From: Numidum massiliense
Lineage (GTDB): Bacteria; Bacillota; Bacilli; Thermoactinomycetales; Novibacillaceae
Length of the DNA: 64,000 nucleotides
Reading direction: 5' to 3'
Assembly: GCF_001375555.1 (NCBI RefSeq)
Contig: NZ_CTDZ01000009.1
Location: 2,535,758 to 2,599,757, forward strand
Shown: positions 1 through 64,000 of the stretch, piece by piece
Layout: every line of letters starts with the position of its first letter
Numbering within the stretch: the first letter of the stretch is position 1
Position numbers and translations under genes: made by a program
Notes under the pieces: model-generated
The model's input: the letters and a program-made list of their open reading frames with translations, nothing else
The model's database searches: none
What the model was told of the DNA's origin: nothing

Positions 1-502
1 ATGCCGCCTTTTGTGCAACGCAGAGCTGCCGATAATAGGCCACCTCATCGCCTGTAAACGTCGCATGCAAACGAGTTGTATAGTTAACTTGTTCCGTAAT
101 ACGTGCCGCTATTTTTCGTTGAATATGCCTAATGCTAGCGTCGTATTGCTGCCGCTCCGTATCCACCAGCCAATCGGAAACGCAAAAAGAGCCGCCGAAA
201 CAAGGCAACTCCGTCGCTTCCGGTCGTTCAAACAACCCAAACCAGGCAAGGGGCATCCGTTCCCCGTCCTTAACGACGAATTGCGGATCGAACGCCGGTG
301 CTGCTTCGTACGACATGTATCCCGCGGCATAATACCCGTTTGCAGTCGCCGTAGCCACTTGTTGCAACACGGGTATTACGTCGCCGACAGTTTCTGCCAC
401 TAACTGTTTGACAGGGTGTTGAAAAAGGAGTGGCCGCCGCTTCCCTGCCTTGTCGGCAAATTCAAAAAACAGAGTGGGACTCATTGTATGCGTGTGCTTC
501 AT
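1..502 (-). CDS. pabB: Aminodeoxychorismate synthase component I (PabB-like), 5' part
   Basis: Open reading frame that runs off the left edge, so only about the first 167 residues are seen. The protein reads GYMSYEAAPAFDP, then PLAWFGLFE, then EQVNYTTRL, which are typical N-terminal stretches of PabB/TrpE-type chorismate enzymes; this variant matches PabB best. It would convert chorismate plus ammonia to aminodeoxychorismate for folate synthesis in the cytoplasm. I chose the ATG at 502 because AAGGTG lies six bases before it; an in-frame ATG at 484 has no good ribosome site. The 5' leader holds an inverted repeat (ACCGCCT at 533-539 with AGGCGGT at 561-567) followed on the minus strand by a T/A-rich run, possibly an attenuator. 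Family call is firm; the TrpE alternative is less likely. Confidence 0.8.
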   Translation of the reverse strand, partial: MKHTHTMSPTLFFEFADKAGKRRPLLFQHPVKQLVAETVGDVIPVLQQVATATANGYYAAGYMSYEAAPAFDPQFVVKDGERMPLAWFGLFERPEATELPCFGGSFCVSDWLVDTERQQYDASIRHIQRKIAARITEQVNYTTRLHATFTGDEVAYYRQLCVAQKAA

Positions 503-693
503 AACTTTCACCTTTATCATTGAAATATATAAACCGCCTATGAGCTACGATCGCAGTCACAGGCGGTCGGTAAATTCAATTTATGGACGATCGCAATCGA
601 CGACTCATTCCCTAGCAGTAAATTATCAAAAACCTCCATAAGCGCATGGTTCCTCGCAAATAAAAGACTACTACGCTTATGTTACGCCCAGTC

Positions 694-1365
694 TTAGGGC
701 AAATGAACCTCAGGTATTCCCCGCTGCAAAAGCCTTTTCCCCCACTGCGTCCGGTAAAACATTTTCTCCGCTAACGCTAGCAGCGCATTCGTCACCCAAT
801 ATAGTACTAAAGCGACCGGGAAACGCCACATCACCGTCATCAATATCGCCGTGAATACAACAGCTAGAGCCATCTGCAGCGGAAGTGATTGCGTAACCGC
901 CATGTCATTCGTTAACGGGATGAGAAACGATACGAACGTAAGCACGGCATAGACAATCGGTACAATGTGTAGCGGATCGCTCTCACTCAGTGTGGCCATC
1001 CACGGAATAACGATCGATGTCATCGTTGCTCCATACTTTGCAAACAACCCGTACATCGACATAAATACTGGCGCCTGCACGAGGCCGATCATCATGGTGC
1101 GAAACGGCTTAATGCCGTATGTTTGGTTTAGCTTCAGCGTTTCCCGCAAAAGCTTCTCCTGATTATTTTTGTGCGTTACCTGTATCTGATCGAGCAATGG
1201 CTTAATTTTTTTCTGAACGATTTGCTGTCTCGCAATGCGCAAATTCAAGCCGAACAGCGCGACGCGAATAAATAGCGCGAGTAATACAATCGAAAAACCT
1301 CAGTCATTCACAAACGCAAAACAAATCGCGAGAATGTGGTAGAGAATGTCTGAAAGCCAACCCAT
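694..1365 (-). pseudogene. yidC: YidC/OxaI membrane insertase with in-frame stop
   Basis: A YidC/Oxa1-family membrane protein insertase (inserts or folds inner-membrane proteins) broken by one in-frame TGA at 1300-1302. The natural start is the ATG at 1365 with GAGGAGG seven bases upstream. From there the frame reads MGWLSDILYHILAICFAFVND, stop, GFSIVLLALFIRVALFGLN, and continues in the same frame to 694. The stop stands where the family often has Trp (TGG), so one G-to-A change explains it. The 3' part keeps the family core with several membrane segments (QAPVFMSMYGLF, PLQMALAVVFTAILMTVMW). Intact length would be about 223 residues, short for YidC and without a lipobox. It could be a true pseudogene, a sequencing error, or read by stop suppression. 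A second copy is expected elsewhere in the genome. Confidence 0.82.
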
Positions 1366-1913
1366 CGATGTTCCTCCTCATGCTTTCGTTTAGCCGTACG
1401 TCGGTATACGTCCAACGAAAGGAAGGATGCGGTTCATCCTCACCACTTCTATTATGCCTACTACGACGAGGTACTTTGCGGCGGTTCCAATGCATGCAGG
1501 GCCTGACCGCAGGGGAAAGTGACACATAACTGCTCCCGAACGCTTTTACCGTATGAGTCACTACGGAAAAAGCGCGGACGACCGTTATACCAAGTAAAGC
1601 CCCCAAATAAAAGTATGTCATCCCAACCGCTACGAGAAGAACGGAAAAACCGATTGAAAAATCCATTTATAAACCCCGCTTATTTGTCTAAAGCACTTGA
1701 CCTGATACCGATTCAGTTATGTATCGAAAATGGACGGTAGAAGTTCACTCGATTAAACGCGTATCACTATATGTAATTATACCATAAAAAATGTTCAGTT
1801 TGCCAGAAATCTTGGCGTAAGAGGGGCGCTTGTGAACAGTTTCAACGGTTTATATGCAATTGCACTTAGCGAGATGGGCTGCTGGCGCTTATAAAGTGTG
1901 CGTAAGCGATCCT
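1366..1913. other. Intergenic region between yidC and the siderophore genes
   Basis: No supported gene in about 550 bases. A minus-strand frame starting near 1666 begins with about 40 hydrophobic residues, but its C-terminal half is Arg-rich and runs through the ribosome site and start of yidC, so I do not call it. It may be a decayed membrane-protein gene. Confidence 0.4.
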
Positions 1914-2924
1914 TTACGACTTTTTCCGCAGCAAATATATGACATACGGTGCGCCAATTAAGGCGACGAGAATCCCTGCCGGAATCCCGTCGGGTTCGGC
2001 GATCTGGCGCCCGATTGCATCTGCGATGAGTAACAGCCAACCGCCAATGAGAATAGCGAGTGGGATCGACAATTGATTTCGAGGACCGACCAACACTTTG
2101 GCGATGTGGGGAGCCATAAGGCCGATAAAGGCAATTCCTCCCGTAACAGATACGGCCGATGCTGCTAGTGCAACAGCTGTAAGCAGTAAGGAGAAGCGTT
2201 CTTTTTCGATTGATACGCCAACTCCGACGGCGATAGAATAGTCCAGTGCGAGTATGTTCATTCTATTCGCTTTGTACAGTGTCATCGGGATCAGCACAGC
2301 TAACCACGGAATGAAGGCATAAACAAACGGCCAATCTGCACCCCAAATACTGCCTGCCAACCATTTGGCAATAAAATCAACCTTGGAACGTTCGGCAGAA
2401 GACACAAGTACAATCATCACTCCAGAAAGCGCCATGGAAAATCCGACACCAATCAGTACTAACCTTACGGGGTGAAAACCTACACGTCGGCTATATGAAA
2501 ACAGATAGATGAGACAGGCGGTAACGAAAGCGCCTATAAAAGCGACAAATGGAAGCAAGTAAACAAATGCTCCTGCTTTTACTGGAAAAAACAAAAAGAA
2601 TAGAGCAATCGCTACGCCTGCTCCGGAATTGATACCGACGATTCCTGGATCAGCTAAATCGTTCCGCGTAATGGTTTGCAATATCGCACCGGATAGCGCT
2701 AACGCCATCCCAGCCAGCAAAGTGATGACGATTCGCGGCAAGCGAATCGAAAATAAAATAAATTCCTCCTTAATCGTGCCTTGACCAAAAAGGGTCAACA
2801 AGAGTCTATCATAAGATAAAGAAGAAAAGCCCATTCCCATATCGATAGTAGCAGTAATCACAATTAGTATTAAGAAAACCCCTAGCAGCACGCGCTGTTT
2901 GATTACTTTCGTCCACTGATTCAT
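1914..2924 (-). CDS. Iron-siderophore ABC transporter permease (FecCD family)
   Basis: A 336-residue integral membrane permease of the FecCD/BtuC family, one half of the channel that carries a ferric siderophore across the membrane. The sequence is hydrophobic throughout with about nine to ten membrane segments. It carries the family signatures FSIRLPRIVITLLAGMALALSGA near residue 60 and SVTGGIAFIGLMAPHIAK near residue 260, the latter including the ATPase-contacting loop. Its ATG overlaps the stop of the upstream permease by four bases, so the two are translationally coupled; the ribosome site is GGGGGTAAGG. It is the last gene of the operon binding protein, permease, permease. The siderophore cannot be told from sequence; hydroxamate systems of the B. 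subtilis YfiYZ/YfhA or Fhu type are the closest in my judgement. Confidence 0.9.
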   Translation of the reverse strand: MNQWTKVIKQRVLLGVFLILIVITATIDMGMGFSSLSYDRLLLTLFGQGTIKEEFILFSIRLPRIVITLLAGMALALSGAILQTITRNDLADPGIVGINSGAGVAIALFFLFFPVKAGAFVYLLPFVAFIGAFVTACLIYLFSYSRRVGFHPVRLVLIGVGFSMALSGVMIVLVSSAERSKVDFIAKWLAGSIWGADWPFVYAFIPWLAVLIPMTLYKANRMNILALDYSIAVGVGVSIEKERFSLLLTAVALAASAVSVTGGIAFIGLMAPHIAKVLVGPRNQLSIPLAILIGGWLLLIADAIGRQIAEPDGIPAGILVALIGAPYVIYLLRKKS

Positions 2925-3934
2925 GAAAATGCCTTACCCCCTCTATGCACGACCAATAAGAAGAAAGGTAAGCCGAGCATGGCTACAATAGCGGCAACCG
3001 GTGTTTCGTATGGCGCGTTAATCGTACGTCCAAGCGTATCGGCGAATAACATAAAGGCTGCTCCCGTAACAGCAGACAGCGGTATGACGTAGCGGTAATC
3101 CGTTCCGGCAACCGTACGAACGATATGCGGGATCATTAAACCGACGAACGTCATATTTCCGACAAGTGCAACCGAAGCGCCCGCAAGCATGATCACGACG
3201 ATAAAGAGAATGACTTTTACGGCTGCTGTTTTTTGACCTAAGCCGACAGCCACCTCTTCGCTCAAGCTAAGAATCGTTAGATGTTTAGAAAACAGGTAGG
3301 AAAGGAGGATACCAGTTACTATAACTGGAACGATCAACACCAACTTACTCCAGGACGTGCCGACCAATCCTCCCGCGGTCCACATCGATATGTCTTTCGA
3401 TATTTTAAAAACAATGCCGATTCCTTCTGCAATGGCGGTTAAAAATGCTGAAACCGCTGCACCAGCGAGTACGATGCGAAAGGGAGACATTCTGCCCTTC
3501 TTAGTAGCCCCTATACTGAACACAAGTAATAATGATCCGACCGTTGCCCCGAGAAAGCAAGCGATCATAATATAAAAATCGTTCGCCGAAGGTAATAAGG
3601 CAATTGTTAACGCAAGCGCTGCATTGGCACCTGCCGTCAGTCCGAGTAAACCCGGGTCTGCTAGTGGATTTCTTGTCATTCCTTGCATAATAGCGCCGGA
3701 GACGGCTAATGCCGCTCCGACGAATAAGGCACCTACTTCACGCGGTAAGCGAATTTCGCGGATTAACAAAACGGATTCACTAGATTCACTAGTAGTGAGT
3801 GCCAACCATACGTCCTTAAGTGTTGTATTTGCCGCTCCAAAAACGATAGAGACAACAAACATCGCAACGAGAAGCACGACTCCCGCAACTATTTTATATT
3901 TAAAGGATATCTTGTTCTGTGTCGATCTCATCAT
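2921..3934 (-). CDS. Iron-siderophore ABC transporter permease (FecCD family)
   Basis: A 337-residue FecCD-family permease, partner of the next gene; together they form the heterodimeric membrane channel. Family signatures are LLIREIRLPREVGALFVGAA near residue 57, the segment PLADPGLLGLTAGANAAL near residue 92, and VGNMTFVGLMIPHIVR near residue 257. It starts three bases after the stop of the binding protein gene, so all three are one transcription unit read from the Fur-controlled promoter at 4938-4966. A start at the first or second of two adjacent ATG codons cannot be decided. Substrate is inferred only from the Fur box and the neighbours. Confidence 0.9.
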   Translation of the reverse strand: MMRSTQNKISFKYKIVAGVVLLVAMFVVSIVFGAANTTLKDVWLALTTSESSESVLLIREIRLPREVGALFVGAALAVSGAIMQGMTRNPLADPGLLGLTAGANAALALTIALLPSANDFYIMIACFLGATVGSLLLVFSIGATKKGRMSPFRIVLAGAAVSAFLTAIAEGIGIVFKISKDISMWTAGGLVGTSWSKLVLIVPVIVTGILLSYLFSKHLTILSLSEEVAVGLGQKTAAVKVILFIVVIMLAGASVALVGNMTFVGLMIPHIVRTVAGTDYRYVIPLSAVTGAAFMLFADTLGRTINAPYETPVAAIVAMLGLPFFLLVVHRGGKAFS

Positions 3935-3937
3935 ATA

Positions 3938-4864
3938 CTATTTCCCCAGAAAACTTTTCTCAAAGAAGTCTAACTGAAACTCCAACGTCAAAGGATCATT
4001 TAAAAAAAACTCCTTAAAATCGACTTCAAAGACCCGCTTGTTTTTTACAGCCGGAATATTTTTATATGTATCGGTTTGCTGAAATGAATTGTCGGCATCG
4101 CTATTTTTGCTCAGGATGAGGTAATCCCCAGCAAACTGCGAAAGCACCTCTTCCGATACCGCATAATAGCCAGTCTTAAGAGCTTTTTCTTCAACTTTCT
4201 TCGGCATTTTTAATCCCATTTCCTGAAATAAAATTTCCGTCCCGCGCCCCCAATTATTGCCGAATACATAAATCTGTTTGTCGTATTTCTCAATGACGGA
4301 CACTGTTGTGTTTTCTCCTATTTTTTTCTTAATATCTTTTCCGGCCTTTTGCGCTTTTTTCTTGAATTGATCAACCCACTCCCGCGCTTCCTTCTCCTTG
4401 TTCAGCAGCTTCCCGATCTCAATATGTTGCGTTAAGTAATCGACTTTACCGTAAGTGTAAGTGACAGTTGGCGCGATCTGCTTTAACTTCTCAACATTTT
4501 TGACAGTAGATAACCCGATGATAAGATCAGGGTTTAATTCTATTATTTTCTCCAAATTTTCATCAGATACCTCCGTGACATCTTTTAATTTTTCACTGAA
4601 GCGCGGGTTCATCTTCGCCCACGAATCGACTCCTACGAGATTGACGTCTAAAGCCATGACATTGCCAGCGAAGCTTGCCAAGACGACGACGCGCTGCGGA
4701 TCGGCCGGAACTTCGACAGGACCGTTTTCCGATTGGTAGGTTACCGTGTCAGTTTTGGATGCCTTCGAGTCGTGGGAATCAGTGTTCACGCCGGTTTCCG
4801 TACTACTGCAACCACTTAACACGAGAATGCAAAATAGGATCAAAAGAGCAGGGATTTTTTTCAT
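3938..4864 (-). CDS. Ferric siderophore-binding lipoprotein
   Basis: A 308-residue substrate-binding protein of the iron ABC transporter, anchored outside the membrane. The N-terminus is a lipoprotein signal (hydrophobic LLILFCILVLSGC, lipobox LSGC, modified Cys at residue 19). The mature part has the class III (TroA-like, Peripla_BP_2) pattern: PADPQRVVVLASFAGNVMAL, then IIELNPDLIIGLS, a Lys-rich backbone helix around residue 160, and ALKTGYYAVSEEVLSQFAGDY. It is the first gene of the operon, expressed from a promoter with an overlapping Fur box. It captures a ferric siderophore and hands it to the two permeases. The ligand is not known. Confidence 0.92.
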   Translation of the reverse strand: MKKIPALLILFCILVLSGCSSTETGVNTDSHDSKASKTDTVTYQSENGPVEVPADPQRVVVLASFAGNVMALDVNLVGVDSWAKMNPRFSEKLKDVTEVSDENLEKIIELNPDLIIGLSTVKNVEKLKQIAPTVTYTYGKVDYLTQHIEIGKLLNKEKEAREWVDQFKKKAQKAGKDIKKKIGENTTVSVIEKYDKQIYVFGNNWGRGTEILFQEMGLKMPKKVEEKALKTGYYAVSEEVLSQFAGDYLILSKNSDADNSFQQTDTYKNIPAVKNKRVFEVDFKEFFLNDPLTLEFQLDFFEKSFLGK

Positions 4865-4907
4865 CTTGATTCTCCTTTACCGACAAAAAATATATGTAAC
4901 AGTTAAT

Positions 4908-4922
4908 TGATAATGATTATCA
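4908..4922. promoter_or_regulatory. Fur box (siderophore operon)
   Basis: TGATAATGATTATCA is a perfect 7-1-7 inverted repeat matching the Bacillus Fur consensus TGATAATNATTATCA. It lies between the promoter and the binding-protein gene. Confidence 0.92.
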
Positions 4923-4937
4923 ATATTATTTTATCGT

Positions 4938-4966
4938 ATCATACTATGCTAAATAGCTATTGTCAA
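4938..4966 (-). promoter_or_regulatory. Promoter of the siderophore operon
   Basis: On the minus strand TTGACA (4966 to 4961), a 17-base spacer and TATGAT (4943 to 4938) make a near-consensus sigma-A promoter. The Fur box at 4908-4922 lies just downstream, over the expected early transcribed region, so Fur would block initiation or escape when iron is plentiful. Confidence 0.75.
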
Positions 4967-5063
4967 CTTCTTTATTGTGTGCACTTCTTACAGGCAAAGC
5001 TTGAACAGACACACTGATTTCCCTCTTTTGCCTAAAAATGATGCATACGGCGATCGATCCCCA

Positions 5064-5112
5064 TTGATCTATAAACGGAAACAGTGTATATTCTTATTGA
5101 TAATGATAATCA
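5064..5112 (+). promoter_or_regulatory. Promoter and Fur box of the reductase gene
   Basis: TTGATC (5064-5069), a 17-base spacer and TATATT (5087-5092) form a plausible plus-strand promoter. The 7-1-7 Fur box TGATAATGATAATCA at 5098-5112 sits on the expected start site. The promoter faces away from that of the siderophore operon, so one intergenic region of 278 bases serves both under the same iron control. Confidence 0.8.
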
Positions 5113-5142
5113 ATATTATATGAACCTAAGGTGGGGACGAAA

Positions 5143-6192
5143 ATGGATACAGATCAATTATTCGACGTAACAATCGTCGGCGGAGGACCAGCCGGCCTTT
5201 ACTCCGCTTTCTATAGTGGGCTGCGGGAAATGAAAACAAAGATTATCGAATATCAATCATTTTTAGGCGGAAAGGTACACGTCTATCCGCAAAAAATGAT
5301 TTGGGATGTTGGTGGGCTTACGCCCATTCTAGGAACCAAGTTAATCGAACAGCTCGTAAAGCAAGGATTGACGTTTCACCCAGAGGTCGTATTAAATGAA
5401 AAAGTACAAGCGATCGCCCGTAACGAAGAAGGTATCTTTGTGCTACGAACTTCCTCGGGGCAACAACACTATTCAAAAACAGTCATTATCGCTGTCGGAG
5501 GCGGCATACTGAAGCCAAAAAAACTCGCGCTGGAAGGTGCGGAGAGATTCGAGGGTTCAAATTTACATTACACTGTGAAATCTATAGGTCATTTTCGAGA
5601 TAAAACGGTGCTTCTTTCGGGAGGCGGAAACTCGGCGATCGACTGGGCCAATGAATTAGAACCTGTCGCTAAACAGGTTTATTTGGTCTACCGTAAGGAT
5701 TCTTTGACCGGTCACGAAGCACAAGTTAAACAGTTGCTTGACAGTTCAGCCGTTTGCTTCTTTCACACCTCTATCACAAAACTGATTGCCTCCAAAGGTT
5801 CTAAAAGGTTCGAATGTGTCGAGCTGACTAACCACGAAACGGGAAAAGTTTCATATTTAACGGTGGACGAAGCGGTGATTAATCACGGATATGAACGGGA
5901 TACCTCGCTATTAGAAAATAGCAGTTTGGATATTGAAAAGATAGACGATTACTTCATTGCAGGTACCGCCCACGGTGAATCTTCGGTCCCTGGGCTGTAT
6001 GCCGCCGGAGATATATTGACATACGACGGGAAATTGCATTTAATTGCCGGTGCTTTTCAAGATGCTGCTAACGCCGTCAACAAAGCCAAACAATATACCC
6101 AACCTAATGCCGATCAACGTGCAATGGTGTCTTCCCACAACGAAATATTTAAGCAACGCAATCGAGAGCTGGTCAAACAAATGCTACAATAA
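5143..6192 (+). CDS. Ferredoxin/flavodoxin-NADP reductase, type 2 (iron-regulated)
   Basis: A 349-residue thioredoxin-reductase-like flavoprotein of the type 2 ferredoxin-NADP reductase family (Bacillus YumC/YcgT). FAD binding is at DVTIVGGGPAGLYSAF (residues 7-22), NADPH binding at VLLSGGGNSAIDWANEL near 155, and GLYAAGDI near 280. The Cys pair of true thioredoxin reductases is missing, which separates the two families. The ATG at 5143 follows AAGGTGGGG; an in-frame GTG at 5131 lies inside that site and is rejected. It has its own Fur box and diverges from the siderophore operon. The B. subtilis homologue YcgT is also Fur-controlled, so a role in reducing imported ferric siderophore or feeding ferredoxin during iron limitation is likely but inferred. 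Confidence 0.85.
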   Translation: MDTDQLFDVTIVGGGPAGLYSAFYSGLREMKTKIIEYQSFLGGKVHVYPQKMIWDVGGLTPILGTKLIEQLVKQGLTFHPEVVLNEKVQAIARNEEGIFVLRTSSGQQHYSKTVIIAVGGGILKPKKLALEGAERFEGSNLHYTVKSIGHFRDKTVLLSGGGNSAIDWANELEPVAKQVYLVYRKDSLTGHEAQVKQLLDSSAVCFFHTSITKLIASKGSKRFECVELTNHETGKVSYLTVDEAVINHGYERDTSLLENSSLDIEKIDDYFIAGTAHGESSVPGLYAAGDILTYDGKLHLIAGAFQDAANAVNKAKQYTQPNADQRAMVSSHNEIFKQRNRELVKQMLQ

Positions 6193-6219
6193 CAGCTACG
6201 ATCGTTAATTTTACATACA

Positions 6220-6244
6220 TTCGGTCAGCACATCGCTGACCGAA
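6220..6244. terminator. Bidirectional hairpin between convergent genes
   Basis: A perfect 10-bp stem (TTCGGTCAGC with GCTGACCGAA) and a 5-base loop lie between the convergent reductase and ATPase genes. No long T run follows on either side, so termination strength is uncertain. Confidence 0.65.
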
Positions 6245-6302
6245 CCCCTTATCCTGGTTAAATTTTGTTACCTGTTCATCCGTCGTCAGTTGCACTGTTT
6301 CA

Positions 6303-7106
6303 CTAACATGATGAACCAGCCCCGTCGCACAAACTGAATGGCAAACAGAGTGGAGTCCCAGTACGTGGATCGGGAATGATGTCCGCATTGATGCCAAATA
6401 CGTCGCGCAGCATCTCCCGATGAACAACCTCAGCCGGGCTACCCTCGTATGCCACATCGCCTCGCTTGATACAAACCATATGATGGCTGTACCGTGTCGC
6501 ATGATTCAAATCGTGAACGACCATGACAATGGTTCGTCCTTCCCTGCGATTTAAGTACTCGAGCAACTCCAGTACTTCAAGTTGATGGGTCATGTCGAGA
6601 TACGTTGTCGGTTCATCGAGAAACAATATTTCCGTCCCCTGCGCGAGCGCCATGGCAATCCATGCCCGCTGACGCTGACCACCCGACATTTGCTCGATCG
6701 GACGTGCAGAAAAGTCAGTCATACCTGTTACCTCTAACGCCCAAGCTACCATTTCCTTGTCCTCTTTACCTAGCGAACCAAACCCTTGCTGATGGGGAAA
6801 TCGGCCGTAGGAAACGAGTTCTCCTACCGTAAGCCCTTCTGGGACGACCGGGCTTTGTGGCAGGATGGCAAGTTGTTTCGCTACATCCTTTGTCTGCGTT
6901 TGGTGAATCGATTTTCCGTCTAAATAGACCTCACCTTTTTGCGGTTTCATGATGCGGGCCACCGTCTTCAATATCGTCGACTTTCCTGAGCCATTCGCCC
7001 CTACCAGTGCAGTGATTTTCCCGTCCGGAATCGTAAGATTCAGCTGATTAACAATCACCTCTTCACCATAAGTGATCCGAAGATTTTCGGTAACCAAACG
7101 CGCCAA
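6303..7106 (-). CDS. Iron-siderophore ABC transporter ATPase
   Basis: A 267-residue FecE/FhuC-type ATPase that powers siderophore import. Walker A is GANGSGKST, the Q-loop is in LAILPQS, the ABC signature is [15 protein letters not shown], Walker B is [12 protein letters not shown] and the H-loop His is in [11 protein letters not shown] prefer the TTG at 7106 as start because AAGGAG lies eight bases before it; a GTG at 7115 lies inside that site. It is separated from the permease operon by the divergent reductase gene and has its own Fur box (7205-7217), so the system is split into three Fur-controlled units. The last 20 residues ([16 protein letters not shown]) are typical of siderophore ATPases. 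Confidence 0.9.
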
Positions 7107-7204
7107 GTTGACCACTCCTTCCTAGAATATAGCGACGATGCTGTGATTCTCTCTCGCCCTATTTTGCAGCATCAGCTTGTGCCGATCACATATTCGATAG
7201 TAAC

Positions 7205-7217
7205 GATAATCATTATC
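7205..7217. promoter_or_regulatory. Fur box upstream of the ATPase gene
   Basis: GATAATCATTATC is a perfect inverted repeat of the Fur core, about 100 bases upstream of the ATPase start. A weaker half site (TGATAAT at 7294-7300) lies further upstream. Confidence 0.85.
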
Positions 7218-7371
7218 GGCGAAGAAAAAAAAGAGCCGCCGTCTACCCTTTTTTATGAATACATTTATAGGCTCGCATAGGCTCATACTTAGATGATAAT
7301 GTTTCTCAATTATAACTTTTTCTGCGGACTACGTCAATTACCCTTATTGACACTAAGTTTACAATCTCACC

Positions 7372-7590
7372 CTAGCAGAGATCATTACAGACGATGTCAG
7401 CACCGTACCGACGCGGCGGTTGTAACACGCCGAGCGAACTCGAGTCGACTCCGACGACGCACAGTGCGCCCGTACGGTGGGCAATATCGGCGATTTCACA
7501 GCCTTTTTCCTCGATAAATCTTAAGAATGACAGGTTTTCAAAGTAGACGACAGCCGGTTTTGCAGAGATTTTCGCTTCTCAATCGCGCAA
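7372..7590 (-). pseudogene. Remnant of glycine dehydrogenase subunit 1 (gcvPA)
   Basis: The minus-strand frame reads KPAVVYFENLSFLRFIE, then EIADIAHRTGALCVVGVDS, then LGVLQPPRRYGADIV, and ends at a TAG (7372-7374). This matches the middle of the decarboxylating glycine dehydrogenase subunit 1 (known pattern: LLKPPGEYGADIVVGEGQ). The rest of the roughly 450-residue gene is absent and an in-frame TGA lies just upstream. It is a decayed fragment, not a working enzyme. Its neighbour is a second remnant on the same strand. Confidence 0.7.
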
Positions 7591-7592
7591 GT

Positions 7593-7715
7593 CTAGTTGC
7601 CCCGCCGACCAGATCCGGTGTTAATAATGCCCCCGCCGCCACCTTGCACCATTGAGGGGATGACATGCTTCCATAACAAGTACACCCCTTTAAGTGACAC
7701 ATCGACGACAAAACC
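7593..7715 (-). pseudogene. Remnant of a short-chain dehydrogenase (SDR)
   Basis: The minus-strand frame reads VVDVSLKGVYLLWKHVIPSM, then GGGGGIINTGS, then a TAG at 7593-7595. This is the NxKG helix and the strand before the catalytic Ser of a classical SDR (pattern VNLKGxFL...GGSIINxSS). The nucleotide-binding N-terminus and the YxxxK site are missing. It abuts the gcvPA fragment, so the junction joins two unrelated broken genes. Confidence 0.65.
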
Positions 7716-7953
7716 CGTTCACATTCCGCCCGTGCATTCTTCTCACTTCACTCCTCCATAATGTTGGCTCCGATACCACTTCACGCTAATTTTTTCTTAC
7801 GTTCCGTCTGCCATCATCGATGCTATACCAAAAAAATAAAAACGTACCAAATAACGAGCGGAGGGTAGCCAACACTCCAAGCGGCTGCCGGCTTAACTTG
7901 GCGATTCTACATATTCCGGCCCGCTCTGCCCTGCCGCTCTTCTTCGTCACCTG

Positions 7954-8802
7954 CTACCGTTGATTTCGTTTCCGCCCGTTTTTTGGGGACGGGTTGTGGG
8001 CCGTTTCAACAGCGTGCTCGATTCCCACGCCTTCATCCAATTGGCTAGGCAGTTTTTCGGGTAAAAAGCATCCTAACTCCTCGGCGGCACCGATGCGGTA
8101 ACTTAAGACAATTTGGACGTAACGTTCTTTCTTTTCTTCTTCCGCTGCACCATTTTTTTCCGATGTATCGACCGCGGCATCAGGACTGTCCCTTTCACTG
8201 GTGCGATCGGTAGCGACCTCGTCTACAGCGTCAGTGGTAGTCGTGCCTTGGCGATCGGTGCCGGCGGCTTGTGTCGCGGCTTGTGTCGCCGCATGCGTCG
8301 ACGGAGCGGCTGTTTTCGTATGAGCACTTTCACCTTTTGCCTCAACCACGTCCATCAACTGCTGACAATGTTCTTTCCATTCCTGTTTTGTGCACTCCCG
8401 TAGCATGATACTATAATCGACATCGTCGCTTTCCGTCTCGCCCTTTTTAAAACTTTCCCCCAACAATTTTAACCCCGGCTCGATTAGGCGGACTGTATCG
8501 ACGAGCAGCTGCTCTGAAAACTGCGGAAGTAAGCTTTCATCGAGCGTAAATTGACCGCGCACCGCTTTATAATATTTTTCGACCAAATTTCCGTGTTGAC
8601 GCGTTTCCACTACTTTGAGCACGCCCGCCTCTTCCAACTTGCGCACGTGGTAGTACAACCGCGAAGGCTTCTCCTCTAACTTTGCGGCCATCTGCGTAAC
8701 CGTTAGCGCCTCATCTTTGACGAGGTCGATGATCGTTAAGCGACGTGGGTCGAGTAACATTTTAGCGACTTCCATATCTTTAATCTTAACTGGGCCAGGC
8801 AA
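7954..8802 (-). CDS. Winged-helix (ArsR-like) regulator with repeat linker
   Basis: A 282-residue protein with a DNA-binding winged helix at residues 10-65 (LLDPRRLTIIDLVKDEALTV, then PSRLYYHVRKLEEAGVL), typical of ArsR-like HTH proteins. After a helical domain (to about residue 150) comes a low-complexity Thr/Ala/Gln/Asp-rich linker around 165-215, partly made of a 12-base tandem repeat, then a short conserved-looking tail. The TTG start at 8802 has GGAG nine bases before it. It lies 52 bases behind the MFS gene on the same strand and probably controls that operon through the palindrome at 10124-10163. The inducer is unknown. Confidence 0.75.
   Translation of the reverse strand: MPGPVKIKDMEVAKMLLDPRRLTIIDLVKDEALTVTQMAAKLEEKPSRLYYHVRKLEEAGVLKVVETRQHGNLVEKYYKAVRGQFTLDESLLPQFSEQLLVDTVRLIEPGLKLLGESFKKGETESDDVDYSIMLRECTKQEWKEHCQQLMDVVEAKGESAHTKTAAPSTHAATQAATQAAGTDRQGTTTTDAVDEVATDRTSERDSPDAAVDTSEKNGAAEEEKKERYVQIVLSYRIGAAEELGCFLPEKLPSQLDEGVGIEHAVETAHNPSPKNGRKRNQR
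8264..8299. repeat. 12-bp in-frame tandem repeat
   Basis: Three copies of a 12-base unit (GCGGCTTGTGTC, the third degenerate), adding Ala-Ala-Thr-Gln blocks to the linker of the winged-helix regulator without changing its frame. Confidence 0.8.
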
Positions 8803-8854
8803 CGGGAATCACTCCATCTTTATACTATGTCGTCACTTCGGCACTTTGACGCGA

Positions 8855-10075
8855 CTACTTTGTCCCGTGTAGTGCACGATACCCTTGTAACTGCGGAAAA
8901 ATGACGACCGTTATCATTAACATCATACCAGCAATTGCACTGCTGAGTAAAACGCCAAAAAACTGTGCGAGCCACCCCCCTAATAATATGCCCGCTAATT
9001 GCCCCCATTCGACCGTCGACTGCATGAGCGCTGAACCTCTTCCGCGGAAACTGTCGGGAGTCGCCGTTAAAAATAGGCTACCGATCGGTACATTAACACA
9101 AGTGCCAATCATACCGCTAACGGCGTTCCAAATAAAAATTGGCGCAATGCCAAACAGACGTTGCACATAGTCGAGAGGCCAAATTAACACTAACCAAAAA
9201 CCGAACAGAGCCGTCGCAACCGTCAGTAATTGCCCCGGGGGAAAGCGCCGCAACAATACGGGGCCGAGCAAAGCCCCGATGACCGCCCCGACTCCGAAGA
9301 CAGATCTCAAATACCCAAAGTACATTTCCGGAACTTTAAAGTGGAGCAAAAACGTCGCCGCAAGATTGGCGTTGAGGATACCGATTATGATCGAAATCGG
9401 CACGAGCAAGATGAGTAAAAAACGCAACGCCGTGATTCCCGTCACCTCTCGAATACCTTCCTTTAACAACTGCCAGTGTGACTCCCGCTCATCGCTCGCA
9501 ACCTGTTCACCCTCCCCTAAGGAGCTTATCGTCGACAACAACATCGCCGACACAGCGAAGGTAACCGCACCAATAGTAAAAATGAGGGAGCTATTAACGA
9601 AGACAACTAAAATTCCCCCAATAGCTGGCGCAATGACGAGCATGGCAGAAAACGTTCCTTGCGATAGGCTAACGGCTTCTGAAATCCGCTCTTCGCCAAC
9701 TACTTTCGGAATCGACGAACTGCGCGCCGGTTCAAACAGCGCGGTGCCGATCCCGTGTAAAAAAATGAGCACCAATAACGCATAAATATTATCTTGCGCC
9801 AAAATCATCCCCAACAAGATCAAACCGCGGTAAACGTCGGAAACAACCATGATTACACGTTTCGAATAACGATCGGCAAAAGGCCCTAAGAGAACGGAAA
9901 ACATCGCGACCGGCAATAACTGAACAAAAATAACCGCGCTTAAGTAGATCGGACTGTCTGACAGACGCGCCACCGATAAAACGACGACTATACTCGTAAT
10001 GCCATCCCCTAATTCAGCCACGACTTGAGCTAACCATAAACGTAAGTACTGACCATTTTTTAGTAACGAAATCAT
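8855..10075 (-). CDS. MFS transporter (exporter-like)
   Basis: A 406-residue major facilitator protein with about 12 membrane segments. The loop 2-3 motif appears as GPFADRYSKRVIM around residue 63. Overall pattern resembles the EntS/NepI-like exporters often annotated as MFS_3. It is the first gene of an operon with the winged-helix regulator, whose product would repress or activate it; the perfect palindrome 49 bases upstream is the likely operator. That layout is typical of a drug or metabolite exporter. EntS-like enterobactin export is possible given the iron locus nearby, but no Fur box is seen here. Confidence 0.82.
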   Translation of the reverse strand: MISLLKNGQYLRLWLAQVVAELGDGITSIVVVLSVARLSDSPIYLSAVIFVQLLPVAMFSVLLGPFADRYSKRVIMVVSDVYRGLILLGMILAQDNIYALLVLIFLHGIGTALFEPARSSSIPKVVGEERISEAVSLSQGTFSAMLVIAPAIGGILVVFVNSSLIFTIGAVTFAVSAMLLSTISSLGEGEQVASDERESHWQLLKEGIREVTGITALRFLLILLVPISIIIGILNANLAATFLLHFKVPEMYFGYLRSVFGVGAVIGALLGPVLLRRFPPGQLLTVATALFGFWLVLIWPLDYVQRLFGIAPIFIWNAVSGMIGTCVNVPIGSLFLTATPDSFRGRGSALMQSTVEWGQLAGILLGGWLAQFFGVLLSSAIAGMMLMITVVIFPQLQGYRALHGTK

Positions 10076-10123
10076 ACCTTTCCCTCACTCCCTCATCCAC
10101 TAAGTAACGCTTTATCGTTATTC

Positions 10124-10163
10124 ATGTATTTTCCGTTAAAATATATTTTAACGGAAAATACAT
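10124..10163. promoter_or_regulatory. Perfect 40-bp palindrome, likely operator
   Basis: The two 20-base halves are exact reverse complements (left half ATGTATTTTCCGTTAAAATA). It lies 49 bases upstream of the MFS start and overlaps the expected promoter. The core TTCCGTTAAAAT with its mirror would suit a dimer or tetramer of the winged-helix regulator. Confidence 0.8.
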
Positions 10164-10191
10164 TTTACATAGGGAGCTAAAGGATGTCAAG

Positions 10192-10227
10192 AAAAAAACG
10201 GGTAAGCACCAATCGGCTTACCCGTTT
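10192..10227 (-). terminator. Rho-independent terminator of the dehydrogenase operon
   Basis: On the minus strand AAACGGGTAAGC pairs with GCTTACCCGTTT over 12 bp with an 8-base loop, followed by a T run. It lies 20 bases after the stop of the FAD subunit gene. Confidence 0.9.
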
Positions 10228-10246
10228 CTGTTTAGGATGTATATGA

Positions 10247-11455
10247 TTACTTGTTTGCACTTGCGAAGAGCGCTTTCATTTTGGCACGCCCTTCATTGAT
10301 GCGTGGGTGGAATTGAAGCGTGGCTTCATCGCGAATCGTCTGTACGGCTGCCTTCGCGGCGTCAAGTTGTGGCGCGATGTCTCCCGCACCGTTCGCATTC
10401 CGGTTAGCGATGGAAAGTCCCGCTACCGTCCCTTGCGCCCGTGCCACTTTTGCACTTTCGATGCCAGTTATATTGCCGGCGACGTACAAGCCTGCGAGCG
10501 GCGTTTCCATTTGCTCGTTATGAACGGGGACGTGACCGCCGAGCTCTTCGACGTATTTAAATGGGCAACCGATGACAGCTGCCAGTTCGGCGAGCGGATA
10601 AAGTCCGCCAGCGATACACACAAAATCGACGTCGACCACTTCCTCTGTCCCCGGAACGCGTTCGCCATTAGGGGTGATGTGACATATTGTCACCGATTCC
10701 ACCTTGTCTTTGCCGTTTATTCCAATGGCTGCTTTACGCAGATGGACCGGTATGCCCCACATTTTTACGCCGCCTTTTGGATAGAAGTTTACCGCCAAGT
10801 TTTGCACCCAGGCTGCTTTGGCGAACTTGCTTCCAAAGCGGATCAACGCCGAAGGAGCCAAGTGGGCGATGCGCGCCAATTCTCCCATCACTTTTCGCGG
10901 GTGGCCGTGTTTGTCGGTAATCGAGTTACGCGCAGGTAACACCATGCTGTGCAGCTCGATGCCTGCCAGTTGCAGTTCACGTGCAATAGCCGCTGATAGG
11001 ACGTTGGCACCGACGACGATTCCTTTTTCCCCGACACGCACGCGGTGTACGTTTGTCATCACTTGCGCCGCACCAATGGACATGACACCCGGAAGTGTCC
11101 AGCCCGGAATGGGAGCGGGAGATTCCGCAGCACCGGTTGCGATTAGCAAGTTTTCGGCATGAAAAATTCCGTCATTTGTATGAATATCGAATCCTTCATC
11201 CGTTTTTTTCACATGGTGGGCAGAGATTCCGCAGCGGATCGTTGTATCCAATTGGTTCGCTTTATTTAACAACGCTTTCGTTTCTTCGATGCCGTTCCAC
11301 CATTCACCGTCAGGTCCTTGGTAAAGCTGACCGAGCAACCGTCCGCCCGGTTTCGGAAATTCGTCGATGACAAGCACGTTCAAGTTCCATTCGCGACAAG
11401 CAATTGCTGCCGACAATCCAGCGGGACCGGCACCGATGATGACAACGTCATACAT
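10247..11455 (-). CDS. FAD-dependent subunit of amine/imino-acid dehydrogenase
   Basis: A 402-residue Pyr_redox-type flavoprotein, alpha subunit of a multi-subunit dehydrogenase of the HcnB, opine oxidase and D-hydroxyproline dehydrogenase type. The FAD fold is at YDVVIIGAGPAGLSAAIA (residues 2-19) and a second Rossmann site at GEKGIVVGANVLSAAIA. The ATG at 11455 follows GGGGGAAGG. It overlaps the [2Fe-2S] gene upstream by eight bases, so translation is coupled. With the two iron-sulphur subunits and the divergent DAO-type subunit it would oxidise a small secondary amine or imino acid and pass electrons to a quinone or similar acceptor. The substrate cannot be read from sequence. Confidence 0.82.
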   Translation of the reverse strand: MYDVVIIGAGPAGLSAAIACREWNLNVLVIDEFPKPGGRLLGQLYQGPDGEWWNGIEETKALLNKANQLDTTIRCGISAHHVKKTDEGFDIHTNDGIFHAENLLIATGAAESPAPIPGWTLPGVMSIGAAQVMTNVHRVRVGEKGIVVGANVLSAAIARELQLAGIELHSMVLPARNSITDKHGHPRKVMGELARIAHLAPSALIRFGSKFAKAAWVQNLAVNFYPKGGVKMWGIPVHLRKAAIGINGKDKVESVTICHITPNGERVPGTEEVVDVDFVCIAGGLYPLAELAAVIGCPFKYVEELGGHVPVHNEQMETPLAGLYVAGNITGIESAKVARAQGTVAGLSIANRNANGAGDIAPQLDAAKAAVQTIRDEATLQFHPRINEGRAKMKALFASANK

Positions 11456-11855
11456 GAGAACCTTCCCCCTTACGGCCTTCGTATTTTTTAGCGAATTCAG
11501 CATAAGTGCGCGGCAGATTCTCTGCATTGTCCGTTGATTTTAACGGGGACGGCTGTACTTTTCCACTTTCAATGACCATATTCGTTCTCAGTTCCGTCAA
11601 ACACGCGCGAACCCCTTGTTTTTGATTGACCGTGACACGGCATTCGAAGCAATGGCCAATGTTACAATAAATGCCACGGGGAGTTCCGCTTTCCTCGTGC
11701 ACGCGCAATTTGCGAACGCCACTCGCGAGCAGTGCCGACGCGATCGTATCCCCTTCATATCCTGTGTATTTTTTTCCATCAAACGTAAAGGGGATGGCCT
11801 TTTTCTGTTCTAAATCCCCCAGGACGGGATGATCCACAATTCGATTACGATTCAT
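11448..11855 (-). CDS. [2Fe-2S] ferredoxin-like subunit (HcnA/SoxA-like)
   Basis: A 135-residue protein with a Fer2_4-type [2Fe-2S] domain. The Cys ligands are visible in GIYCNIGHCFECRVTVN and the later RACLTE. The front part (FDGKKYTGYEGDTIASALLA) is the usual beta-grasp entry found in sarcosine oxidase alpha and HcnA. It overlaps the genes on both sides, so it is the middle gene of a tight three-gene operon. It carries electrons within the dehydrogenase complex. Confidence 0.88.
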   Translation of the reverse strand: MNRNRIVDHPVLGDLEQKKAIPFTFDGKKYTGYEGDTIASALLASGVRKLRVHEESGTPRGIYCNIGHCFECRVTVNQKQGVRACLTELRTNMVIESGKVQPSPLKSTDNAENLPRTYAEFAKKYEGRKGEGSHV

Positions 11856-12120
11856 CGTCTGCTTGACCCCCTAATGCAGATAAAGGAATTGGCCGCACAG
11901 GCGGTTGGACTTTTAGCGGAATCTCATGCCCCGGCTTTCCTCCCAGCACCTGTTCCAACACCGCATCGACGGCGGGCCTGCACGTGCGTCCGCCACAGTA
12001 ACCCATTCCTGCGCGTGTACGCAGCTTTAATTCGCGGGCGGAGCATTTATAGTTACTTGCCGTTTCTTGAATGTCCTGTAATGTGACTTCTTCACATCGA
12101 CAAAGGATTACTTTATCCAT
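11845..12120 (-). CDS. BFD-type [2Fe-2S] subunit
   Basis: A 91-residue protein with a bacterioferritin-associated-ferredoxin-like [2Fe-2S] domain: Cys pair in ILCRCEEVT near the N-terminus and a second pair in GMGYCGGRTCRPAV. In related dehydrogenases this domain is fused to the FAD subunit or stands alone as here. It is the first gene of the operon and overlaps the next gene by 11 bases. The Pro-rich tail (PLKVQPPVRPIPL) is probably unstructured. Confidence 0.85.
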   Translation of the reverse strand: MDKVILCRCEEVTLQDIQETASNYKCSARELKLRTRAGMGYCGGRTCRPAVDAVLEQVLGGKPGHEIPLKVQPPVRPIPLSALGGQADDES

Positions 12121-12245
12121 ACGCTCACCTTCCTCTTTGTAACTATCCTTAGGAATGAATACGGCATATAATAGAATGAAAAATGTGGTGCCGCTAAAAA
12201 TATGAAAAAACAGGTGCTAAGAAGCCCAACTTTTGATAGGATCGT

Positions 12246-12259
12246 AGTAAGCGCTTCCC
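12246..12259. promoter_or_regulatory. Possible cre (CcpA) site
   Basis: AGTAAGCGCTTCCC resembles the catabolite-response consensus TGWAARCGYTWNCW, with mismatches at both ends. It lies in the 276-base divergent region between the two halves of the dehydrogenase, where carbon catabolite control would make sense. Confidence 0.35.
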
Positions 12260-12396
12260 ACAATGTAGGGGAACACCTATGACAAGTGTATGGGATTAAA
12301 CGGTGGATTTCAATCATATTAATTTGGATGTTGTAACCATATATTTTTTTATAAATAAGTAATTTCACACGGATTTTACAATGGGAGAGATGGCGT

Positions 12397-13581
12397 ATGA
12401 CAAACGGAAATCATGCGGAAGTCGCTGTGATTGGCGGTGGGATCGTCGGCTGTGCGATCGCCTATTACGTTTCAAAAGCTGGTGTCGATTGCATGTTAAT
12501 CGAAAAAAACGACGTCGCGAGCGGTACGTCGTCTCGTTGCGATGGAAACATAACGATCGTCGACAAAGATCCGGGGTATGATAGCAAGATGTCCCTCGTG
12601 AGCCAACAATTAACGGTTGAACTGGCGAAAGAATTAGACATCCCGTTCGAATATCGTGTCCTAGGCAGTATCCTCGTCTGTGACAACGATGATGAATTGG
12701 AAGCGGCTGCAGAATGGGTAAACATACAAAATAACGCCGGATTGACATTCAAGTTACTCGATCGGTCAGATATTCGGCAGGAATCGCCATATTTTGCCGA
12801 CGACATTCCAGGTGGGTTGGAGTGTGAAACGGACTCACTCATTAACCCGTATTTATTTTGTTATTCACTGATCGATAAAGCAAAACAATACGGATTGAGA
12901 CTCCACACCTTCGCCGAGGTGACATCGCTAACAAAAAAAGACGACTTCGCAATCGAAACGACGAAAGGCACCTTCACTGCTAAAAAAGTCGTTAACGCAT
13001 CCGGCGTGTGGGCACCATATATCGGTAAGATGCTCGGGCTCGACATTCCGATCGTTCCGAGGAAGGGACACATCATGGTCGGATCGCGACAGAAACCGGT
13101 CATGATGCGGAATGTGATGGAATTCGGTTACTTAATGAATAAATTTCAACGTGAACGGATCGCTGATCCCGAAACGTTAGCCCACGGTGTCGCCTTAGTC
13201 CTCGAACCGACGGAAAGTCAAAATTTCTTGATCGGCAGCAGCCGCCAATTTGTCGGCTACGATCGCCGTGTCGATATTGACGTTGTGAGAACCATGGCAA
13301 AGAGAGCCTTACGCTTCTTCCCAAAAATGGACGACTTCAATATTATTCGGACGTATACCGGGTTTAGACCTTGGACGAAAGACCATCTGCCAATCGTTTC
13401 TGCAGTTGAACAGGTCCCCGGATTTTACATTGCCGCGGGGCATGAAGGTGACGGCATTAGCTTGGCAACCGTCACTGGAAAGTTAATTGAGGCGTTAATT
13501 TGTGAAAAAGAGCCGATTATTCCACCAGATCCGTTACGATACGGACGGTTTGCACAAGTCGAGGAACCAGCTCATTCTTAA
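12397..13581 (+). CDS. DAO-type FAD dehydrogenase (beta subunit)
   Basis: A 394-residue FAD oxidoreductase of the DAO family (glycine oxidase, sarcosine oxidase beta, HcnC). FAD binding is at VAVIGGGIVGCAIAYYVSKAG (about residues 9-29). Near the C-terminus are RTYTGFRPWTKDHLPIV and FYIAAGHEGDGISLA, the usual substrate-side FAD contacts. It diverges from the three-gene operon and is the likely catalytic subunit that oxidises the amine. The ATG follows GGGAGAG. A transcription terminator stands at 13806-13835. Confidence 0.88.
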   Translation: MTNGNHAEVAVIGGGIVGCAIAYYVSKAGVDCMLIEKNDVASGTSSRCDGNITIVDKDPGYDSKMSLVSQQLTVELAKELDIPFEYRVLGSILVCDNDDELEAAAEWVNIQNNAGLTFKLLDRSDIRQESPYFADDIPGGLECETDSLINPYLFCYSLIDKAKQYGLRLHTFAEVTSLTKKDDFAIETTKGTFTAKKVVNASGVWAPYIGKMLGLDIPIVPRKGHIMVGSRQKPVMMRNVMEFGYLMNKFQRERIADPETLAHGVALVLEPTESQNFLIGSSRQFVGYDRRVDIDVVRTMAKRALRFFPKMDDFNIIRTYTGFRPWTKDHLPIVSAVEQVPGFYIAAGHEGDGISLATVTGKLIEALICEKEPIIPPDPLRYGRFAQVEEPAHS

Positions 13582-13612
13582 TTCGGTATCCCTACTTAAT
13601 TCGGTGTTCCTA
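13577..13612. repeat. 18-bp tandem duplication at the gene end
   Basis: CTTAATTCGGTATCCCTA at 13577-13594 is followed by a copy with two changes at 13595-13612. The first copy contains the stop codon of the DAO-type gene. Confidence 0.7.
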
Positions 13613-13660
13613 CTTGTACTAGCACACGAACTCGTGTGAAACTCGCCATCGACTTTCGGC

Positions 13661-13772
13661 GAAGGAAATGGGACGAAGGAAATGGGGTGAAGGAAACGGG
13701 ATGAAGGAAATGAGACGAGGGAAATGGGGCGAAGGAAACGGGATGAAGGAAATGGGGCGAGGGAAATGACGA
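13661..13772. repeat. 14-bp tandem repeat array (8 units)
   Basis: Eight head-to-tail copies of a purine-rich 14-base unit, consensus GAAGGAAATGGGRY, with scattered changes; the last copy is the most degenerate. It is non-coding, between the DAO-type gene and its terminator, and would be transcribed in its 3' end. It is the kind of array that varies in copy number between strains. Confidence 0.9.
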
Positions 13773-13805
13773 TAGGTTAGGGTAAGTCTATGGAATGACA
13801 CGCGA

Positions 13806-13835
13806 CCGCAGGTGCGCCAACACCTGCGGCCTTTT
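13806..13835 (+). terminator. Rho-independent terminator
   Basis: CCGCAGGTG pairs with CACCTGCGG over nine bases with a 6-base loop, followed by CCTTTT. It ends transcription of the DAO-type gene and the repeat array. Confidence 0.85.
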
Positions 13836-13906
13836 CATCTACCTCGATCATAGCATAAAAAAACAATGGAAATAAACGCACTTGCCACCGTCTGCGGGTA
13901 TCTTCG

Positions 13907-14080
13907 CTACGATTTTCCCTTCGTACAACTCCCGCTCCAGATGGCTAATATTAACACAATCGCCCCAAAAATAACGTTGTTCCACATCCCCCCAGTTTTA
14001 CTGGAAAAGTCGTAAATCCACGGCGAAATCATCAACCAAATGCCGATCAATCCGGTTAGCCACAACTGCCACACGCCCAC
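13907..14080 (-). CDS. Small SPW-repeat membrane protein
   Basis: A 57-residue frame on the minus strand: WQLWLTGLIGIWLMISPWIY, then NNVIFGAIVLILAIWSG. The SPW motif inside the first membrane segment and the Asn-x2-x3-G at the start of the second are the marks of the SPW repeat family (Pfam SPW), here as a single repeat with two membrane helices. The ribosome site GGAAGGGGG suits the GTG at 14074 better than the one at 14080; either gives a real-looking protein. Function is unknown in the family. Confidence 0.7.
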   Translation of the reverse strand: MGVWQLWLTGLIGIWLMISPWIYDFSSKTGGMWNNVIFGAIVLILAIWSGSCTKGKS

Positions 14081-14350
14081 TCACCCCCTTCCGATACACG
14101 CTTTTCAGGCACGTCCTTAATTTTAGACGCAATATGAAAAAGAAAGGATTATATTTTCATCATTATGAGTTCGATCTGTCCGTTATGAGAATTTATTTAA
14201 AAAAACCACGCCCCTTGTGGCAGCACGGTGCGCATGCTCAACCAAGAAACGTGGTTTGTTCAAAAATGATTTTTTCGACAAACGAAGCAAATTTATTGCT
14301 AAACGATACAAAACGGGATTCCGCGAATCGTCGTCGCCCGATCCGCTTCC

Positions 14351-15934
14351 TTACCTTCTCCTGTTCCTAGCTGCCTGGCGCTGTTTTTTCACGCGCCACG
14401 CTTCGACGTCCCACACGTCAGTCACCCAGTCGGCATAAAATTCGCGTTCGTGCGACACGAGCAAAATCGTACCTGTGTAGGCGATGAGCGCTTCTTTGAG
14501 CGCCTCTTTCGCCCGTACATCGAGGTGGTTCGTCGGTTCGTCGAGCACGAGCCAGTTGCCACCTTTAAGCATTAATTTACAGAGGCGTACTTTAGACTGT
14601 TCGCCGCCACTCAACGCTTTTAGCGGTTGAAAAATGTGTTCGCTCCGCAGTCCGGAACGGGCCAACGCTTGCCGCACCTCTTTTTGCGTCATCTTCGGAA
14701 AAGCGTTCCACACTTCGTCTAACGCCGTGTGGTCATCGGTCGATTGCACTTCCTGGGCAAAGTACGCCGGGCGCACGCGCTCGCCGAATTGGACGGAGCC
14801 GCCGAGTGTCGGAAGCTCGCCGAGAATCGTCCGCAGACACGTCGTTTTTCCGATGCCGTTATGACCGATGAGCGCCACTTTCGCCCCCCGCTTCAACTTA
14901 AGGTTCATCGGTGGAAGTAAGGCGCGGTCGTAGCCGACGACTAACTGTTCCGCTTCCATGACGACACTCGTCGGTTCGACCGTCACGTTAAATTTAAAAT
15001 ACGCTTTCGGCGGCGCTTTCGGCTTTTCGATGCGCTCGATCTTTTGCAACTGTTTCTCGCGGCTCTTCGCCCGCTTAGCAGTCGATGCGCGCGCCTTGTT
15101 TTTTTGCACGAACGTCTCCAGTTTGTTAATTTCTTGCTGTTGCCGTTCGTAGGCGAGTAGCGTTTGATCTTTGCGCAGCTCGTATGCCGCCAAAAACTGG
15201 GTGTAGTTGCCGACGTAGCGCGTCAACGTTTGGTGCTCGAGATGGTAAATGACCCCGACGATGTCGTTCATAAACGCCGTATCGTGGGAAATTAAAATGA
15301 AGGCGTGCCTGTAATCTTTCAAATAACCGGCCAGCCACTCGATGTGCGCCGTGTCCAAATAGTTGGATGGCTCGTCGAGCAATAGGACAGTCGGCTCTTG
15401 CAACAACAGTTTGGCTAGCATCACTTTCGTGCGTTGTCCACCGCTGAGCGCACCGATCGGTGTGTCCAAACCGAGAGCAGTGAGCCCTAATCCGCCCGAA
15501 ATCGTCTCCACTTTCGCGTCGACGGCATAAAAGTCTTTTTCCTCTAATTCGTTTTGTAGCGTCCCGAACCGCTTGAGTAAACGTTCCATTTCTTTTTCAC
15601 TACAGGACGCCATCTTTTCCGTCAGTTGCAGCATTTCCGTTTCTAGCGCGTAAAGACTGGCAAACGCTTCCCGCAAGCAGTCGCGAATTGTCAGCTGATC
15701 GTCCAACGCGACGTGTTGCTCTAAATACCCTTTGCGGACGTTGGGCATCCATTCGACTTTCCCTTTGTCCGGAATGATCTCGCCGGTTAAGATGCGAAGT
15801 AGCGTCGATTTTCCGGCACCGTTTGCCCCGACCAACCCGACGTGTTCACCCGGCAACAGCCGAAAGGAAACGTTGGACAGCACTGTTTTATCGCCAAAAG
15901 TATGCGTGAGTTGTTCTACATTGACAATGCTCAT
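14351..15934 (-). CDS. ABC-F family ATPase
   Basis: A 527-residue duplicated ABC protein without membrane segments. Domain 1: Walker A GANGAGKST near residue 37, signature LSGGQRTKVMLAKLL, Walker B VLLLDEPSNYLD. A charged linker (residues about 240-310, KLETFVQKNKARASTAKRAKSREKQ in shape) follows. Domain 2: GHNGIGKTT, LSGGEQSKVRLCKLML, WLVLDEPTNHLD. This is the ABC-F class acting on ribosomes, closest in my view to Bacillus YfmM/YkpA-like members. Start ATG at 15934 has GAAGGAGG before it. Whether it confers antibiotic resistance or is a translation factor cannot be told; the long leader with a hairpin and a short frame would suit drug-induced attenuation. Confidence 0.9.
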   Translation of the reverse strand: MSIVNVEQLTHTFGDKTVLSNVSFRLLPGEHVGLVGANGAGKSTLLRILTGEIIPDKGKVEWMPNVRKGYLEQHVALDDQLTIRDCLREAFASLYALETEMLQLTEKMASCSEKEMERLLKRFGTLQNELEEKDFYAVDAKVETISGGLGLTALGLDTPIGALSGGQRTKVMLAKLLLQEPTVLLLDEPSNYLDTAHIEWLAGYLKDYRHAFILISHDTAFMNDIVGVIYHLEHQTLTRYVGNYTQFLAAYELRKDQTLLAYERQQQEINKLETFVQKNKARASTAKRAKSREKQLQKIERIEKPKAPPKAYFKFNVTVEPTSVVMEAEQLVVGYDRALLPPMNLKLKRGAKVALIGHNGIGKTTCLRTILGELPTLGGSVQFGERVRPAYFAQEVQSTDDHTALDEVWNAFPKMTQKEVRQALARSGLRSEHIFQPLKALSGGEQSKVRLCKLMLKGGNWLVLDEPTNHLDVRAKEALKEALIAYTGTILLVSHEREFYADWVTDVWDVEAWRVKKQRQAARNRRR

Positions 15935-16062
15935 TGCTAAGTCCTCCTTCAAAATGCACGAAACGCACGTACAAAATGGATAGAATGATCCCTTAGAGAC
16001 CGGTTGCCTCCATTTGTACACGCTCCTTCAAGTGTGCCAACCGACAAGAAGCTGCGAGGACG

Positions 16063-16095
16063 TAAAAAAGGGTAGAGCGCAAAGTCGCCCTACCC
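16063..16095 (-). terminator. Terminator or attenuator before ABC-F
   Basis: On the minus strand GGGTAGGGCG, a short loop and GCGCTCTACCC followed by six T form a strong intrinsic terminator 129 bases before the ABC-F start. It lies about 475 bases after the mnmA stop, far for an mnmA terminator. Confidence 0.75.
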
Positions 16096-16426
16096 GTATC
16101 TCCTTGCCCGATGATCCACGCGTGTTCACGTACGCTTGCCGCGTCCACGCGAACCCGATGTTTCGGATGCATACACGTCACTTTCGTTCGTCAGTCAGCT
16201 GTCACACGACGTTTCCGGTGTCGTTCGTCGGCCTAGCGTCTGCAGTCGCACCACTAACTCTCACGGTGACGAGTAACGGTCGTAATCGACTGTAACAGGT
16301 CGCGCGTGACCACAAAACGTGGCCGAACAATCTAACGAAAGGGTGTATTTGTTAACGGTGTAAGAGGTGTCTCTCCGCTTCTTGCGATTGGCTTGAATAG
16401 ATGAAAATGGGCACACTTCACCTGTG

Positions 16427-16465
16427 TCACGCCAAGACGATTGCAAGTACAGCGGATAAAAACAT
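16427..16465 (-). CDS. Possible 12-residue leader peptide
   Basis: ATG at 16465 with AGAGG five bases before it and GGAGGAG further upstream; the peptide would be MFLSAVLAIVLA and then TGA. Strong ribosome site, short hydrophobic peptide and a downstream terminator hairpin recall leader-peptide attenuation of ABC-F resistance genes. No direct evidence of translation. Confidence 0.25.
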   Translation of the reverse strand: MFLSAVLAIVLA

Positions 16466-16569
16466 GTGTTCCTCTCACTCCTCCGAATAAATTCCTTGTT
16501 ATTATAAACGAAGAGCCATAAAAAAGCAATACGCTGTTGCAAAGGGCTAGCTTACCCCTAGCACAACGA

Positions 16570-17808
<1,239 letters not shown>

Positions 17809-17898
17809 TTATGTTACCGGATTTGGCCCCTGTTGACAAACTTCGCCGCCGTTAAGCTAACAAACATCTCATCGTCGTTCAAGTGTTAATCGCCGCGA

Positions 17899-18441
17899 TC
17901 AATCGACGATGTCCGCCTTGCAAATTGCCGCCATATGTTCGAGGAACATGTCGTGTTTTTGCTGATCGAAATCGGCCACACAGGAACGTCGCACCGTGAC
18001 GGGGTAGCCGCGGTACGAAGCAGCCAGTACTGTCGCATTCACGCAAATCGAGGTACAGACGCCAGCAACTTCGACGCGATCCGTGCCCGCCGCTTCCAGT
18101 TTTTCCGCGAGAGGCGTCCGGAAAAACGCATCGTACTTCGTCTTGTTTATTTTTTCGATGCGGCCAGTTGCCACAAGCTCGCGATACGCCTCGTCAATGG
18201 GCGCCACCCAGGCGGCACCGGGAGTCCCTTTCACGGCGTGTTTAGGCCACATAGCAAATTCCGGATCGTCTGGCTCATGGTGATCGCCCAACAAAAACAC
18301 GTGACCTCCCTCCTCCACTGCCCTGTATATTTCCCGGACAATATTGCCGACAATCTTTTGTCCCGGTAGTCCGCAGGTCAAAGTGCCGTCATCGGCGACA
18401 AAATCGTGAATCATATCAACGACAATTAGTGCTTTACTCAT
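17899..18441 (-). CDS. Cysteine hydrolase (isochorismatase/nicotinamidase family)
   Basis: A 180-residue isochorismatase-fold protein. The triad is visible as Asp in LIVVDMIHDF (residue 9), Lys in KINKTKYDAF near 101, and Cys in VAGVCTSICVNAT near 128. The segment GDHHEPDDPEF resembles the metal and substrate loop of nicotinamidases such as PncA, so deamidation of nicotinamide is the best guess. It lies 38 bases before the AlkA-like gene in the direction of transcription. Exact substrate uncertain. Confidence 0.85.
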   Translation of the reverse strand: MSKALIVVDMIHDFVADDGTLTCGLPGQKIVGNIVREIYRAVEEGGHVFLLGDHHEPDDPEFAMWPKHAVKGTPGAAWVAPIDEAYRELVATGRIEKINKTKYDAFFRTPLAEKLEAAGTDRVEVAGVCTSICVNATVLAASYRGYPVTVRRSCVADFDQQKHDMFLEHMAAICKADIVD

Positions 18442-18479
18442 TCGTTGCCTCTCCTCCGTATTAGAAACTAAAGCTTCTG

Positions 18480-19367
18480 TTACTCAAGGCTCTCCCATAA
18501 GTAAAATGTAACATAACTTGACCACGGCGACCATGGGGCACCGATTTCCCGCACTTCCGCTTCCGTCGGCTGGTGGTCGAGTCCGTAAGCGCGACGCACC
18601 GCGTTCCGCAACCCAATATCGGCTGCCGGCAATAAATTAGGGCGTCCCATACCGAACAGGAGCAAGCATTCCACTGTCCACCGCCCGACTCCGCGCAGCC
18701 GCGTTAACTCGCTCATCACCTCTTCGTCGGACAAGTGCCACAAACGTTCCAACTGTAATTCTCCGTTCACGATGAGGCGGGCGAGATCGATGACGTATTC
18801 TGCCTTGCGCTGACTAAATTGGAGCGCGCGCAAGTCGTCGTAGGTCAGGTTCGCCACTTGTTCCGGTGTGGGAAACACCGGCCACTGTTCACCGTCAATG
18901 GCGAGAGGGTCTCCCGCCCGTTCAATGAGGCGAGTCGTCAACGTTCCGGCGAAAGCCATGTTCACCTGTTGACTAATAATCGTCTTAGCAAAGCTTTCAA
19001 ACAGATCCGGTTCCCGAACCATGCGCAATCCGGTTAAACGATGGATGATCGGCTGTAAGTGCGCATCGTCTGCAACGTGTTGATAAAAACCGGACAAGTC
19101 GACGTCGGTAGAAAACATGTGCCGCAGGAGTCGTTCTCCTTCATCCTTCACAGCCGCGGTCACTTCACCACAAATTTCGACTGACAGGCACTCACGACTA
19201 GCGTCAGCGACACGAATTTTTAACAAACGCGGTTTACCAGCGAGGCGCACTGTGCGCAGCAAACACTTTCCGTCCGATCGATACATCGACTTTTCCAACG
19301 CGAGTAACCGCGCGGCCATCTTCGGAAAATCGTACGGCGCGGTCGTCTGTATTGTAAAGGCTGTCAT
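18480..19367 (-). CDS. DNA-3-methyladenine glycosylase II (AlkA-like)
   Basis: A 295-residue HhH-GPD base-excision glycosylase that removes alkylated bases from DNA. The N-terminal half is the AlkA_N-like beta domain. The catalytic half begins at FAKTIISQQVNMAFA, has the helix-hairpin-helix LRGVGRWTVECLLLFG and the catalytic Asp in PAADIGLRNAVR. It has no C-terminal Fe-S cluster, as expected for AlkA. I prefer the ATG at 19367, placed five bases after AGGTGA; two further in-frame starts lie within 10 bases upstream. Confidence 0.9.
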   Translation of the reverse strand: MTAFTIQTTAPYDFPKMAARLLALEKSMYRSDGKCLLRTVRLAGKPRLLKIRVADASRECLSVEICGEVTAAVKDEGERLLRHMFSTDVDLSGFYQHVADDAHLQPIIHRLTGLRMVREPDLFESFAKTIISQQVNMAFAGTLTTRLIERAGDPLAIDGEQWPVFPTPEQVANLTYDDLRALQFSQRKAEYVIDLARLIVNGELQLERLWHLSDEEVMSELTRLRGVGRWTVECLLLFGMGRPNLLPAADIGLRNAVRRAYGLDHQPTEAEVREIGAPWSPWSSYVTFYLWESLE

Positions 19368-19520
19368 CTCCATCACCTATGCTCGATTGTATCACACGTT
19401 CATATGCGATATGACAAGCAGACGCATACCAACTATTAAATCATTGCACACATCCGAAACAAACCCACCGCTAGGTAGCAAAACCTTACGCGGTGGGTTA
19501 CTATCATCCTACTCTTTCTA

Positions 19521-19580
19521 GGTCTCTTTCCCGGTATCTTTCTCGGTCTCTTTCTCAGTATCTTCCTTAGTATCTCGACT
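19521..19580. repeat. 12-bp imperfect tandem repeat
   Basis: Five degenerate copies of a pyrimidine-rich 12-base unit (GGTCTCTTTCCC, GGTATCTTTCTC and variants) downstream of the LysM-3D gene. On the minus strand it could encode Glu-Lys-Glu-Thr blocks, but no supported gene covers it. An inverted repeat AACCCACCGC/GCGGTGGGTT just before it (19464-19500) may be a terminator. Confidence 0.55.
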
Positions 19581-19644
19581 TTCATTCTCACAGTACCTCG
19601 GTTTGACTAGTTTCGGTTCAACGCCCAATTGGGAGATCGGTTTA

Positions 19645-20514
19645 CTATTTGAGGAGATAAACTTTAACGCCCGACTTTACTCCGAACTGTTGTGCCGTAC
19701 CGAGGTCGGGAATATACACGTCGATCCGGTTTCCTTTGATCGCCCCGCCGACGTCTTGCACGACGCGCCTACCAATCCCCTCAATATAAACGACACTTCC
19801 CATCGGGATCACCGACGGATCTGCGGCAATCGTTACCCCTTCCTGCACTCTCGCCCCGCTTGCCGTAATGCCGTAATCTGGATCGCCCGGACTTTTCCCC
19901 GTCGATTCGGGACCGGCCGTATAAGCAGTCAATGTGAATACACCGACGTAGGCACCGCCAGAAGGTGCGCCCGCCGCCACTTGCGCGGCTCGCTTGCGCG
20001 GTGCCTTTGCCTCGCGCGCACTGTCGCGGGAAGCTAACTGCACCGAAGACTGCTGCTTGTGCGGCCAATGCTGCGGATCTTTCAGGAAAAGTTGTTTTCC
20101 CGCCTTTAGCGGTCGTTCTTCTAAAGTCGGGGACATCTCCTTAATCGTCGCTACCGGCACGCCGTACGCCTCAGAGATTGACTTTAGCGTATCCCCTTTC
20201 TTCACAATGTAGAAAAAGCCTGTCGCTTGCGGGATGCGCAACTTTGAGCCGACATGAATGACACTCGGGTCGCTAATGTCGTTTGCCAAGGCAATCGTAT
20301 CCACGTCTGTGCCGTATTTTTGAGCGATATTGTACAACGTATCGCCGTGCCGCACAGTTACGTTGTAGACGAACGTCTTTTCTAGCTGCTTAAACTCTTC
20401 CAGTTCTTTGTTTACACTTTTATAGAGTACCTCCGTCTGCGCGAACGCGTTATGGAACAAACCTAAACATAACGCGACACACAGCAAGCCTATTACCCAA
20501 CGTTTATAGGCCAC
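19645..20514 (-). CDS. Secreted LysM-3D domain cell-wall protein
   Basis: A 289-residue exported wall protein. A signal peptide (VIGLLCVALCLGLFHNAFA) is followed by two LysM repeats, VRHGDTLYNIAQKYGTDVDT and VKKGDTLKSISEAYGVPVAT, then a basic linker and a 3D domain with the three Asp in AADPSVIPMG, VVQDVGGAIKG and IDVYIPD. This is the YocH/YabE-like layout, probably a lytic transglycosylase acting on peptidoglycan. The GTG at 20514 has AAAGGGG eight bases before it and gives a clean signal peptide. Confidence 0.9.
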   Translation of the reverse strand: MAYKRWVIGLLCVALCLGLFHNAFAQTEVLYKSVNKELEEFKQLEKTFVYNVTVRHGDTLYNIAQKYGTDVDTIALANDISDPSVIHVGSKLRIPQATGFFYIVKKGDTLKSISEAYGVPVATIKEMSPTLEERPLKAGKQLFLKDPQHWPHKQQSSVQLASRDSAREAKAPRKRAAQVAAGAPSGGAYVGVFTLTAYTAGPESTGKSPGDPDYGITASGARVQEGVTIAADPSVIPMGSVVYIEGIGRRVVQDVGGAIKGNRIDVYIPDLGTAQQFGVKSGVKVYLLK

Positions 20515-20599
20515 ATTGTTCACCCCTTTTTCATAGGTTGCTAACAACATGGCCTAATATTTACAATTTTATACGTTGCATTGTATTATTCACATTGTA

Positions 20600-21577
20600 T
20601 TATTCCGAAGTGAACACGTGTTGCACCCGATGCAACGACGCAGTAATCGCGGCTGCATCGCGGGCAATTTGGCGTACGACGTCGGAGGCACTTTCAATTG
20701 AATCGATCAGTCCGACAGATTGGCCACAATTCATCCAACCGTCGTCAACGTCCCCTTCAATCGCCGCGATACGGTTCTGTTTTCCCCGCACGAGCGGCAA
20801 AAATTGCTCCAACGTCGGATGTGTCTTTTCAAATTCGAGAACTTTTTGTGCATACGGCGAATTGAGCACGCGCAAACGAAAGTTTAGGTTACGGCCGAGC
20901 ACAACCGTGGCGTCGTCGCCCGCTTCTACGAGCAACTGTTTGTAATTGTCGTGTGCTTCGCATTCTAGCGTCGCCACGAATCGGGTCCCCATTTGCACCC
21001 CATCCGCCCCTAAAGCCATCGCCGCGACGACACCGTGCCCGTCGGCCATGCCACCGGCGGCGACGACCGGTAGATCGACCGCTTGGACGACTTGTGGGAT
21101 GAGCGCGAACAAACCGAGGTCGAGCGGACTGTCGTGACCGCCAGCTTCAATCCCTTCGCACACGATAAGGTCTGCCCCGAGCTCTTGCGCCTTCACCGCG
21201 TGTTTAACGGACGCCGTGACCGCCATTACTGTTAGCCCTGCCTCCTTAAACAGTGGAATGTACGGCTTAGGATTTCCCGCCGCGACACTGACTGCCATGA
21301 TCTGCTCCTTATGTCGTAAGATGACGTCGACGTACGGTTTGTTATCTTTATGACTACTAATCGGAAAGTTAACGCCGAACGGCTTGTCTGTCTGTGCACT
21401 TGCCACAGCAATCTGGCGGGCAACGTCTTCCGGAGAACGTCCGCCGCAGCCGACTTGGCCGAAGCCGCCGCCGTTCGACACTGCCGCCGCCAGTGCGCCG
21501 TTACCGACATAAGCGAGCCCGCCTTGAATAATGGGAAACTCGATGCCGAGTAAGGTACATACGCGATTGTCACGCAT
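20600..21577 (-). CDS. Nitronate monooxygenase-like / FMN enoyl reductase family
   Basis: A 325-residue FMN TIM-barrel protein of the NMO family (2-nitropropane dioxygenase, also FabK). It starts LLGIEFPIIQGGLAYVGN, has VCEGIEAGGHDSPLDL with the catalytic-type His, and the phosphate loop VVAAGGMADGHGVVAAMALGADGVQMGTRF. The ATG at 21577 follows AGGAGGAG. Detoxification of nitronates or enoyl-ACP reduction are both possible; the DUF561-type sequence with EAGGHDS fits nitronate monooxygenase better. It stands alone between the LysM-3D gene and the EPS operon. Confidence 0.85.
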   Translation of the reverse strand: MRDNRVCTLLGIEFPIIQGGLAYVGNGALAAAVSNGGGFGQVGCGGRSPEDVARQIAVASAQTDKPFGVNFPISSHKDNKPYVDVILRHKEQIMAVSVAAGNPKPYIPLFKEAGLTVMAVTASVKHAVKAQELGADLIVCEGIEAGGHDSPLDLGLFALIPQVVQAVDLPVVAAGGMADGHGVVAAMALGADGVQMGTRFVATLECEAHDNYKQLLVEAGDDATVVLGRNLNFRLRVLNSPYAQKVLEFEKTHPTLEQFLPLVRGKQNRIAAIEGDVDDGWMNCGQSVGLIDSIESASDVVRQIARDAAAITASLHRVQHVFTSE

Positions 21578-21647
21578 CGTGCCATCTCCTCCTATAACTG
21601 CCATACCGTGTTCATCTTAACAAACAGTGCAAGCTTATCCAACCCTG

Positions 21648-22766
21648 TCAACGCACTGCACGTCCTCTTAGCACATCGTCGTACAACGCGATAAATTGTT
21701 TGACGACAGATGACCACGAATAACGTTCCGCAGTTCGGATGGCGTTACCGATTAGCCCCTCTTTGTGCGGCATGCGCAAAACGTCAGTAACGGTCCGCTG
21801 CACCTCATCTATCTGCTCAAAATCCAATATAAAGCCGTTCCGCCCATCGTCAATCATTTTTTGGAACGACGGAATGTTACTGAGGAACGGAATTCTACCC
21901 GCAGCCATCGCTTCCAATGCCGACAATCCGAAGCCTTCATATTCGGAAGCAGAAATAAAGTACTGTGAATCGGCCAGCTCGGTGAGCAGCGCTTCCTGGG
22001 ACAGCGACTCGCGGATCGTGACGTTATCCTCGATGCCGTATTCACGGCTCAATCGGTCATACGTCCCCCGTAAATTGTCAAAATCACGGCCCGCGATTTT
22101 TAAACGGAGGTCGGGAAAATCTGGCTTTAATCGCTTCATTAACAACAGCAACCGGTCGACGCGTTTGTTTTGCGAAAAGCGCCCGACAAACATTAAGTTG
22201 TTCTTGTGACACCGCTTTGCACTGATCGTGCTAAATTCGGAAAAGTTAATGCCATTCTCGATTAGGTGTAAGTGGTCTGGCATAATCGCGCGAAACGTCT
22301 CGTAATCGTTCTCACTGCAAGCGACGACCGCATCGACATTTTTTAACGTCGCTCGCGTAATCGTGTTAAAGTACATCTTTTTTAATGTCTGTTGCTTTTT
22401 CGTATGAAAAAAGCCGCCATGAGTAGACAAGACGACCGGTTTTTTATAACGATATTTAAAAAGCGACAAGTAATCGATAAAAAAGTCAACAGCGTGCACG
22501 TGGATCAAGTCATAGTCGTGCACATACTGCAAGACGGAAGTCGCTAGCGGATACCGCTTCGACCCTTTATACGGGATCCGTGTAACTGTGATGCCGTCCT
22601 CGACCGAATGGGCGGGTAACTTCTCCCCACTCACAAAGTCTTCATCGATCGTCAGTACGTCGGAGGTGACACCATTCTGTTTTAAGTGCGTCGCCAACTC
22701 ATAAACGAAGTTTTCTAATCCGCCGATACACGGACGATACTGCCTGACAATCTGTAAAACTTTCAT
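21648..22766 (-). CDS. GT4 family glycosyltransferase (EPS)
   Basis: A 372-residue retaining glycosyltransferase of the GT-B fold. The N-terminal acceptor half has a Gly-rich loop (RQYRPCIGGLENFVYELA) and DLIHVHAVDFF; the donor half has NNLMFVGRFSQNKRVDRLL and the family motif ISASEYEGFGLSALEAMA with the E-x7-E pair. It is the last gene of the exopolysaccharide operon and adds a sugar to a lipid-linked repeat unit at the inner face of the membrane. Donor sugar unknown. Confidence 0.9.
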   Translation of the reverse strand: MKVLQIVRQYRPCIGGLENFVYELATHLKQNGVTSDVLTIDEDFVSGEKLPAHSVEDGITVTRIPYKGSKRYPLATSVLQYVHDYDLIHVHAVDFFIDYLSLFKYRYKKPVVLSTHGGFFHTKKQQTLKKMYFNTITRATLKNVDAVVACSENDYETFRAIMPDHLHLIENGINFSEFSTISAKRCHKNNLMFVGRFSQNKRVDRLLLLMKRLKPDFPDLRLKIAGRDFDNLRGTYDRLSREYGIEDNVTIRESLSQEALLTELADSQYFISASEYEGFGLSALEAMAAGRIPFLSNIPSFQKMIDDGRNGFILDFEQIDEVQRTVTDVLRMPHKEGLIGNAIRTAERYSWSSVVKQFIALYDDVLRGRAVR

Positions 22767-22802
22767 GAAGACTGTCCTCTCTCTATCAAAATTTTAACTC
22801 TG

Positions 22803-23474
22803 CTACTTCTCCCGGGCATCGATGACATCGACCGAACCGAGTACAGGTACTTGCAAAACCCTCTCGACATCTTGTTCACTAGTAATCGTACCGTGCCAAT
22901 ACTGTTGGAAAAAGACAAACCCGATCGCGGCTATTAAACCGACGACAAAGGCAATTGCGACGTGAAACACGAATTTAGACGACTTACTCACGCTTGCTTC
23001 CGTCAGGACATCGACGTTATCCAGCTTCATAATTTTCACAACTTCTTTGGAAAAAACCTCGGCGATCGTATTCGCAATCGCTTCCGCCGTTTTTTCGTCG
23101 CCGTCTTTCACCGTAATATCGATCACTTGCGACTCGTGTTCACTCGTGACCGATAGTTGTTTTTGCAAGTCAGCTGCTGTCCGCTCCAGCTTTAATTCTC
23201 CGATGACCGTGTTCAAAATACGCGGACTCTGTAGTAACGTGTGATATGAACTGACGAGTTTGACGTTCGTCTGCACGTGATCAAAAGTGGCTCCCGTCTT
23301 TTTTTCGCTCGGTTGATTGACGAGCAGTTGCGCCTTCGCTTCGTATATTGGTGGTACTAAACTGTAAGATAGAGCCGCACTCGTCGCCATAGCAAGAAGC
23401 GGAATGAGCACAACGATCCAGAGACGCCTTTTTATCACTTGCCACACATGTTTCAAATGAATGTTCTCCCCCAT
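22803..23474 (-). CDS. Chain-length/polymerisation protein (Wzz/CpsC type)
   Basis: A 223-residue membrane protein of the Wzz family in the short Gram-positive form (CapA/CpsC/YveK). One membrane helix at about 15-40 (LWIVVLIPLLAMATSAALSY), an outside domain with a helix to about residue 170, and a second helix (HVAIAFVVGLIAAIGFVFF). In Gram-positives it partners a tyrosine kinase (CpsD/YveL), which is not present in this window. The ATG at 23474 follows GGAGG. It controls polymer length or activates export in the EPS operon. Confidence 0.88.
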   Translation of the reverse strand: MGENIHLKHVWQVIKRRLWIVVLIPLLAMATSAALSYSLVPPIYEAKAQLLVNQPSEKKTGATFDHVQTNVKLVSSYHTLLQSPRILNTVIGELKLERTAADLQKQLSVTSEHESQVIDITVKDGDEKTAEAIANTIAEVFSKEVVKIMKLDNVDVLTEASVSKSSKFVFHVAIAFVVGLIAAIGFVFFQQYWHGTITSEQDVERVLQVPVLGSVDVIDAREK

Positions 23475-23544
23475 AGCACCCTCCAAACTCCTTGTTCCTA
23501 ATTAAGAACCGGGCAAATTAATTATATCAATTCCTATTAGAAAA

Positions 23545-24095
23545 TTAAACCTCGTTTTTTGACCGCTTTATTACGGCTGGCACGCCGACCGCCGTGCGAT
23601 TAGGCGGTACGTCGGTTAATACGACGGCATTAGCGCCAATCTTGCTTCCTGCACCTACTGACACACTGACACGTTACCGAGCACTTTTGCTCCCGTCCCG
23701 ATCGTCACGGAGCTTCCGATCGTCGGCACCTCTCCTGACGTCTTCGCTTCGCCGATCGTCACTTGGTGAAAGAGTACGACATCGTCCCCGATGACTGCTT
23801 CGCCGTGAATAATAATACCGTTAGCACCGTGCGGCAATTTTAGACGTCTACCGATTTTGCACCGCGCCGGGAACTCTGATGAGCAAACGAGTTTCACCCA
23901 CAAGTTGTCGAGGATGACATATAAGACGAGGAGTAGTTGACGGAGGAGCGGTACTTTAAACTTGTAATACACGAAGTGACCGTAGCGATAAATCCACATC
24001 GTCACAATACCCGATGGCTTGTTCTCACGGTAAGTTTGCCAAATCCGCTCCTTCAGCGAAAGGTGTTTATTATGATTTACGGCCCTTGCCATCAT
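23545..24095 (-). pseudogene. Serine acetyltransferase-like EPS gene, frameshifted by 8-bp duplication
   Basis: Left-handed beta-helix acyltransferase of the CysE class, about 180 residues when intact. The N-terminal part reads SGIVTMWIYRYGHFVYYKFK and IIIHGEAVIGDDVVLFHQVTIG; after GNVSV an exact 8-base tandem duplication (23657-23672) shifts the frame and ends translation within two codons. Beyond it the original frame resumes with GAGSKIGANAVVLTDVPPN and a proper stop at 23545-23547. Removing one copy restores the whole gene. The start overlaps the end of the beta-helix gene by 26 bases. In EPS clusters such enzymes acetylate a sugar. The lost part completes the acetyl-CoA-binding helix, so the truncated form is probably inactive. 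Confidence 0.88.
23657..23672. repeat. Exact 8-bp tandem duplication
   Basis: ACTGACAC twice in a row (plus strand), inside the acetyltransferase gene, causing a +2 frame change. Confidence 0.95.
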
Positions 24096-25725
24096 ACTCT
24101 TTCGTTCCTCCCTTTAACTCGTTACGGTCAACTTTAATTTTGCCCATTTCATTTTCCACACGCACAGCGAAGGCTTGCGTGACGCGTTCTTGATCGTCGA
24201 CAAACATATTTTCCACAACCTCCCCCTCGCCAGCGTGGAAAATAGTTACTGCTGCCTTGCCCCGCTTCGTCGCTACGGATTGGTTGTTGTTGGCGATCGT
24301 ATTCCCGCGGACATAAAAATCTTTTTGGTTGTATATTTCGATGCCACTCTCACCGTTGCCACTAACTTCGTTATTGGCGACGGACAATCCGTCACTCTGT
24401 TCAATGTTAGCTACCTGAATGCCGTGAGCGTCATTTCCTTTCACGACGTTCCCTTCGATGGCGATCTGTTTTGCATGACACCCTTGGACGTGAATGCCTT
24501 GCACGGCGTTGTCGTTAAAGGTGTTGTCAATAATGCGAATGTTGTTGAACATTCGCCGCCCGTCGGGGAAGTCGCGGGTCTTTTCACCTAAGTACGACGC
24601 TTCGACAAACAACCCTTTGCCCCCGCTGCCTTCTACTGTATTTCCCTCGACTAGAGCCCCATCGATTCCCGTGACGTAAATCGCGTTGCCGCCGCCAGCC
24701 AGCTCATTTTGTTTTACTTCGTTTTTCACTACTTGTACATTAGTCGCTACGTTGTAACCACCTTCGACGAATATACCGTCACCGCCGTACCCGCCTGTTT
24801 GCCCGTAACCGACTACCGTGTTGTTCTCGATGACACCGTCACTAACCGTACGAAAGGCAATCCCGGCGTTACGGGAATTGATAACCTCGTTATTGCGAAC
24901 GACGATGTTCTTGTGCGGCTCGTCCCCCGGGGCGACAATGTGCCCGACTTCGATGCCAAAGTCAGCCGCATCGACGACTTTATTTCTTTCAATCGTTATG
25001 TTGGACGTCGACTTGCCTTCTTGATAGGAAAAGAAGATTCCGTTTTGCTCATCCGTTCCCTCAATGACGTTGTCGACCACTTTGACATCCCTCGTGCGCT
25101 GCAAGCCGAGTATGCCGTTAGAACCGCTATTTTTTATATGCGATTTCTTGATGACCCCGTTTTTGCTATTAAAAAGGACGAGGGATCCCGACGCCGAATT
25201 GACGACGTGAACGTTAGTGATTGCAAAACCGTCGACGTGGTCGAGGACGACAGTGTGGGCATGAGGATCGTCAATTTTATCGCGTCGCCGCTGTTTATCC
25301 CCGTCAAAGGTCATATCGCTTATTTTTACGTTTTTGGCACCTTGCTCTGTTTTTAAGGCGTTATGTTTCATTGATTTTCCTGCATCGTCTTTCGCCTTAA
25401 TCCGGAGAACGGTCTTGTCCGTGCCCGCTCCTTTTAAATGAACTCCCGATTTTAAGACGAGTGGCTGCTCAAGCGTTAACACGCAACCCTTCAGCTGTAC
25501 TTCTCCCCCACCTTGCGCACTTGCTTCGTCAATCTGCCGCTGAATCTCTTTTATTTCTTTAGCGCCACACACCCGTTCACCTGGCTGCGCTCCCTTTTTC
25601 GTTACGCTTTGCTGCTGCTTAGGCTGCGGGCTACTTTGGAAGGCCCCGTCTCGTACAACAAAAACGATAACAACCGCCAAGGCGATTAATACAAAAAAAA
25701 GCGGAAAAACTATTTTCTTTCTCAT
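24070..25725 (-). CDS. Membrane-anchored right-handed beta-helix protein (EPS cluster)
   Basis: A 551-residue protein with an N-terminal membrane anchor (VFPLFFVLIALAVVIVFVV) and, outside, a pectate-lyase-like right-handed beta-helix from about residue 75 to 530. Repeated PbH1-like coils are plain: VKVVDNVIEGTDEQNGIFF, IVVRNNEVINSRNAGIAF, GVIENNTVVGYG, IRIIDNTFNDNAVQGIHV. Such folds in EPS loci are often lyases or epimerases acting on the polymer, or export-linked scaffolds. No catalytic set could be assigned by eye. It is the second gene of the operon and overlaps the acetyltransferase start, so the two are coupled. Confidence 0.82.
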   Translation of the reverse strand: MRKKIVFPLFFVLIALAVVIVFVVRDGAFQSSPQPKQQQSVTKKGAQPGERVCGAKEIKEIQRQIDEASAQGGGEVQLKGCVLTLEQPLVLKSGVHLKGAGTDKTVLRIKAKDDAGKSMKHNALKTEQGAKNVKISDMTFDGDKQRRRDKIDDPHAHTVVLDHVDGFAITNVHVVNSASGSLVLFNSKNGVIKKSHIKNSGSNGILGLQRTRDVKVVDNVIEGTDEQNGIFFSYQEGKSTSNITIERNKVVDAADFGIEVGHIVAPGDEPHKNIVVRNNEVINSRNAGIAFRTVSDGVIENNTVVGYGQTGGYGGDGIFVEGGYNVATNVQVVKNEVKQNELAGGGNAIYVTGIDGALVEGNTVEGSGGKGLFVEASYLGEKTRDFPDGRRMFNNIRIIDNTFNDNAVQGIHVQGCHAKQIAIEGNVVKGNDAHGIQVANIEQSDGLSVANNEVSGNGESGIEIYNQKDFYVRGNTIANNNQSVATKRGKAAVTIFHAGEGEVVENMFVDDQERVTQAFAVRVENEMGKIKVDRNELKGGTKEYDGKGRKS

Positions 25726-25743
25726 CCTTCGACTCCTTACGTA

Positions 25744-27153
25744 TTACTGTGACACTTGTCGCTCCGATCGTTTCATAAGCAAGTAGTAAGCAGCGACTAG
25801 AGCTAAGTGGAACCACACAAAGCCCATACGAAAGCCGTTGTTAAAATTGAAATCGACGAGCAGTAATATACTCGCACACGCTAAACCTAACGCGACATCG
25901 TCGCGCCTAGAAAAGACGGCTTTATGTAAATGTACAATTCTCATCAAAATTAGAATAAAAATGAACGTGCCGATCATGCCCGTATCGAACATAAAGGTGA
26001 GAAAAATGTTGGCATTCCCTTTACCTTCGTTCATTTCCCCACCGTATATGTACTTCGCCCGCAGCTCCTCGGACTGCGTCAGCATCGCCATGCCGCCACT
26101 CCCGTTGCCGACGTAGGGATGAAGTGGGATGTAGTCGAGCATTAATTGAATCGACGCCATGCGACTGTCCGTCGCCCCAGAATCGGTCGACGTCGACGTA
26201 CTCGGATTGAGGCGTTCCAATATGTTTTCCGCGATCGACGGATTGACGACAAACAAAGACGCCACTAAAAGGACGAAAGCGAGTATCGTTATTGCTATTA
26301 GCTTGATAATTTTTTTATCCCTCGTCACGATGTACAAAAACAAAATCGCGACAGCGAGCGATACCATGCTCGCCCTAGCCATACTAATAAAAACACCTAA
26401 AAAACAAGCCGCCAATCCGAACAGCACGAACCTCTGCGAAAAGAAGCGATTGTCTTTCCGCAAGTACCACACGAAAAACCATATGCCGCCGTAGGCACAA
26501 AACAAGCCGTACCAGTCCGGTTCGTGGGCGAAGGACGACGGGCGCGGAATACCGATCGATTCATAATGACCGATGCCGATGTCTACGCCAAAAATAAAAA
26601 AGCTAATCCACTCGAGAATACCGTATGCGGCGACGATCAAACTAGAGAGCACGGTAAACCTTAGTACTTTATCGTAAAAGGAAGCACCCTTTGTCGCTAA
26701 CGTTTGTACAATGACGTAATAAAAGAAGTTGAGAAATACCTGTCCAATCACGAGCACCCAAAAGTCTTTCGGACTCAGTAAATGGGGGTAAGCGAGAAAA
26801 AAACTTAACACCCACACGTTCAACAGCACAATTAATGGCATACGCCGCAACTTCACGTTATGGAAACTGCATTCGATAACAAATTTGATCGTCGTAAGCA
26901 AAAACAGCAATTGATAAATCCTAATGTACGAACCTTGAAAGGTGATGAACGATTTATCAAAAAAAATGAATAAGGCAATTAACAGTATGTACTTTTCTAA
27001 AGGAACGGCTAACAAAAACGGTAAAAACATCAGGCCGATAAAAATAGCCATTACATTAAGCGGCAACACCGAAACAAAACCGATGGCGAGTGACATCAAA
27101 ATGGCACACAACAGCGGTAGATTGATCTTTTTTTTCCTGATGTAAGTTTCCAT
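25744..27153 (-). CDS. O-antigen ligase/polymerase-like membrane protein (Wzy type)
   Basis: A 469-residue membrane protein with about ten to twelve helices and a large outside loop, as in the Wzy_C (O-antigen ligase) family. The loop region around 310-370 has VNPSIAENILERLNPSTSTS, SRMASIQLMLDYIPLHPYVG and then GNGSGGMAML, resembling the conserved H-x-x-x-G-x-G loop. It would polymerise repeat units outside the membrane. It is the first gene of the EPS operon. The ATG at 27153 follows AGGTGA. No flippase (Wzx) or priming transferase is in the window, so the cluster is either partial or helped from elsewhere. Confidence 0.85.
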   Translation of the reverse strand: METYIRKKKINLPLLCAILMSLAIGFVSVLPLNVMAIFIGLMFLPFLLAVPLEKYILLIALFIFFDKSFITFQGSYIRIYQLLFLLTTIKFVIECSFHNVKLRRMPLIVLLNVWVLSFFLAYPHLLSPKDFWVLVIGQVFLNFFYYVIVQTLATKGASFYDKVLRFTVLSSLIVAAYGILEWISFFIFGVDIGIGHYESIGIPRPSSFAHEPDWYGLFCAYGGIWFFVWYLRKDNRFFSQRFVLFGLAACFLGVFISMARASMVSLAVAILFLYIVTRDKKIIKLIAITILAFVLLVASLFVVNPSIAENILERLNPSTSTSTDSGATDSRMASIQLMLDYIPLHPYVGNGSGGMAMLTQSEELRAKYIYGGEMNEGKGNANIFLTFMFDTGMIGTFIFILILMRIVHLHKAVFSRRDDVALGLACASILLLVDFNFNNGFRMGFVWFHLALVAAYYLLMKRSERQVSQ

Positions 27154-27261
27154 CCCGTCACCTACCCACACGTTACAATATCAACCGGGTCGTTCGCGTT
27201 AAAGAACGGCATAGGACGATTATACATTGAATCGATCCCTTCTGTCGATACGCTGAAAAGG

Positions 27262-27309
27262 AAGCACCTTTTTTTGAATAAGGTTCATCCCTCACCAAAA
27301 AAGGTGCTT
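27262..27309. terminator. Terminator hairpin between pepF and the EPS operon
   Basis: AAGCACCTTTTTT pairs with AAAAAAGGTGCTT over 13 bp around a 22-base loop. It lies 86 bases past the pepF stop and 109 bases upstream of the EPS start, so it insulates the operon from read-through. Only A/T pairs inside the stem provide a U-rich side. Confidence 0.7.
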
Positions 27310-27395
27310 CGCAGCTTGAGATCACACAATACATGCTGTTTCTGTCATGTTTAGGGACACACTGTCATGGGCATGTACGTCGCATAACGCACGCG

Positions 27396-29201
27396 TTAAG
27401 CTAACTTCTCCATCTCATCGAGCAGGTGCGCAAATACGCCGAGTGCCGCGTTGACCGGTTGTGGCGAAGTCATATCGACACCAGCCTGTTTCAAAAGGTC
27501 GATCGAGTAGTCGGAGCATCCGCCTTTCAAGAATTGCAAGTACCGTTCGACAGCCGGCGCGCCTTCGGTTAAAATTTGTTGCGATAACGCGGTCGCGGCT
27601 GAAAACCCTGTCGCGTACTTGTACACGTAAAAATTGTAGTAAAAATGCGGGATGCGCGCCCACTCGATCGCTGTATCGTCGTCGATGACGATATCTGTAC
27701 CGTAATATTTCACGTTCAACTTACGATACGTGTCGTTCAAAAATGCCGGTGTCAACGCTTCGCCCGCTTCGACCGTTTCGTGAGTCAACTTTTCGAACTC
27801 GGCAAACATCGTCTGCCGGAAAAACGTCGTGCGGAACTGTTCCATGTAATGGTTAAGCAAGAACATTTTTTCTTCCTGCGACTCAGTACGGTCGAGCAAA
27901 TAGCGCATTAACAGTGCTTCGTTCAACGTCGACGCCACTTCTGCCAAGAAGATCGTATACTGGGAGTACACGTACGGCTGGTTGCTGTTCGAGTAAAAGC
28001 TGTGCATCGCATGTCCCATCTCGTGCGCCAGCGTGAACATGTGATCCAACGTGTCGTGGTGGTTCAAGAGCACGTACGGGTGCGTGCCATACGGTCCAAA
28101 GCAATAGGCGCCGCTCCGCTTCCCTTTGTTTTCGAGCACGTCGATCCAGCCGCCGTTAAGCCCAGCGTCTAAGTCAGCCAAATACGTGTCCCCGAGCGGT
28201 TTTAACGCCTTTAAGATCGTTTCTTTCGCTTCTTCAAACGTAATCGTCTTCGCGACGTCTTTCACCATCGGCGTGTACAAATCGTACATGCAAATGTCGT
28301 CTAGGCCGAGTAATTTTTTGCGCAAGGCGACGTAACGGTGCAGCAGGTGCGTATGGTCGTGCGCCGACTTTAGCAAGTTGTCGTACACGCTGAGCGGAAT
28401 GTTGTCTTCGTCGAGCGCCGCTTGGCGCGCCGACTCGTATTTGCGCGTGCGCGCGTAAAAAACATCCTTCTTAATGCTCGCTGAGAGCGTCGCCGCGAGC
28501 GTGTTTTCTTGCTTTTTGTACGTGCGGTGCATCGCTTCGAAGGCGTTCTTGCGGACGGTACGGTCCGGGCTTTCGATCAACTGTCGGTACAGCCCCTTCG
28601 TCAATTGCACCTCGCTACCGTCCTCGTCTTTGACCGTCGGGAATTGGATGTCGGCGTCGTTAATCATGCTGAAAATCGCCGACGGCGCCTGCGCCAACTC
28701 GCCGACACGTGCGAGCAACTGTTCTTCTTCCAGCGAAAGGACGTGCGCTTTTTGCCGCAAAATGTCTTGCAAATGGTGGCGGTACACGCCTAAGCTTTCG
28801 TTTTCGGCGAGGAATTGCTCGATTGTTTCCTCCGGAATTGTCAACAGTTCCGGTATGATGAAGGACATGCTTTCTTGTACGTCAATCAGCAAGCTTTTGA
28901 CTTTGCTTTGCAGTGCTTGCGATTGTGCATTGGCCGTGTTTTCGTCAAAGCGCAATTTGGCGTAAGCGTAAAGTAAAATCGCCTTCTGTTCGATGTCGTC
29001 GTGCAGCTGTAGCGCCTTAACTAGCGACTCCGCACTCCCACCGAGTTTTCCCTTTAGTGCGGCGATGTCGGACAACTGCTCTTTTACCTCGGCAAAATCG
29101 CGTTGCCAGTCCACCTCAGAAACATACAGATGGTCCAGTTTCCACTGATATTTTTCAGGCACTTCGCTGCGTTCGAGCAGCACCTGTTTTCCATTTCCCA
29201 C
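27396..29201 (-). CDS. pepF: Oligoendopeptidase F
   Basis: A 601-residue M3-family zinc peptidase that cuts short peptides in the cytoplasm. The zinc site is FTLAHEMGHAMHSFYS (HExGH, near residue 385), with a later Glu ligand in FLAEVASTLNEALL. The N-terminal helical lobe is complete and the C-terminal LLKQAGVDMTSPQPV is typical. I chose the GTG at 29201, ten bases after AAGGAG; the in-frame ATG further upstream overlaps that site. It stands alone, with LysR downstream of its promoter region on the other side. Confidence 0.95.
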   Translation of the reverse strand: MGNGKQVLLERSEVPEKYQWKLDHLYVSEVDWQRDFAEVKEQLSDIAALKGKLGGSAESLVKALQLHDDIEQKAILLYAYAKLRFDENTANAQSQALQSKVKSLLIDVQESMSFIIPELLTIPEETIEQFLAENESLGVYRHHLQDILRQKAHVLSLEEEQLLARVGELAQAPSAIFSMINDADIQFPTVKDEDGSEVQLTKGLYRQLIESPDRTVRKNAFEAMHRTYKKQENTLAATLSASIKKDVFYARTRKYESARQAALDEDNIPLSVYDNLLKSAHDHTHLLHRYVALRKKLLGLDDICMYDLYTPMVKDVAKTITFEEAKETILKALKPLGDTYLADLDAGLNGGWIDVLENKGKRSGAYCFGPYGTHPYVLLNHHDTLDHMFTLAHEMGHAMHSFYSNSNQPYVYSQYTIFLAEVASTLNEALLMRYLLDRTESQEEKMFLLNHYMEQFRTTFFRQTMFAEFEKLTHETVEAGEALTPAFLNDTYRKLNVKYYGTDIVIDDDTAIEWARIPHFYYNFYVYKYATGFSAATALSQQILTEGAPAVERYLQFLKGGCSDYSIDLLKQAGVDMTSPQPVNAALGVFAHLLDEMEKLA

Positions 29202-29376
29202 GATGAGTTCACTCCTTGAGATGGTTAACATATGTAGACCTATTTATTTTACCACTGTTGCCCGCGTTCAACAAAGTAGGCGAGCGTTTGCCAGTCTACT
29301 CCACTGAGAGGGGTGGGAGGATGAGGAGGGGATAAAGGGGGGAATGGAATTAGGGGAGAATTATGTGGTATTTCCC

Positions 29377-29402
29377 GAAACAAACTCCTGAAACAAACTC
29401 CT
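29377..29402. repeat. Exact 13-bp tandem duplication
   Basis: GAAACAAACTCCT twice in a row in the non-coding gap between the LysR stop and pepF. Confidence 0.85.
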
Positions 29403-29422
29403 TACTAAACGAACACATAGTG

Positions 29423-30325
29423 TCAATCTTTATCAATTTCCTTAAAATTTTTGAGGAGAAAGTCTTGGAACAGTTTTGCCGCGGGCGGCAACTCGCGCTG
29501 TCGCAACGAAATGATGCAAAACTCGCGCGTAATTTTCGGTTCGAAGACGCGTACGGGCACGGGCTGCAAAGAAGGTCCACTGTCGATAAGGGCAATTTCC
29601 GGTAACAAACTGACCCCGAGTCCCGCAGCCACTAAGCCGCGAATCGAATCTGTCTCTTCACCTTGAAACGCTATTTTCGGGGTAAACCCCGCTTTGCGGC
29701 ACGCCTCCCACGTAATGGCGCGCAACGTGTACCCTGACTGGAACATAATAAACGTCTCATCGGCAAGCTCGCGTAAGTGAATCGACTTTTTTTTGGCTAG
29801 GCGGTGTTCGGCTGGAACGATCGCTAGTAGCTCTTCCGTAAACAGCTTGCGGGTAAGGAGCGAAGGCACGCTTTGCGGCGTCGGCGAAACGAGTGCGAGA
29901 TCGAGGTCGCCGCGCTCGACACATTCGATCATATCCACCGCCGGCCCTTGGCGCAGTTCAAAGCGCGTTCGCGGGTGCGTACGGCGGAACTTGGCGATGA
30001 GCTTCGGGATAAGGCGAATTGCCAAACTGTGGGGGAAACCGACGCGCACTTCACCCAATTCCGGATCGAGGTAGGCGCGAATGTCGCGTTTGCCGTGCTC
30101 TAACTCGGCGAACACATTTTCTACGCGCTTCAGAAACAGTTTGCCGACGCGGGTTAAACGGACGTTGCGCCCATCCCGCTCGAACAGCGCGGCGCCGAGT
30201 TCTTTTTCTAACTGGGCAATTTGCCGACTTAACGCTGACTGTGCAACGAACAGCTCTTTTGCCGTTTGCGTAAAATGTTGCCGCTTGGCGACTTCCAGAA
30301 AATACTGAAGCTGCCTCAGTTCCAT
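29423..30325 (-). CDS. LysR-family transcriptional regulator
   Basis: A 300-residue LysR regulator. The winged helix is MELRQLQYFLEVAKRQHFTQ and QSALSRQIAQLEKELGAALF (residues 1-60); the effector domain runs from about 90 with EVRVGFPHSLAIRLIPKLI. The type resembles CynR/AlsR/YwbI members. It diverges from korA and the shared 142-base region holds a TCATC/GATGA inverted repeat at about 30367-30389, so it probably controls korAB. The co-inducer is unknown; a 2-oxo acid would make sense. Confidence 0.88.
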   Translation of the reverse strand: MELRQLQYFLEVAKRQHFTQTAKELFVAQSALSRQIAQLEKELGAALFERDGRNVRLTRVGKLFLKRVENVFAELEHGKRDIRAYLDPELGEVRVGFPHSLAIRLIPKLIAKFRRTHPRTRFELRQGPAVDMIECVERGDLDLALVSPTPQSVPSLLTRKLFTEELLAIVPAEHRLAKKKSIHLRELADETFIMFQSGYTLRAITWEACRKAGFTPKIAFQGEETDSIRGLVAAGLGVSLLPEIALIDSGPSLQPVPVRVFEPKITREFCIISLRQRELPPAAKLFQDFLLKNFKEIDKD

Positions 30326-30383
30326 TTCTCACGTCTCCCTCAACTCATCTCAAAAGACGATTGATATCATCTACTTATTATAT

Positions 30384-30412
30384 TTGATGAAAAAAGCGTT
30401 GTCATGTAGAAT
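30384..30412 (+). promoter_or_regulatory. Promoter of korAB
   Basis: TTGATG, a 17-base spacer and TAGAAT, 56 bases upstream of korA. The inverted repeat TCATC...GATGA overlaps the -35 region, suiting LysR control. Confidence 0.6.
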
Positions 30413-30467
30413 GGAAATATAGCGTTTTCAAAACGCCCTAACGAACTCTCCGAGGAGTGTTAAACGC

Positions 30468-32243
30468 ATGTTACAGCAACTGTCTTGGATGGTTGGCGGG
30501 CAGCAGGGGGAAGGTATAGATCCAACCGGTTCGATCCTTGCGAAAGCTCTCAACCGACAAGGCTACTACATTTACGGATACCGTCACTTCTCTTCGCGCA
30601 TTAAAGGCGGGCACAGCAATTACAAGGTAAGAATTAGTACGGCCCCACTGTTAGCGAATGCGGACGCACTGGACATGATCGTCGCCTTTGACCAAGAGAC
30701 GATCGATTTGAACGCCCACGAACTAAGGCCGGGCGGTCTCGTGATCGGTGACAGTAAGTTTAAGCCGTCTGTCACGAGGGACGACGTACAACTGATCGAT
30801 ATCCCCCTAACGAAAATCGCCGAGGAACTAGGCACTCGCATCATGAAGAACATGGTCGCGATCGGTGCCACTACGGCGATTATTGGCGTTGATCCCGATA
30901 TCTTCACTGAGATGATCACCGCACAATTTGCCCGCAAAGGCGACAAAATCGTCAGTGCCAATTTGGAAGCGATTAAACGAGGAAGAGAACTGGCGCTCGA
31001 ACAGTTGAACCCAGAGCTAAACATGGCGCTCGCGCCTGCCGACGGTACATCGCGCCTCTTAATGATGGGGAACGACGCCGTTTCGCTCGGGGCACTCGCC
31101 GCCGGCTGCCGCGTGATGCCCGCGTACCCAATTACACCCGCCTCCGATATTATGGAACACTTAGTGAAGCAACTGCCCGACCACGGCGGTGTCGTCCTCC
31201 AAACAGAAGACGAAATTGCTGCCGCCATTACGGCGATCGGTGCTTCGTACGCCGGTGCCCGCGCGATGACGGCGACTTCCGGCCCTGGTCTGTCACTTAT
31301 GATGGAGGCGATCGGCCTTTCCGGCATGACCGAAACGCCACTCGTCATTATCGATACGCAACGCGGTGGTCCGAGTACTGGATTGCCGACGAAAAATGAA
31401 CAAAGCGACGTCAATGCCGCACTTTACGGGACGCACGGTGAAATTCCGCGCATCGTACTTGCACCGAGCACGGCAGAAGAATGCTTCTACGATACGGTTC
31501 GCGCTTTTAACTACGCGGACGAATACCAAGTCCCGGTTATTTTACTCACTGATCTCGCGCTTTCACTGGCGCTACAAACAGTCGAACAACTTGATTACTG
31601 TAAAGTGACGATTGAACGAGGAAAGTTGCTCTCTGACGAAGAAGTGGCTCAGCTGACAGACGACAACGGTTACTTCCACCGCTACGCCGACACGGAAGAC
31701 GGCATTTCGCCACGCGCGATCCCCGGGCAAAAAGGCGGCACGCACTACGTCACTGGCGTGGAACACAACGACATCGGACGTCCTGTCGAGAGCGCTGACA
31801 ACCGACAAAAAATGATGAACAAGCGGATGCGTAAATTAGAAGGCGTCGAACTTCCCGACAGTGTCGTTGTAGAGGAAACGGATGACGCCGATTGGCTCAT
31901 CGTCGGTTTCGGTTCGACGATGGGAACGATAGCCGAAGCGCGGGCGCAACTGTCGGCAGCTGGCATTCAAGCGAGCCAAGCGCAAATTCGCGTGCTCTCG
32001 CCGTTCCCGACGGTTCCAGTTAAAGAGCTAGTTGAACGCTACAAACGCGTGCTCGTCGTCGAAAGTAACGCGACTGGCCAATTAGCGGCACAAATTAAAC
32101 AGCGAGTCGGCGCAACCGATCACATCTTCAGTCTCGTCAAATACGATGGCGTCCCGTTCTTCCCGTTAGAAATTAGCGAACACGTGAAGGAGTTGAATGC
32201 AAGTGGCAACAGTGAAAGACTTTCGTACCTCCGTGAAGCCTAA
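30468..32243 (+). CDS. korA: 2-oxoacid:ferredoxin oxidoreductase, alpha subunit
   Basis: A 591-residue fused gamma-alpha subunit of a 2-oxoacid (probably 2-oxoglutarate):ferredoxin oxidoreductase. The gamma part starts SWMVGGQQGEGIDPTGSILA and the alpha part has GCRVMPAYPITPASDIMEHL and AMTATSGPGLSLMMEA. It turns a 2-oxo acid plus CoA into acyl-CoA, CO2 and reduced ferredoxin in the cytoplasm. It pairs with korB, whose start lies inside its last 41 bases. In Bacillales this pair serves the TCA cycle or anabolic ferredoxin reduction. Confidence 0.94.
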   Translation: MLQQLSWMVGGQQGEGIDPTGSILAKALNRQGYYIYGYRHFSSRIKGGHSNYKVRISTAPLLANADALDMIVAFDQETIDLNAHELRPGGLVIGDSKFKPSVTRDDVQLIDIPLTKIAEELGTRIMKNMVAIGATTAIIGVDPDIFTEMITAQFARKGDKIVSANLEAIKRGRELALEQLNPELNMALAPADGTSRLLMMGNDAVSLGALAAGCRVMPAYPITPASDIMEHLVKQLPDHGGVVLQTEDEIAAAITAIGASYAGARAMTATSGPGLSLMMEAIGLSGMTETPLVIIDTQRGGPSTGLPTKNEQSDVNAALYGTHGEIPRIVLAPSTAEECFYDTVRAFNYADEYQVPVILLTDLALSLALQTVEQLDYCKVTIERGKLLSDEEVAQLTDDNGYFHRYADTEDGISPRAIPGQKGGTHYVTGVEHNDIGRPVESADNRQKMMNKRMRKLEGVELPDSVVVEETDDADWLIVGFGSTMGTIAEARAQLSAAGIQASQAQIRVLSPFPTVPVKELVERYKRVLVVESNATGQLAAQIKQRVGATDHIFSLVKYDGVPFFPLEISEHVKELNASGNSERLSYLREA

Positions 32244-33066
32244 TTGGTGCCCTGGCTGCGGCGACTTCTCGGTTCTTGCAGCGCTACAGCGTGCGGCAGC
32301 AAACCTCGGGTTGGAACCAGAACAGATGGCGATCGTTTCCGGCATCGGCTGTTCAGGGAGAATATCCGGTTACATGAAAGCGTACGGCTTCCACGGCGTA
32401 CACGGGCGCTCCCTGCTCGCAGCACAGGGGATTAAGTTAGCGAACCGCGATCTGACCGTGATCGCCGCCGGCGGCGACGGCGACGGCTTTGCAATCGGCA
32501 TGAGCCACACGATTCACGCGATACGCCGCAACGTCAATATCACGTACATCGTCATGGACAACCAAATTTACGGTTTGACCAAAGGACAAACATCACCGCG
32601 TAGCGCACAAGGCTTTCAAACGAAAAGCACGCCAGCAGGTTCTTTGGAGGCGGAAATCGAGCCCCTACAGTTGGCCTTATCGTCTGGTGTTACCTTTTTA
32701 GCGCAAGCGTTTTCCGGCCATACGAAAGAACTGACGGAAATTATCGCTAATGGTATCGAGCACAACGGCTTTTCGATGATCAACGTGTTTAGTCCGTGTG
32801 TCACGTACAACAAAATTAACACGTACGACTATTTCCGGGAAAACATCGTCCGTTTATCAGAAGATGACGCGTACGATCCGACGGACAAAGCGGCCGCGAT
32901 GCAAAAAGTGCTGGCGACGAACGGACTGTGCACAGGTATTATTTATCAGGAGGAGCGGCCGTCGTACACCGATCTGCTCCCAAATGCAACGGAAGCGCCG
33001 ATCGCCGAGCAAGACCTAACGCTTGGCGAAGACACGTTTAACGACCTGCTCGCCGAATACGCGTAA
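32203..33066 (+). CDS. korB: 2-oxoacid:ferredoxin oxidoreductase, beta subunit
   Basis: A 287-residue thiamine-diphosphate subunit. The [4Fe-4S] cysteines are in WCPGCGDFSVL, SGIGCSGRI and FSPCVTYN; the TPP motif is GGDGDGFAIGMSHTIHAIRRN to NQIYGLTKGQ. I chose the GTG at 32203 because the protein then begins MATVKDFRTSVKPNW as in family members; an ATG two codons upstream is possible. It overlaps korA and is followed by a terminator at 33200-33230. Confidence 0.94.
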   Translation: MATVKDFRTSVKPNWCPGCGDFSVLAALQRAAANLGLEPEQMAIVSGIGCSGRISGYMKAYGFHGVHGRSLLAAQGIKLANRDLTVIAAGGDGDGFAIGMSHTIHAIRRNVNITYIVMDNQIYGLTKGQTSPRSAQGFQTKSTPAGSLEAEIEPLQLALSSGVTFLAQAFSGHTKELTEIIANGIEHNGFSMINVFSPCVTYNKINTYDYFRENIVRLSEDDAYDPTDKAAAMQKVLATNGLCTGIIYQEERPSYTDLLPNATEAPIAEQDLTLGEDTFNDLLAEYA

Positions 33067-33199
33067 CGACGCACAGCCGCCGCATTGTCGGTTAGGGCGG
33101 AAGCGCCAAGCAACGGTTTGCCGCTGATGTCGCCGCCAGTTTTCAGGAAGGTTATTAACGAAAAGCCCTTACTAAATGAACAATCGGTAGTTTTTATTG

Positions 33200-33230
33200 C
33201 GGTTTCCCGGGGGAGACCGTCTTTTTTTTT
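33200..33230 (+). terminator. Rho-independent terminator of korAB
   Basis: CGGTTTCC and GGAGACCG pair with one G-T, loop of four, followed by a long T run. Confidence 0.9.
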
Positions 33231-33285
33231 GCCCGCATCCGTACGCGCGTTATGTTATGATAGGAAATGGAAAGGGGAGAATGCC

Positions 33286-33666
33286 ATGAGTGAACAATCC
33301 GCGTCCGTGTACGAACTCATCGGGGGTGCAAAGACGCTCGAGGCTTTAGTCAACGGCCTTTACGACCGCATCGCCAAACATCCGGATCTCATCCCAATAT
33401 TCCCGGAAGACTTGACCGAAACGCGTAAAAAACAGTACATGTTTCTCACACAGTTTTTTGGCGGTCCGCGGCTGTACGCAGAAACGTACGGACCCCCGAT
33501 GATGCGCGCACGCCACCTAAAGTTCCCGATCACTCCGAAAAGAGCGGCCGCATGGCTTTCTTGCATGTCTGGGGCGATGGATGACGTCGGTTTGAGCGGC
33601 GACATACGTGCCTTCATGTATGCGCGCTTGACGCAAGTCGCTGGGCACATGGTTAACACAGACTAA
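33286..33666 (+). CDS. Truncated haemoglobin, group II
   Basis: A 126-residue 2-over-2 globin (trHbO, Bacillus YjbI type). The proximal His is in RARHLKFPI, the Tyr B10 in NGLYDRIAKHP and the Trp G8 in AAWLSCM, which define group II. It binds haem and handles O2, NO or peroxide in the cytoplasm. The ATG at 33286 follows AAAGGGGAG. It has its own terminator-separated unit after korAB. Confidence 0.92.
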   Translation: MSEQSASVYELIGGAKTLEALVNGLYDRIAKHPDLIPIFPEDLTETRKKQYMFLTQFFGGPRLYAETYGPPMMRARHLKFPITPKRAAAWLSCMSGAMDDVGLSGDIRAFMYARLTQVAGHMVNTD

Positions 33667-33809
33667 AAGCGGTAGCTTTTAGCATTGTGACTTGTAGCTA
33701 CGTAGCTTTTAGCAGCGGCAGCCTATAGCGGCATTATATCGGTAGCTTATATTGGTAGCCGCTTTCATATACAAAACACAAATAAAAAGATGGCGCGAGG
33801 AGGAAGCGA

Positions 33810-35360
33810 ATGTTTGAGAGAAATAAAAGTTTACTGTTAGTATCTGCCTGTACGTTACTCTTCTTTCTCCTTTACAGCGGGTTCGTCGACAACTCCTATT
33901 TCTCTATCGGCCATTCGAAATTTCCGGCGGTAAGTGAAGAGGAAGCGATCGAGCGCGTCATCGATTTTTCTGCGGACAACCTCGACCTCGGTCTCGACAA
34001 AGACTATTTGTCCGCGGAGTTATTTATCAATCATGAATCCGAGCATTTTCTTGCGGCGAACGACGACGCAAAAATGAACGATGAACATTTTGATTTGCCG
34101 CCGATTTCGATGTGGAAGGTGTCCTACAGCACGTATGTCGGTGACAGCGAAGACGACAAAAAAATTATGACTGCCGATTACTTTGTCGATCTCGACACGG
34201 GGAAAATCATTGGCTTCTTTAACCCTGACCTGGTGACAGACGCTCATGATTTCGGCCTTTCCGGGTTAGACACGGCTGAGGCATGGCTCGCCGATCAAGG
34301 ATTGACAGAGAGGCTATCGTATGTGCGCGACGAGCAAACGGACAAAGGAATCGCGATTCACCATTTCCTTTCCAACGAGCCGCTCGTCGGCGACAGGGCG
34401 CTGCTTTATAAGGTTTTTACTTATAACGGCAATTTTACTGGCTATTATCCAAAACTCGACGTCCCTGAACCGTACACTGTTTCGCTAACGGAAAAAAACT
34501 TGACGTTTTTGCTTAACGCAGGCTCTACGCTGCTGTATATGACGCTTATTTTCGTATTAGGACTCATTATGCTTGTCCTTAAGGCTACGGAACAACGGTT
34601 GTCATTTACCTTTCCACTGCTCATCGGCTTAAGTGTCGTCGTGCTCAGCATCTTGTTTATGACGAACTTGATCGGGGTGATCGAAGGACTTTTGAGTGGC
34701 GCCATCGTCTTCTTCGCGTTGGTCACTGTATACGAAAAACGCGACCGGTTGTGGAATCGCATCCCGGCACGCATCAACCGTATACGGGAACAAGTATTGC
34801 AAGGGTACCTCCTCGCCATTGTCTTATTTTTGCCCTCGTTCATTTTTTATACGGTCGGCAATCACCTATTTGACATTTGGAGCAGTAGCGAAGACACCTT
34901 TTTAATGCTGAAAGATGCGAAGTGGCTGTGGCTGACACCGTTTCTCATCGGCATTACGGCAGCTATTTCGGAAGAGATTATGTACCGTAAATTCGGCGAG
35001 TTCGTCGTGCGCCGCGTGTGGAATAACCAACTGTTTATCGCCTTGACCACGTCGTTCATTTGGGCGATCGCCCATTTAGGGTACAACGTGCACCCGTGGT
35101 ACTTGCGCGTTATTGAATTAACGTTTTTTGTCGGACCGGTTTTGTACTTTGTGTACAAAAAGTACGGCTTACTCGTGTCGATGATCGCGCACTATTTGTT
35201 CAACTGTTTGATCGGTAGTCTCACGTTAATGTCGTTTTCGCGAGACTACGCGTCCACGTTATTGTTGTTACTCGTGCCGTTGTTACTATGCTTCATTCCT
35301 GCTAAGCGGGACACCCCCGCTGCTTACCCGGCGACACCACTGGACGGCGGAAGTATTTAA
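33810..35360 (+). CDS. CPBP family intramembrane metalloprotease
   Basis: A 516-residue membrane protein. One N-terminal helix (LLLVSACTLLFFLLYSGFV) is followed by an outside domain of about 200 residues and then seven or so helices holding the CPBP/Abi (Rce1-like) site: ITAAISEEIMYRKFGEF (EExxxR), SFIWAIAHLGY (FxxxH-like) and SMIAHYLFNCL. The long extracellular N-domain with repeated short segments is not part of the usual family core; it may sense or present a substrate. Candidate roles are prenyl-protein-like processing or peptide maturation. The ATG follows GAGGAGG. Confidence 0.85.
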   Translation: MFERNKSLLLVSACTLLFFLLYSGFVDNSYFSIGHSKFPAVSEEEAIERVIDFSADNLDLGLDKDYLSAELFINHESEHFLAANDDAKMNDEHFDLPPISMWKVSYSTYVGDSEDDKKIMTADYFVDLDTGKIIGFFNPDLVTDAHDFGLSGLDTAEAWLADQGLTERLSYVRDEQTDKGIAIHHFLSNEPLVGDRALLYKVFTYNGNFTGYYPKLDVPEPYTVSLTEKNLTFLLNAGSTLLYMTLIFVLGLIMLVLKATEQRLSFTFPLLIGLSVVVLSILFMTNLIGVIEGLLSGAIVFFALVTVYEKRDRLWNRIPARINRIREQVLQGYLLAIVLFLPSFIFYTVGNHLFDIWSSSEDTFLMLKDAKWLWLTPFLIGITAAISEEIMYRKFGEFVVRRVWNNQLFIALTTSFIWAIAHLGYNVHPWYLRVIELTFFVGPVLYFVYKKYGLLVSMIAHYLFNCLIGSLTLMSFSRDYASTLLLLLVPLLLCFIPAKRDTPAAYPATPLDGGSI

Positions 35361-35388
35361 CCGTAAGGACACCGTGTGCCATCCACCG

Positions 35389-36162
35389 TTAGACGCGCAC
35401 GATGGTGCCGTCGGCGGCGAAGTGTACGCCGTCGGGTAATTGGCTCTGCCTGTAGACGACATCAATGCCGTGCGATAAGTGTGTGAGCCACACCTTCCTC
35501 GGACTGACTGCCTCAATTAGGGATAGCGCTTCTTGCACGTCGTAAATGGAGCGCTTGTGTACGTCGGCTTGTTCGTGCCAGAAGCTCGTCCCGAGCACGA
35601 GCAAGTCGACACCTTTCATCGGCTGCCATTGCGCTTCGCTCATATGGATCGAATCGGGGCAATACACCCAGCTGCGACCATCTCGTTCAAAGCGGTACGC
35701 CGTCGACTCTCCGTTACGCCCGTGATCGACTGTCCACCCTTTGATACGCCAGCCAGCAACGACAAGGTACTCATCGAACGGAATGTAACGCAAGCTTTTA
35801 CTCGTCCACGGATACTGTCGCCGAACGACTTTTAACACCCACTCCGGCGCGTAGACGTCGATTTTGCGCTCCGTCCATCGCGCCACATCAGCCAAGTCGG
35901 GGAGGCCTCCGATATGATCGTGATGCGGATGTGTGAGTAACGTCCGAGAAATGATCCGCTCACTAAACCGTTCCATTTGCGCGCGCCAGTCCGGCCCGCA
36001 GTCGATGAGGAGCCGCTCGCCTTCCTCCGTTTGCAACATGACCGAACTACGTAAACGCGCGTTTTTGCACGTCGACCGCGCCTCCTGGCACACGTCGCAG
36101 TCACAGTAAGTACGCGGTACCCCCATAGAATCTCCCGTCCCTAAAAAAATGAGCCAGTCCAT
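35389..36162 (-). CDS. MBL-fold hydrolase (PhnP-like)
   Basis: A 257-residue metallo-beta-lactamase-fold phosphodiesterase. The metal motif is THPHHDHIGG (His78, His80, Asp82, His83). The early Cys set in RTYCDCDVCQEA (C20, C22, C25) is the structural zinc site known in PhnP-type enzymes, so cyclic-phosphate hydrolysis is the likely reaction. It is convergent with the CPBP protease gene. No phn genes lie nearby, so its substrate here is open. Confidence 0.85.
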   Translation of the reverse strand: MDWLIFLGTGDSMGVPRTYCDCDVCQEARSTCKNARLRSSVMLQTEEGERLLIDCGPDWRAQMERFSERIISRTLLTHPHHDHIGGLPDLADVARWTERKIDVYAPEWVLKVVRRQYPWTSKSLRYIPFDEYLVVAGWRIKGWTVDHGRNGESTAYRFERDGRSWVYCPDSIHMSEAQWQPMKGVDLLVLGTSFWHEQADVHKRSIYDVQEALSLIEAVSPRKVWLTHLSHGIDVVYRQSQLPDGVHFAADGTIVRV

Positions 36163-36404
36163 CGTCCACTACCCTTTCTCTGCAGTTCACGTCGTTTTTT
36201 TCCAATAAGAATACTTTCATTATAAGCAACTGCAACTTAGGCTGCAAAATATGCTCTCTCTCTAAACCACTCTCCCTCATAATTTTCTGTACAACTCACA
36301 ACTGACGGCCAAAAAGCTCGTCTCGTAAACTTCTCCGCATATTCACTGTCCACCTTTCTTATACTGTGGTACGGGTTCTATACGTAAAAGAGGAGGGTGT
36401 GGGA

Positions 36405-36758
36405 GTGAATCAACTAAAGAAAGCGCCACGAGAAAAACCCCACTTAACAGTAATCACACGCGATGTGAAGACTGAGCTCGAAGATGTGGGGGCACAGCTA
36501 TCCCGCCTCGAAAAACTTATTCACGCCTACAATTTACGCGATATCCTCATGTCGGTAACGAATACGCGCCGTTTGCTGTGGCGAAATTTCATCGCCGGTG
36601 TAGCGCGCGGTTTAGGGCTCACCGTCGGCACGACCGTCGTTTTAGCACTCTTTTTTTTAATTCTTAGGGAGTTCATTTCCCTCCCCGTAATAGGCGATTA
36701 CATTCGCGGTTTCATGGAAATGATCCGCTCGTTCGGCGGCAACAGGTATGGATATTGA
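36405..36758 (+). CDS. DUF5665 membrane protein
   Basis: A 117-residue protein of the DUF5665 type, found in Bacillales and of unknown function. A short helical part (LEDVGAQLSRLEKLIHAYNL) with coiled-coil character precedes the invariant-looking RRLLWRNFIAGVARGLGLTV and one membrane helix (VGTTVVLALFFLILREF), then PVIGDYI. The GTG at 36405 follows GAGGAGG; the upstream in-frame GTG has no ribosome site. Confidence 0.8.
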   Translation: MNQLKKAPREKPHLTVITRDVKTELEDVGAQLSRLEKLIHAYNLRDILMSVTNTRRLLWRNFIAGVARGLGLTVGTTVVLALFFLILREFISLPVIGDYIRGFMEMIRSFGGNRYGY

Positions 36759-36869
36759 GTGGGTGAGAGTCCCTTTTGGGGTTTCAAACTCAAACTCTAA
36801 AACCGAGGCAGATTCACGGTTACAAGCAAATAGGCGATCCAAATAAGGCAACAACGATTCTAAAAAATG

Positions 36870-36960
36870 GTCAGACTTGCAAGAGGGGATAAAAACACCC
36901 CTCCCTCGTCTGACACGCCATTCATCTCACCGCTTGTAGAAGCGGGAGACTTCTTGCGCA
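36870..36960 (+). ncRNA. Structured segment, possible orphan IS200/IS605-type end
   Basis: Two stable hairpins in a row. The first nests GTCAGAC (36870-36876) with GTCTGAC (36908-36914) around GAGGGG (36883-36888) with CCCCTC (36898-36903). The second is CCGCTT-GTAG-AAGCGG (36930-36945), followed by GAGACTTCTTGCGCA. A final hairpin followed by a TTCTTGC-like string recalls the right ends and guide RNA scaffolds of IS200/IS605-type elements, but no tnpA or tnpB lies near. It could equally be a transcription-linked RNA of unknown kind. Low confidence in the identity, high in the structure. Confidence 0.4.
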
Positions 36961-37007
36961 AGTATGTTAATCGATCTAAGCCACCCCGCAGCGTTGCAGT
37001 TGCAGCT

Positions 37008-37046
37008 CTAGCTTCTTCAGCTTCTTCGGTTTCTTCAGCTTCTTAG
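37008..37046. repeat. 9-bp imperfect tandem repeat
   Basis: About four copies of a 9-base unit (CAGCTTCTT, CGGTTTCTT and variants) immediately downstream of the pflA stop on the minus strand. Confidence 0.6.
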
Positions 37047-37051
37047 TGTTA

Positions 37052-37786
37052 TTACGATGCGGTCGATGTTTCGGTTAGGTGAGCCGTTAGCAATTCGTAC
37101 GCGCGAGCGACCTGTTCTTCCGAAGGTGGCATCGTGTCGACCAATACGTTCTCTAGGCCGAGTTCCTTCCACTTGTACTCACCCATTTTGTGATAAGGAA
37201 GTACCTCGACCTTCTGCACGTTACTCAAGCTCCCGATGAACTCACCCAGCCGGGCAAGATCGGCCTCATCAGTCGTATAATCCGGCACGAGCACGTGTCT
37301 GATCCATACCGGGACTCCTAATTCGTCCAGCTGCCGCGCGAAAGCGAGTGTATGGCGATTCGTCTGCGCGGTTAGTTCGCGATGCTTCGCCTCGTCGATG
37401 TGCTTAATGTCGAGCAAGACGAGGTCGGTCACCTGCAAAATGTCAGCAATGTTTTTCGGCTGGGCAAACCCGTTCGTATCGAGCGCGGTGTGCACGCCGA
37501 GCTGCTTACAGCGACGGAAGAAGTCCAATACGAAATCGGGCTGTAAGAGCGGTTCGCCCCCGCTCAACGTCACACCGCCGCTCGACGCCTTCATGTACGG
37601 CAAATAACCTTCCATTTCTTTAATGAGTTCTCCTGCATCAACGACGTGGCCGCCACGTACGTTCCACGTGTCCGGGTTGTGGCAGTAATGACAGCGCAAC
37701 GAACACCCTTGTAAAAAGATAACGAAACGAATGCCGGGGCCATCTACTGTCCCACACGATTCAACGGAATGAATTCTTGCCTTCAC
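37052..37786 (-). CDS. pflA: Pyruvate formate-lyase activating enzyme
   Basis: A 244-residue radical SAM enzyme that installs the glycyl radical on PflB under anaerobiosis. The cluster motif is FLQGCSLRCHYCHNPDTWN (CxxxCxxC), and SGGEPLLQPDF holds the SAM-binding GGE. HSVESCGTVDGPGIRFVIF is the typical N-terminus. The GTG at 37786 is eight bases after AAGGTGG; two GTG codons upstream are alternatives. It lies 148 bases downstream of pflB, behind a hairpin at 37872-37897, so it may be partly terminated or have its own start. Confidence 0.94.
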   Translation of the reverse strand: MKARIHSVESCGTVDGPGIRFVIFLQGCSLRCHYCHNPDTWNVRGGHVVDAGELIKEMEGYLPYMKASSGGVTLSGGEPLLQPDFVLDFFRRCKQLGVHTALDTNGFAQPKNIADILQVTDLVLLDIKHIDEAKHRELTAQTNRHTLAFARQLDELGVPVWIRHVLVPDYTTDEADLARLGEFIGSLSNVQKVEVLPYHKMGEYKWKELGLENVLVDTMPPSEEQVARAYELLTAHLTETSTAS

Positions 37787-37871
37787 GTTGTACACCACCT
37801 TCGGAAAATATCTCGCGATCCCATGCTCGCTCTGCTTTATACTTGTCTAATTTATACTTGTCTAAAATGAG

Positions 37872-37897
37872 GGCTGGGGGCAAACGAACCCCCAGCC
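37872..37897 (-). terminator. Hairpin between pflB and pflA
   Basis: GGCTGGGGG pairs with CCCCCAGCC over nine bases with an 8-base loop; on the minus strand it is followed by CTCATTTT. It probably lowers pflA expression relative to pflB. Confidence 0.75.
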
Positions 37898-37934
37898 TGC
37901 CCTGACTCAGGAGAGTCACACGAAACGCGACGTG

Positions 37935-40193
37935 TTACATGCTTTCGTGGAAGGTGCGGTTGAGCACTTCTATTTGTTGTTCGCGCGTCAGTTTAATAAA
38001 GTTCACCGCATAACCGGACACGCGAATCGTCAATTGCGGATACTCTTCCGGATGTTCCATCGCGTCGAGCAGCGTTTCGCGGTTAAAGACGTTCACGTTT
38101 AGGTGGTGCGCCTTTTGTACAAAGTAACCGTCCAGCATAGCGACGAGATTATCGACGCGAGACTCGTCTTCTCGCCCAAGTGCATTCGGCACGATCGAGA
38201 ACGTATTGGAAATACCGTCTTGGCAGTCGCAGTACGGGATTTTTGCCACCGAGTTCAGCGAAGCGAGCGCCCCTTTTTGGTCGCGGCCGTGCATCGGGTT
38301 TGCCCCCGGCGCGAATGGTTCGCCCGCTTTGCGCCCGTCGGGCGTACTACCGGTTTTCTTACCGTACACGACGTTCGACGTGATCGTCAATACGGATTGC
38401 GTCGGCCATGCGTTGCGATATGCCGGATGTTTGCGCAATTTATTCATGAACGTCTTCACGAGCCAGACAGCGATACTGTCGACCCGGTCGTCGTTATTCC
38501 CGTATTTCGGATAATCGCCTTCGATTTCAAAGTCAGTCGCGATCCCATCTTCGTCGCGAAGCACTTTTACCTTCGCATATTTAATCGCACTTAGCGAGTC
38601 CGCGACGACAGACAGGCCGGCGATGCCGCATGCCATCGTACGCAAAATTTCGCGGTCGTGCAGCGCCATTTCCAGTCGCTCATAGCAATACTTATCGTGC
38701 ATGTAATGAATGACGTTCAACGTATTCATGTACAGCTTTGCGAGCCAGTCGAGCATCTTGTCATACTTTTCCATGACCTCGTCGTAATCGAGAACATCGG
38801 CAGTAATCGGCCGATACGCCGGTCCAACTTGCTTCTTCGACTTTTCGTCGACACCGCCGTTAATGGCGTAAATAAGTGCCTTCGCCAAGTTCGCGCGCGC
38901 TCCGAAAAACTGCATTTGTTTCCCGATGCGCATGACTGATACACAGCAAGCGATCCCGTAGTCGTCGCCGTAATCGACGCGCATGAGGTCGTCACTTTCA
39001 TACTGAATCGAACTCGTCTTAATCGACATGTTCGCACAGTAACGTTTAAAGTTTTCCGGCAGGCGCGTCGACCAGAGGACCGTCAAGTTCGGTTCTGGCG
39101 CTGGGCCGAGGTTGTCGAGGGTGTGCAGGAAGCGGAACGAGTTCTTCGTAACGAGCGTCCGTCCGTCGAGAGACATGCCGCCGATCGACTCCGTCACCCA
39201 CGTCGGGTCGCCAGTGAACAATTCGTCGTATTCCGGTGTACGTAAAAACTTCACCAACCGTAGTTTCATCACAAAGTGGTCAATGAGCTCTTGCGCTTCA
39301 GCTTCGGTCATGCGGCCTGCAGCTAAATCTCTTTCGATGTAAATGTCAAGGAAAGTCGACGTGCGTCCGAGACTCATCGCTGCCCCATTTTGCTCTTTAA
39401 TCGCACCGAGGTAGGCGAAATAGAGCCATTGCACCGCTTCGCGCGCATTTGCCGCCGGCTTAGAAATATCGAACCCGTAAGAAGCGGCCATCTGCTTCAA
39501 TTCGTTCAGTGCTTTAATTTGCTCTGCAATCTCTTCGCGGTCGCGAATGACATCTTCGCTTATGACGTCTGTTTCTAAAACTTTCAAATCGGCTTGTTTC
39601 TGCTCGATCAAAAAGTCGATACCGTATAGTGCGACGCGGCGGTAGTCGCCAATGATTCTGCCCCTACCGTAGCCGTCAGGTAGCCCGGTAATAATTCCCG
39701 CTGAACGCGCCTTTCTCATTTCCGGCGTATACGCGTCAAACACACCGTCGTTGTGCGTTTTTCGATATTCAGTAAAAATTTTCTCTACTTCCGGATCGAG
39801 CTCATAACCGTAAGCTTCGGCCGAATTTTTGACGATACGGATGCCGCCAAACGGCATGATTGCCCGTTTAAGTGGTGCATCTGTTTGTAAACCGACGATT
39901 TTTTCACGGTCTTTCTCAATATATCCGGGAGCGTGGGATGTAATCGTCGATACCGTCTTCGTATCGGCATCGAGCACTCCGCCGTTTTCGCGTTCCTGTT
40001 TCATCAGTTCCATAACTTTTTCCCATAGCTTGTTCGTGTTTTCCGTTGCCGGAGCGAGGAATTGTTCGTCACCCGTGTACGGTGTCACGTTCTGCTGGAT
40101 AAAATCGCGAACGTCGATCGATTCTGTCCATTCCCCTAGTTTAAATCCTTCCCATGCGGTCTTAAGCGACCGTTCGGCCAATTTGTTGCCCAT
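37935..40193 (-). CDS. pflB: Formate acetyltransferase (pyruvate formate-lyase)
   Basis: A 752-residue glycyl-radical enzyme splitting pyruvate with CoA into acetyl-CoA and formate during anaerobic growth. The catalytic Cys pair is in [14 protein letters not shown] and the radical Gly is residue 727 in [13 protein letters not shown]. Full family length. The ATG follows GAGGAGG. It is transcribed from a promoter with an Fnr-type site at -41.5 and activated by the product of the next gene, pflA. Confidence 0.97.
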
Positions 40194-40247
40194 GTTCCAT
40201 TCCTCCTCGCATAGTCATCGCGATGTGCACCGTGCAGCCCTATTCCC

Positions 40248-40290
40248 ACTATAACCTTCTTTTCTATCTTCATATGTGATTTACTTCACA
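40248..40290 (-). promoter_or_regulatory. Fnr-dependent promoter of pflB
   Basis: On the minus strand the -10 box TATAGT occupies 40253 to 40248, placing the start near 40241. The perfect inverted repeat TGTGA-TTTACT-TCACA at 40275-40290 is centred 41.5 bases upstream of that start, the exact place of a class II Crp/Fnr-family activator site, and no good -35 box is present. Pfl genes of Bacillales are known to be Fnr or ArcR dependent. Confidence 0.8.
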
Positions 40291-40425
40291 AAATGATTAA
40301 CATGTCACAGCAACGTTTGATGTGTGAGCGAAAATATGGCTGACAAGTAAAAATGGTGTCTTAGGGACATTTATTATATCCACATATATTGTATCATCTA
40401 ATGTATGTAAGCGACATGACAGTTA

Positions 40426-40441
40426 TGTGAAGATGATCACA
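40426..40441. promoter_or_regulatory. Second Fnr/Crp-type site
   Basis: TGTGAAGATGATCACA is another perfect TGTGA-N6-TCACA repeat, 151 bases further upstream. It may serve the candidate RNA at 40455-40620 or act as a remote site for pflB. Confidence 0.75.
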
Positions 40442-40454
40442 TAGTCTACATTTG

Positions 40455-40620
40455 ATACAAAAAAATAAACCTACCACGAGGCAGGTCGGACAAATCTGAC
40501 TGTCCAAAAGAGGATTATTAGGTAGGAAATTAATCCGGGATTAACCGGATGAGGCTCGAGCGGGTTTCCACCGCCCACGTGAGGTTATACTTGTCTGTTC
40601 CCTTTTGGTGTATTTTTTAA
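40455..40620. ncRNA. Candidate structured RNA with terminators on both strands
   Basis: About 165 bases without a gene but rich in long-range complementarity. CCTACC (40470-40475) pairs with GGTAGG (40520-40525), and read on the minus strand the latter is followed by a T run. CCAAAAGAGG (40504-40513) pairs with CCCTTTTGG (40600-40608), and read on the plus strand this is followed by TGTATTTTTT. A third hairpin is GTCGGA...TCTGAC (40485-40500), and GCGGG...CCGC lies at 40559-40574. The two long stems share sequence and exclude each other, as in a switch. I do not recognise a known RNA family. Strand uncertain. Confidence 0.4.
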
Positions 40621-40778
40621 ACACTAATATTAAATAACTCGACTTTTTCCTGTAACTCCTCTCTGTTTGCGTATATTTGGAGTACCCTTCCCTCCCCACT
40701 TTATTAGCGTGATCGCTTTGAACACACCCGTTTTCATATATAATGATACTGGTATAATGATATTGGGGGTGTGTTCAC

Positions 40779-41051
40779 ATGATCCGTTCGCACTTGCTCG
40801 TTCACGGACACGTCCAAGGTGTCGGCTTCCGTTACTTCACGTTGCAACAAGCCCAGTCCCTGGAGATTACCGGTTGGGTTAAAAACAATGTCGACGGCAC
40901 GGTTGAAATCGAAGCGCAAGGAGAGTCAGAACAGTTAAAGCGCTTTATTGAGCGTGTGAAAAAAGGCAGCCCTTTTTCCAAAGTGCAGCACGTCCAAGTC
41001 CGTACGACAGATCAGCTCAAAAACTACCGGTCCTTTCGCCTCAAATATTGA
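40779..41051 (+). CDS. Acylphosphatase
   Basis: A 90-residue acylphosphatase that hydrolyses acyl phosphates such as acetyl phosphate in the cytoplasm. The family signature is HGHVQGVGFRYFTLQQA (catalytic Arg) and GWVKNNVDGTVEIEAQG (catalytic Asn). The ferredoxin-like fold is complete. A -10 like TATAAT lies upstream and the ribosome site is GGGGG. It follows the pfl locus divergently; a link to acetyl phosphate from PFL fermentation is possible but speculative. Confidence 0.94.
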   Translation: MIRSHLLVHGHVQGVGFRYFTLQQAQSLEITGWVKNNVDGTVEIEAQGESEQLKRFIERVKKGSPFSKVQHVQVRTTDQLKNYRSFRLKY

Positions 41052-41065
41052 CGGTTCCCTCCATT

Positions 41066-41150
41066 GCCACTAAAAACGTTTTGGCTTTCGTACGGGGCTA
41101 GCGTGCAGCGGATGACGTCGCCTTCGTGAGATTCACCTTAGGGTGTTCCA
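41066..41150 (-). pseudogene. Remnant of the 3' end of a GH38 alpha-mannosidase gene
   Basis: The minus-strand frame reads ESHEGDVIRCTLAPYESQNVF. The intact GH38 gene at 44451 ends with ERHEGDVIHCTLTPYEIKTF, so this is a diverged second copy of that gene's last 30 codons. DNA identity is obvious over about 80 bases. It suggests a duplicated or moved mannosidase gene of which only the tail is left. Confidence 0.75.
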
Positions 41151-41628
41151 TGGCACATTTATCACGATTGATCTGCGATTTGCTCATCATCTCTACATTA
41201 CTTTGCCGTAGCCCCGAGCAATTGTGCACGCAGTCCTTTCGTGGAAATCCGAGCACATTAAGCCACTTCTTGTTTTTTCAAAATTTGTATCACTAACTTT
41301 TTGCGAAGACGAATTTCTTCTTAATCTCCCCCAATTACCCTCATTTAAAAACCTAGAATCGTCCACTAATAATTGATTTCTATAACTATTCTAGTGTGTT
41401 CCCACATTCAAAGTCAATGACAACTGAAACACTGATGTAGTTCCATAACCCCTTGTTTCTGATTTTACCACCCACCACAATAAGCGGCGACAGCGGTCTA
41501 ATATCGTCACCATTTTGTAAAATCTTAAACCTACCCGGTAACCACAATTGCTGCTACACTAATCTTGTTAGTATGTAACAAATTAAATCATATTGTATCA
41601 AAACCTATCAGAGAGGAAGGGAGAGCTG
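41151..41628. other. Non-coding region with a possible decayed gene
   Basis: No supported gene. A broken minus-strand frame around 41240-41310 (RLRKKLVIQILKKQEVA, then stops) looks like a decayed helix-turn-helix protein but cannot be assigned. TTGTTA-N5-TAACAA at 41565-41581 is an inverted repeat near the expected promoter of the cytochrome genes. Confidence 0.4.
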
Positions 41629-41712
41629 ATGAGAGCTTTTATTACCATGCCATCGAGCATCCCAATTACTGGAACACAAGGAGGAAACGACCATGAACTT
41701 TCCAGTCGTTGA
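41629..41712 (+). CDS. Possible 27-residue upstream peptide
   Basis: ATG at 41629 with a strong ribosome site (GGAAGGGAG); the frame MRAFITMPSSIPITGTQ continues and stops at 41712, overlapping the first 20 bases of the cytochrome gene. It contains the ribosome site of that gene, so it may couple or tune its translation. Confidence 0.3.
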   Translation: MRAFITMPSSIPITGTQGGNDHELSSR

Positions 41713-43060
41713 ATTTCCATGGCTTGGAAATGGTACCGTTATTGCAATCGTTGCCATCATCCATGTCATCATTAGTCACGGCGTGGCCATCGGCGCGACG
41801 ACGCTGATGGTGTCGCTGGAGTATGTAGGAATAAAGAAAAATAACGACGGCCTCTTAGCAGTTGCACGAAAGTTTAGTAAGTGGATACTCATTTTGACGA
41901 CAACAGTAGGAGCGGTGACGGGGGTGGGGATTTGGTTTACCACGACCGTCATTCAGCCCGACTCCATAGGGTCGTTACTACGTATTTTCTTTTGGGCTTG
42001 GTTTGTAGAATGGATTGTCTTCGTCACAGAAGTCGTCCTACTTATCATCTATTATTACACATGGGATAAGTGGCAAGGGGCGAAGCGGGTCATTCATAAC
42101 CGCATCGGAATCGCACTGGCCATTTTCTCTTGGATTACAGCAGCAATTATTACGGGAATTTTATCGGCAAAATTAACTCCGGGGAAATGGACCGATACCC
42201 TTTCGTTCTGGAACGCTTTCTTTAACCCTACATACCTTCCTTCGTTAGCGTTTCGCACGTTTATCGCCATCGTCTTGGCAACGGCGCTCATTGGCTTGCC
42301 GCTTAAATTGTTTATGAAAAATAAACCGCTACAAAAAGACATCTTTAAAGTGTTTGGGCTTTGGAATGCAATCGCTTTACCGGGTATTTTACTTACTGGG
42401 GTGTGGTATTTGTCCCGCATTCCAAAAGAAGCGTACGATTTGATCGTCTGGTCGACCGGAATGAGCAAAAGTATGTTTAGTTGGGTCAATTTGCTCGGAT
42501 TGGCGACATTCATCGTGTTTACTGTTTGGATGGCACGAAGGCCAAAGAAGGTTCCGCTTATTTTATCACTTGCCGTTTTCGGAGCTTCGATCGGTTTTAT
42601 TGCCGAATTTGAGGCGGTACGCGAATCCGTGCGCAAGCCATTTATCATTTATGACTACATGTATGCCAACGGCGTGCTTGCGAAAGATGTCGAACGTTAT
42701 CAAAAAGAAGGATATCTAGCGAATTCTACGTTTGCACCAGTCAAGGAAGTGACCGCAGATAACAGGTACGAAGCCGGTGAAGCGCTGTATGTAGGCCAAT
42801 GTATCGCCTGTCATACGGTGGACGGCTGGCGGGAAAGAAGAGCCTTTTCCAACCGACTCGCGGGCTGGTCTGAAGAAGTAATCGACAACTATATTGGTTC
42901 ACTTCATGAAGCTAGACCGTTCATGCCGCCGTTCGCCGGAACGGAAGAGGAGCGCGCCGCTTTGGCTCACTTTTTGCAAACGGTCTCTAATGGCGACCAA
43001 CAGAAAAAAGACAAATCAACTGATGCTAACAAATCAACTGAAGCTAAAGGGGGCGAATGA
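41693..43060 (+). CDS. Cytochrome bd-superfamily membrane subunit fused to cytochrome c
   Basis: A 455-residue membrane protein. Residues 10-320 form about eight to nine helices resembling CydA: the first helix has IIHVIISHGVAIG (His24, His29 as haem-ligand candidates) and the loop EAVRESVRKPFIIYDYMYANGV precedes the tail. The C-terminal domain (355-430) is a class I cytochrome c with CIACH (Cys370, Cys373, His374) and the likely Met ligand in RPFMPPF (Met411). It ends in a Lys/Ser/Thr tail. This resembles members of the bd superfamily that carry a c-haem domain (the OR-C group, as I recall) rather than ordinary CydA. It overlaps the next gene by four bases. Role: membrane electron transfer, possibly O2 reduction; partner and acceptor unknown. 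Confidence 0.72.
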   Translation: MNFPVVEFPWLGNGTVIAIVAIIHVIISHGVAIGATTLMVSLEYVGIKKNNDGLLAVARKFSKWILILTTTVGAVTGVGIWFTTTVIQPDSIGSLLRIFFWAWFVEWIVFVTEVVLLIIYYYTWDKWQGAKRVIHNRIGIALAIFSWITAAIITGILSAKLTPGKWTDTLSFWNAFFNPTYLPSLAFRTFIAIVLATALIGLPLKLFMKNKPLQKDIFKVFGLWNAIALPGILLTGVWYLSRIPKEAYDLIVWSTGMSKSMFSWVNLLGLATFIVFTVWMARRPKKVPLILSLAVFGASIGFIAEFEAVRESVRKPFIIYDYMYANGVLAKDVERYQKEGYLANSTFAPVKEVTADNRYEAGEALYVGQCIACHTVDGWRERRAFSNRLAGWSEEVIDNYIGSLHEARPFMPPFAGTEEERAALAHFLQTVSNGDQQKKDKSTDANKSTEAKGGE

Positions 43061-44133
43061 CGATGTTTCTGGAAAGTTCCCTCATCCCTAACGATATTGA
43101 ATTAGCCATCCCCGGAAATGTCGGTTTTTTTGAAGTGCTTATTGTGGTCAGTTTTTTACTGCATATTTTGTTTGTCAATATTACGATCGGTTCGTCAGCT
43201 ATGGCCGTGTTTCAAGAAATCAAGGGGATGATTACGAAAAAGCAAGAACACGATGCACTCGCCGCCCAATTGGCCCATCACACCTCTGTGTTAAAAAGTA
43301 TTGCTGTCGTGCTCGGTGTGGCGCCATTACTTCTGATCAGTGTCATATACACCCAGTTTTTCTACCCTTCAACTATTTTAGTTGGTAAGGCGTGGTTATC
43401 TCTCATTATTTTGTTAATCTCCGCCTTTCTCATCTTGTATGCCTATAAATTTTCGTGGCGAAAAATGCAGGCGGGCGGGAAAAAAATGGCTCACGTATTG
43501 ATTGGTGGAGTTGGCAGTTTACTCCTCTTGTTCGTCCCGCTCATTTTTATTGTCAATGTCGTGTCTATGCTCTATCCAGACATGTGGGAAGGCTCCAAAG
43601 GATTTTTCCACGGGCTGGTGTATTATCCGCAAATATGGCAACGCTATGTTCACTTTATTTTAGCCAGTTTTGCCGTCGCTGGAATCTATCTGTATTTTTG
43701 GAATAACCGCTCGCAAAAAAAAGCTGATGCAACGAATGGCGACGATATAGTGAAGGCCTTGGTCCACCGTCAAGGAAAAAAACTCGGCTTGCAAGTAATG
43801 ATCTGGACGACCGCCATGCAACTCGTCGCAGGGACGTGGCTCTTCATGAGCTTTGACCGCGAGATTCGGCTCCTGTATATGGGAGACGATCCTCTGCTTA
43901 CCGGTTTGTTCATAGGTTCGATCTTAGTGACACTGTTACTCATCTTTTTCTTAGCATTACTGATGAAGAATGATAAGAAGCCATATTTGGCCTTGTCACT
44001 CGCCGCGTTTATTTTAGTACTCGGCCTGATGGGTTGGATGCGACATGAATTGCGTGAAGCTTATTTAGACCCATATCAGAAAGAGACACCCCGCACCACC
44101 TCAGTGGTAACGAGCGAATCTTTACTTAACTAA
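43057..44133 (+). CDS. Partner membrane subunit of the bd-like cytochrome
   Basis: A 358-residue protein with about eight to nine membrane helices and no c-haem motif. Its first helix reads FEVLIVVSFLLHILFVNITIGSSAMAVF, matching the first helix of CydA-like proteins with a haem-ligand-type His36. So both genes seem to derive from the CydA fold rather than one being CydB. Overlap with the upstream gene implies a stable complex. No cydB or cydCD lies in the window. The ATG at 43057 or the second ATG at 43063 may be used. Confidence 0.65.
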   Translation: MTMFLESSLIPNDIELAIPGNVGFFEVLIVVSFLLHILFVNITIGSSAMAVFQEIKGMITKKQEHDALAAQLAHHTSVLKSIAVVLGVAPLLLISVIYTQFFYPSTILVGKAWLSLIILLISAFLILYAYKFSWRKMQAGGKKMAHVLIGGVGSLLLLFVPLIFIVNVVSMLYPDMWEGSKGFFHGLVYYPQIWQRYVHFILASFAVAGIYLYFWNNRSQKKADATNGDDIVKALVHRQGKKLGLQVMIWTTAMQLVAGTWLFMSFDREIRLLYMGDDPLLTGLFIGSILVTLLLIFFLALLMKNDKKPYLALSLAAFILVLGLMGWMRHELREAYLDPYQKETPRTTSVVTSESLLN

Positions 44134-44156
44134 CATGAATGAATCACACCGCTGAC

Positions 44157-44274
44157 GGCTTGACATAGAGCTTCTACGGGCATGATTTCTAGCGCTTGCG
44201 CTGGGGCGATGCACCACATGTCGCCCCAGCCGATCGCGCCCCAGCCGATCATGCCCGCCCCTCCATGTCAAGCC
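44157..44274. repeat. 118-bp nested palindrome
   Basis: Three nested exact arms: GGCTTGACAT (44157-44166) with ATGTCAAGCC (44265-44274), GGGCATGAT (44178-44186) with ATCATGCCC (44248-44256), and GCTGGGGCGA (44200-44209) with TCGCCCCAGC (44221-44230). An extra copy CGCCCCAGC follows at 44237-44245. It has no T run, so it is not a plain terminator. It may be a palindromic interspersed element or the end of a lost mobile element. Confidence 0.8.
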
Positions 44275-44450
44275 TACGCGATGTGAGTGACTTTGGTGGC
44301 AGGCTCTTTTGTCCTACGCCACTCAAAGTACTCGATCATATCAGGATACCTTCCACCACTCTCCAAGCGTGCCGTTCACCCGCCAACCTAAGTCAAACGC
44401 AGCGAAGAATTAGTAGCACGGAATTAATGGAACGCACCTCGCCAAAGAAA

Positions 44451-47400
44451 CTACTGCCGCCGGACGTCCACTAAAAATGTTTTGATTTCGTACGGAGTTA
44501 ACGTGCAGTGAATGACGTCGCCTTCGTGCCGTTCGCCTTGCGGCTGTTCCATTAAATCGCACGCCTGCCACGAGCGAATACGTAAGTCACTCGTTATCTC
44601 CACTTTACCGCGGCTCCCGGAAAAATCGTGCACGCGCAACACAATTTGTTCGCGATCCTCTGCTTTTTTTACTGCGTCGACCATGACGTACGGCGAAGAT
44701 ACGCGGAACAAAGACAGCTCAGGCGCAGTCGAATGTCCAGTCACAACCGTTAAAGGGTTATTTAAGCACCACGCTTCGTACACCGTGTTTCCTTCCAGCC
44801 AATCGCCTTTGTGCGGCAGTAGCGCATACGTGAATACGTGTTCTCCTTGATCCGCCTCTGTATCCGGATGAATCGCCGACTTCAACAGCGAGAGGCGCAA
44901 CACGTTGTCTTTAATGTCATACCCGTACTTACAGTCGTTGAGCAAGCTGACACCGTATCCGCGTTCGGACAAATCCGCCCACTGGTGCCCTACCGACTCA
45001 AAGCGGGCGTAATCCCAGCTCGTATTCCAGTGAGTCGGACGTTTCACGTTGCCGAATTGAATGTCGTACGTCGCCTCCGTCGCGCGGATGTCGACGGGAA
45101 AAGCGACTTTGAGTAAACGTTGCCGCTCCTGCCAATCAATGTTGGTGGCAAAGTCGATGCGGCGGCTGTCAGCGTACAATATCATGTCCTGCGCGATGGA
45201 GGAGTCGCCATACACCCACTCGAAGCGAACGACCGCCCGCAATTGGCCGTTTTCCACGACGCGGCGCGCACGGAGGTCGACGACTTCGTTCATTTTTTGC
45301 TGATAAAAAATATCGATATCCCACGCGTCGAAGGCGAGCGGTTTGTCTTCAAACACTTGCAACACGTTACCGCGCGCTCCCACAGGCAAGACGTCTCGCG
45401 CACTCTCGCGGTCATAAAGTTTCACGAGTTGCCCCTGATCGTTCCACTCGATGGCATAGTACGGCGTATCGATCCCGTTCTCCCAGACAACGAACGGCGT
45501 CGTTGTCCCTTCTACCGCTCGCTTACCGCCGACTTCCTCTGCACACTTGCCGTCAGCTTCTGCTACTCGCTTGCCATCGGCTTCTGCTTCCCCGCGGCCA
45601 CCAGCTTCTATCGCTACTACTGGTTTGCCTCTGCCAGCGGCGCTCGACTCGCTATCCCGTCGCGCGATTGACTCGCCCGACGTGCTATCAGCTACCGCGA
45701 CACTTACAGCCGATTTAAACGTCAGCGTCGAATACCCCATCGGCGGCAATTCACCCGTGCGCACGAGCCAGTAGTCGTCACAGTAGTCGGCTACAAGCGG
45801 TTTGCCGGCGGCGTCAAACCAGCTGCCGGCGCGATCCATCTCCGCGGAAGCCGGAATTTTTACAATATGTTGTCGCGGCCACGGCGCGGAGTTAAATACC
45901 GTTACTCGAGAAGTTTCCGGTTCAGTCTCCCCTTCGGCCATCAGTAACTGTGCCGCTTCTTGCCACGCGGTGCGGCCGAGGCGTTCTGCTTCCGCATACT
46001 CCACAACACTGTCTTCGTACACTTCGCGAATCGACGAGCCGGGGATAATGTCGTGAAACTGGTTGCGGAGAATGATTTTCCAGCCGTCGTTCAGCTCGCC
46101 TTGCCGGTACGATGTCCAGTCCGAACGGAGCACGCTCGCTAGTACGCCCAGCCATTCGCTCTCGCGGTAAAGCAGTTCTAGCTTCCGGTTCATCCGCTTG
46201 TTGTACGCTTGGCTCGTATACGTACCGCGGTGGTATTCCAGGTAAAGCTCACCGTCCCACGTATGGACATAGCTCGACGTGTTCGCCACCCGCTCGTGCA
46301 AACGAGCGAAAAATTCCCCCGCCGTCCCGGTCTTCGTGTGCGGTAAGCCCGGCAACTCGTCCATGCGCCGCCGCATTTCCAACATGTCGCGGTTGACGCC
46401 CCCGCCGCCGTCACCGTAACCGTAGGAAAGTAAAAGCTCTTGGTTCACTTCTTTGTCGCGATACGCCTCCCAAATGCCTTGCACCGTTTTCGGCGTCACT
46501 TTTCCGTTGTAAGTATAAAACCACGATCCTGGCTCTGACCACGGTTCAGGCGTCGTAATGAAGTGAGTGAGTACTTCAGACCCGTCAATGCCGCGCCACT
46601 TAAACGTGTCGTGTGGCATGCGGTTGTATTGGTTCCAACTAATTTTCGTCGTCATGAATGTGTCGATACCCGATTTACGCAAAATTTGCGGTAGCGCCCA
46701 GCTGTAGCCGAACACGTCGGGCAGCCATAAATAGCGGCACTCCGAACCAAACTCTTCGCGGAAAAAACGCGTGCCAAACAGCAATTGCCGGACGAGTGAT
46801 TCGCCGGACGGCAAGTTGCAGTCCGCTTCCACCCACATACCACCTGCCGCTTCCCAGCGCCCTTCCCGCACCCGCTCTTTAATTTCCGCGTACAGTTCCG
46901 GGTAATCTGTTTTTAAGTAGTCGTACAACTGTGGTTGCGTTTGTAAAAAGACGTACTCGGGATAGCGTTCCATCAACCGCATGACCGTCGAAAACGACCG
47001 CGCCGACTTTTCCCGCGTATGCTTGAGTCGCCACAGCCAAGCGACATCGATGTGCGTATGGCCGATGCAGTGCACCGTAACCGGATGATGTTTTTCGATT
47101 TTCCTTAATTCGCTCCTAAGCACATGCCGTGCCTCTTGGACACTCTCATAAAATGTTTCTGAGCCCGGCCGCGACCAGTCGAGGCAATGGAACGCCTTGT
47201 TTAATGCACTGAGCATCAAGGCGCGCTCGGCCATTTGCTCCGGCAACTCTTTTACCGCTTCAGAGACGGCGCGCGCCGTGTAAAATAAATCATCGGCGAC
47301 CGGATCTAACCACGCGAGCGCAGCGCGTTTAATTTCGTGGGTTTGTTCTTTCCGTTCACCACCGCCTTCGAGCCCCGACCACAAGCGGAAGGCGAGTGCG

Positions 47401-47792
47401 ACCGATTCGCCAGTTGCGCTTGTAGGAAAAAACACTTCTTGGTGGTTCGAGTCGACCCCTTGATACGGTTTACCGTTCAAAAACAGCAGCGATTCAAACC
47501 CTGAATTATTGCCCGCACCCGTTAACCCAAAATCGAACAACCCGACGACCTGTTTCCCCGACCAAGCAGCGGGAAGATGGACGTCAGCAGTCAACCAAAC
47601 GTATTTGTCGCGTCCTTTCCACTGCTCGCCGACAGCCATTGTCCCCCACTCCGCTGTTTGGGGCGGGTAACTGTCAATCGCCTGTGTCCCGTCTTCCGTA
47701 CAGCGAAACGCCGGGATCTCGATCATTTCTCGGTAACGGTACGGTGACAACTCGTTAATGCGCGCCGCCAGTTTATTTTCCGTTAAAAACAT
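44451..47792 (-). CDS. Alpha-mannosidase (GH38)
   Basis: A 1113-residue cytoplasmic glycoside hydrolase family 38 enzyme; no signal peptide. The catalytic barrel begins with HCIGHTHIDVAWLWRLKHTRE (zinc His and Asp, near residue 245), and the nucleophile Asp is in LWLPDVFGYSWALPQIL. The middle three-helix bundle and C-terminal beta domains are present. A 60-residue Glu/Ala/Gly-rich stretch near 735-795, built from 24-base repeats, interrupts the beta part. The N-terminal 250 residues form the long Golgi/lysosomal-like entry domain seen in bacterial GH38 of the ManA/SpGH38 kind. The ATG follows AGGAGG. It is the last gene of the mannoside operon; a tail fragment of a second copy lies at 41066-41150. 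Confidence 0.92.
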   Translation of the reverse strand: MFLTENKLAARINELSPYRYREMIEIPAFRCTEDGTQAIDSYPPQTAEWGTMAVGEQWKGRDKYVWLTADVHLPAAWSGKQVVGLFDFGLTGAGNNSGFESLLFLNGKPYQGVDSNHQEVFFPTSATGESVALAFRLWSGLEGGGERKEQTHEIKRAALAWLDPVADDLFYTARAVSEAVKELPEQMAERALMLSALNKAFHCLDWSRPGSETFYESVQEARHVLRSELRKIEKHHPVTVHCIGHTHIDVAWLWRLKHTREKSARSFSTVMRLMERYPEYVFLQTQPQLYDYLKTDYPELYAEIKERVREGRWEAAGGMWVEADCNLPSGESLVRQLLFGTRFFREEFGSECRYLWLPDVFGYSWALPQILRKSGIDTFMTTKISWNQYNRMPHDTFKWRGIDGSEVLTHFITTPEPWSEPGSWFYTYNGKVTPKTVQGIWEAYRDKEVNQELLLSYGYGDGGGGVNRDMLEMRRRMDELPGLPHTKTGTAGEFFARLHERVANTSSYVHTWDGELYLEYHRGTYTSQAYNKRMNRKLELLYRESEWLGVLASVLRSDWTSYRQGELNDGWKIILRNQFHDIIPGSSIREVYEDSVVEYAEAERLGRTAWQEAAQLLMAEGETEPETSRVTVFNSAPWPRQHIVKIPASAEMDRAGSWFDAAGKPLVADYCDDYWLVRTGELPPMGYSTLTFKSAVSVAVADSTSGESIARRDSESSAAGRGKPVVAIEAGGRGEAEADGKRVAEADGKCAEEVGGKRAVEGTTTPFVVWENGIDTPYYAIEWNDQGQLVKLYDRESARDVLPVGARGNVLQVFEDKPLAFDAWDIDIFYQQKMNEVVDLRARRVVENGQLRAVVRFEWVYGDSSIAQDMILYADSRRIDFATNIDWQERQRLLKVAFPVDIRATEATYDIQFGNVKRPTHWNTSWDYARFESVGHQWADLSERGYGVSLLNDCKYGYDIKDNVLRLSLLKSAIHPDTEADQGEHVFTYALLPHKGDWLEGNTVYEAWCLNNPLTVVTGHSTAPELSLFRVSSPYVMVDAVKKAEDREQIVLRVHDFSGSRGKVEITSDLRIRSWQACDLMEQPQGERHEGDVIHCTLTPYEIKTFLVDVRRQ
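45517..45612. repeat. 24-bp in-frame tandem repeat (4 units)
   Basis: Four imperfect 24-base units code for (E/A)-x-(A/V)-(D/G)-GK repeats such as EADGKRVAEADGKCAE inside the first GH38 enzyme. Frame is kept. Confidence 0.8.
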
Positions 47793-47913
47793 GTTCGCCC
47801 TCCTAACGAATATATGCGCTCCTCGTCACTATGACTTCTCCCAAGTGGATCTCAATCGACAACCCGTCATTCTTTCTGTGTCTCTCTCGTTTACGAGTAC
47901 CTTGTCAACTTTA

Positions 47914-50808
47914 TCAGCCCCGCCGACTCACACTTAATGTCACAATTTCATGGCCACCCACAACCGTCCGTACCGTGTGTTCCGCTTGTTCTGCGTGTTC
48001 CGCCAAGGAGAGCTCTTCCAGCCGCTGTTCGAGAATGTTACTTTTGTACCACTTATGCACGGCAAACGGCACGCAGACGTCGAGCTGCTGCTTTGCCTGT
48101 CCCATGTTAAACCAGCGCAAAATGACGTCCCCCGTCTCTTCCGCCACTTTTAGAGTCGAGTGGGCTACTGTCGTCACCCCTTCGTTAGTCGTATCCCCTT
48201 CGTTAATCGTATCCGCTTCGTTAGTCGTCACTCCTCCGCTCGCACCGTCCCACGCCACAAACGCGTGAACGGATGGCAACGAGCCGCCCTGTAATTTGAG
48301 CTGCTCACTGCTCCACGGTATCTGGAATTGGTAGGCGTCCACATACGCGCCAGAAGTTAGCCCGTCACCTTGGTGGGGGATCATTTGCACTTCCACCGTA
48401 TGTTCACCTAAGCATTGCGCCTCTGGCGTCGGGAATACGCCCCAGTCGCCCATCTCTCCGACACTGCGCAGTAGCGTTACCGCTATCGTGTTTCGCCCAT
48501 CGCGCAATATTTCATATTCATTCAAGCCTTTATTCGCAATTGTTAAGCCGGCTGCTCCGTCATTGATACTGACGAATGCTTGCTGGTGCTGGCAGTTGCT
48601 CGGGTTTTTCCATCCTGGCGCCGGCGTGTTGTCACGGCGTGCCACTTCGAAAATCGAATCAGCCTCGTGTTGGTCCGCCACTAAATCGGTCGGGAAAAGC
48701 ATGCGCAGGCGATGGTCTTTCGCCTTGTTGTCAAAAGAAGCCTGCACGGTGACACCGCGCCCGCTTTTCTCCAAACTGACGCGTGTAACTATCGTTAGCG
48801 GCACCGTCTCCTCGGCTCGCTGTGCTTTCCGCTCAGTAAACCAGACGTATGCTTCTTGCTCCCGCCGCAACTCCTCATTAGCACTCACCGGAATGTCTAG
48901 CTGATGGCGGATTTCCACTGTGGCGCGGTATGGCTTGTCTTCGACGACGCATATGTCCGCTGGCAGGCCTTTCGTCGTTAGCGCTACGTCGCCGTCTGGC
49001 TGTTTAAACATATACTCGTTGCCGATGTCGCCAACATCTTCGTACACACACAAGTCGCGAAATGTATGACCACCCGCTTTTTCCGTCACCGCAAGCGAGC
49101 CATCTGCGGCAATGTCGACGCGTACGTACGCATTTTCCAGCCTGCGCTCATTCTTGAGTAGCGTTTGTGCTTGTGCCGCGGTGAGTTCGTCTTCCTGCTG
49201 CTGTAACACAACCGTCGCTGCCCCGTTCACGACTGCCGAATCCGTGTCGCTCGTAGACTTCCGTCCTCGTACCCACGTGTACACAGCATAGCCGAATGCC
49301 GGGATCTCTGTCGCACCGAAAGTGAGTCGGACGCGGCGCGCCATGTACGGCTGGCGAAACTTGTCGTCCGGTAAATCGTAACCGAACTGCACGCCTAAAT
49401 CGTCGACAGTGCACGCGACAGTACGCCCTTGCACATCGATCAGCTGCCACTCCGCTAAACTGAGCGCTTGCAGCCGCCGCTGCATCTCATCCGTGGCATA
49501 TCCTTCGCTAAAGTAAATGCGCTTCACGTCGAGTTGCACTGTCACCGTCCCGCTCTTTTGCCACGCACTCGTATTGAACACGGCGAATGGTAAGACGTCT
49601 TCGCCCCTCGTAGCGAAGCTACGCGTGTCGATCTTGCCGCCGATCTTTCGCAAACTGTCGGCAACGATCGCTTCGCCGACGTGCCTACTTTTATCGAAAC
49701 GCGTCACCATTTCCCGGTGCACTTCGTCGACGCTACAGCCACAAATACTGTCGTGCGGATGATTTTGCATGAGCGTCTTCCACGCATACGCGAATAAGTG
49801 GTGCGGATACGTTTCCCCGGTAACGTAAGCGCACGCGGCGAGCGGTTCCGCCACTTTTTCTAAGAGCGTCTGTCCGCGTTGGTTCAGCTGTTTCAAATAA
49901 ATGCGCGACGATGCCGTGTTCACTAACGTCGACCAGCCGTCTGTGCGCTGGCTCCGCAATTCTCCTTGGACGACCTTTAAATCTTGCGGCAGCTCTCGCT
50001 TCACTTCCCGGACGTAGTCGGCGAAATTGGAGTGGATAAAAGTGACGTCTGGGGCGACCTTTTGCGCCACGCGGATCGCCGTCGACAAATCCGTCTGCAC
50101 CGGTTGATGGTCACAGCCGTTCATAAATAACAGCTGGTTCGTCGCCGCATACTTGCGTGCGTCAGCTAATTTTTGCGTCCAAAAAGCGTGCGCCTCCTCC
50201 TCGTCAACCGGTACTTCGTTGCCGTTAGAATACCAGTTGGCAAACAAAATTCCTAACACCGACGAGCCATCCGGCGACTGCCACACCATCTCGGAAAAAG
50301 GTGACTCGTAACTGTCGCTGTCAGTGACAGTGTTGTTAAAGCCAGTCGGCTTCACCCCGCGACCAAAGACGGCAGTGTCGATACCAGCCTGCTGTAGCAG
50401 TTGCGCTGCCTGTCCCATGTTCCCGAACGAATCGGGAAAGTAACCGAGTTTAGAAATAGCGCCGTACGACTTCGCGTCGCGGTGCCCGTAGAGCAAGTTG
50501 CGTACGTTCGCCTCACTACTCGTGAGAAACTCGTCTTGCAACACGTACCACGGCCCGATATGAATCCTGCCCGCGCGGATGAACGCAGCGAGTGTTTCTC
50601 GCATTTCTGGACGAACTTGTAAGTAGTCTTCCAACATAATCGTCTGGCCGTCGAGGTGAAAGCTCCTATATTCCGGATCTGCCGCGAGTGTCTCTAGTAA
50701 ACGATCCATGAGTGCCACGAGGCGTACGTGATGTTTTTCATACGGCAAATACCACTCGCGATCCCAATGCGTGTGTGAAATAATGTGTGCAATCGTCTGT
50801 TGTGACAT
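47914..50808 (-). CDS. Alpha-mannosidase/mannosylglycerate hydrolase-like (GH38)
   Basis: A 964-residue GH38 enzyme of the shorter MngB type: the catalytic barrel starts at once with HIISHTHWDREWYLPYEKHH (residues 8-27), and LGYFPDSFGNMGQAAQLLQQ holds the nucleophile Asp. A second conserved site is AWKTLMQNHPHDSICGCSVDEVHREM. It would release mannose (or 6-phosphomannose) from alpha-mannosides or 2-O-mannosylglycerate in the cytoplasm. An in-frame repeat of 18 bases adds TTNEADTINEGDTTNEGV near residue 865. It lies upstream of the larger GH38 gene, same strand, 121 bases apart. Confidence 0.92.
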   Translation of the reverse strand: MSQQTIAHIISHTHWDREWYLPYEKHHVRLVALMDRLLETLAADPEYRSFHLDGQTIMLEDYLQVRPEMRETLAAFIRAGRIHIGPWYVLQDEFLTSSEANVRNLLYGHRDAKSYGAISKLGYFPDSFGNMGQAAQLLQQAGIDTAVFGRGVKPTGFNNTVTDSDSYESPFSEMVWQSPDGSSVLGILFANWYSNGNEVPVDEEEAHAFWTQKLADARKYAATNQLLFMNGCDHQPVQTDLSTAIRVAQKVAPDVTFIHSNFADYVREVKRELPQDLKVVQGELRSQRTDGWSTLVNTASSRIYLKQLNQRGQTLLEKVAEPLAACAYVTGETYPHHLFAYAWKTLMQNHPHDSICGCSVDEVHREMVTRFDKSRHVGEAIVADSLRKIGGKIDTRSFATRGEDVLPFAVFNTSAWQKSGTVTVQLDVKRIYFSEGYATDEMQRRLQALSLAEWQLIDVQGRTVACTVDDLGVQFGYDLPDDKFRQPYMARRVRLTFGATEIPAFGYAVYTWVRGRKSTSDTDSAVVNGAATVVLQQQEDELTAAQAQTLLKNERRLENAYVRVDIAADGSLAVTEKAGGHTFRDLCVYEDVGDIGNEYMFKQPDGDVALTTKGLPADICVVEDKPYRATVEIRHQLDIPVSANEELRREQEAYVWFTERKAQRAEETVPLTIVTRVSLEKSGRGVTVQASFDNKAKDHRLRMLFPTDLVADQHEADSIFEVARRDNTPAPGWKNPSNCQHQQAFVSINDGAAGLTIANKGLNEYEILRDGRNTIAVTLLRSVGEMGDWGVFPTPEAQCLGEHTVEVQMIPHQGDGLTSGAYVDAYQFQIPWSSEQLKLQGGSLPSVHAFVAWDGASGGVTTNEADTINEGDTTNEGVTTVAHSTLKVAEETGDVILRWFNMGQAKQQLDVCVPFAVHKWYKSNILEQRLEELSLAEHAEQAEHTVRTVVGGHEIVTLSVSRRG
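48170..48241. repeat. 18-bp in-frame tandem repeat (4 units)
   Basis: Four units of an 18-base sequence (GTCGTATCCCCTTCGTTA and variants) code for Thr-Asn-Glu-Gly-Asp-Thr type repeats in the second GH38 enzyme, without shifting the frame. Confidence 0.85.
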
Positions 50809-50855
50809 GGAATAATAACCTCATTTCTGTTGGAATAGATCGAGTGGAAGAAGGA

Positions 50856-52232
50856 TTAAGAGGTGCCTTCGAGAGTTGCGACCGTCTCAATGTGAGCCGT
50901 CTGCGGGAACATGTCGACTGGTTGCACCTCTTGCACGGTATACCCGCGGTCAGCGAGAAAGCGCAAATCGCGTGCGAGCGTACTCGGCTGGCACGACACA
51001 TAAATGACGCGCGCTGGCCCCATGTCCGCTATTGCCGTCAGTAACCGCTCGTCACACCCTTTGCGCGGGGGGTCGACGACGACAACTTCCGGTCGTACGC
51101 CTTGTGCGTACCACCGCGGCATCAGTTCTTCTGCCTTCCCGACGGCGAACTGTACGTTCGCAATGCCGTTTAAGCGCGCGTTGCGCTTCGCATCGGCAAT
51201 CGCCGCGTCGACGATATCCATCGCCAGCACTTGCCGCGCGTGTTGCGCTAAAAATAAGCTGATCGTGCCGATGCCGCAGTAGGCGTCGACAACGGTTTCC
51301 TTGCCCGTCAAGGCAGCGGCGCGCAACACTTCGCGGTACAACACTTCTGTTTGCTGTGAATTAACTTGGAAAAAAGAGTGCGGCGAAATTGAAAAGCGTA
51401 TCCCGCCGATCGTGTCAGTAATCGTCTCGCGCCCCCACAACGTGCGGTTTTCCGTCCCTAACACGACACTCGTCCGCTTGCTGTTCACATTTTGCACGAG
51501 TGAGACGAGCTGGGGGAACTGTTCCCGCAAGGCGTGTATGAATAGTTTTTTCCGTGGTAACTGGGATCCCTTCGTCACGAGGACGATCATTAGCTCCCCC
51601 GTATGAACGCCAACTTTCGTGACGACGTGGCGCAACACGCCGCGGTGCTGCCGCTTATCGTAACCAGAAATCCCTAAATCGCGCGCGATGCGCTTGACCG
51701 TTTGCACGACTTCGTCACTCGTCTCGTGTTGCAGCAAACAGGCGTCCATGTCAACCATGCGGTGTGTCCCGCGAGCGTAAAAACCAGCTACGAGGCCGCC
51801 GTCCTGCTCGCCGAACGGAATTTGCGCCCTGTTGCGATAGCGCCACGGCTCGCGCATCCCGATCGTCGGGCGCACATCGATACCGTTAAATTTGCCGATC
51901 CGCTCGAGGCTGTCGTGGACGCGCGCCGTTTTGAGCTGAAGTTGCGCCTTGTACGAGAGGTGTTGCAGTTGACACCCACCGCACGCCTCGTAAACAGGGC
52001 ACGGCGGGCGCACCCGCGCCGCGCTCGCAGTGACAACTTCTACTAACTCTGCCCGTGCGAATGCGCGTTTCACTTCTATCACCCGAGCGACAACCGTCTC
52101 ACCTTCGATTCCCCCGGAAACGAAGACGGTAAACCCGTCCGTTTTACCGACGGCGTCGCCGCTTGACCCGTGGTCTGTTAGCTCGATTTCGATCGTTTGG
52201 CCTACTCGTAAAGGCTGTTTTCGCTCGGTCAT
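50856..52232 (-). CDS. rlmCD: 23S rRNA (uracil-5-)-methyltransferase
   Basis: A 458-residue TrmA/RlmD-family methyltransferase (Bacillus RlmCD type, methylating U747 and U1939). The TRAM domain is at residues 8-65. The Cys cluster for [4Fe-4S] is in PPCPVYEACGGCQLQHL. The SAM site is VVDAYCGIGTISLFLAQHA and the nucleophilic Cys in VIYVSCQPSTLARDL with VVDPPRKGCD before it. The ATG at 52232 follows AAGGAAG. It follows dgkB directly, the same order as in Bacillus, but sits inside a run of mannoside genes. Confidence 0.93.
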   Translation of the reverse strand: MTERKQPLRVGQTIEIELTDHGSSGDAVGKTDGFTVFVSGGIEGETVVARVIEVKRAFARAELVEVVTASAARVRPPCPVYEACGGCQLQHLSYKAQLQLKTARVHDSLERIGKFNGIDVRPTIGMREPWRYRNRAQIPFGEQDGGLVAGFYARGTHRMVDMDACLLQHETSDEVVQTVKRIARDLGISGYDKRQHRGVLRHVVTKVGVHTGELMIVLVTKGSQLPRKKLFIHALREQFPQLVSLVQNVNSKRTSVVLGTENRTLWGRETITDTIGGIRFSISPHSFFQVNSQQTEVLYREVLRAAALTGKETVVDAYCGIGTISLFLAQHARQVLAMDIVDAAIADAKRNARLNGIANVQFAVGKAEELMPRWYAQGVRPEVVVVDPPRKGCDERLLTAIADMGPARVIYVSCQPSTLARDLRFLADRGYTVQEVQPVDMFPQTAHIETVATLEGTS

Positions 52233-53192
52233 GAATAACTTCCTTTGGCACAATTAATTGAAAGTGATGGGACAGCACTTCGAATTCACACGGCAATTCG
52301 GAGCCTTGTTCACCGTCCAAGTTGATTAACACTTCATCTGGAGAAGTAATGCGTAATCGATTTGTTTTAAAATATCGCACCTGCGGATGATTGACGTGTT
52401 CCCCGCGCAACGTCATCCCCGCAATGCGTATAAATTCCGGTAAATTCACCTTTTTGACGACGATGACGTCGAATAGACCGTCACTCAAATCTGCCTCTGG
52501 CGCTAGTTTTTCAAAGCCGCCGACGGAACTGCTATTAGCGATAAGAAACAGCATAATCGTCTCTTCTATCGTCTCGTCATTCGTCTCGATCGTCACGCGA
52601 ATCGGGTGAATGGTAGGGATCTTTTCTAATCCTTTCGCGTAATAGGCGAGCTGGCCGATCACCGCCTTTAATTTACTCGGGACGTCGTATGTGACATCGG
52701 TCAGCCAACCGCCCCCAGCGATGTTAATAAAATACCTTTCGTTCATCCGACCAATATCGATCGGTAGCGTATACCCGTCCCCGATCACGCGACACGCTTC
52801 CCTCATATTGCGCGGAATGCCGATTGCCCGCGCGAAATCGTTCGTCGTCCCAGCTGGAATAATGCCGAGTTGCGGGCGTGTCGACATGCCGGCTAAGCCG
52901 TTGATCACTTCGTGAATCGTTCCGTCGCCCCCCGCCGCGATGACGACGTCGTACGCGCTGGCCGCCCGCGCCGCCGCGATCGCGTCACCTTCCCGTTTTG
53001 TCGCGTGACAGGACGTTTCCAACCCGCGACTTTCCAATCGATCGAGAATGCGATCGCGTCACCTTCCCGTTTTGTCGCGTGACAGGACGTTTCCAACCCG
53101 CGACTTTCCAATCGATCGAGAATGTCTGCTAGGTTGCGCCGCACATCTTCTTTCCCTGCTGTCGGATTATAAATTAGCCGTGCTCGTTTCAT
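52144..53192 (-). pseudogene. dgkB: Diacylglycerol kinase gene disrupted by 74-bp duplication
   Basis: A diacylglycerol/lipid kinase of the DAGK_cat family, returning diacylglycerol to the phospholipid cycle. From the ATG at 53192 (AGGTGAT before it) the protein reads MKRARLIYNPTAGKEDVRRN to TKREGDAIA, then an exact 74-base tandem duplication (52976-53123) shifts the frame and ends it about 50 residues later. The second copy restores the frame on the other side, where AASAYDVVIAAGGDGTIHEV (GGDGT motif) and the full C-terminal domain continue to 52144. Deleting one repeat yields an intact gene of about 324 residues. DgkB is essential in B. subtilis, so either another copy exists, the duplication is unstable or this is an assembly or sequencing error. 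The 3' end overlaps rlmCD by 89 bases. Confidence 0.9.
52976..53123. repeat. Exact 74-bp tandem duplication
   Basis: Bases 52976-53049 are repeated at 53050-53123 without a mismatch. The length is not a multiple of three. The unit starts GCGATCGCGTCACC and ends GATCGAGAAT. Confidence 0.97.
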
Positions 53193-53451
53193 ATAGTAAT
53201 CACCTGTCGTCGTTATTATATCCGTACCTTCCGGATATGGACGCCCTAAGCAAGGACTTCTATCCCCTAATAATAACAATGTTATTAGTAAAACGACAGG
53301 CGATATTGGCTAGCGACACTGGCAATAGCGCAGTGCATACCCCCTACCGATTAGGTTCGCAGACAGACTGCTAGGAGCTGCCTCTCCTTTCGCAGACAGA
53401 CGTAGAGTTGCGACACGCCTCAAGATACAACGCGCCAAGCAACGATGTCGT

Positions 53452-54762
53452 CTACTTGTAAAATCGCGCAAGTGGGCTGCCTTTCACGTAGTAGCCGTGC
53501 ATACTTAACACAAATTCGCTAAACATCGCGTTCGCCCAAGCAAACCATTCGCGTGTGAAGTGAGTCGGGTCATCGACGTGAAAGCCTTCGTGCATTAAAT
53601 GTGTCCCTGCATCTGTCCGCTGAAACGTCGCCAAAATGTCCTCGCGTTCGGCCTCGTCTGTCGCTGTCATCCCTTGCACGGCGAGGGCGATATGCCAAAT
53701 GTAGTGCGGCGGCGTATGCGGACTGCCGATGCCTCGCGCCACGTCTCCCGCGTAATAAAACGGGTTTTCCACACTTAGCAAAAAGCGGCGGGTGTTTAAG
53801 TAAATGGGATCGTCCGGTGTGACATAGCCGACATACGGCATGGCGAGCAAACTGGGGACGTTCGCATCGTCCATTAAATTGTAATTGCCGCGCCCGTCCG
53901 TCTCGTACGCGTAAATCGTGCCGAACTGCGGATGTTCCACCGTACCGTACCGTTTAATCCCCGCATCAATTTCCGCCGCTAACTGCCGCGCCTCTTCTGC
54001 TAGTACCGCATCGTGCCAAACGGTGTCAGCAATTTCTGCTGCATACGCGAGCGCGACGACAGCAAACATGTTGGCCGGAATTAAATAGCCGTACGTACAC
54101 GCATCGTCGCTCGGACGAAACGCCGACCACGTCATCCCCGTTTTAGCGACGAGCGGCCCTTTGCCGTCACGCGTCAGCGTATCGGAAGGACGAACGTTTT
54201 TTCGCTCGAAACGGTACGGCGACGACGCTTCGTGATCTTGCTCTGTCCGCCACAGCGCCACAATTTTGTGTACCGCGGCGCGGCACACGGCGTCTAAGTG
54301 AGCTGTCTGTCCTGTCGTTTGCCACAGTAAGTACGCCAGTTGAATCGGGTAACAGAGCGAGTCGATCTCGTACTTGCGCTCCCACACGAGTGGCGTCATA
54401 GCAGTCACATCGTCCTGAAACCCTTTGCCGTTAGCCGTCTCGTTAAAGGCGTTCGCATACGGGTCGTGTACGACGTACGCCATTTGTCGCCTGACGACTC
54501 CGGCGACGAGCGCCGCGATTTGTTCGTCTTGTGCGGCGAGGAGTAAGTAAGGACGCACTTGCGCCGCCGAATCTCGTAACCACATCGCCGGAATATCGCC
54601 CGTAATGACGAACGTCGTCCCGTCTTGTTGTGGTTGTAACGTCGTACGGTACGTATTCGTAAAACAGGCGGCAAACATTTTTGCCAGTTTCGTATCAGGT
54701 CCTACCTTTGCCGCAATGTCGTCGATGAGTGCCTGCATCACTGCGGGAATTTGTGTCGCCAA
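53452..54762 (-). CDS. Exo-alpha-1,6-mannosidase (GH125)
   Basis: A 436-residue (alpha/alpha)6-barrel enzyme of family GH125. Signatures are FVITGDIPAMWLRDSAAQVRP near residue 50, PYANAFNETANGKGFQDDVTAM, KYEIDSLCYPIQLAYLLW and MTWSAFRPSDDACTYGYLIPANM. GH125 removes alpha-1,6-mannose from N-glycan type mannosides. No signal peptide, so it acts in the cytoplasm with the GH38 enzymes. The TTG at 54762 has GGGAGG eight bases before it. It is third in the operon after the large glycosidase and the LacI regulator. Confidence 0.92.
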   Translation of the reverse strand: MATQIPAVMQALIDDIAAKVGPDTKLAKMFAACFTNTYRTTLQPQQDGTTFVITGDIPAMWLRDSAAQVRPYLLLAAQDEQIAALVAGVVRRQMAYVVHDPYANAFNETANGKGFQDDVTAMTPLVWERKYEIDSLCYPIQLAYLLWQTTGQTAHLDAVCRAAVHKIVALWRTEQDHEASSPYRFERKNVRPSDTLTRDGKGPLVAKTGMTWSAFRPSDDACTYGYLIPANMFAVVALAYAAEIADTVWHDAVLAEEARQLAAEIDAGIKRYGTVEHPQFGTIYAYETDGRGNYNLMDDANVPSLLAMPYVGYVTPDDPIYLNTRRFLLSVENPFYYAGDVARGIGSPHTPPHYIWHIALAVQGMTATDEAEREDILATFQRTDAGTHLMHEGFHVDDPTHFTREWFAWANAMFSEFVLSMHGYYVKGSPLARFYK

Positions 54763-54855
54763 AAATTATACCTCCCGTTTGTTTTTTTGTTTTTTTTATA
54801 TAGATATCGACTACAATTTGTGGCTGCCACGCGACGGCTCCACCGTCGGCTCCGC

Positions 54856-56082
54856 TTATGACTGCAATTCTCCTGTCGAATCGCGCACGATAAGCTCACC
54901 CGCGACGAGCACTTTTTCCGTCGGTGCATCTGGCCGACTTAGTCGCCACAGCAACAACTCTACCGCGCGCTCACCCAACCGTTCATTAGCGACCCGCACC
55001 GTCGTTAAGCGCGGTTCAGAAGGAACGTTCGCCTCAATATCGTCAAAACCGGTGACGGCACACGTTTCCGGAACGCGAATGTCCATAGCCGAAAGCACTT
55101 CTAGCAAATGGATCGCCGTCGCATCATTCGCACAGACGAAAGCGGGCGGCATCTCATCTTGCGCGGCATCCGTGCCCAGCGCCAACTGTCGACAAGCGCC
55201 CGCAAGCGATTGGCGCATAGGATCCACCATACTTGTCGCTATGCGCATCAGTTGCTCGTTTTGCCGCAAAGCAATCCCGTGAGCTTCTACACACGTACGA
55301 AAGCCAAGCCAACGGTTAAAAAAACTCTCTGCTCCGTGAATATCTCCGACGAATTGCAGTGACCGGTAGCCTAACCCAATGAGATAGTGTGTCAGTCGAT
55401 ACATACTGTCGAAGTTGTTCGCAAACACTGTATCACACGCCACAAGGGGGTCTTCGTGATCGACTAGCACGAACGGTATATGCGCCTTGCTCGCCTCTAG
55501 CAACAATTCTGTCGGTAAGCTGCCGACACCGATCATCCCGAGCGTCCCTTGCGGGTTTACAATTTGTGCAAAATGGTGCGGTGTCACCTCTGACACGACG
55601 ATGATCCCTAACTGGCGCTCGCGCAGTGCCTCGGATATACCGGTCAAAATCCGCCCCCAGAAGAACGCGCCGTCCTCACTGTCGTGCAAACCGGGAATGA
55701 CGACCGTCACGAATTGTTGCCCTGCCTTCGCAGCCGTCGGATCCTGCTCCCCCCTCGAATCTAGCCCGCTAGTCGCTGCACCCGCAGCTGTTTCTCTGGC
55801 TTCCGTTCCTACACCGTCCGCAACTTTGTCGCCATCCGCTGTGTCAGCACCTTCCGCCGCCACTTTCGTACCTTTCGCTGCTGTTTCCCCGACCTGTACC
55901 GCTCCTCCGCCCTTCGTCAAAAAGACGGGATCGACGCGGTAGCCGAGCCGTACAGCTGCCGCGATCACCCGCGCCCGCGTCGCCTCACTGACTCCTTCCT
56001 TCCCCGCCAGTGCCCGGGACACGGCATATTTGGAAACGCCAACGTCGTCGGCAATATGTTGCATCGTCACCTTTTTGCCCAT
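54856..56082 (-). CDS. LacI-family regulator of mannoside genes
   Basis: A 408-residue LacI repressor. The helix-turn-helix is VTMQHIADDVGVSKYAVSRALAGKEGVSEATR (residues 5-36 in two stretches), followed by the hinge and then an unusual 65-residue Ala/Gly/Thr/Glu/Asp-rich insert (about 58-125) before the sugar-binding domain begins at FVTVVIPGLHDSEDGAFFW. The insert is made of short imperfect repeats (GTEARETAAG, AAKGTKVAAEGAD). It sits between the large glycosidase and GH125 genes and probably controls them through the repeats at 59308-59356. Confidence 0.88.
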   Translation of the reverse strand: MGKKVTMQHIADDVGVSKYAVSRALAGKEGVSEATRARVIAAAVRLGYRVDPVFLTKGGGAVQVGETAAKGTKVAAEGADTADGDKVADGVGTEARETAAGAATSGLDSRGEQDPTAAKAGQQFVTVVIPGLHDSEDGAFFWGRILTGISEALRERQLGIIVVSEVTPHHFAQIVNPQGTLGMIGVGSLPTELLLEASKAHIPFVLVDHEDPLVACDTVFANNFDSMYRLTHYLIGLGYRSLQFVGDIHGAESFFNRWLGFRTCVEAHGIALRQNEQLMRIATSMVDPMRQSLAGACRQLALGTDAAQDEMPPAFVCANDATAIHLLEVLSAMDIRVPETCAVTGFDDIEANVPSEPRLTTVRVANERLGERAVELLLWRLSRPDAPTEKVLVAGELIVRDSTGELQS

Positions 56083-56118
56083 TTTCCACCGCTCACCTTC
56101 CTCCGGTTAGGTCGATCG

Positions 56119-59100
56119 TTACGAGCTAGTCATTGATACGTCGATGGTCACATCGCGGTGTACGGCGCGTAATTGCCCGTCCTTCCGCGTCGCAAACAAC
56201 AACGACCGTTCCGCCTCAAGTGAAAAAGCATACGCCACCCCTGTCGCCTGATCGATAACTTCTAATCGAGCATCACGCGCGTACTCGGAGACGAATACGA
56301 ACAGTGCCCCGTCGCGAAACGACAATTTGCGGCCGAAAATACCTGGTAAATCGCCACTCCGCCACTCCAGTTCGCGTGCGACTCCCGCTTGCGCCAACGC
56401 GTAGCGGTACATCGCAGCGAGCGGTTCCGGACGCGTATTTAATTCGAGTGGCAGCGCACACCAGATAAGCCGTCCTTTCCCTAACGGGACATCCTGAACA
56501 GTGGCGTCGGGCTGATCCAGCAACGCTTCTTTCGTCACCTCAGCGATCCGCCGCTCCCCGAACGACACCGGATACAGCTGGCCGTTCAGTTCGAGCACTT
56601 CTTCGCGCCGCACGTTGCGAAGCGCTGTCTCCCCGAGGACATCCGCGAGCCGCCCCGTATGCCGCCAGTAACTATCAATACTAATCGGTCCTGTGAACAA
56701 CAGCGTCGCGCCGTGTTCCCGTACAACGTGCAACAGCTTTTCCAGCGCCTCATCGGAAAAGTGATGCGCGCTCGGCACGACGATTAGTTTCGGCGGGTGC
56801 TGCGACAAGTCGTCGAGGTGATACTCCCCTAACGCGCGAAACGGCACCTTCAACTCGTAGGCGAGCGTCCGCGTCAGCGCTGTCGTCGCGTCAAAGGCGA
56901 GCGGGCGGTTAGAAAAATCATTCGTGTACGGGAAGATGGCCACGATGTCCTCCAGCTCCCGCGTGACGAATAAGTCGCGAATCGACGACATGAACGCCCC
57001 GAAATCGTAAGAGACGTCAGCTTCCGGCTTTTCCGAACCGTCGGCGCGGCAGGCGCCAATCATCGACTCGTTCGCGTTGTTCATGTAGTAGTTTGTGTTC
57101 CAAATCCACTGTACCGCTCCGGCCCCTCCAGCCGCAAACGCGTAGGCGTACTTGCGCTCCAAAATGCTCCGCAACTCAGCCTCCGATCGCTTCGCCTTCC
57201 CGTCCGGCTGTTCCACATACATAATGCCCGTCTCTTGAACGAGATTCGGTTTCGTCGGATCTTTAGTAAAAATCCCGTCCCACAGCAGCTGATCCATTAA
57301 CCACCACGAATGAACCGTCGTATAATCGACCGCCTCCGCGTAAAAGAACGGCGACGGACGCTGTGCGCCGAGTGCCTCGTCTTGCCCAACTGTCACCAAC
57401 TGCCCAGGGTTCGTCTCGCGAATCGAATCTGCCAGCGACTTCGCCCACTGATTGTGCATCGCCATCGTGAACAGCGTATAGTCCAACCAGACGAGACCGT
57501 TCTTCCCTGTAAGCATATCTTGCACATCAAAATTAATTTCAGTGGGTTCAGGCAAAGACACTTCGGAAAACGACGGGAGCTCTACCTCACTCATCTGCCA
57601 GCGCTCGCGCAACGCTTCCACCGTCCCGTGCCGCTGCTCTAACCAGCGGATGAACGCCGCCTTTTCGTACGGGTCGTGCAGCGAACGCGGGCCTGCGAAC
57701 GTCCGTGCCGGGTCAAACAGCGACGGCTCGTTAATTAAGTCCCACTGCACGTTCGTCGTCTCACGGTGCCTAGAGGCGATTGACGTGATAAACCGTTTTT
57801 GCGCTTCGACACTGCGCGGGTCCAAATACGGGTTCGTCCCTTCCCACATCTCTGGCGTAAACGAGAAAAACGTAAACGTCACTTCTATTCCGTGCCGCTT
57901 CGCCGTCAGGACAAACGCGTCAATCGCACGCAAAATGTCTTCGCGCATGTGGCCGTCAGCTAACATCATATGGCGCCACGCTGTCCAAATGCCCGTGCGG
58001 ACGAGATTGATGCCGGCGCGTTTCATTTGCGCAAAATCGCGATCCCACACGTGCGGATTCGGCAAAAACAAAAAGTAGCGCGCCACGTCAGACGTCATGT
58101 ACGTCATCCCGACGACCGGAAACGGCTTGCCGTCTTTCCAAAAGTAATCCCGGTCACAGCGAAGTGGTTCGCCGGCAGACAACAGCTCGCGGTCCATCCC
58201 CCAAAAACCTTGCCGCAACAGCCGTACATCTCCCGCGTCAGACGTCGCTTTCGCCGTCACGCGGTAGAAGCCGGGGGCTATGTCGACCGGCAGCGTCACT
58301 CGTTCCATTTGCAGCACCCGCGAGGCCGCAACTGTGAGCGTTTTTGTAAAAACAGTTTCCCTGTCATTATCGCGCTGCACGTCCAATTCAACCGTCCACT
58401 GTGCCGAATCGTCGAGCGCCCCTAGCGCTTGCTGTTGCCAAAGGAGCGTCGGCCGCTCCCCGACTTCGTATGTCGCGTACGTCGTCTTTAACCACATCTC
58501 CGTCACGCCGCGCCCAGCAAAGGCAGCCCACTTTAACAGTTCCTCCACGCCGCCTCCGTCCCAAAAAGGCGCCCGCACGACTTGATTGAGGAACACCCAA
58601 CGGCCGCCGGCAAACGCGCCCTTCGTATATTCCAATAGTACGGCGGGGGAAGCGACGAAGCGCCCGTCGCGCGACATCCCTTTCACCAGCGGGTAAATGC
58701 GGGCATCCATCGGACCGCTCGACCCCATCTCCTCCTCCGTGTGACTCGCCTTCGACACGTGTAAGACGAAATTGGACGTCGGTTCAACTGAGAGCAACGG
58801 CATCGCTTCCGCAAACAACGGGATATCGTCTGCCCATTCGAAGTGGTCAATCGGTTCCGGATCGACGGGCAGCACTTCGTGAATGTTCAGTTGGCGGTGG
58901 TACGTGACGTGTTCCCGCCCTTGTCGCCACACCCCGTTCTCCCAGTGACACGGTATGCGAAACGGCATACCGCCTACGTGTACCAACCCTTTTCCTTGCC
59001 GAACATGCGTTAATATAGCCGGCCACGCATCGGCGGGAAAATACGGTCCGTGCAAGAAAATCGCGCACGTCACATCCCCTTGCGTTAACGCATCTGCCAA

Positions 59101-59214
59101 CTGCCGCGCACCGACAACTGTCACCTGCTCGCCTACTCGCTGGTCGAACGTCTCCGGGGGACGCTCCCCGTCATACGGAAAAGCCGGATCGTAAAACAGA
59201 ACGACTCGATTCAC
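56119..59214 (-). CDS. Large glycosidase, clan GH-A-like, family unassigned
   Basis: A 1031-residue protein of the GH42/GH5-like clan A layout. The barrel starts near residue 370 (FPVVGMTYMTSDVARYF) and has VQWDLINEPSLFDP with the acid/base Glu, and LVQETGIMYVEQP with the likely nucleophile Glu. Beyond come a glutamine-amidotransferase-like domain (PPKLIVVPSAHHFSDEALEKLL) and a beta domain, as in GH42. The first 350 residues form a separate domain resembling a ThuA/trimerisation-like fold. No signal peptide. GH context suggests a beta-mannosidase or beta-galactosidase on glycan cores. The GTG at 59214 has AGGGAGG before it. First gene of the operon. Confidence 0.75.
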   Translation of the reverse strand: MNRVVLFYDPAFPYDGERPPETFDQRVGEQVTVVGARQLADALTQGDVTCAIFLHGPYFPADAWPAILTHVRQGKGLVHVGGMPFRIPCHWENGVWRQGREHVTYHRQLNIHEVLPVDPEPIDHFEWADDIPLFAEAMPLLSVEPTSNFVLHVSKASHTEEEMGSSGPMDARIYPLVKGMSRDGRFVASPAVLLEYTKGAFAGGRWVFLNQVVRAPFWDGGGVEELLKWAAFAGRGVTEMWLKTTYATYEVGERPTLLWQQQALGALDDSAQWTVELDVQRDNDRETVFTKTLTVAASRVLQMERVTLPVDIAPGFYRVTAKATSDAGDVRLLRQGFWGMDRELLSAGEPLRCDRDYFWKDGKPFPVVGMTYMTSDVARYFLFLPNPHVWDRDFAQMKRAGINLVRTGIWTAWRHMMLADGHMREDILRAIDAFVLTAKRHGIEVTFTFFSFTPEMWEGTNPYLDPRSVEAQKRFITSIASRHRETTNVQWDLINEPSLFDPARTFAGPRSLHDPYEKAAFIRWLEQRHGTVEALRERWQMSEVELPSFSEVSLPEPTEINFDVQDMLTGKNGLVWLDYTLFTMAMHNQWAKSLADSIRETNPGQLVTVGQDEALGAQRPSPFFYAEAVDYTTVHSWWLMDQLLWDGIFTKDPTKPNLVQETGIMYVEQPDGKAKRSEAELRSILERKYAYAFAAGGAGAVQWIWNTNYYMNNANESMIGACRADGSEKPEADVSYDFGAFMSSIRDLFVTRELEDIVAIFPYTNDFSNRPLAFDATTALTRTLAYELKVPFRALGEYHLDDLSQHPPKLIVVPSAHHFSDEALEKLLHVVREHGATLLFTGPISIDSYWRHTGRLADVLGETALRNVRREEVLELNGQLYPVSFGERRIAEVTKEALLDQPDATVQDVPLGKGRLIWCALPLELNTRPEPLAAMYRYALAQAGVARELEWRSGDLPGIFGRKLSFRDGALFVFVSEYARDARLEVIDQATGVAYAFSLEAERSLLFATRKDGQLRAVHRDVTIDVSMTSS

Positions 59215-59307
59215 GCCATACGCCTCCCTAAAAATGGATACGAGCACCTTTTTTTCCTGGATGATACGAATGCAACATAACATCCACACATAAATGACAA
59301 CTCTTTT

Positions 59308-59356
59308 GTTAGGTTAAATAACGTTTTGTTATTATATAATTAACCATCAACCTAAC
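59308..59356. promoter_or_regulatory. Operator candidate of the mannoside operon
   Basis: Two nested inverted repeats: GTTAGGTT (59308-59315) with AACCTAAC (59349-59356), and AATAAC (59317-59322) with GTTATT (59328-59333). It lies about 95 bases upstream of the glycosidase start, a likely LacI-family site. A related AATAAC-N3-GTTATT stands at 53271-53285 in front of dgkB. Confidence 0.55.
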
Positions 59357-59440
59357 TATACGTACATGACTGCAACATTGTCAATACAGTTCGCCACACG
59401 TTCAAAAAGAAATCAAAATGAGTAGCCGTTTTTTTTCCAC

Positions 59441-59488
59441 AAAAAAAGACGAGCTAACACCACGCCGTTAAGTCGCGGTCTGCTCGTC
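59441..59488 (-). terminator. Rho-independent terminator of manA
   Basis: On the minus strand GACGAGC pairs with GCTCGTC around a 27-base loop, followed by seven T. It lies 28 bases after the manA stop. Confidence 0.8.
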
Positions 59489-59515
59489 CTCTACACGTCA
59501 ATCGTCTGATCAGTT

Positions 59516-60496
59516 TTACTCGCGAGAAACGATTGCCTCCAACTGCCCACTCACTGTAAACGCCCCGAAGCCGTGCGGCAAAATCAAATGGTCGCCGCGC
59601 TGTAGTGGATACATTCCCGAGTCACACGTCAACTGCCCCTTACCGTCGATGACGCTCACTAACATATACGGTTCATCTTGCGTTAACGGCAACTCGCCAG
59701 TGACTGTCCACTTTTGCACCGTAAAAAAGCGGTTTTCCACAAACGTCGTCACCGTCCCCCCCGAAAAGGGCATCTCCGAACGCGCGTCCGTGCCATCGAC
59801 GTGCGGCACCGTCGTCACGTCGATCGCTTTTTGCAAATGCAATTCCCGTTTGTTGCCTTCTTTGTCGACGCGGTCGTAATCGTACACGCGGTACGTCGTA
59901 TCCGAGCTTTGCTGTGTCTCGAGAATGAGTGTACCGGCGCAGAGCGCGTGAATCGTCCCACTCGGCACGTACAAAAAGTCACCGGGCGCAATTTTCACCT
60001 TACAAAGCAGCTCTTCCCACTCGCCGCGGGCGATCATTTCCGCTAACTGCTCGCGCGTTTGTGCCGTATGTCCGTACACGACGTGGGCATCTGGGGCGCA
60101 GTCGATGACGTACCAACATTCCGTTTTCCCTAGCTCGCCGTTCTCGTGTGCGTGTGCATATGTGTCGTCGGGGTGCACTTGCACCGACAAATCGGCATTC
60201 GCATCGATAATTTTTGTGAGCAACGGGAACGGGCGATCGACGGCACCACTTGCACGGCAATCCGCACCTTGCTTTCGTCCGAACAGCTCGCCGTGCTGCT
60301 CCCACAACGTTCCGAGCGCCATCCCTTTATACGTTCCGGCGGCTACTGTACTCTGGCCGTGTGGATGCGCTGAAATAGCCCAACACTCACCCGTCTGTAG
60401 AGAAGGGATCTCATAGTCGAAACGGTCAGCTAGCGCCGTACCGCCCCAAATACGTTCCTTAAACACTGGCGTTAAAAAAATCGGTTCTACTCCCAA
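59516..60496 (-). CDS. manA: Mannose-6-phosphate isomerase, class I
   Basis: A 326-residue cupin-type isomerase turning mannose 6-phosphate into fructose 6-phosphate, linking mannoside breakdown to glycolysis. The zinc ligands are in DLSVQVHPDDTYAH and ELGKTECWYVID, and a further His in PSGTIHALCAG. It starts LTPVFKERIWGGTALADRF, as in Bacillus ManA/Pmi. The TTG at 60496 follows AAGGAG. It is read together with or after the ROK kinase, 125 bases apart. Confidence 0.93.
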   Translation of the reverse strand: MGVEPIFLTPVFKERIWGGTALADRFDYEIPSLQTGECWAISAHPHGQSTVAAGTYKGMALGTLWEQHGELFGRKQGADCRASGAVDRPFPLLTKIIDANADLSVQVHPDDTYAHAHENGELGKTECWYVIDCAPDAHVVYGHTAQTREQLAEMIARGEWEELLCKVKIAPGDFLYVPSGTIHALCAGTLILETQQSSDTTYRVYDYDRVDKEGNKRELHLQKAIDVTTVPHVDGTDARSEMPFSGGTVTTFVENRFFTVQKWTVTGELPLTQDEPYMLVSVIDGKGQLTCDSGMYPLQRGDHLILPHGFGAFTVSGQLEAIVSRE

Positions 60497-60621
60497 CAGT
60501 TACACTCCTTACCATATCGAGTGGGCGGCGCTATGCCCGGCATACGGACCACTGCCGCCAACTCGATCATCTCCCACTAATCGTGCAAACGAATACTGAT
60601 TCGAAGTTTCGCTCCTACCAC

Positions 60622-61590
60622 CTATTTTTTGCCTAAAAACAACGCAGCTGCACCGATAAAGCCGACATCGTTGCCCAGGCTGGCCGGCACGATCTCGTAC
60701 GTGCCGCGGTACGGCGCCATGACGGTTTGCGCCGTTTTTTCGCGCAAGGCGTTGAACAAAAAGTCGCCGACGTTGCTGACGCCTCCTCCGACGACGATCC
60801 GCTCAGGGTTGTACGAGTGAATAATGTTTGTAAATCCGATCGCTAAGTAATGAATCGCCTTTTCAAAAATTTCCGTAGCCACTGCGTCGCCCTGTTCTGC
60901 TGCGATAAACACGTGCTTCGCGCTGACCGGAACTTCTTCCTCAGCAGCGAGCGTCGCTATGAGCGACTCTTTTTCTTGAATCGCCGCTGCCGCATACTTG
61001 CCGATCGCCGTACCGGAAGCACACGCCTCCCAACAGCCAACAGCACCGCAACCGCACTGCGGACCGTTCGGGTCGACAATCGTATGCCCAAGCTCCCCGC
61101 CGTATGAGTCGCTACCTTCGAACAACTTCCCGTTTAGTATGAGACCGGCACCAATCCCCGTGCTGACGGTGACGTACACCATGTTTGTCGTCCCGCGTCC
61201 GGCGCCGAAGACGTACTCTCCCCACGCCGCGGCATTCGCGTCGTTCGCCACTAACACTTTTGTGCCCAGACGCGCTTCCATTTTATCTTTTAAGGGGATA
61301 TTCTCCCATCCAGGTAAGTTAGGTCCGTATAAAATAACCCCTGTTTTACTGTTGAGCGGCCCGGGTGAACCTACCCCGACACCGATAATTTCCCGATCGA
61401 GTTGCACCTCGCGTACTGTTTGGGCCATCCGTTCAATGACGACGTCCGGCCCCTCATGCACAGGCGTTTCCATGCGCGTCTTTGCGACAACTTGCCCTTC
61501 CGTCGTCAGCAAAGCGGTCGCAATTTTTGTCCCTCCCAAGTCAACACCGACGATGTAACCGGGCTGTTCACGCGAGCTAACTTCTCCCAT
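60622..61590 (-). CDS. ROK-family sugar kinase (glucokinase-like)
   Basis: A 322-residue ROK kinase. The ATP site is YIVGVDLGGTKIATALL, the catalytic Asp is in VANDANAAAWGEYVFGAG, and the zinc cysteines are in NGPQCGCGAVGCWEACASG. It phosphorylates glucose, or mannose in this setting. Length and motifs are those of Bacillus GlcK. The ATG follows GAAGGGGAG. It precedes manA in the same direction. Confidence 0.92.
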   Translation of the reverse strand: MGEVSSREQPGYIVGVDLGGTKIATALLTTEGQVVAKTRMETPVHEGPDVVIERMAQTVREVQLDREIIGVGVGSPGPLNSKTGVILYGPNLPGWENIPLKDKMEARLGTKVLVANDANAAAWGEYVFGAGRGTTNMVYVTVSTGIGAGLILNGKLFEGSDSYGGELGHTIVDPNGPQCGCGAVGCWEACASGTAIGKYAAAAIQEKESLIATLAAEEEVPVSAKHVFIAAEQGDAVATEIFEKAIHYLAIGFTNIIHSYNPERIVVGGGVSNVGDFLFNALREKTAQTVMAPYRGTYEIVPASLGNDVGFIGAAALFLGKK

Positions 61591-61911
61591 GACAACTTCT
61601 CCCCTTCAAAAAAATAATCGTGATCATCCCCACTATTCTATCATGTATACAAGCTAGTATTAGTCAATAATTGTCGAACATTTATTTCTGAACGCCTTTT
61701 TCGTGACAATGTACACCTCCTTTCTACTGTTCACGAGCAAAATTGGCTTCGCCCTCGAGGATCATCTGGCGACTCGTCCTACGTATCTGCACACGTAGCG
61801 CCGCAGTCATCGCGCAGCTCCCCGTTCATCGTGCTGTTCATCGTGTACATGTAATCGTTTTCTATGTATCATATACTTGTAAACTATATTCTACCGTTGA
61901 AAGGAGTACGT
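61591..61911. other. Divergent region between ROK kinase and dehydrogenase
   Basis: About 320 bases. On the minus strand a 22-residue frame (TTG at 61709, AGGAGG six bases before it; MSRKRRSEINVRQLL and so on, stop at 61641) has a very good ribosome site but no known relatives by eye. A 12-base tandem repeat (GTTCATCGTGCT and GTTCATCGTGTA) lies at 61824-61847. Promoters for both directions must be here. Confidence 0.3.
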
Positions 61912-62988
61912 ATGAACAACTACCATCTTGCACTCATTCCCGGCGACGGGATCGGCGTCGAAGTCATTCGCGAAGGGCAAAAAGCGCTAAACACACTTGC
62001 CGAGGTACACGGCGGCTTTTCCGTGGAATACCGGGATTTTCCTTGGAGCTGCGAATATTACTTAAAGCACGGGGCGATGATGCCGGAAGACGGACTGGAG
62101 CAACTAAAGCCGTTCGACGCCATTTATTTGGGCGCAGTCGGGTTCCCTGGCGTGGCAGACCATGTGTCTCTGTGGGGATTGCTACTGCCGATTAGGCGCG
62201 CCTTTCAGCAATACATTAATTTGCGCCCAGTGAAATTGTTGCGCGGCCTCACGAGCGTACTGCGTGACCGGGACGCACGAGATATCGACTTTCTTGTCGT
62301 ACGCGAAAATAACGAAGGGGAGTACTCGAATATCGGGGGGCGCATTTACGAAGGGACACCGCAAGAAACAGTCGTCCAAAATGCCGTCTTCACGCGTTTT
62401 GGCGTCGAGCGCGTCCTAAGCTACGCCTATGAACTCGCGCGCAAAAGTCCCGGGAAACGCCTCACGGCTGCGACAAAGTCCAACGGCATTACGTATACAA
62501 TGCCGTTTTGGGACGAAGTCGTCCAATCGTACGCAGAACAGTACCCGGACGTCACGACATCCGTGACGCACATCGACGCCTTGGCCGCGTTTTTCGTAAG
62601 TTCTCCACAACAGTTCGACGTCGTCGTCGCCTCTAACTTGTTCGGGGACATTTTAACCGACTTAGGCGCGGCAATTGCCGGAGGTCTCGGCGTCGCGCCG
62701 TCAGCCAACCTCAACCCGGAAAAACAGTTCCCGTCCATGTTTGAACCGGTGCACGGATCGGCACCAGACATCGCCGGCCGCGGCATCGCCAACCCGATTG
62801 CAGCCCTGTGGACCGCGAGTATGATGCTCGACCACTTAGGAGAAACGGAGTCGGCCGCGTTACTGTTAGCGAGTATCGAAGACGTTATCGAGGCGAAACG
62901 AGTGCTCACTCCCGACCTCGGCGGCACCGCGACGACGAGCGACTTCGGCGACGCCGTCTGCGAACAGATTAAACAGCGTGCGCGCTAG
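61912..62988 (+). CDS. Tartrate/D-malate dehydrogenase (isopropylmalate dehydrogenase family)
   Basis: A 358-residue NAD-dependent beta-decarboxylating dehydrogenase. LALIPGDGIGVEVIREGQKAL opens it; the substrate-specificity helix reads WGLLLPIRRAFQQYINLRPVK, which fits tartrate or D-malate dehydrogenases (TtuC, DmlA, Bacillus YcsA) better than LeuB. Metal Asp are in NLFGDILTDLGAAI and the NAD loop is FEPVHGSAPDIAGRGIANP. The ATG at 61912 follows AAAGGAG. It stands alone, facing away from the ROK gene. Confidence 0.9.
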   Translation: MNNYHLALIPGDGIGVEVIREGQKALNTLAEVHGGFSVEYRDFPWSCEYYLKHGAMMPEDGLEQLKPFDAIYLGAVGFPGVADHVSLWGLLLPIRRAFQQYINLRPVKLLRGLTSVLRDRDARDIDFLVVRENNEGEYSNIGGRIYEGTPQETVVQNAVFTRFGVERVLSYAYELARKSPGKRLTAATKSNGITYTMPFWDEVVQSYAEQYPDVTTSVTHIDALAAFFVSSPQQFDVVVASNLFGDILTDLGAAIAGGLGVAPSANLNPEKQFPSMFEPVHGSAPDIAGRGIANPIAALWTASMMLDHLGETESAALLLASIEDVIEAKRVLTPDLGGTATTSDFGDAVCEQIKQRAR

Positions 62989-63163
62989 CTCAAGAGGAGC
63001 ATAATACCCATCACAGCAGCTTTTACAGCGAAAACGACGGCATTAGCTGCGAAGACCGGTTGACAAAGGACAGTTAAGTAGTACAAAAAAATAGCACAAA
63101 AAGTGGGAAATTGGCACAATACACGCGTTGTTAACAGTACAAACGCGTTGCGCAAACGTACAA

Positions 63164-63193
63164 AAGGCAACAGAGTCCACCTCTTGTTGCCTT
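63164..63193 (-). terminator. Rho-independent terminator
   Basis: On the minus strand AAGGCAACA pairs with TGTTGCCTT over nine bases, then TTGT. It lies about 20 bases after the stop of the small membrane protein gene. Confidence 0.8.
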
Positions 63194-63213
63194 CGTCTGT
63201 CCTTGGAACAATT

Positions 63214-63507
63214 CTACGTCGAACGGAGATCGATCAAAATGCGAAACGCGAGAAACGAAAAGATGAGACTAAACACACCGTTCCAAATATTCTCAAAGTA
63301 AAACTGTAACCCGGAATTGGCCAAAAAACAAAGGGCGATGAACAAGTACATTCCTTTCGAGAACGGTTTCCCCTTGAGCGCCCAGAAAAATAGCAGAAAG
63401 AAGAGGGCAATCAAAAAATCGTAAATTGCCCCTGCGGGATCCGAATTTAAACGGACGATCCCTAGCGTGACGAATAAAATGACAACAAAACCGTAAAGGT
63501 TGAACAT
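63214..63507 (-). CDS. Small membrane protein, unknown family
   Basis: A 97-residue protein with about four hydrophobic helices (LYGFVVILFVTLGIVRL, FLIALFFLLFFWALKG, MYLFIALCFLANSGL, FSLIFSFLAFRILIDL). I do not recognise it. The ribosome site GAGAGGTG and a terminator downstream support it as a real gene, alone on its unit. Confidence 0.65.
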   Translation of the reverse strand: MFNLYGFVVILFVTLGIVRLNSDPAGAIYDFLIALFFLLFFWALKGKPFSKGMYLFIALCFLANSGLQFYFENIWNGVFSLIFSFLAFRILIDLRST

Positions 63508-63689
63508 TTAAACACCTCTCACCTAACCACCTGCCACAAGTATACCTTCGCGCAGCAGTTGCACACAACCTCGCTTCATCTGTGCGAGTAACTACCGCCA
63601 CTCGCGACTTTGATCGCGGGCTATACGTAACCCTGCACGTATTAACCGCGAAGCTACCGACAGCAGAAACTGAGCATTAGCGTACCCGA

Positions 63690-64000
63690 TTAGCGTGTCT
63701 CGTGCAACATCGTAGCTAACTTTCGCGCCAACGCGGCCCATCTTTCGCCCGTCTCCGTCTGTGTCAATACAGCGATTTGCCCGTCGTAATGTTGGGTCAC
63801 TTGCTCTTTTATTCGCTGCTGTAACTGTACGACGTTCTTGTCCAGCTGCTCGCTGTAGTACTTCGAAAACTTCGATGCGTACTGTACCGTAAAGTCGCCC
63901 ATCACAACGGTAAACTGTCTCTCGAATGCCTCGTACAAACGCTTCTTTCCTTCTCCCTCAAAAAAGTCCTTCGCATTTTTAAAATGTTTTAGCGCTGGTG
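63690..64000 (-). CDS. C-terminal part of an unidentified protein (edge)
   Basis: The minus-strand frame is open to the right edge: 102 or more residues ending at the TAG at 63690, reading ALKHFKNAKDFFEGEGKKRL, then YASKFSKYYSEQLDKNVVQL. It is helical and charged, coiled-coil-like. The piece FFEGEGKKRLYEAF recalls the C-terminal stalk of bacterial dynamin-like GTPases, but the GTPase part would lie outside the window, so the family is only a guess. Confidence 0.5.
   Translation of the reverse strand, partial: PALKHFKNAKDFFEGEGKKRLYEAFERQFTVVMGDFTVQYASKFSKYYSEQLDKNVVQLQQRIKEQVTQHYDGQIAVLTQTETGERWAALARKLATMLHETR

Follow-up and report, generated by a model that had tools for sequence, protein, structure and literature searches.

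A pair of overlapping genes in a window of 64,000 nucleotides from Numidum massiliense probably encodes a two-subunit bd-type O2 reductase of the OR-C kind, which would oxidise cytochrome c and not quinol. One subunit (CydA-c) is fused to its own cytochrome c, and therefore its electrons probably come from cytochrome c and not from quinol; beyond that, we infer the haem occupancy, the donor, O2 as the acceptor and the energy coupling of the pair. Judged from its position in our own tree and from the attached haem c, the pair very likely belongs to OR-C, a family within the cytochrome bd superfamily (Murali, Gennis and Hemp 2021, cited through PMC13189123, PMC10839748 and PMC11707229) that is distinct from the quinol-oxidising qOR family (PMC13189123; PMC10839748). 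As far as the literature found shows, the OR-C family has been published without a biochemical study, and this part of the superfamily is known from sequence only. The name OR-C presumably refers to the haem c that the CydA subunit carries.

The first-pass annotation had placed both open reading frames at exactly the positions listed in Table 1. They make up a compact unit of two genes that share 4 nt (ATGA), and the start codon of CydA-c is preceded by a strong ribosome-binding site (AAGGAGGAAACGACC-ATG). The pair is flanked on one side by an acylphosphatase-like ORF and on the other side by two alpha-mannosidase-like genes in the opposite orientation. The latter are consecutive (44451-50808), and the first of them contains a low-complexity repeat insert, ADGKRVAEADGKCAEEVGGKRAVEG. 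The pseudogene debris and the palindrome that had been noticed at the borders of the pair are an alpha-mannosidase 3'-end remnant with an internal stop and a perfect 10-bp inverted repeat, respectively. The latter is possibly a terminator or a repeat; a terminator scan found no T-run terminator at this site, and in promoter and terminator scans the scores were not above chance. Within the window, the pair is adjoined by neither a cytochrome c gene nor an oxidase gene, which counts against the preferred reading, and the neighbours do not name the donor. In addition, no CydB gene adjoins the pair, as had been stated before, and the partner of CydA-c is a CydA homologue.

Table 1. Features of the gene pair and its surroundings. 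Positions refer to the window, and fractions to CydA-c sequences.
Feature	Position	Strand	Remarks
Acylphosphatase-like ORF	40779..41051		
Remnant of alpha-mannosidase 3' end	41067..41151	-	83% identity over 86 nt to 44467-44551; family D1
CydA-c, CydA-like subunit, cytochrome c fused at the C-terminus, 455 aa	41693..43060	+	AlphaFold pLDDT 86.6
His24, equivalent of CydA His19 (active-site haem ligand)	41762..41764	+	48/48
Glu106 and Glu113, equivalents of CydA Glu99/Glu107	42008..42031	+	profile alignment; 48/48 each
E307-R310-E311-R314-P316 motif; E311/R314/P316 = CydA Glu445/Arg448/Pro450	42611..42640	+	48/48
Cytochrome c domain, about residues 360-430 (CIACH 370-374, axial Met411)	42770..42982	+	fold like cytochrome c6, VIA Z 8.3
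CydA', second CydA-like subunit without cytochrome c domain, 358 aa	43057..44133	+	AlphaFold pLDDT 93.4
Palindrome 3' of the operon	44200..44230	.	10-bp arms, 100% complementary
Alpha-mannosidase-like gene, first	44451..47792	-	
Alpha-mannosidase-like gene, second	47914..50808	-	

The resemblance of both subunits to CydA is weak at the level of single sequences, and it is clear at the level of profiles and folds. With single sequences, only the N-terminal part of CydA-c resembled CydA (phmmer 3.7e-11, Geobacillus 5doq), and the match of the fast-evolving CydA' to Pfam CydA (0.0024) was below the cut-off; neither subunit is covered by an NCBIfam family, and for CydA' the PDB contains no protein related in sequence. 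Profile comparison to canonical CydA yielded 1.4e-18 for CydA-c and 1.3e-10 for CydA', and the profiles of the two subunits proved to be homologous to each other over their full length (7.8e-28), including the c domain, which is present in both subunits of most relatives. The AlphaFold models, which are single chains without haems, are of good quality (Table 1), and their best PDB matches were CydA chains for CydA-c (VIA Z 28.3, 309 residues, 3.0 A) as well as for CydA' (VIA Z 27.8, 311 residues, 3.5 A), and in Foldseek searches CydB chains ranked below CydA chains for both subunits. Thus, the pair represents a CydA plus CydA' arrangement without CydB.

The full cytochrome c domain that had been proposed for the first subunit is confirmed by two Pfam matches above the cut-off, Cytochrome_CBB3 (1.2e-7) and Cytochrom_C (3.4e-5), and the haem c ligands C370, C373, H374 and M411 were found in 48 of 48 relatives. 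The active-site set of CydA, consisting of His19, Glu99, Glu107 and Glu445, is likewise present and invariant in CydA-c (48 sequences). It should be noted that the pairing of Glu99 with Glu106 was taken from an HHalign profile comparison, and that the multiple alignment puts E. coli Glu99 one column off because the E. coli protein is one residue longer between the two glutamates. The residues associated with quinol oxidation present a different picture. The position of His186, a ligand of haem b558, is occupied by histidine in none of the 48 sequences, Met393 and the quinol-site residues Lys252/Glu257 are not conserved, and in the AlphaFold model a short link joins helices 211-242 and 259-282, where CydA has its Q-loop. 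Hence, none of the qOR features, namely the Q-loop with Lys252/Glu257, His186 together with Met393 in the CydA subunit, and a CydB partner, was found. Bacilli rely on menaquinol oxidases, and the identity of the fold and of the active-site residues with those of CydA would also be expected if the pair were a menaquinol oxidase similar to ordinary CydAB in which the cytochrome c formed a side branch; however, this is unlikely in view of the missing quinol-site and haem b558 residues and of the two canonical CydAB oxidases that the Numidum genome already encodes besides the pair.

The histidine that had been noticed at a similar position in the first helix of both subunits corresponds to His19 of CydA; it is H24 in CydA-c and H36 in CydA', and it is also invariant in the latter (41 of 41 sequences). 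In CydA', a second histidine (His199) occupies the His186 position in 40 of 41 sequences, and the Glu445 position is a histidine in 35 of 41 (His330 in Numidum). Glu107 has been lost in the 41 sequences, so that, with Glu445 mostly replaced by histidine, CydA' does not have the complete active-site set of CydA. Because histidines are conserved at haem-ligand positions, a haem-free, CydB-like role is not the obvious reading for CydA', and it may bind haem. It is conceivable, albeit somewhat doubtful, that b haems on His36, His199 and His330 bridge the way from the cytochrome c to the O2 site of CydA-c, so that the haem chain would be split over two CydA paralogues and the Bacillota form would be a stripped-down variant, reduced to one haem c. 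A second CXXCH domain was detected in 52 of 87 CydA' partners, with a few of those scored as lacking it being incomplete sequences, and it is absent from the Bacillota and alphaproteobacterial partners. Most Gram-negative CydA' partners carry a haem c, and it is unusual that the Numidum CydA' has none.

The conserved histidine at the His186 position of CydA' would make a b haem near the outer face possible, as might be expected of an electron-exit module, that is, a quinol:cytochrome c reductase or dehydrogenase that passes quinol electrons outward via haem c. Some bd-like proteins of Nitrospira have been proposed to act in complexes of this sort, or else in reverse electron flow (PMC6606698). 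Nevertheless, such a function is quite unlikely for the pair, because CydA-c has neither a recognisable quinol site (no Q-loop, no Lys252/Glu257) nor the haem b558 ligand, because the acids and the histidine of the O2 site are all invariant in CydA-c, and because quinone-reductase genes are not among the neighbours. Of the two functions offered by the first-pass annotation, an uncharacterised oxidase or a quinol dehydrogenase, the former would therefore be the best reading, and the latter is disfavoured.

When the species genomes of GTDB were scanned with an alignment of four sequences as query, 404 stretches encoding relatives were detected, and 80 loci were kept. These belong to Bacillota, Pseudomonadota, Bacteroidota, Planctomycetota, Acidobacteriota, Nitrospirota, Verrucomicrobiota, KSB1, Zixibacteria, a Methanoperedens bin and others. 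The earlier restriction to "this lineage" could thus not be upheld, and a pair specific to the Numidum lineage was rejected. Of the 88 loci in which the neighbouring gene could be read, 87 have the conserved gene pair; the exception is L096, in which no partner was found, and L081, which is cut by a contig end, lies outside the 88. In trees of the core helices, calculated with FastTree and a reduced IQ-TREE, CydA-c forms a monophyletic group and so does CydA' (100% bootstrap each); both lie outside the qOR clade (100%), and the OR-N-type proteins of Nitrospirota form a clade of their own (96% bootstrap). The proposed phylogenetic comparison therefore places CydA-c outside the quinol oxidases as well as OR-N. 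The deeper order among CydA-c, CydA' and OR-N differs between conflicting groupings (FastTree 0.06; bootstrap 66).

The sequences from Bacilli form a single clade (FastTree support 0.97). Among 42 genomes of the order, the gene is present only in that of Numidum itself, and in a sample of the phylum it was found in 6 of 398 genomes. The closest relatives are from Siminovitchia species (75-76%) and Pseudogracilibacillus (72-74%), which lie outside the genomes sampled from the order, and the GC3 of the pair is 0.50-0.52, about 0.1 below that of the neighbouring genes (0.61-0.64). The scarcity in the order, the proximity to Siminovitchia, the lower GC3 and the mannosidase remnant upstream favour acquisition within Bacilli, and the transfer that had been suspected from the borders of the pair is thus likely.

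Across the loci, the neighbouring genes are in keeping with a respiratory role. Up to 20 loci encode RegB/PrrB-like redox kinases or response regulators in the vicinity of the pair, although the underlying cluster also takes in some unrelated regulators, and on Agrobacterium and Methylosinus plasmids such genes are situated directly 3' of the pair. The combination of kinase and response regulator directly 3' of the pair was observed in Alphaproteobacteria, again also on plasmids (L054:3741-5653, L185:8757-10545, L186:9936-11832), and a NarL-type kinase and regulator follow the pair in L034 and L176. It is very unlikely that the pair uses cytochrome c to reduce a different small molecule such as NO or peroxide, or that it is an O2-scavenging detoxification enzyme without respiratory function: bd enzymes do metabolise NO and peroxide and redox-sensing kinases are among the neighbours, but the ligand set is the same as in O2-reducing CydA and no recurrent NO-linked genes were found in the neighbourhood.

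A TsdA/SoxA-like dihaem cytochrome is encoded directly 5' of the pair in six loci (L043, L052, L068, L081 and L088 at about 5100-6000, and L087 at 3988-4854) plus L174 (5661-6674), one of which has a Methanoperedens MAG label, and in three of them (L043, L068, L088) a SoxB-like gene is located downstream. This suggests that in this subgroup thiosulfate-derived electrons reach the pair via cytochrome c, and the cytochrome, the pair and the SoxB-like gene are possibly a thiosulfate-to-O2 unit. In a relative from Bacilli (L175:7047-10865), two candidate electron donors flank the pair: a divergent small cytochrome c lipoprotein and, downstream, a multi-CXXCH lipoprotein. Eight loci of Methylococcaceae (L044:8825-9115, L041, L042, L045, L048, L055, L059, L082) share a conserved ORF of about 96 aa after the pair, and in some of them sMMO-type genes lie farther downstream. 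The Numidum genome encodes two haem-copper oxidases, a bc-type cytochrome b, several c-type cytochromes and cytochrome c assembly genes; therefore, a c-type chain exists.

For the preferred reading as a cytochrome c-oxidising O2 reductase, the following mechanism can be envisaged. Electrons would enter at the haem c of CydA-c on the external side of the membrane and would pass to a two-haem active site in the four-helix CydA core (His24, Glu106, Glu113, Glu311, Arg314), where cytoplasmic protons would be used in the reduction of O2 to water. CydA' would replace CydB as the dimer partner and may hold at least one b haem (His36, His199, His330) that wires the complex. In Numidum, the electrons would be donated by the bc complex or by a small cytochrome c anchored in the membrane.

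If OR-C enzymes oxidise cytochrome c, the chemistry of the bd superfamily would be wider than quinol oxidation, and a copper-free cytochrome c oxidase would have been overlooked in many bacteria. Automatic annotation labels both genes "c-type cytochrome" or "hypothetical protein", and the enzyme is thus missed in respiratory inventories. The points of most worth are the haem-bearing potential of CydA' and the Gram-positive form with a single haem c, a small version of two chains that would be convenient to express and to solve.

Several known systems invite comparison. The NrfD-like subunits of Alternative complex III and polysulfide reductase have a related helical fold (Z 17-19), but they belong to different complexes and their scores are clearly below those of the CydA matches. 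Canonical CydAB oxidases of the qOR family (Geobacillus 5doq, E. coli 6rko/7ose) share the CydA fold (Z 27-28) and His19/Glu107/Glu445/Arg448 with the pair; however, the pair contains CydA' instead of CydB and a haem c domain, and it has no Q-loop and no His186/Met393, in agreement with the earlier view that it differs from ordinary Bacillus bd oxidases. In the OR-N CydAA' of Nitrospira and Nitrospinota, CydA paralogues are thought to pair and cytochrome c is the likely donor (PMC10839748, PMC12342949), and thus two CydA paralogues and a putative cytochrome c donor are common to both systems, whereas the OR-N proteins compared are without a fused haem c, retain His186 and group in the separate clade (96%) described above. 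Two loci of Nitrospirota (L170:1084-3675, L173:506-3001) contain adjacent CydA-like gene pairs without haem c, which in L170 are preceded by a cytochrome c gene. These may correspond to the OR-N5 pair that has been reported to follow alternative complex III. From other OR-C members the Bacillota form differs in that its CydA' is without haem c, which 52 of 87 partners elsewhere possess; nevertheless, with its CydA core, the lack of a quinol site, the attached haem c and a clade outside qOR and OR-N, the pair is most similar to OR-C.
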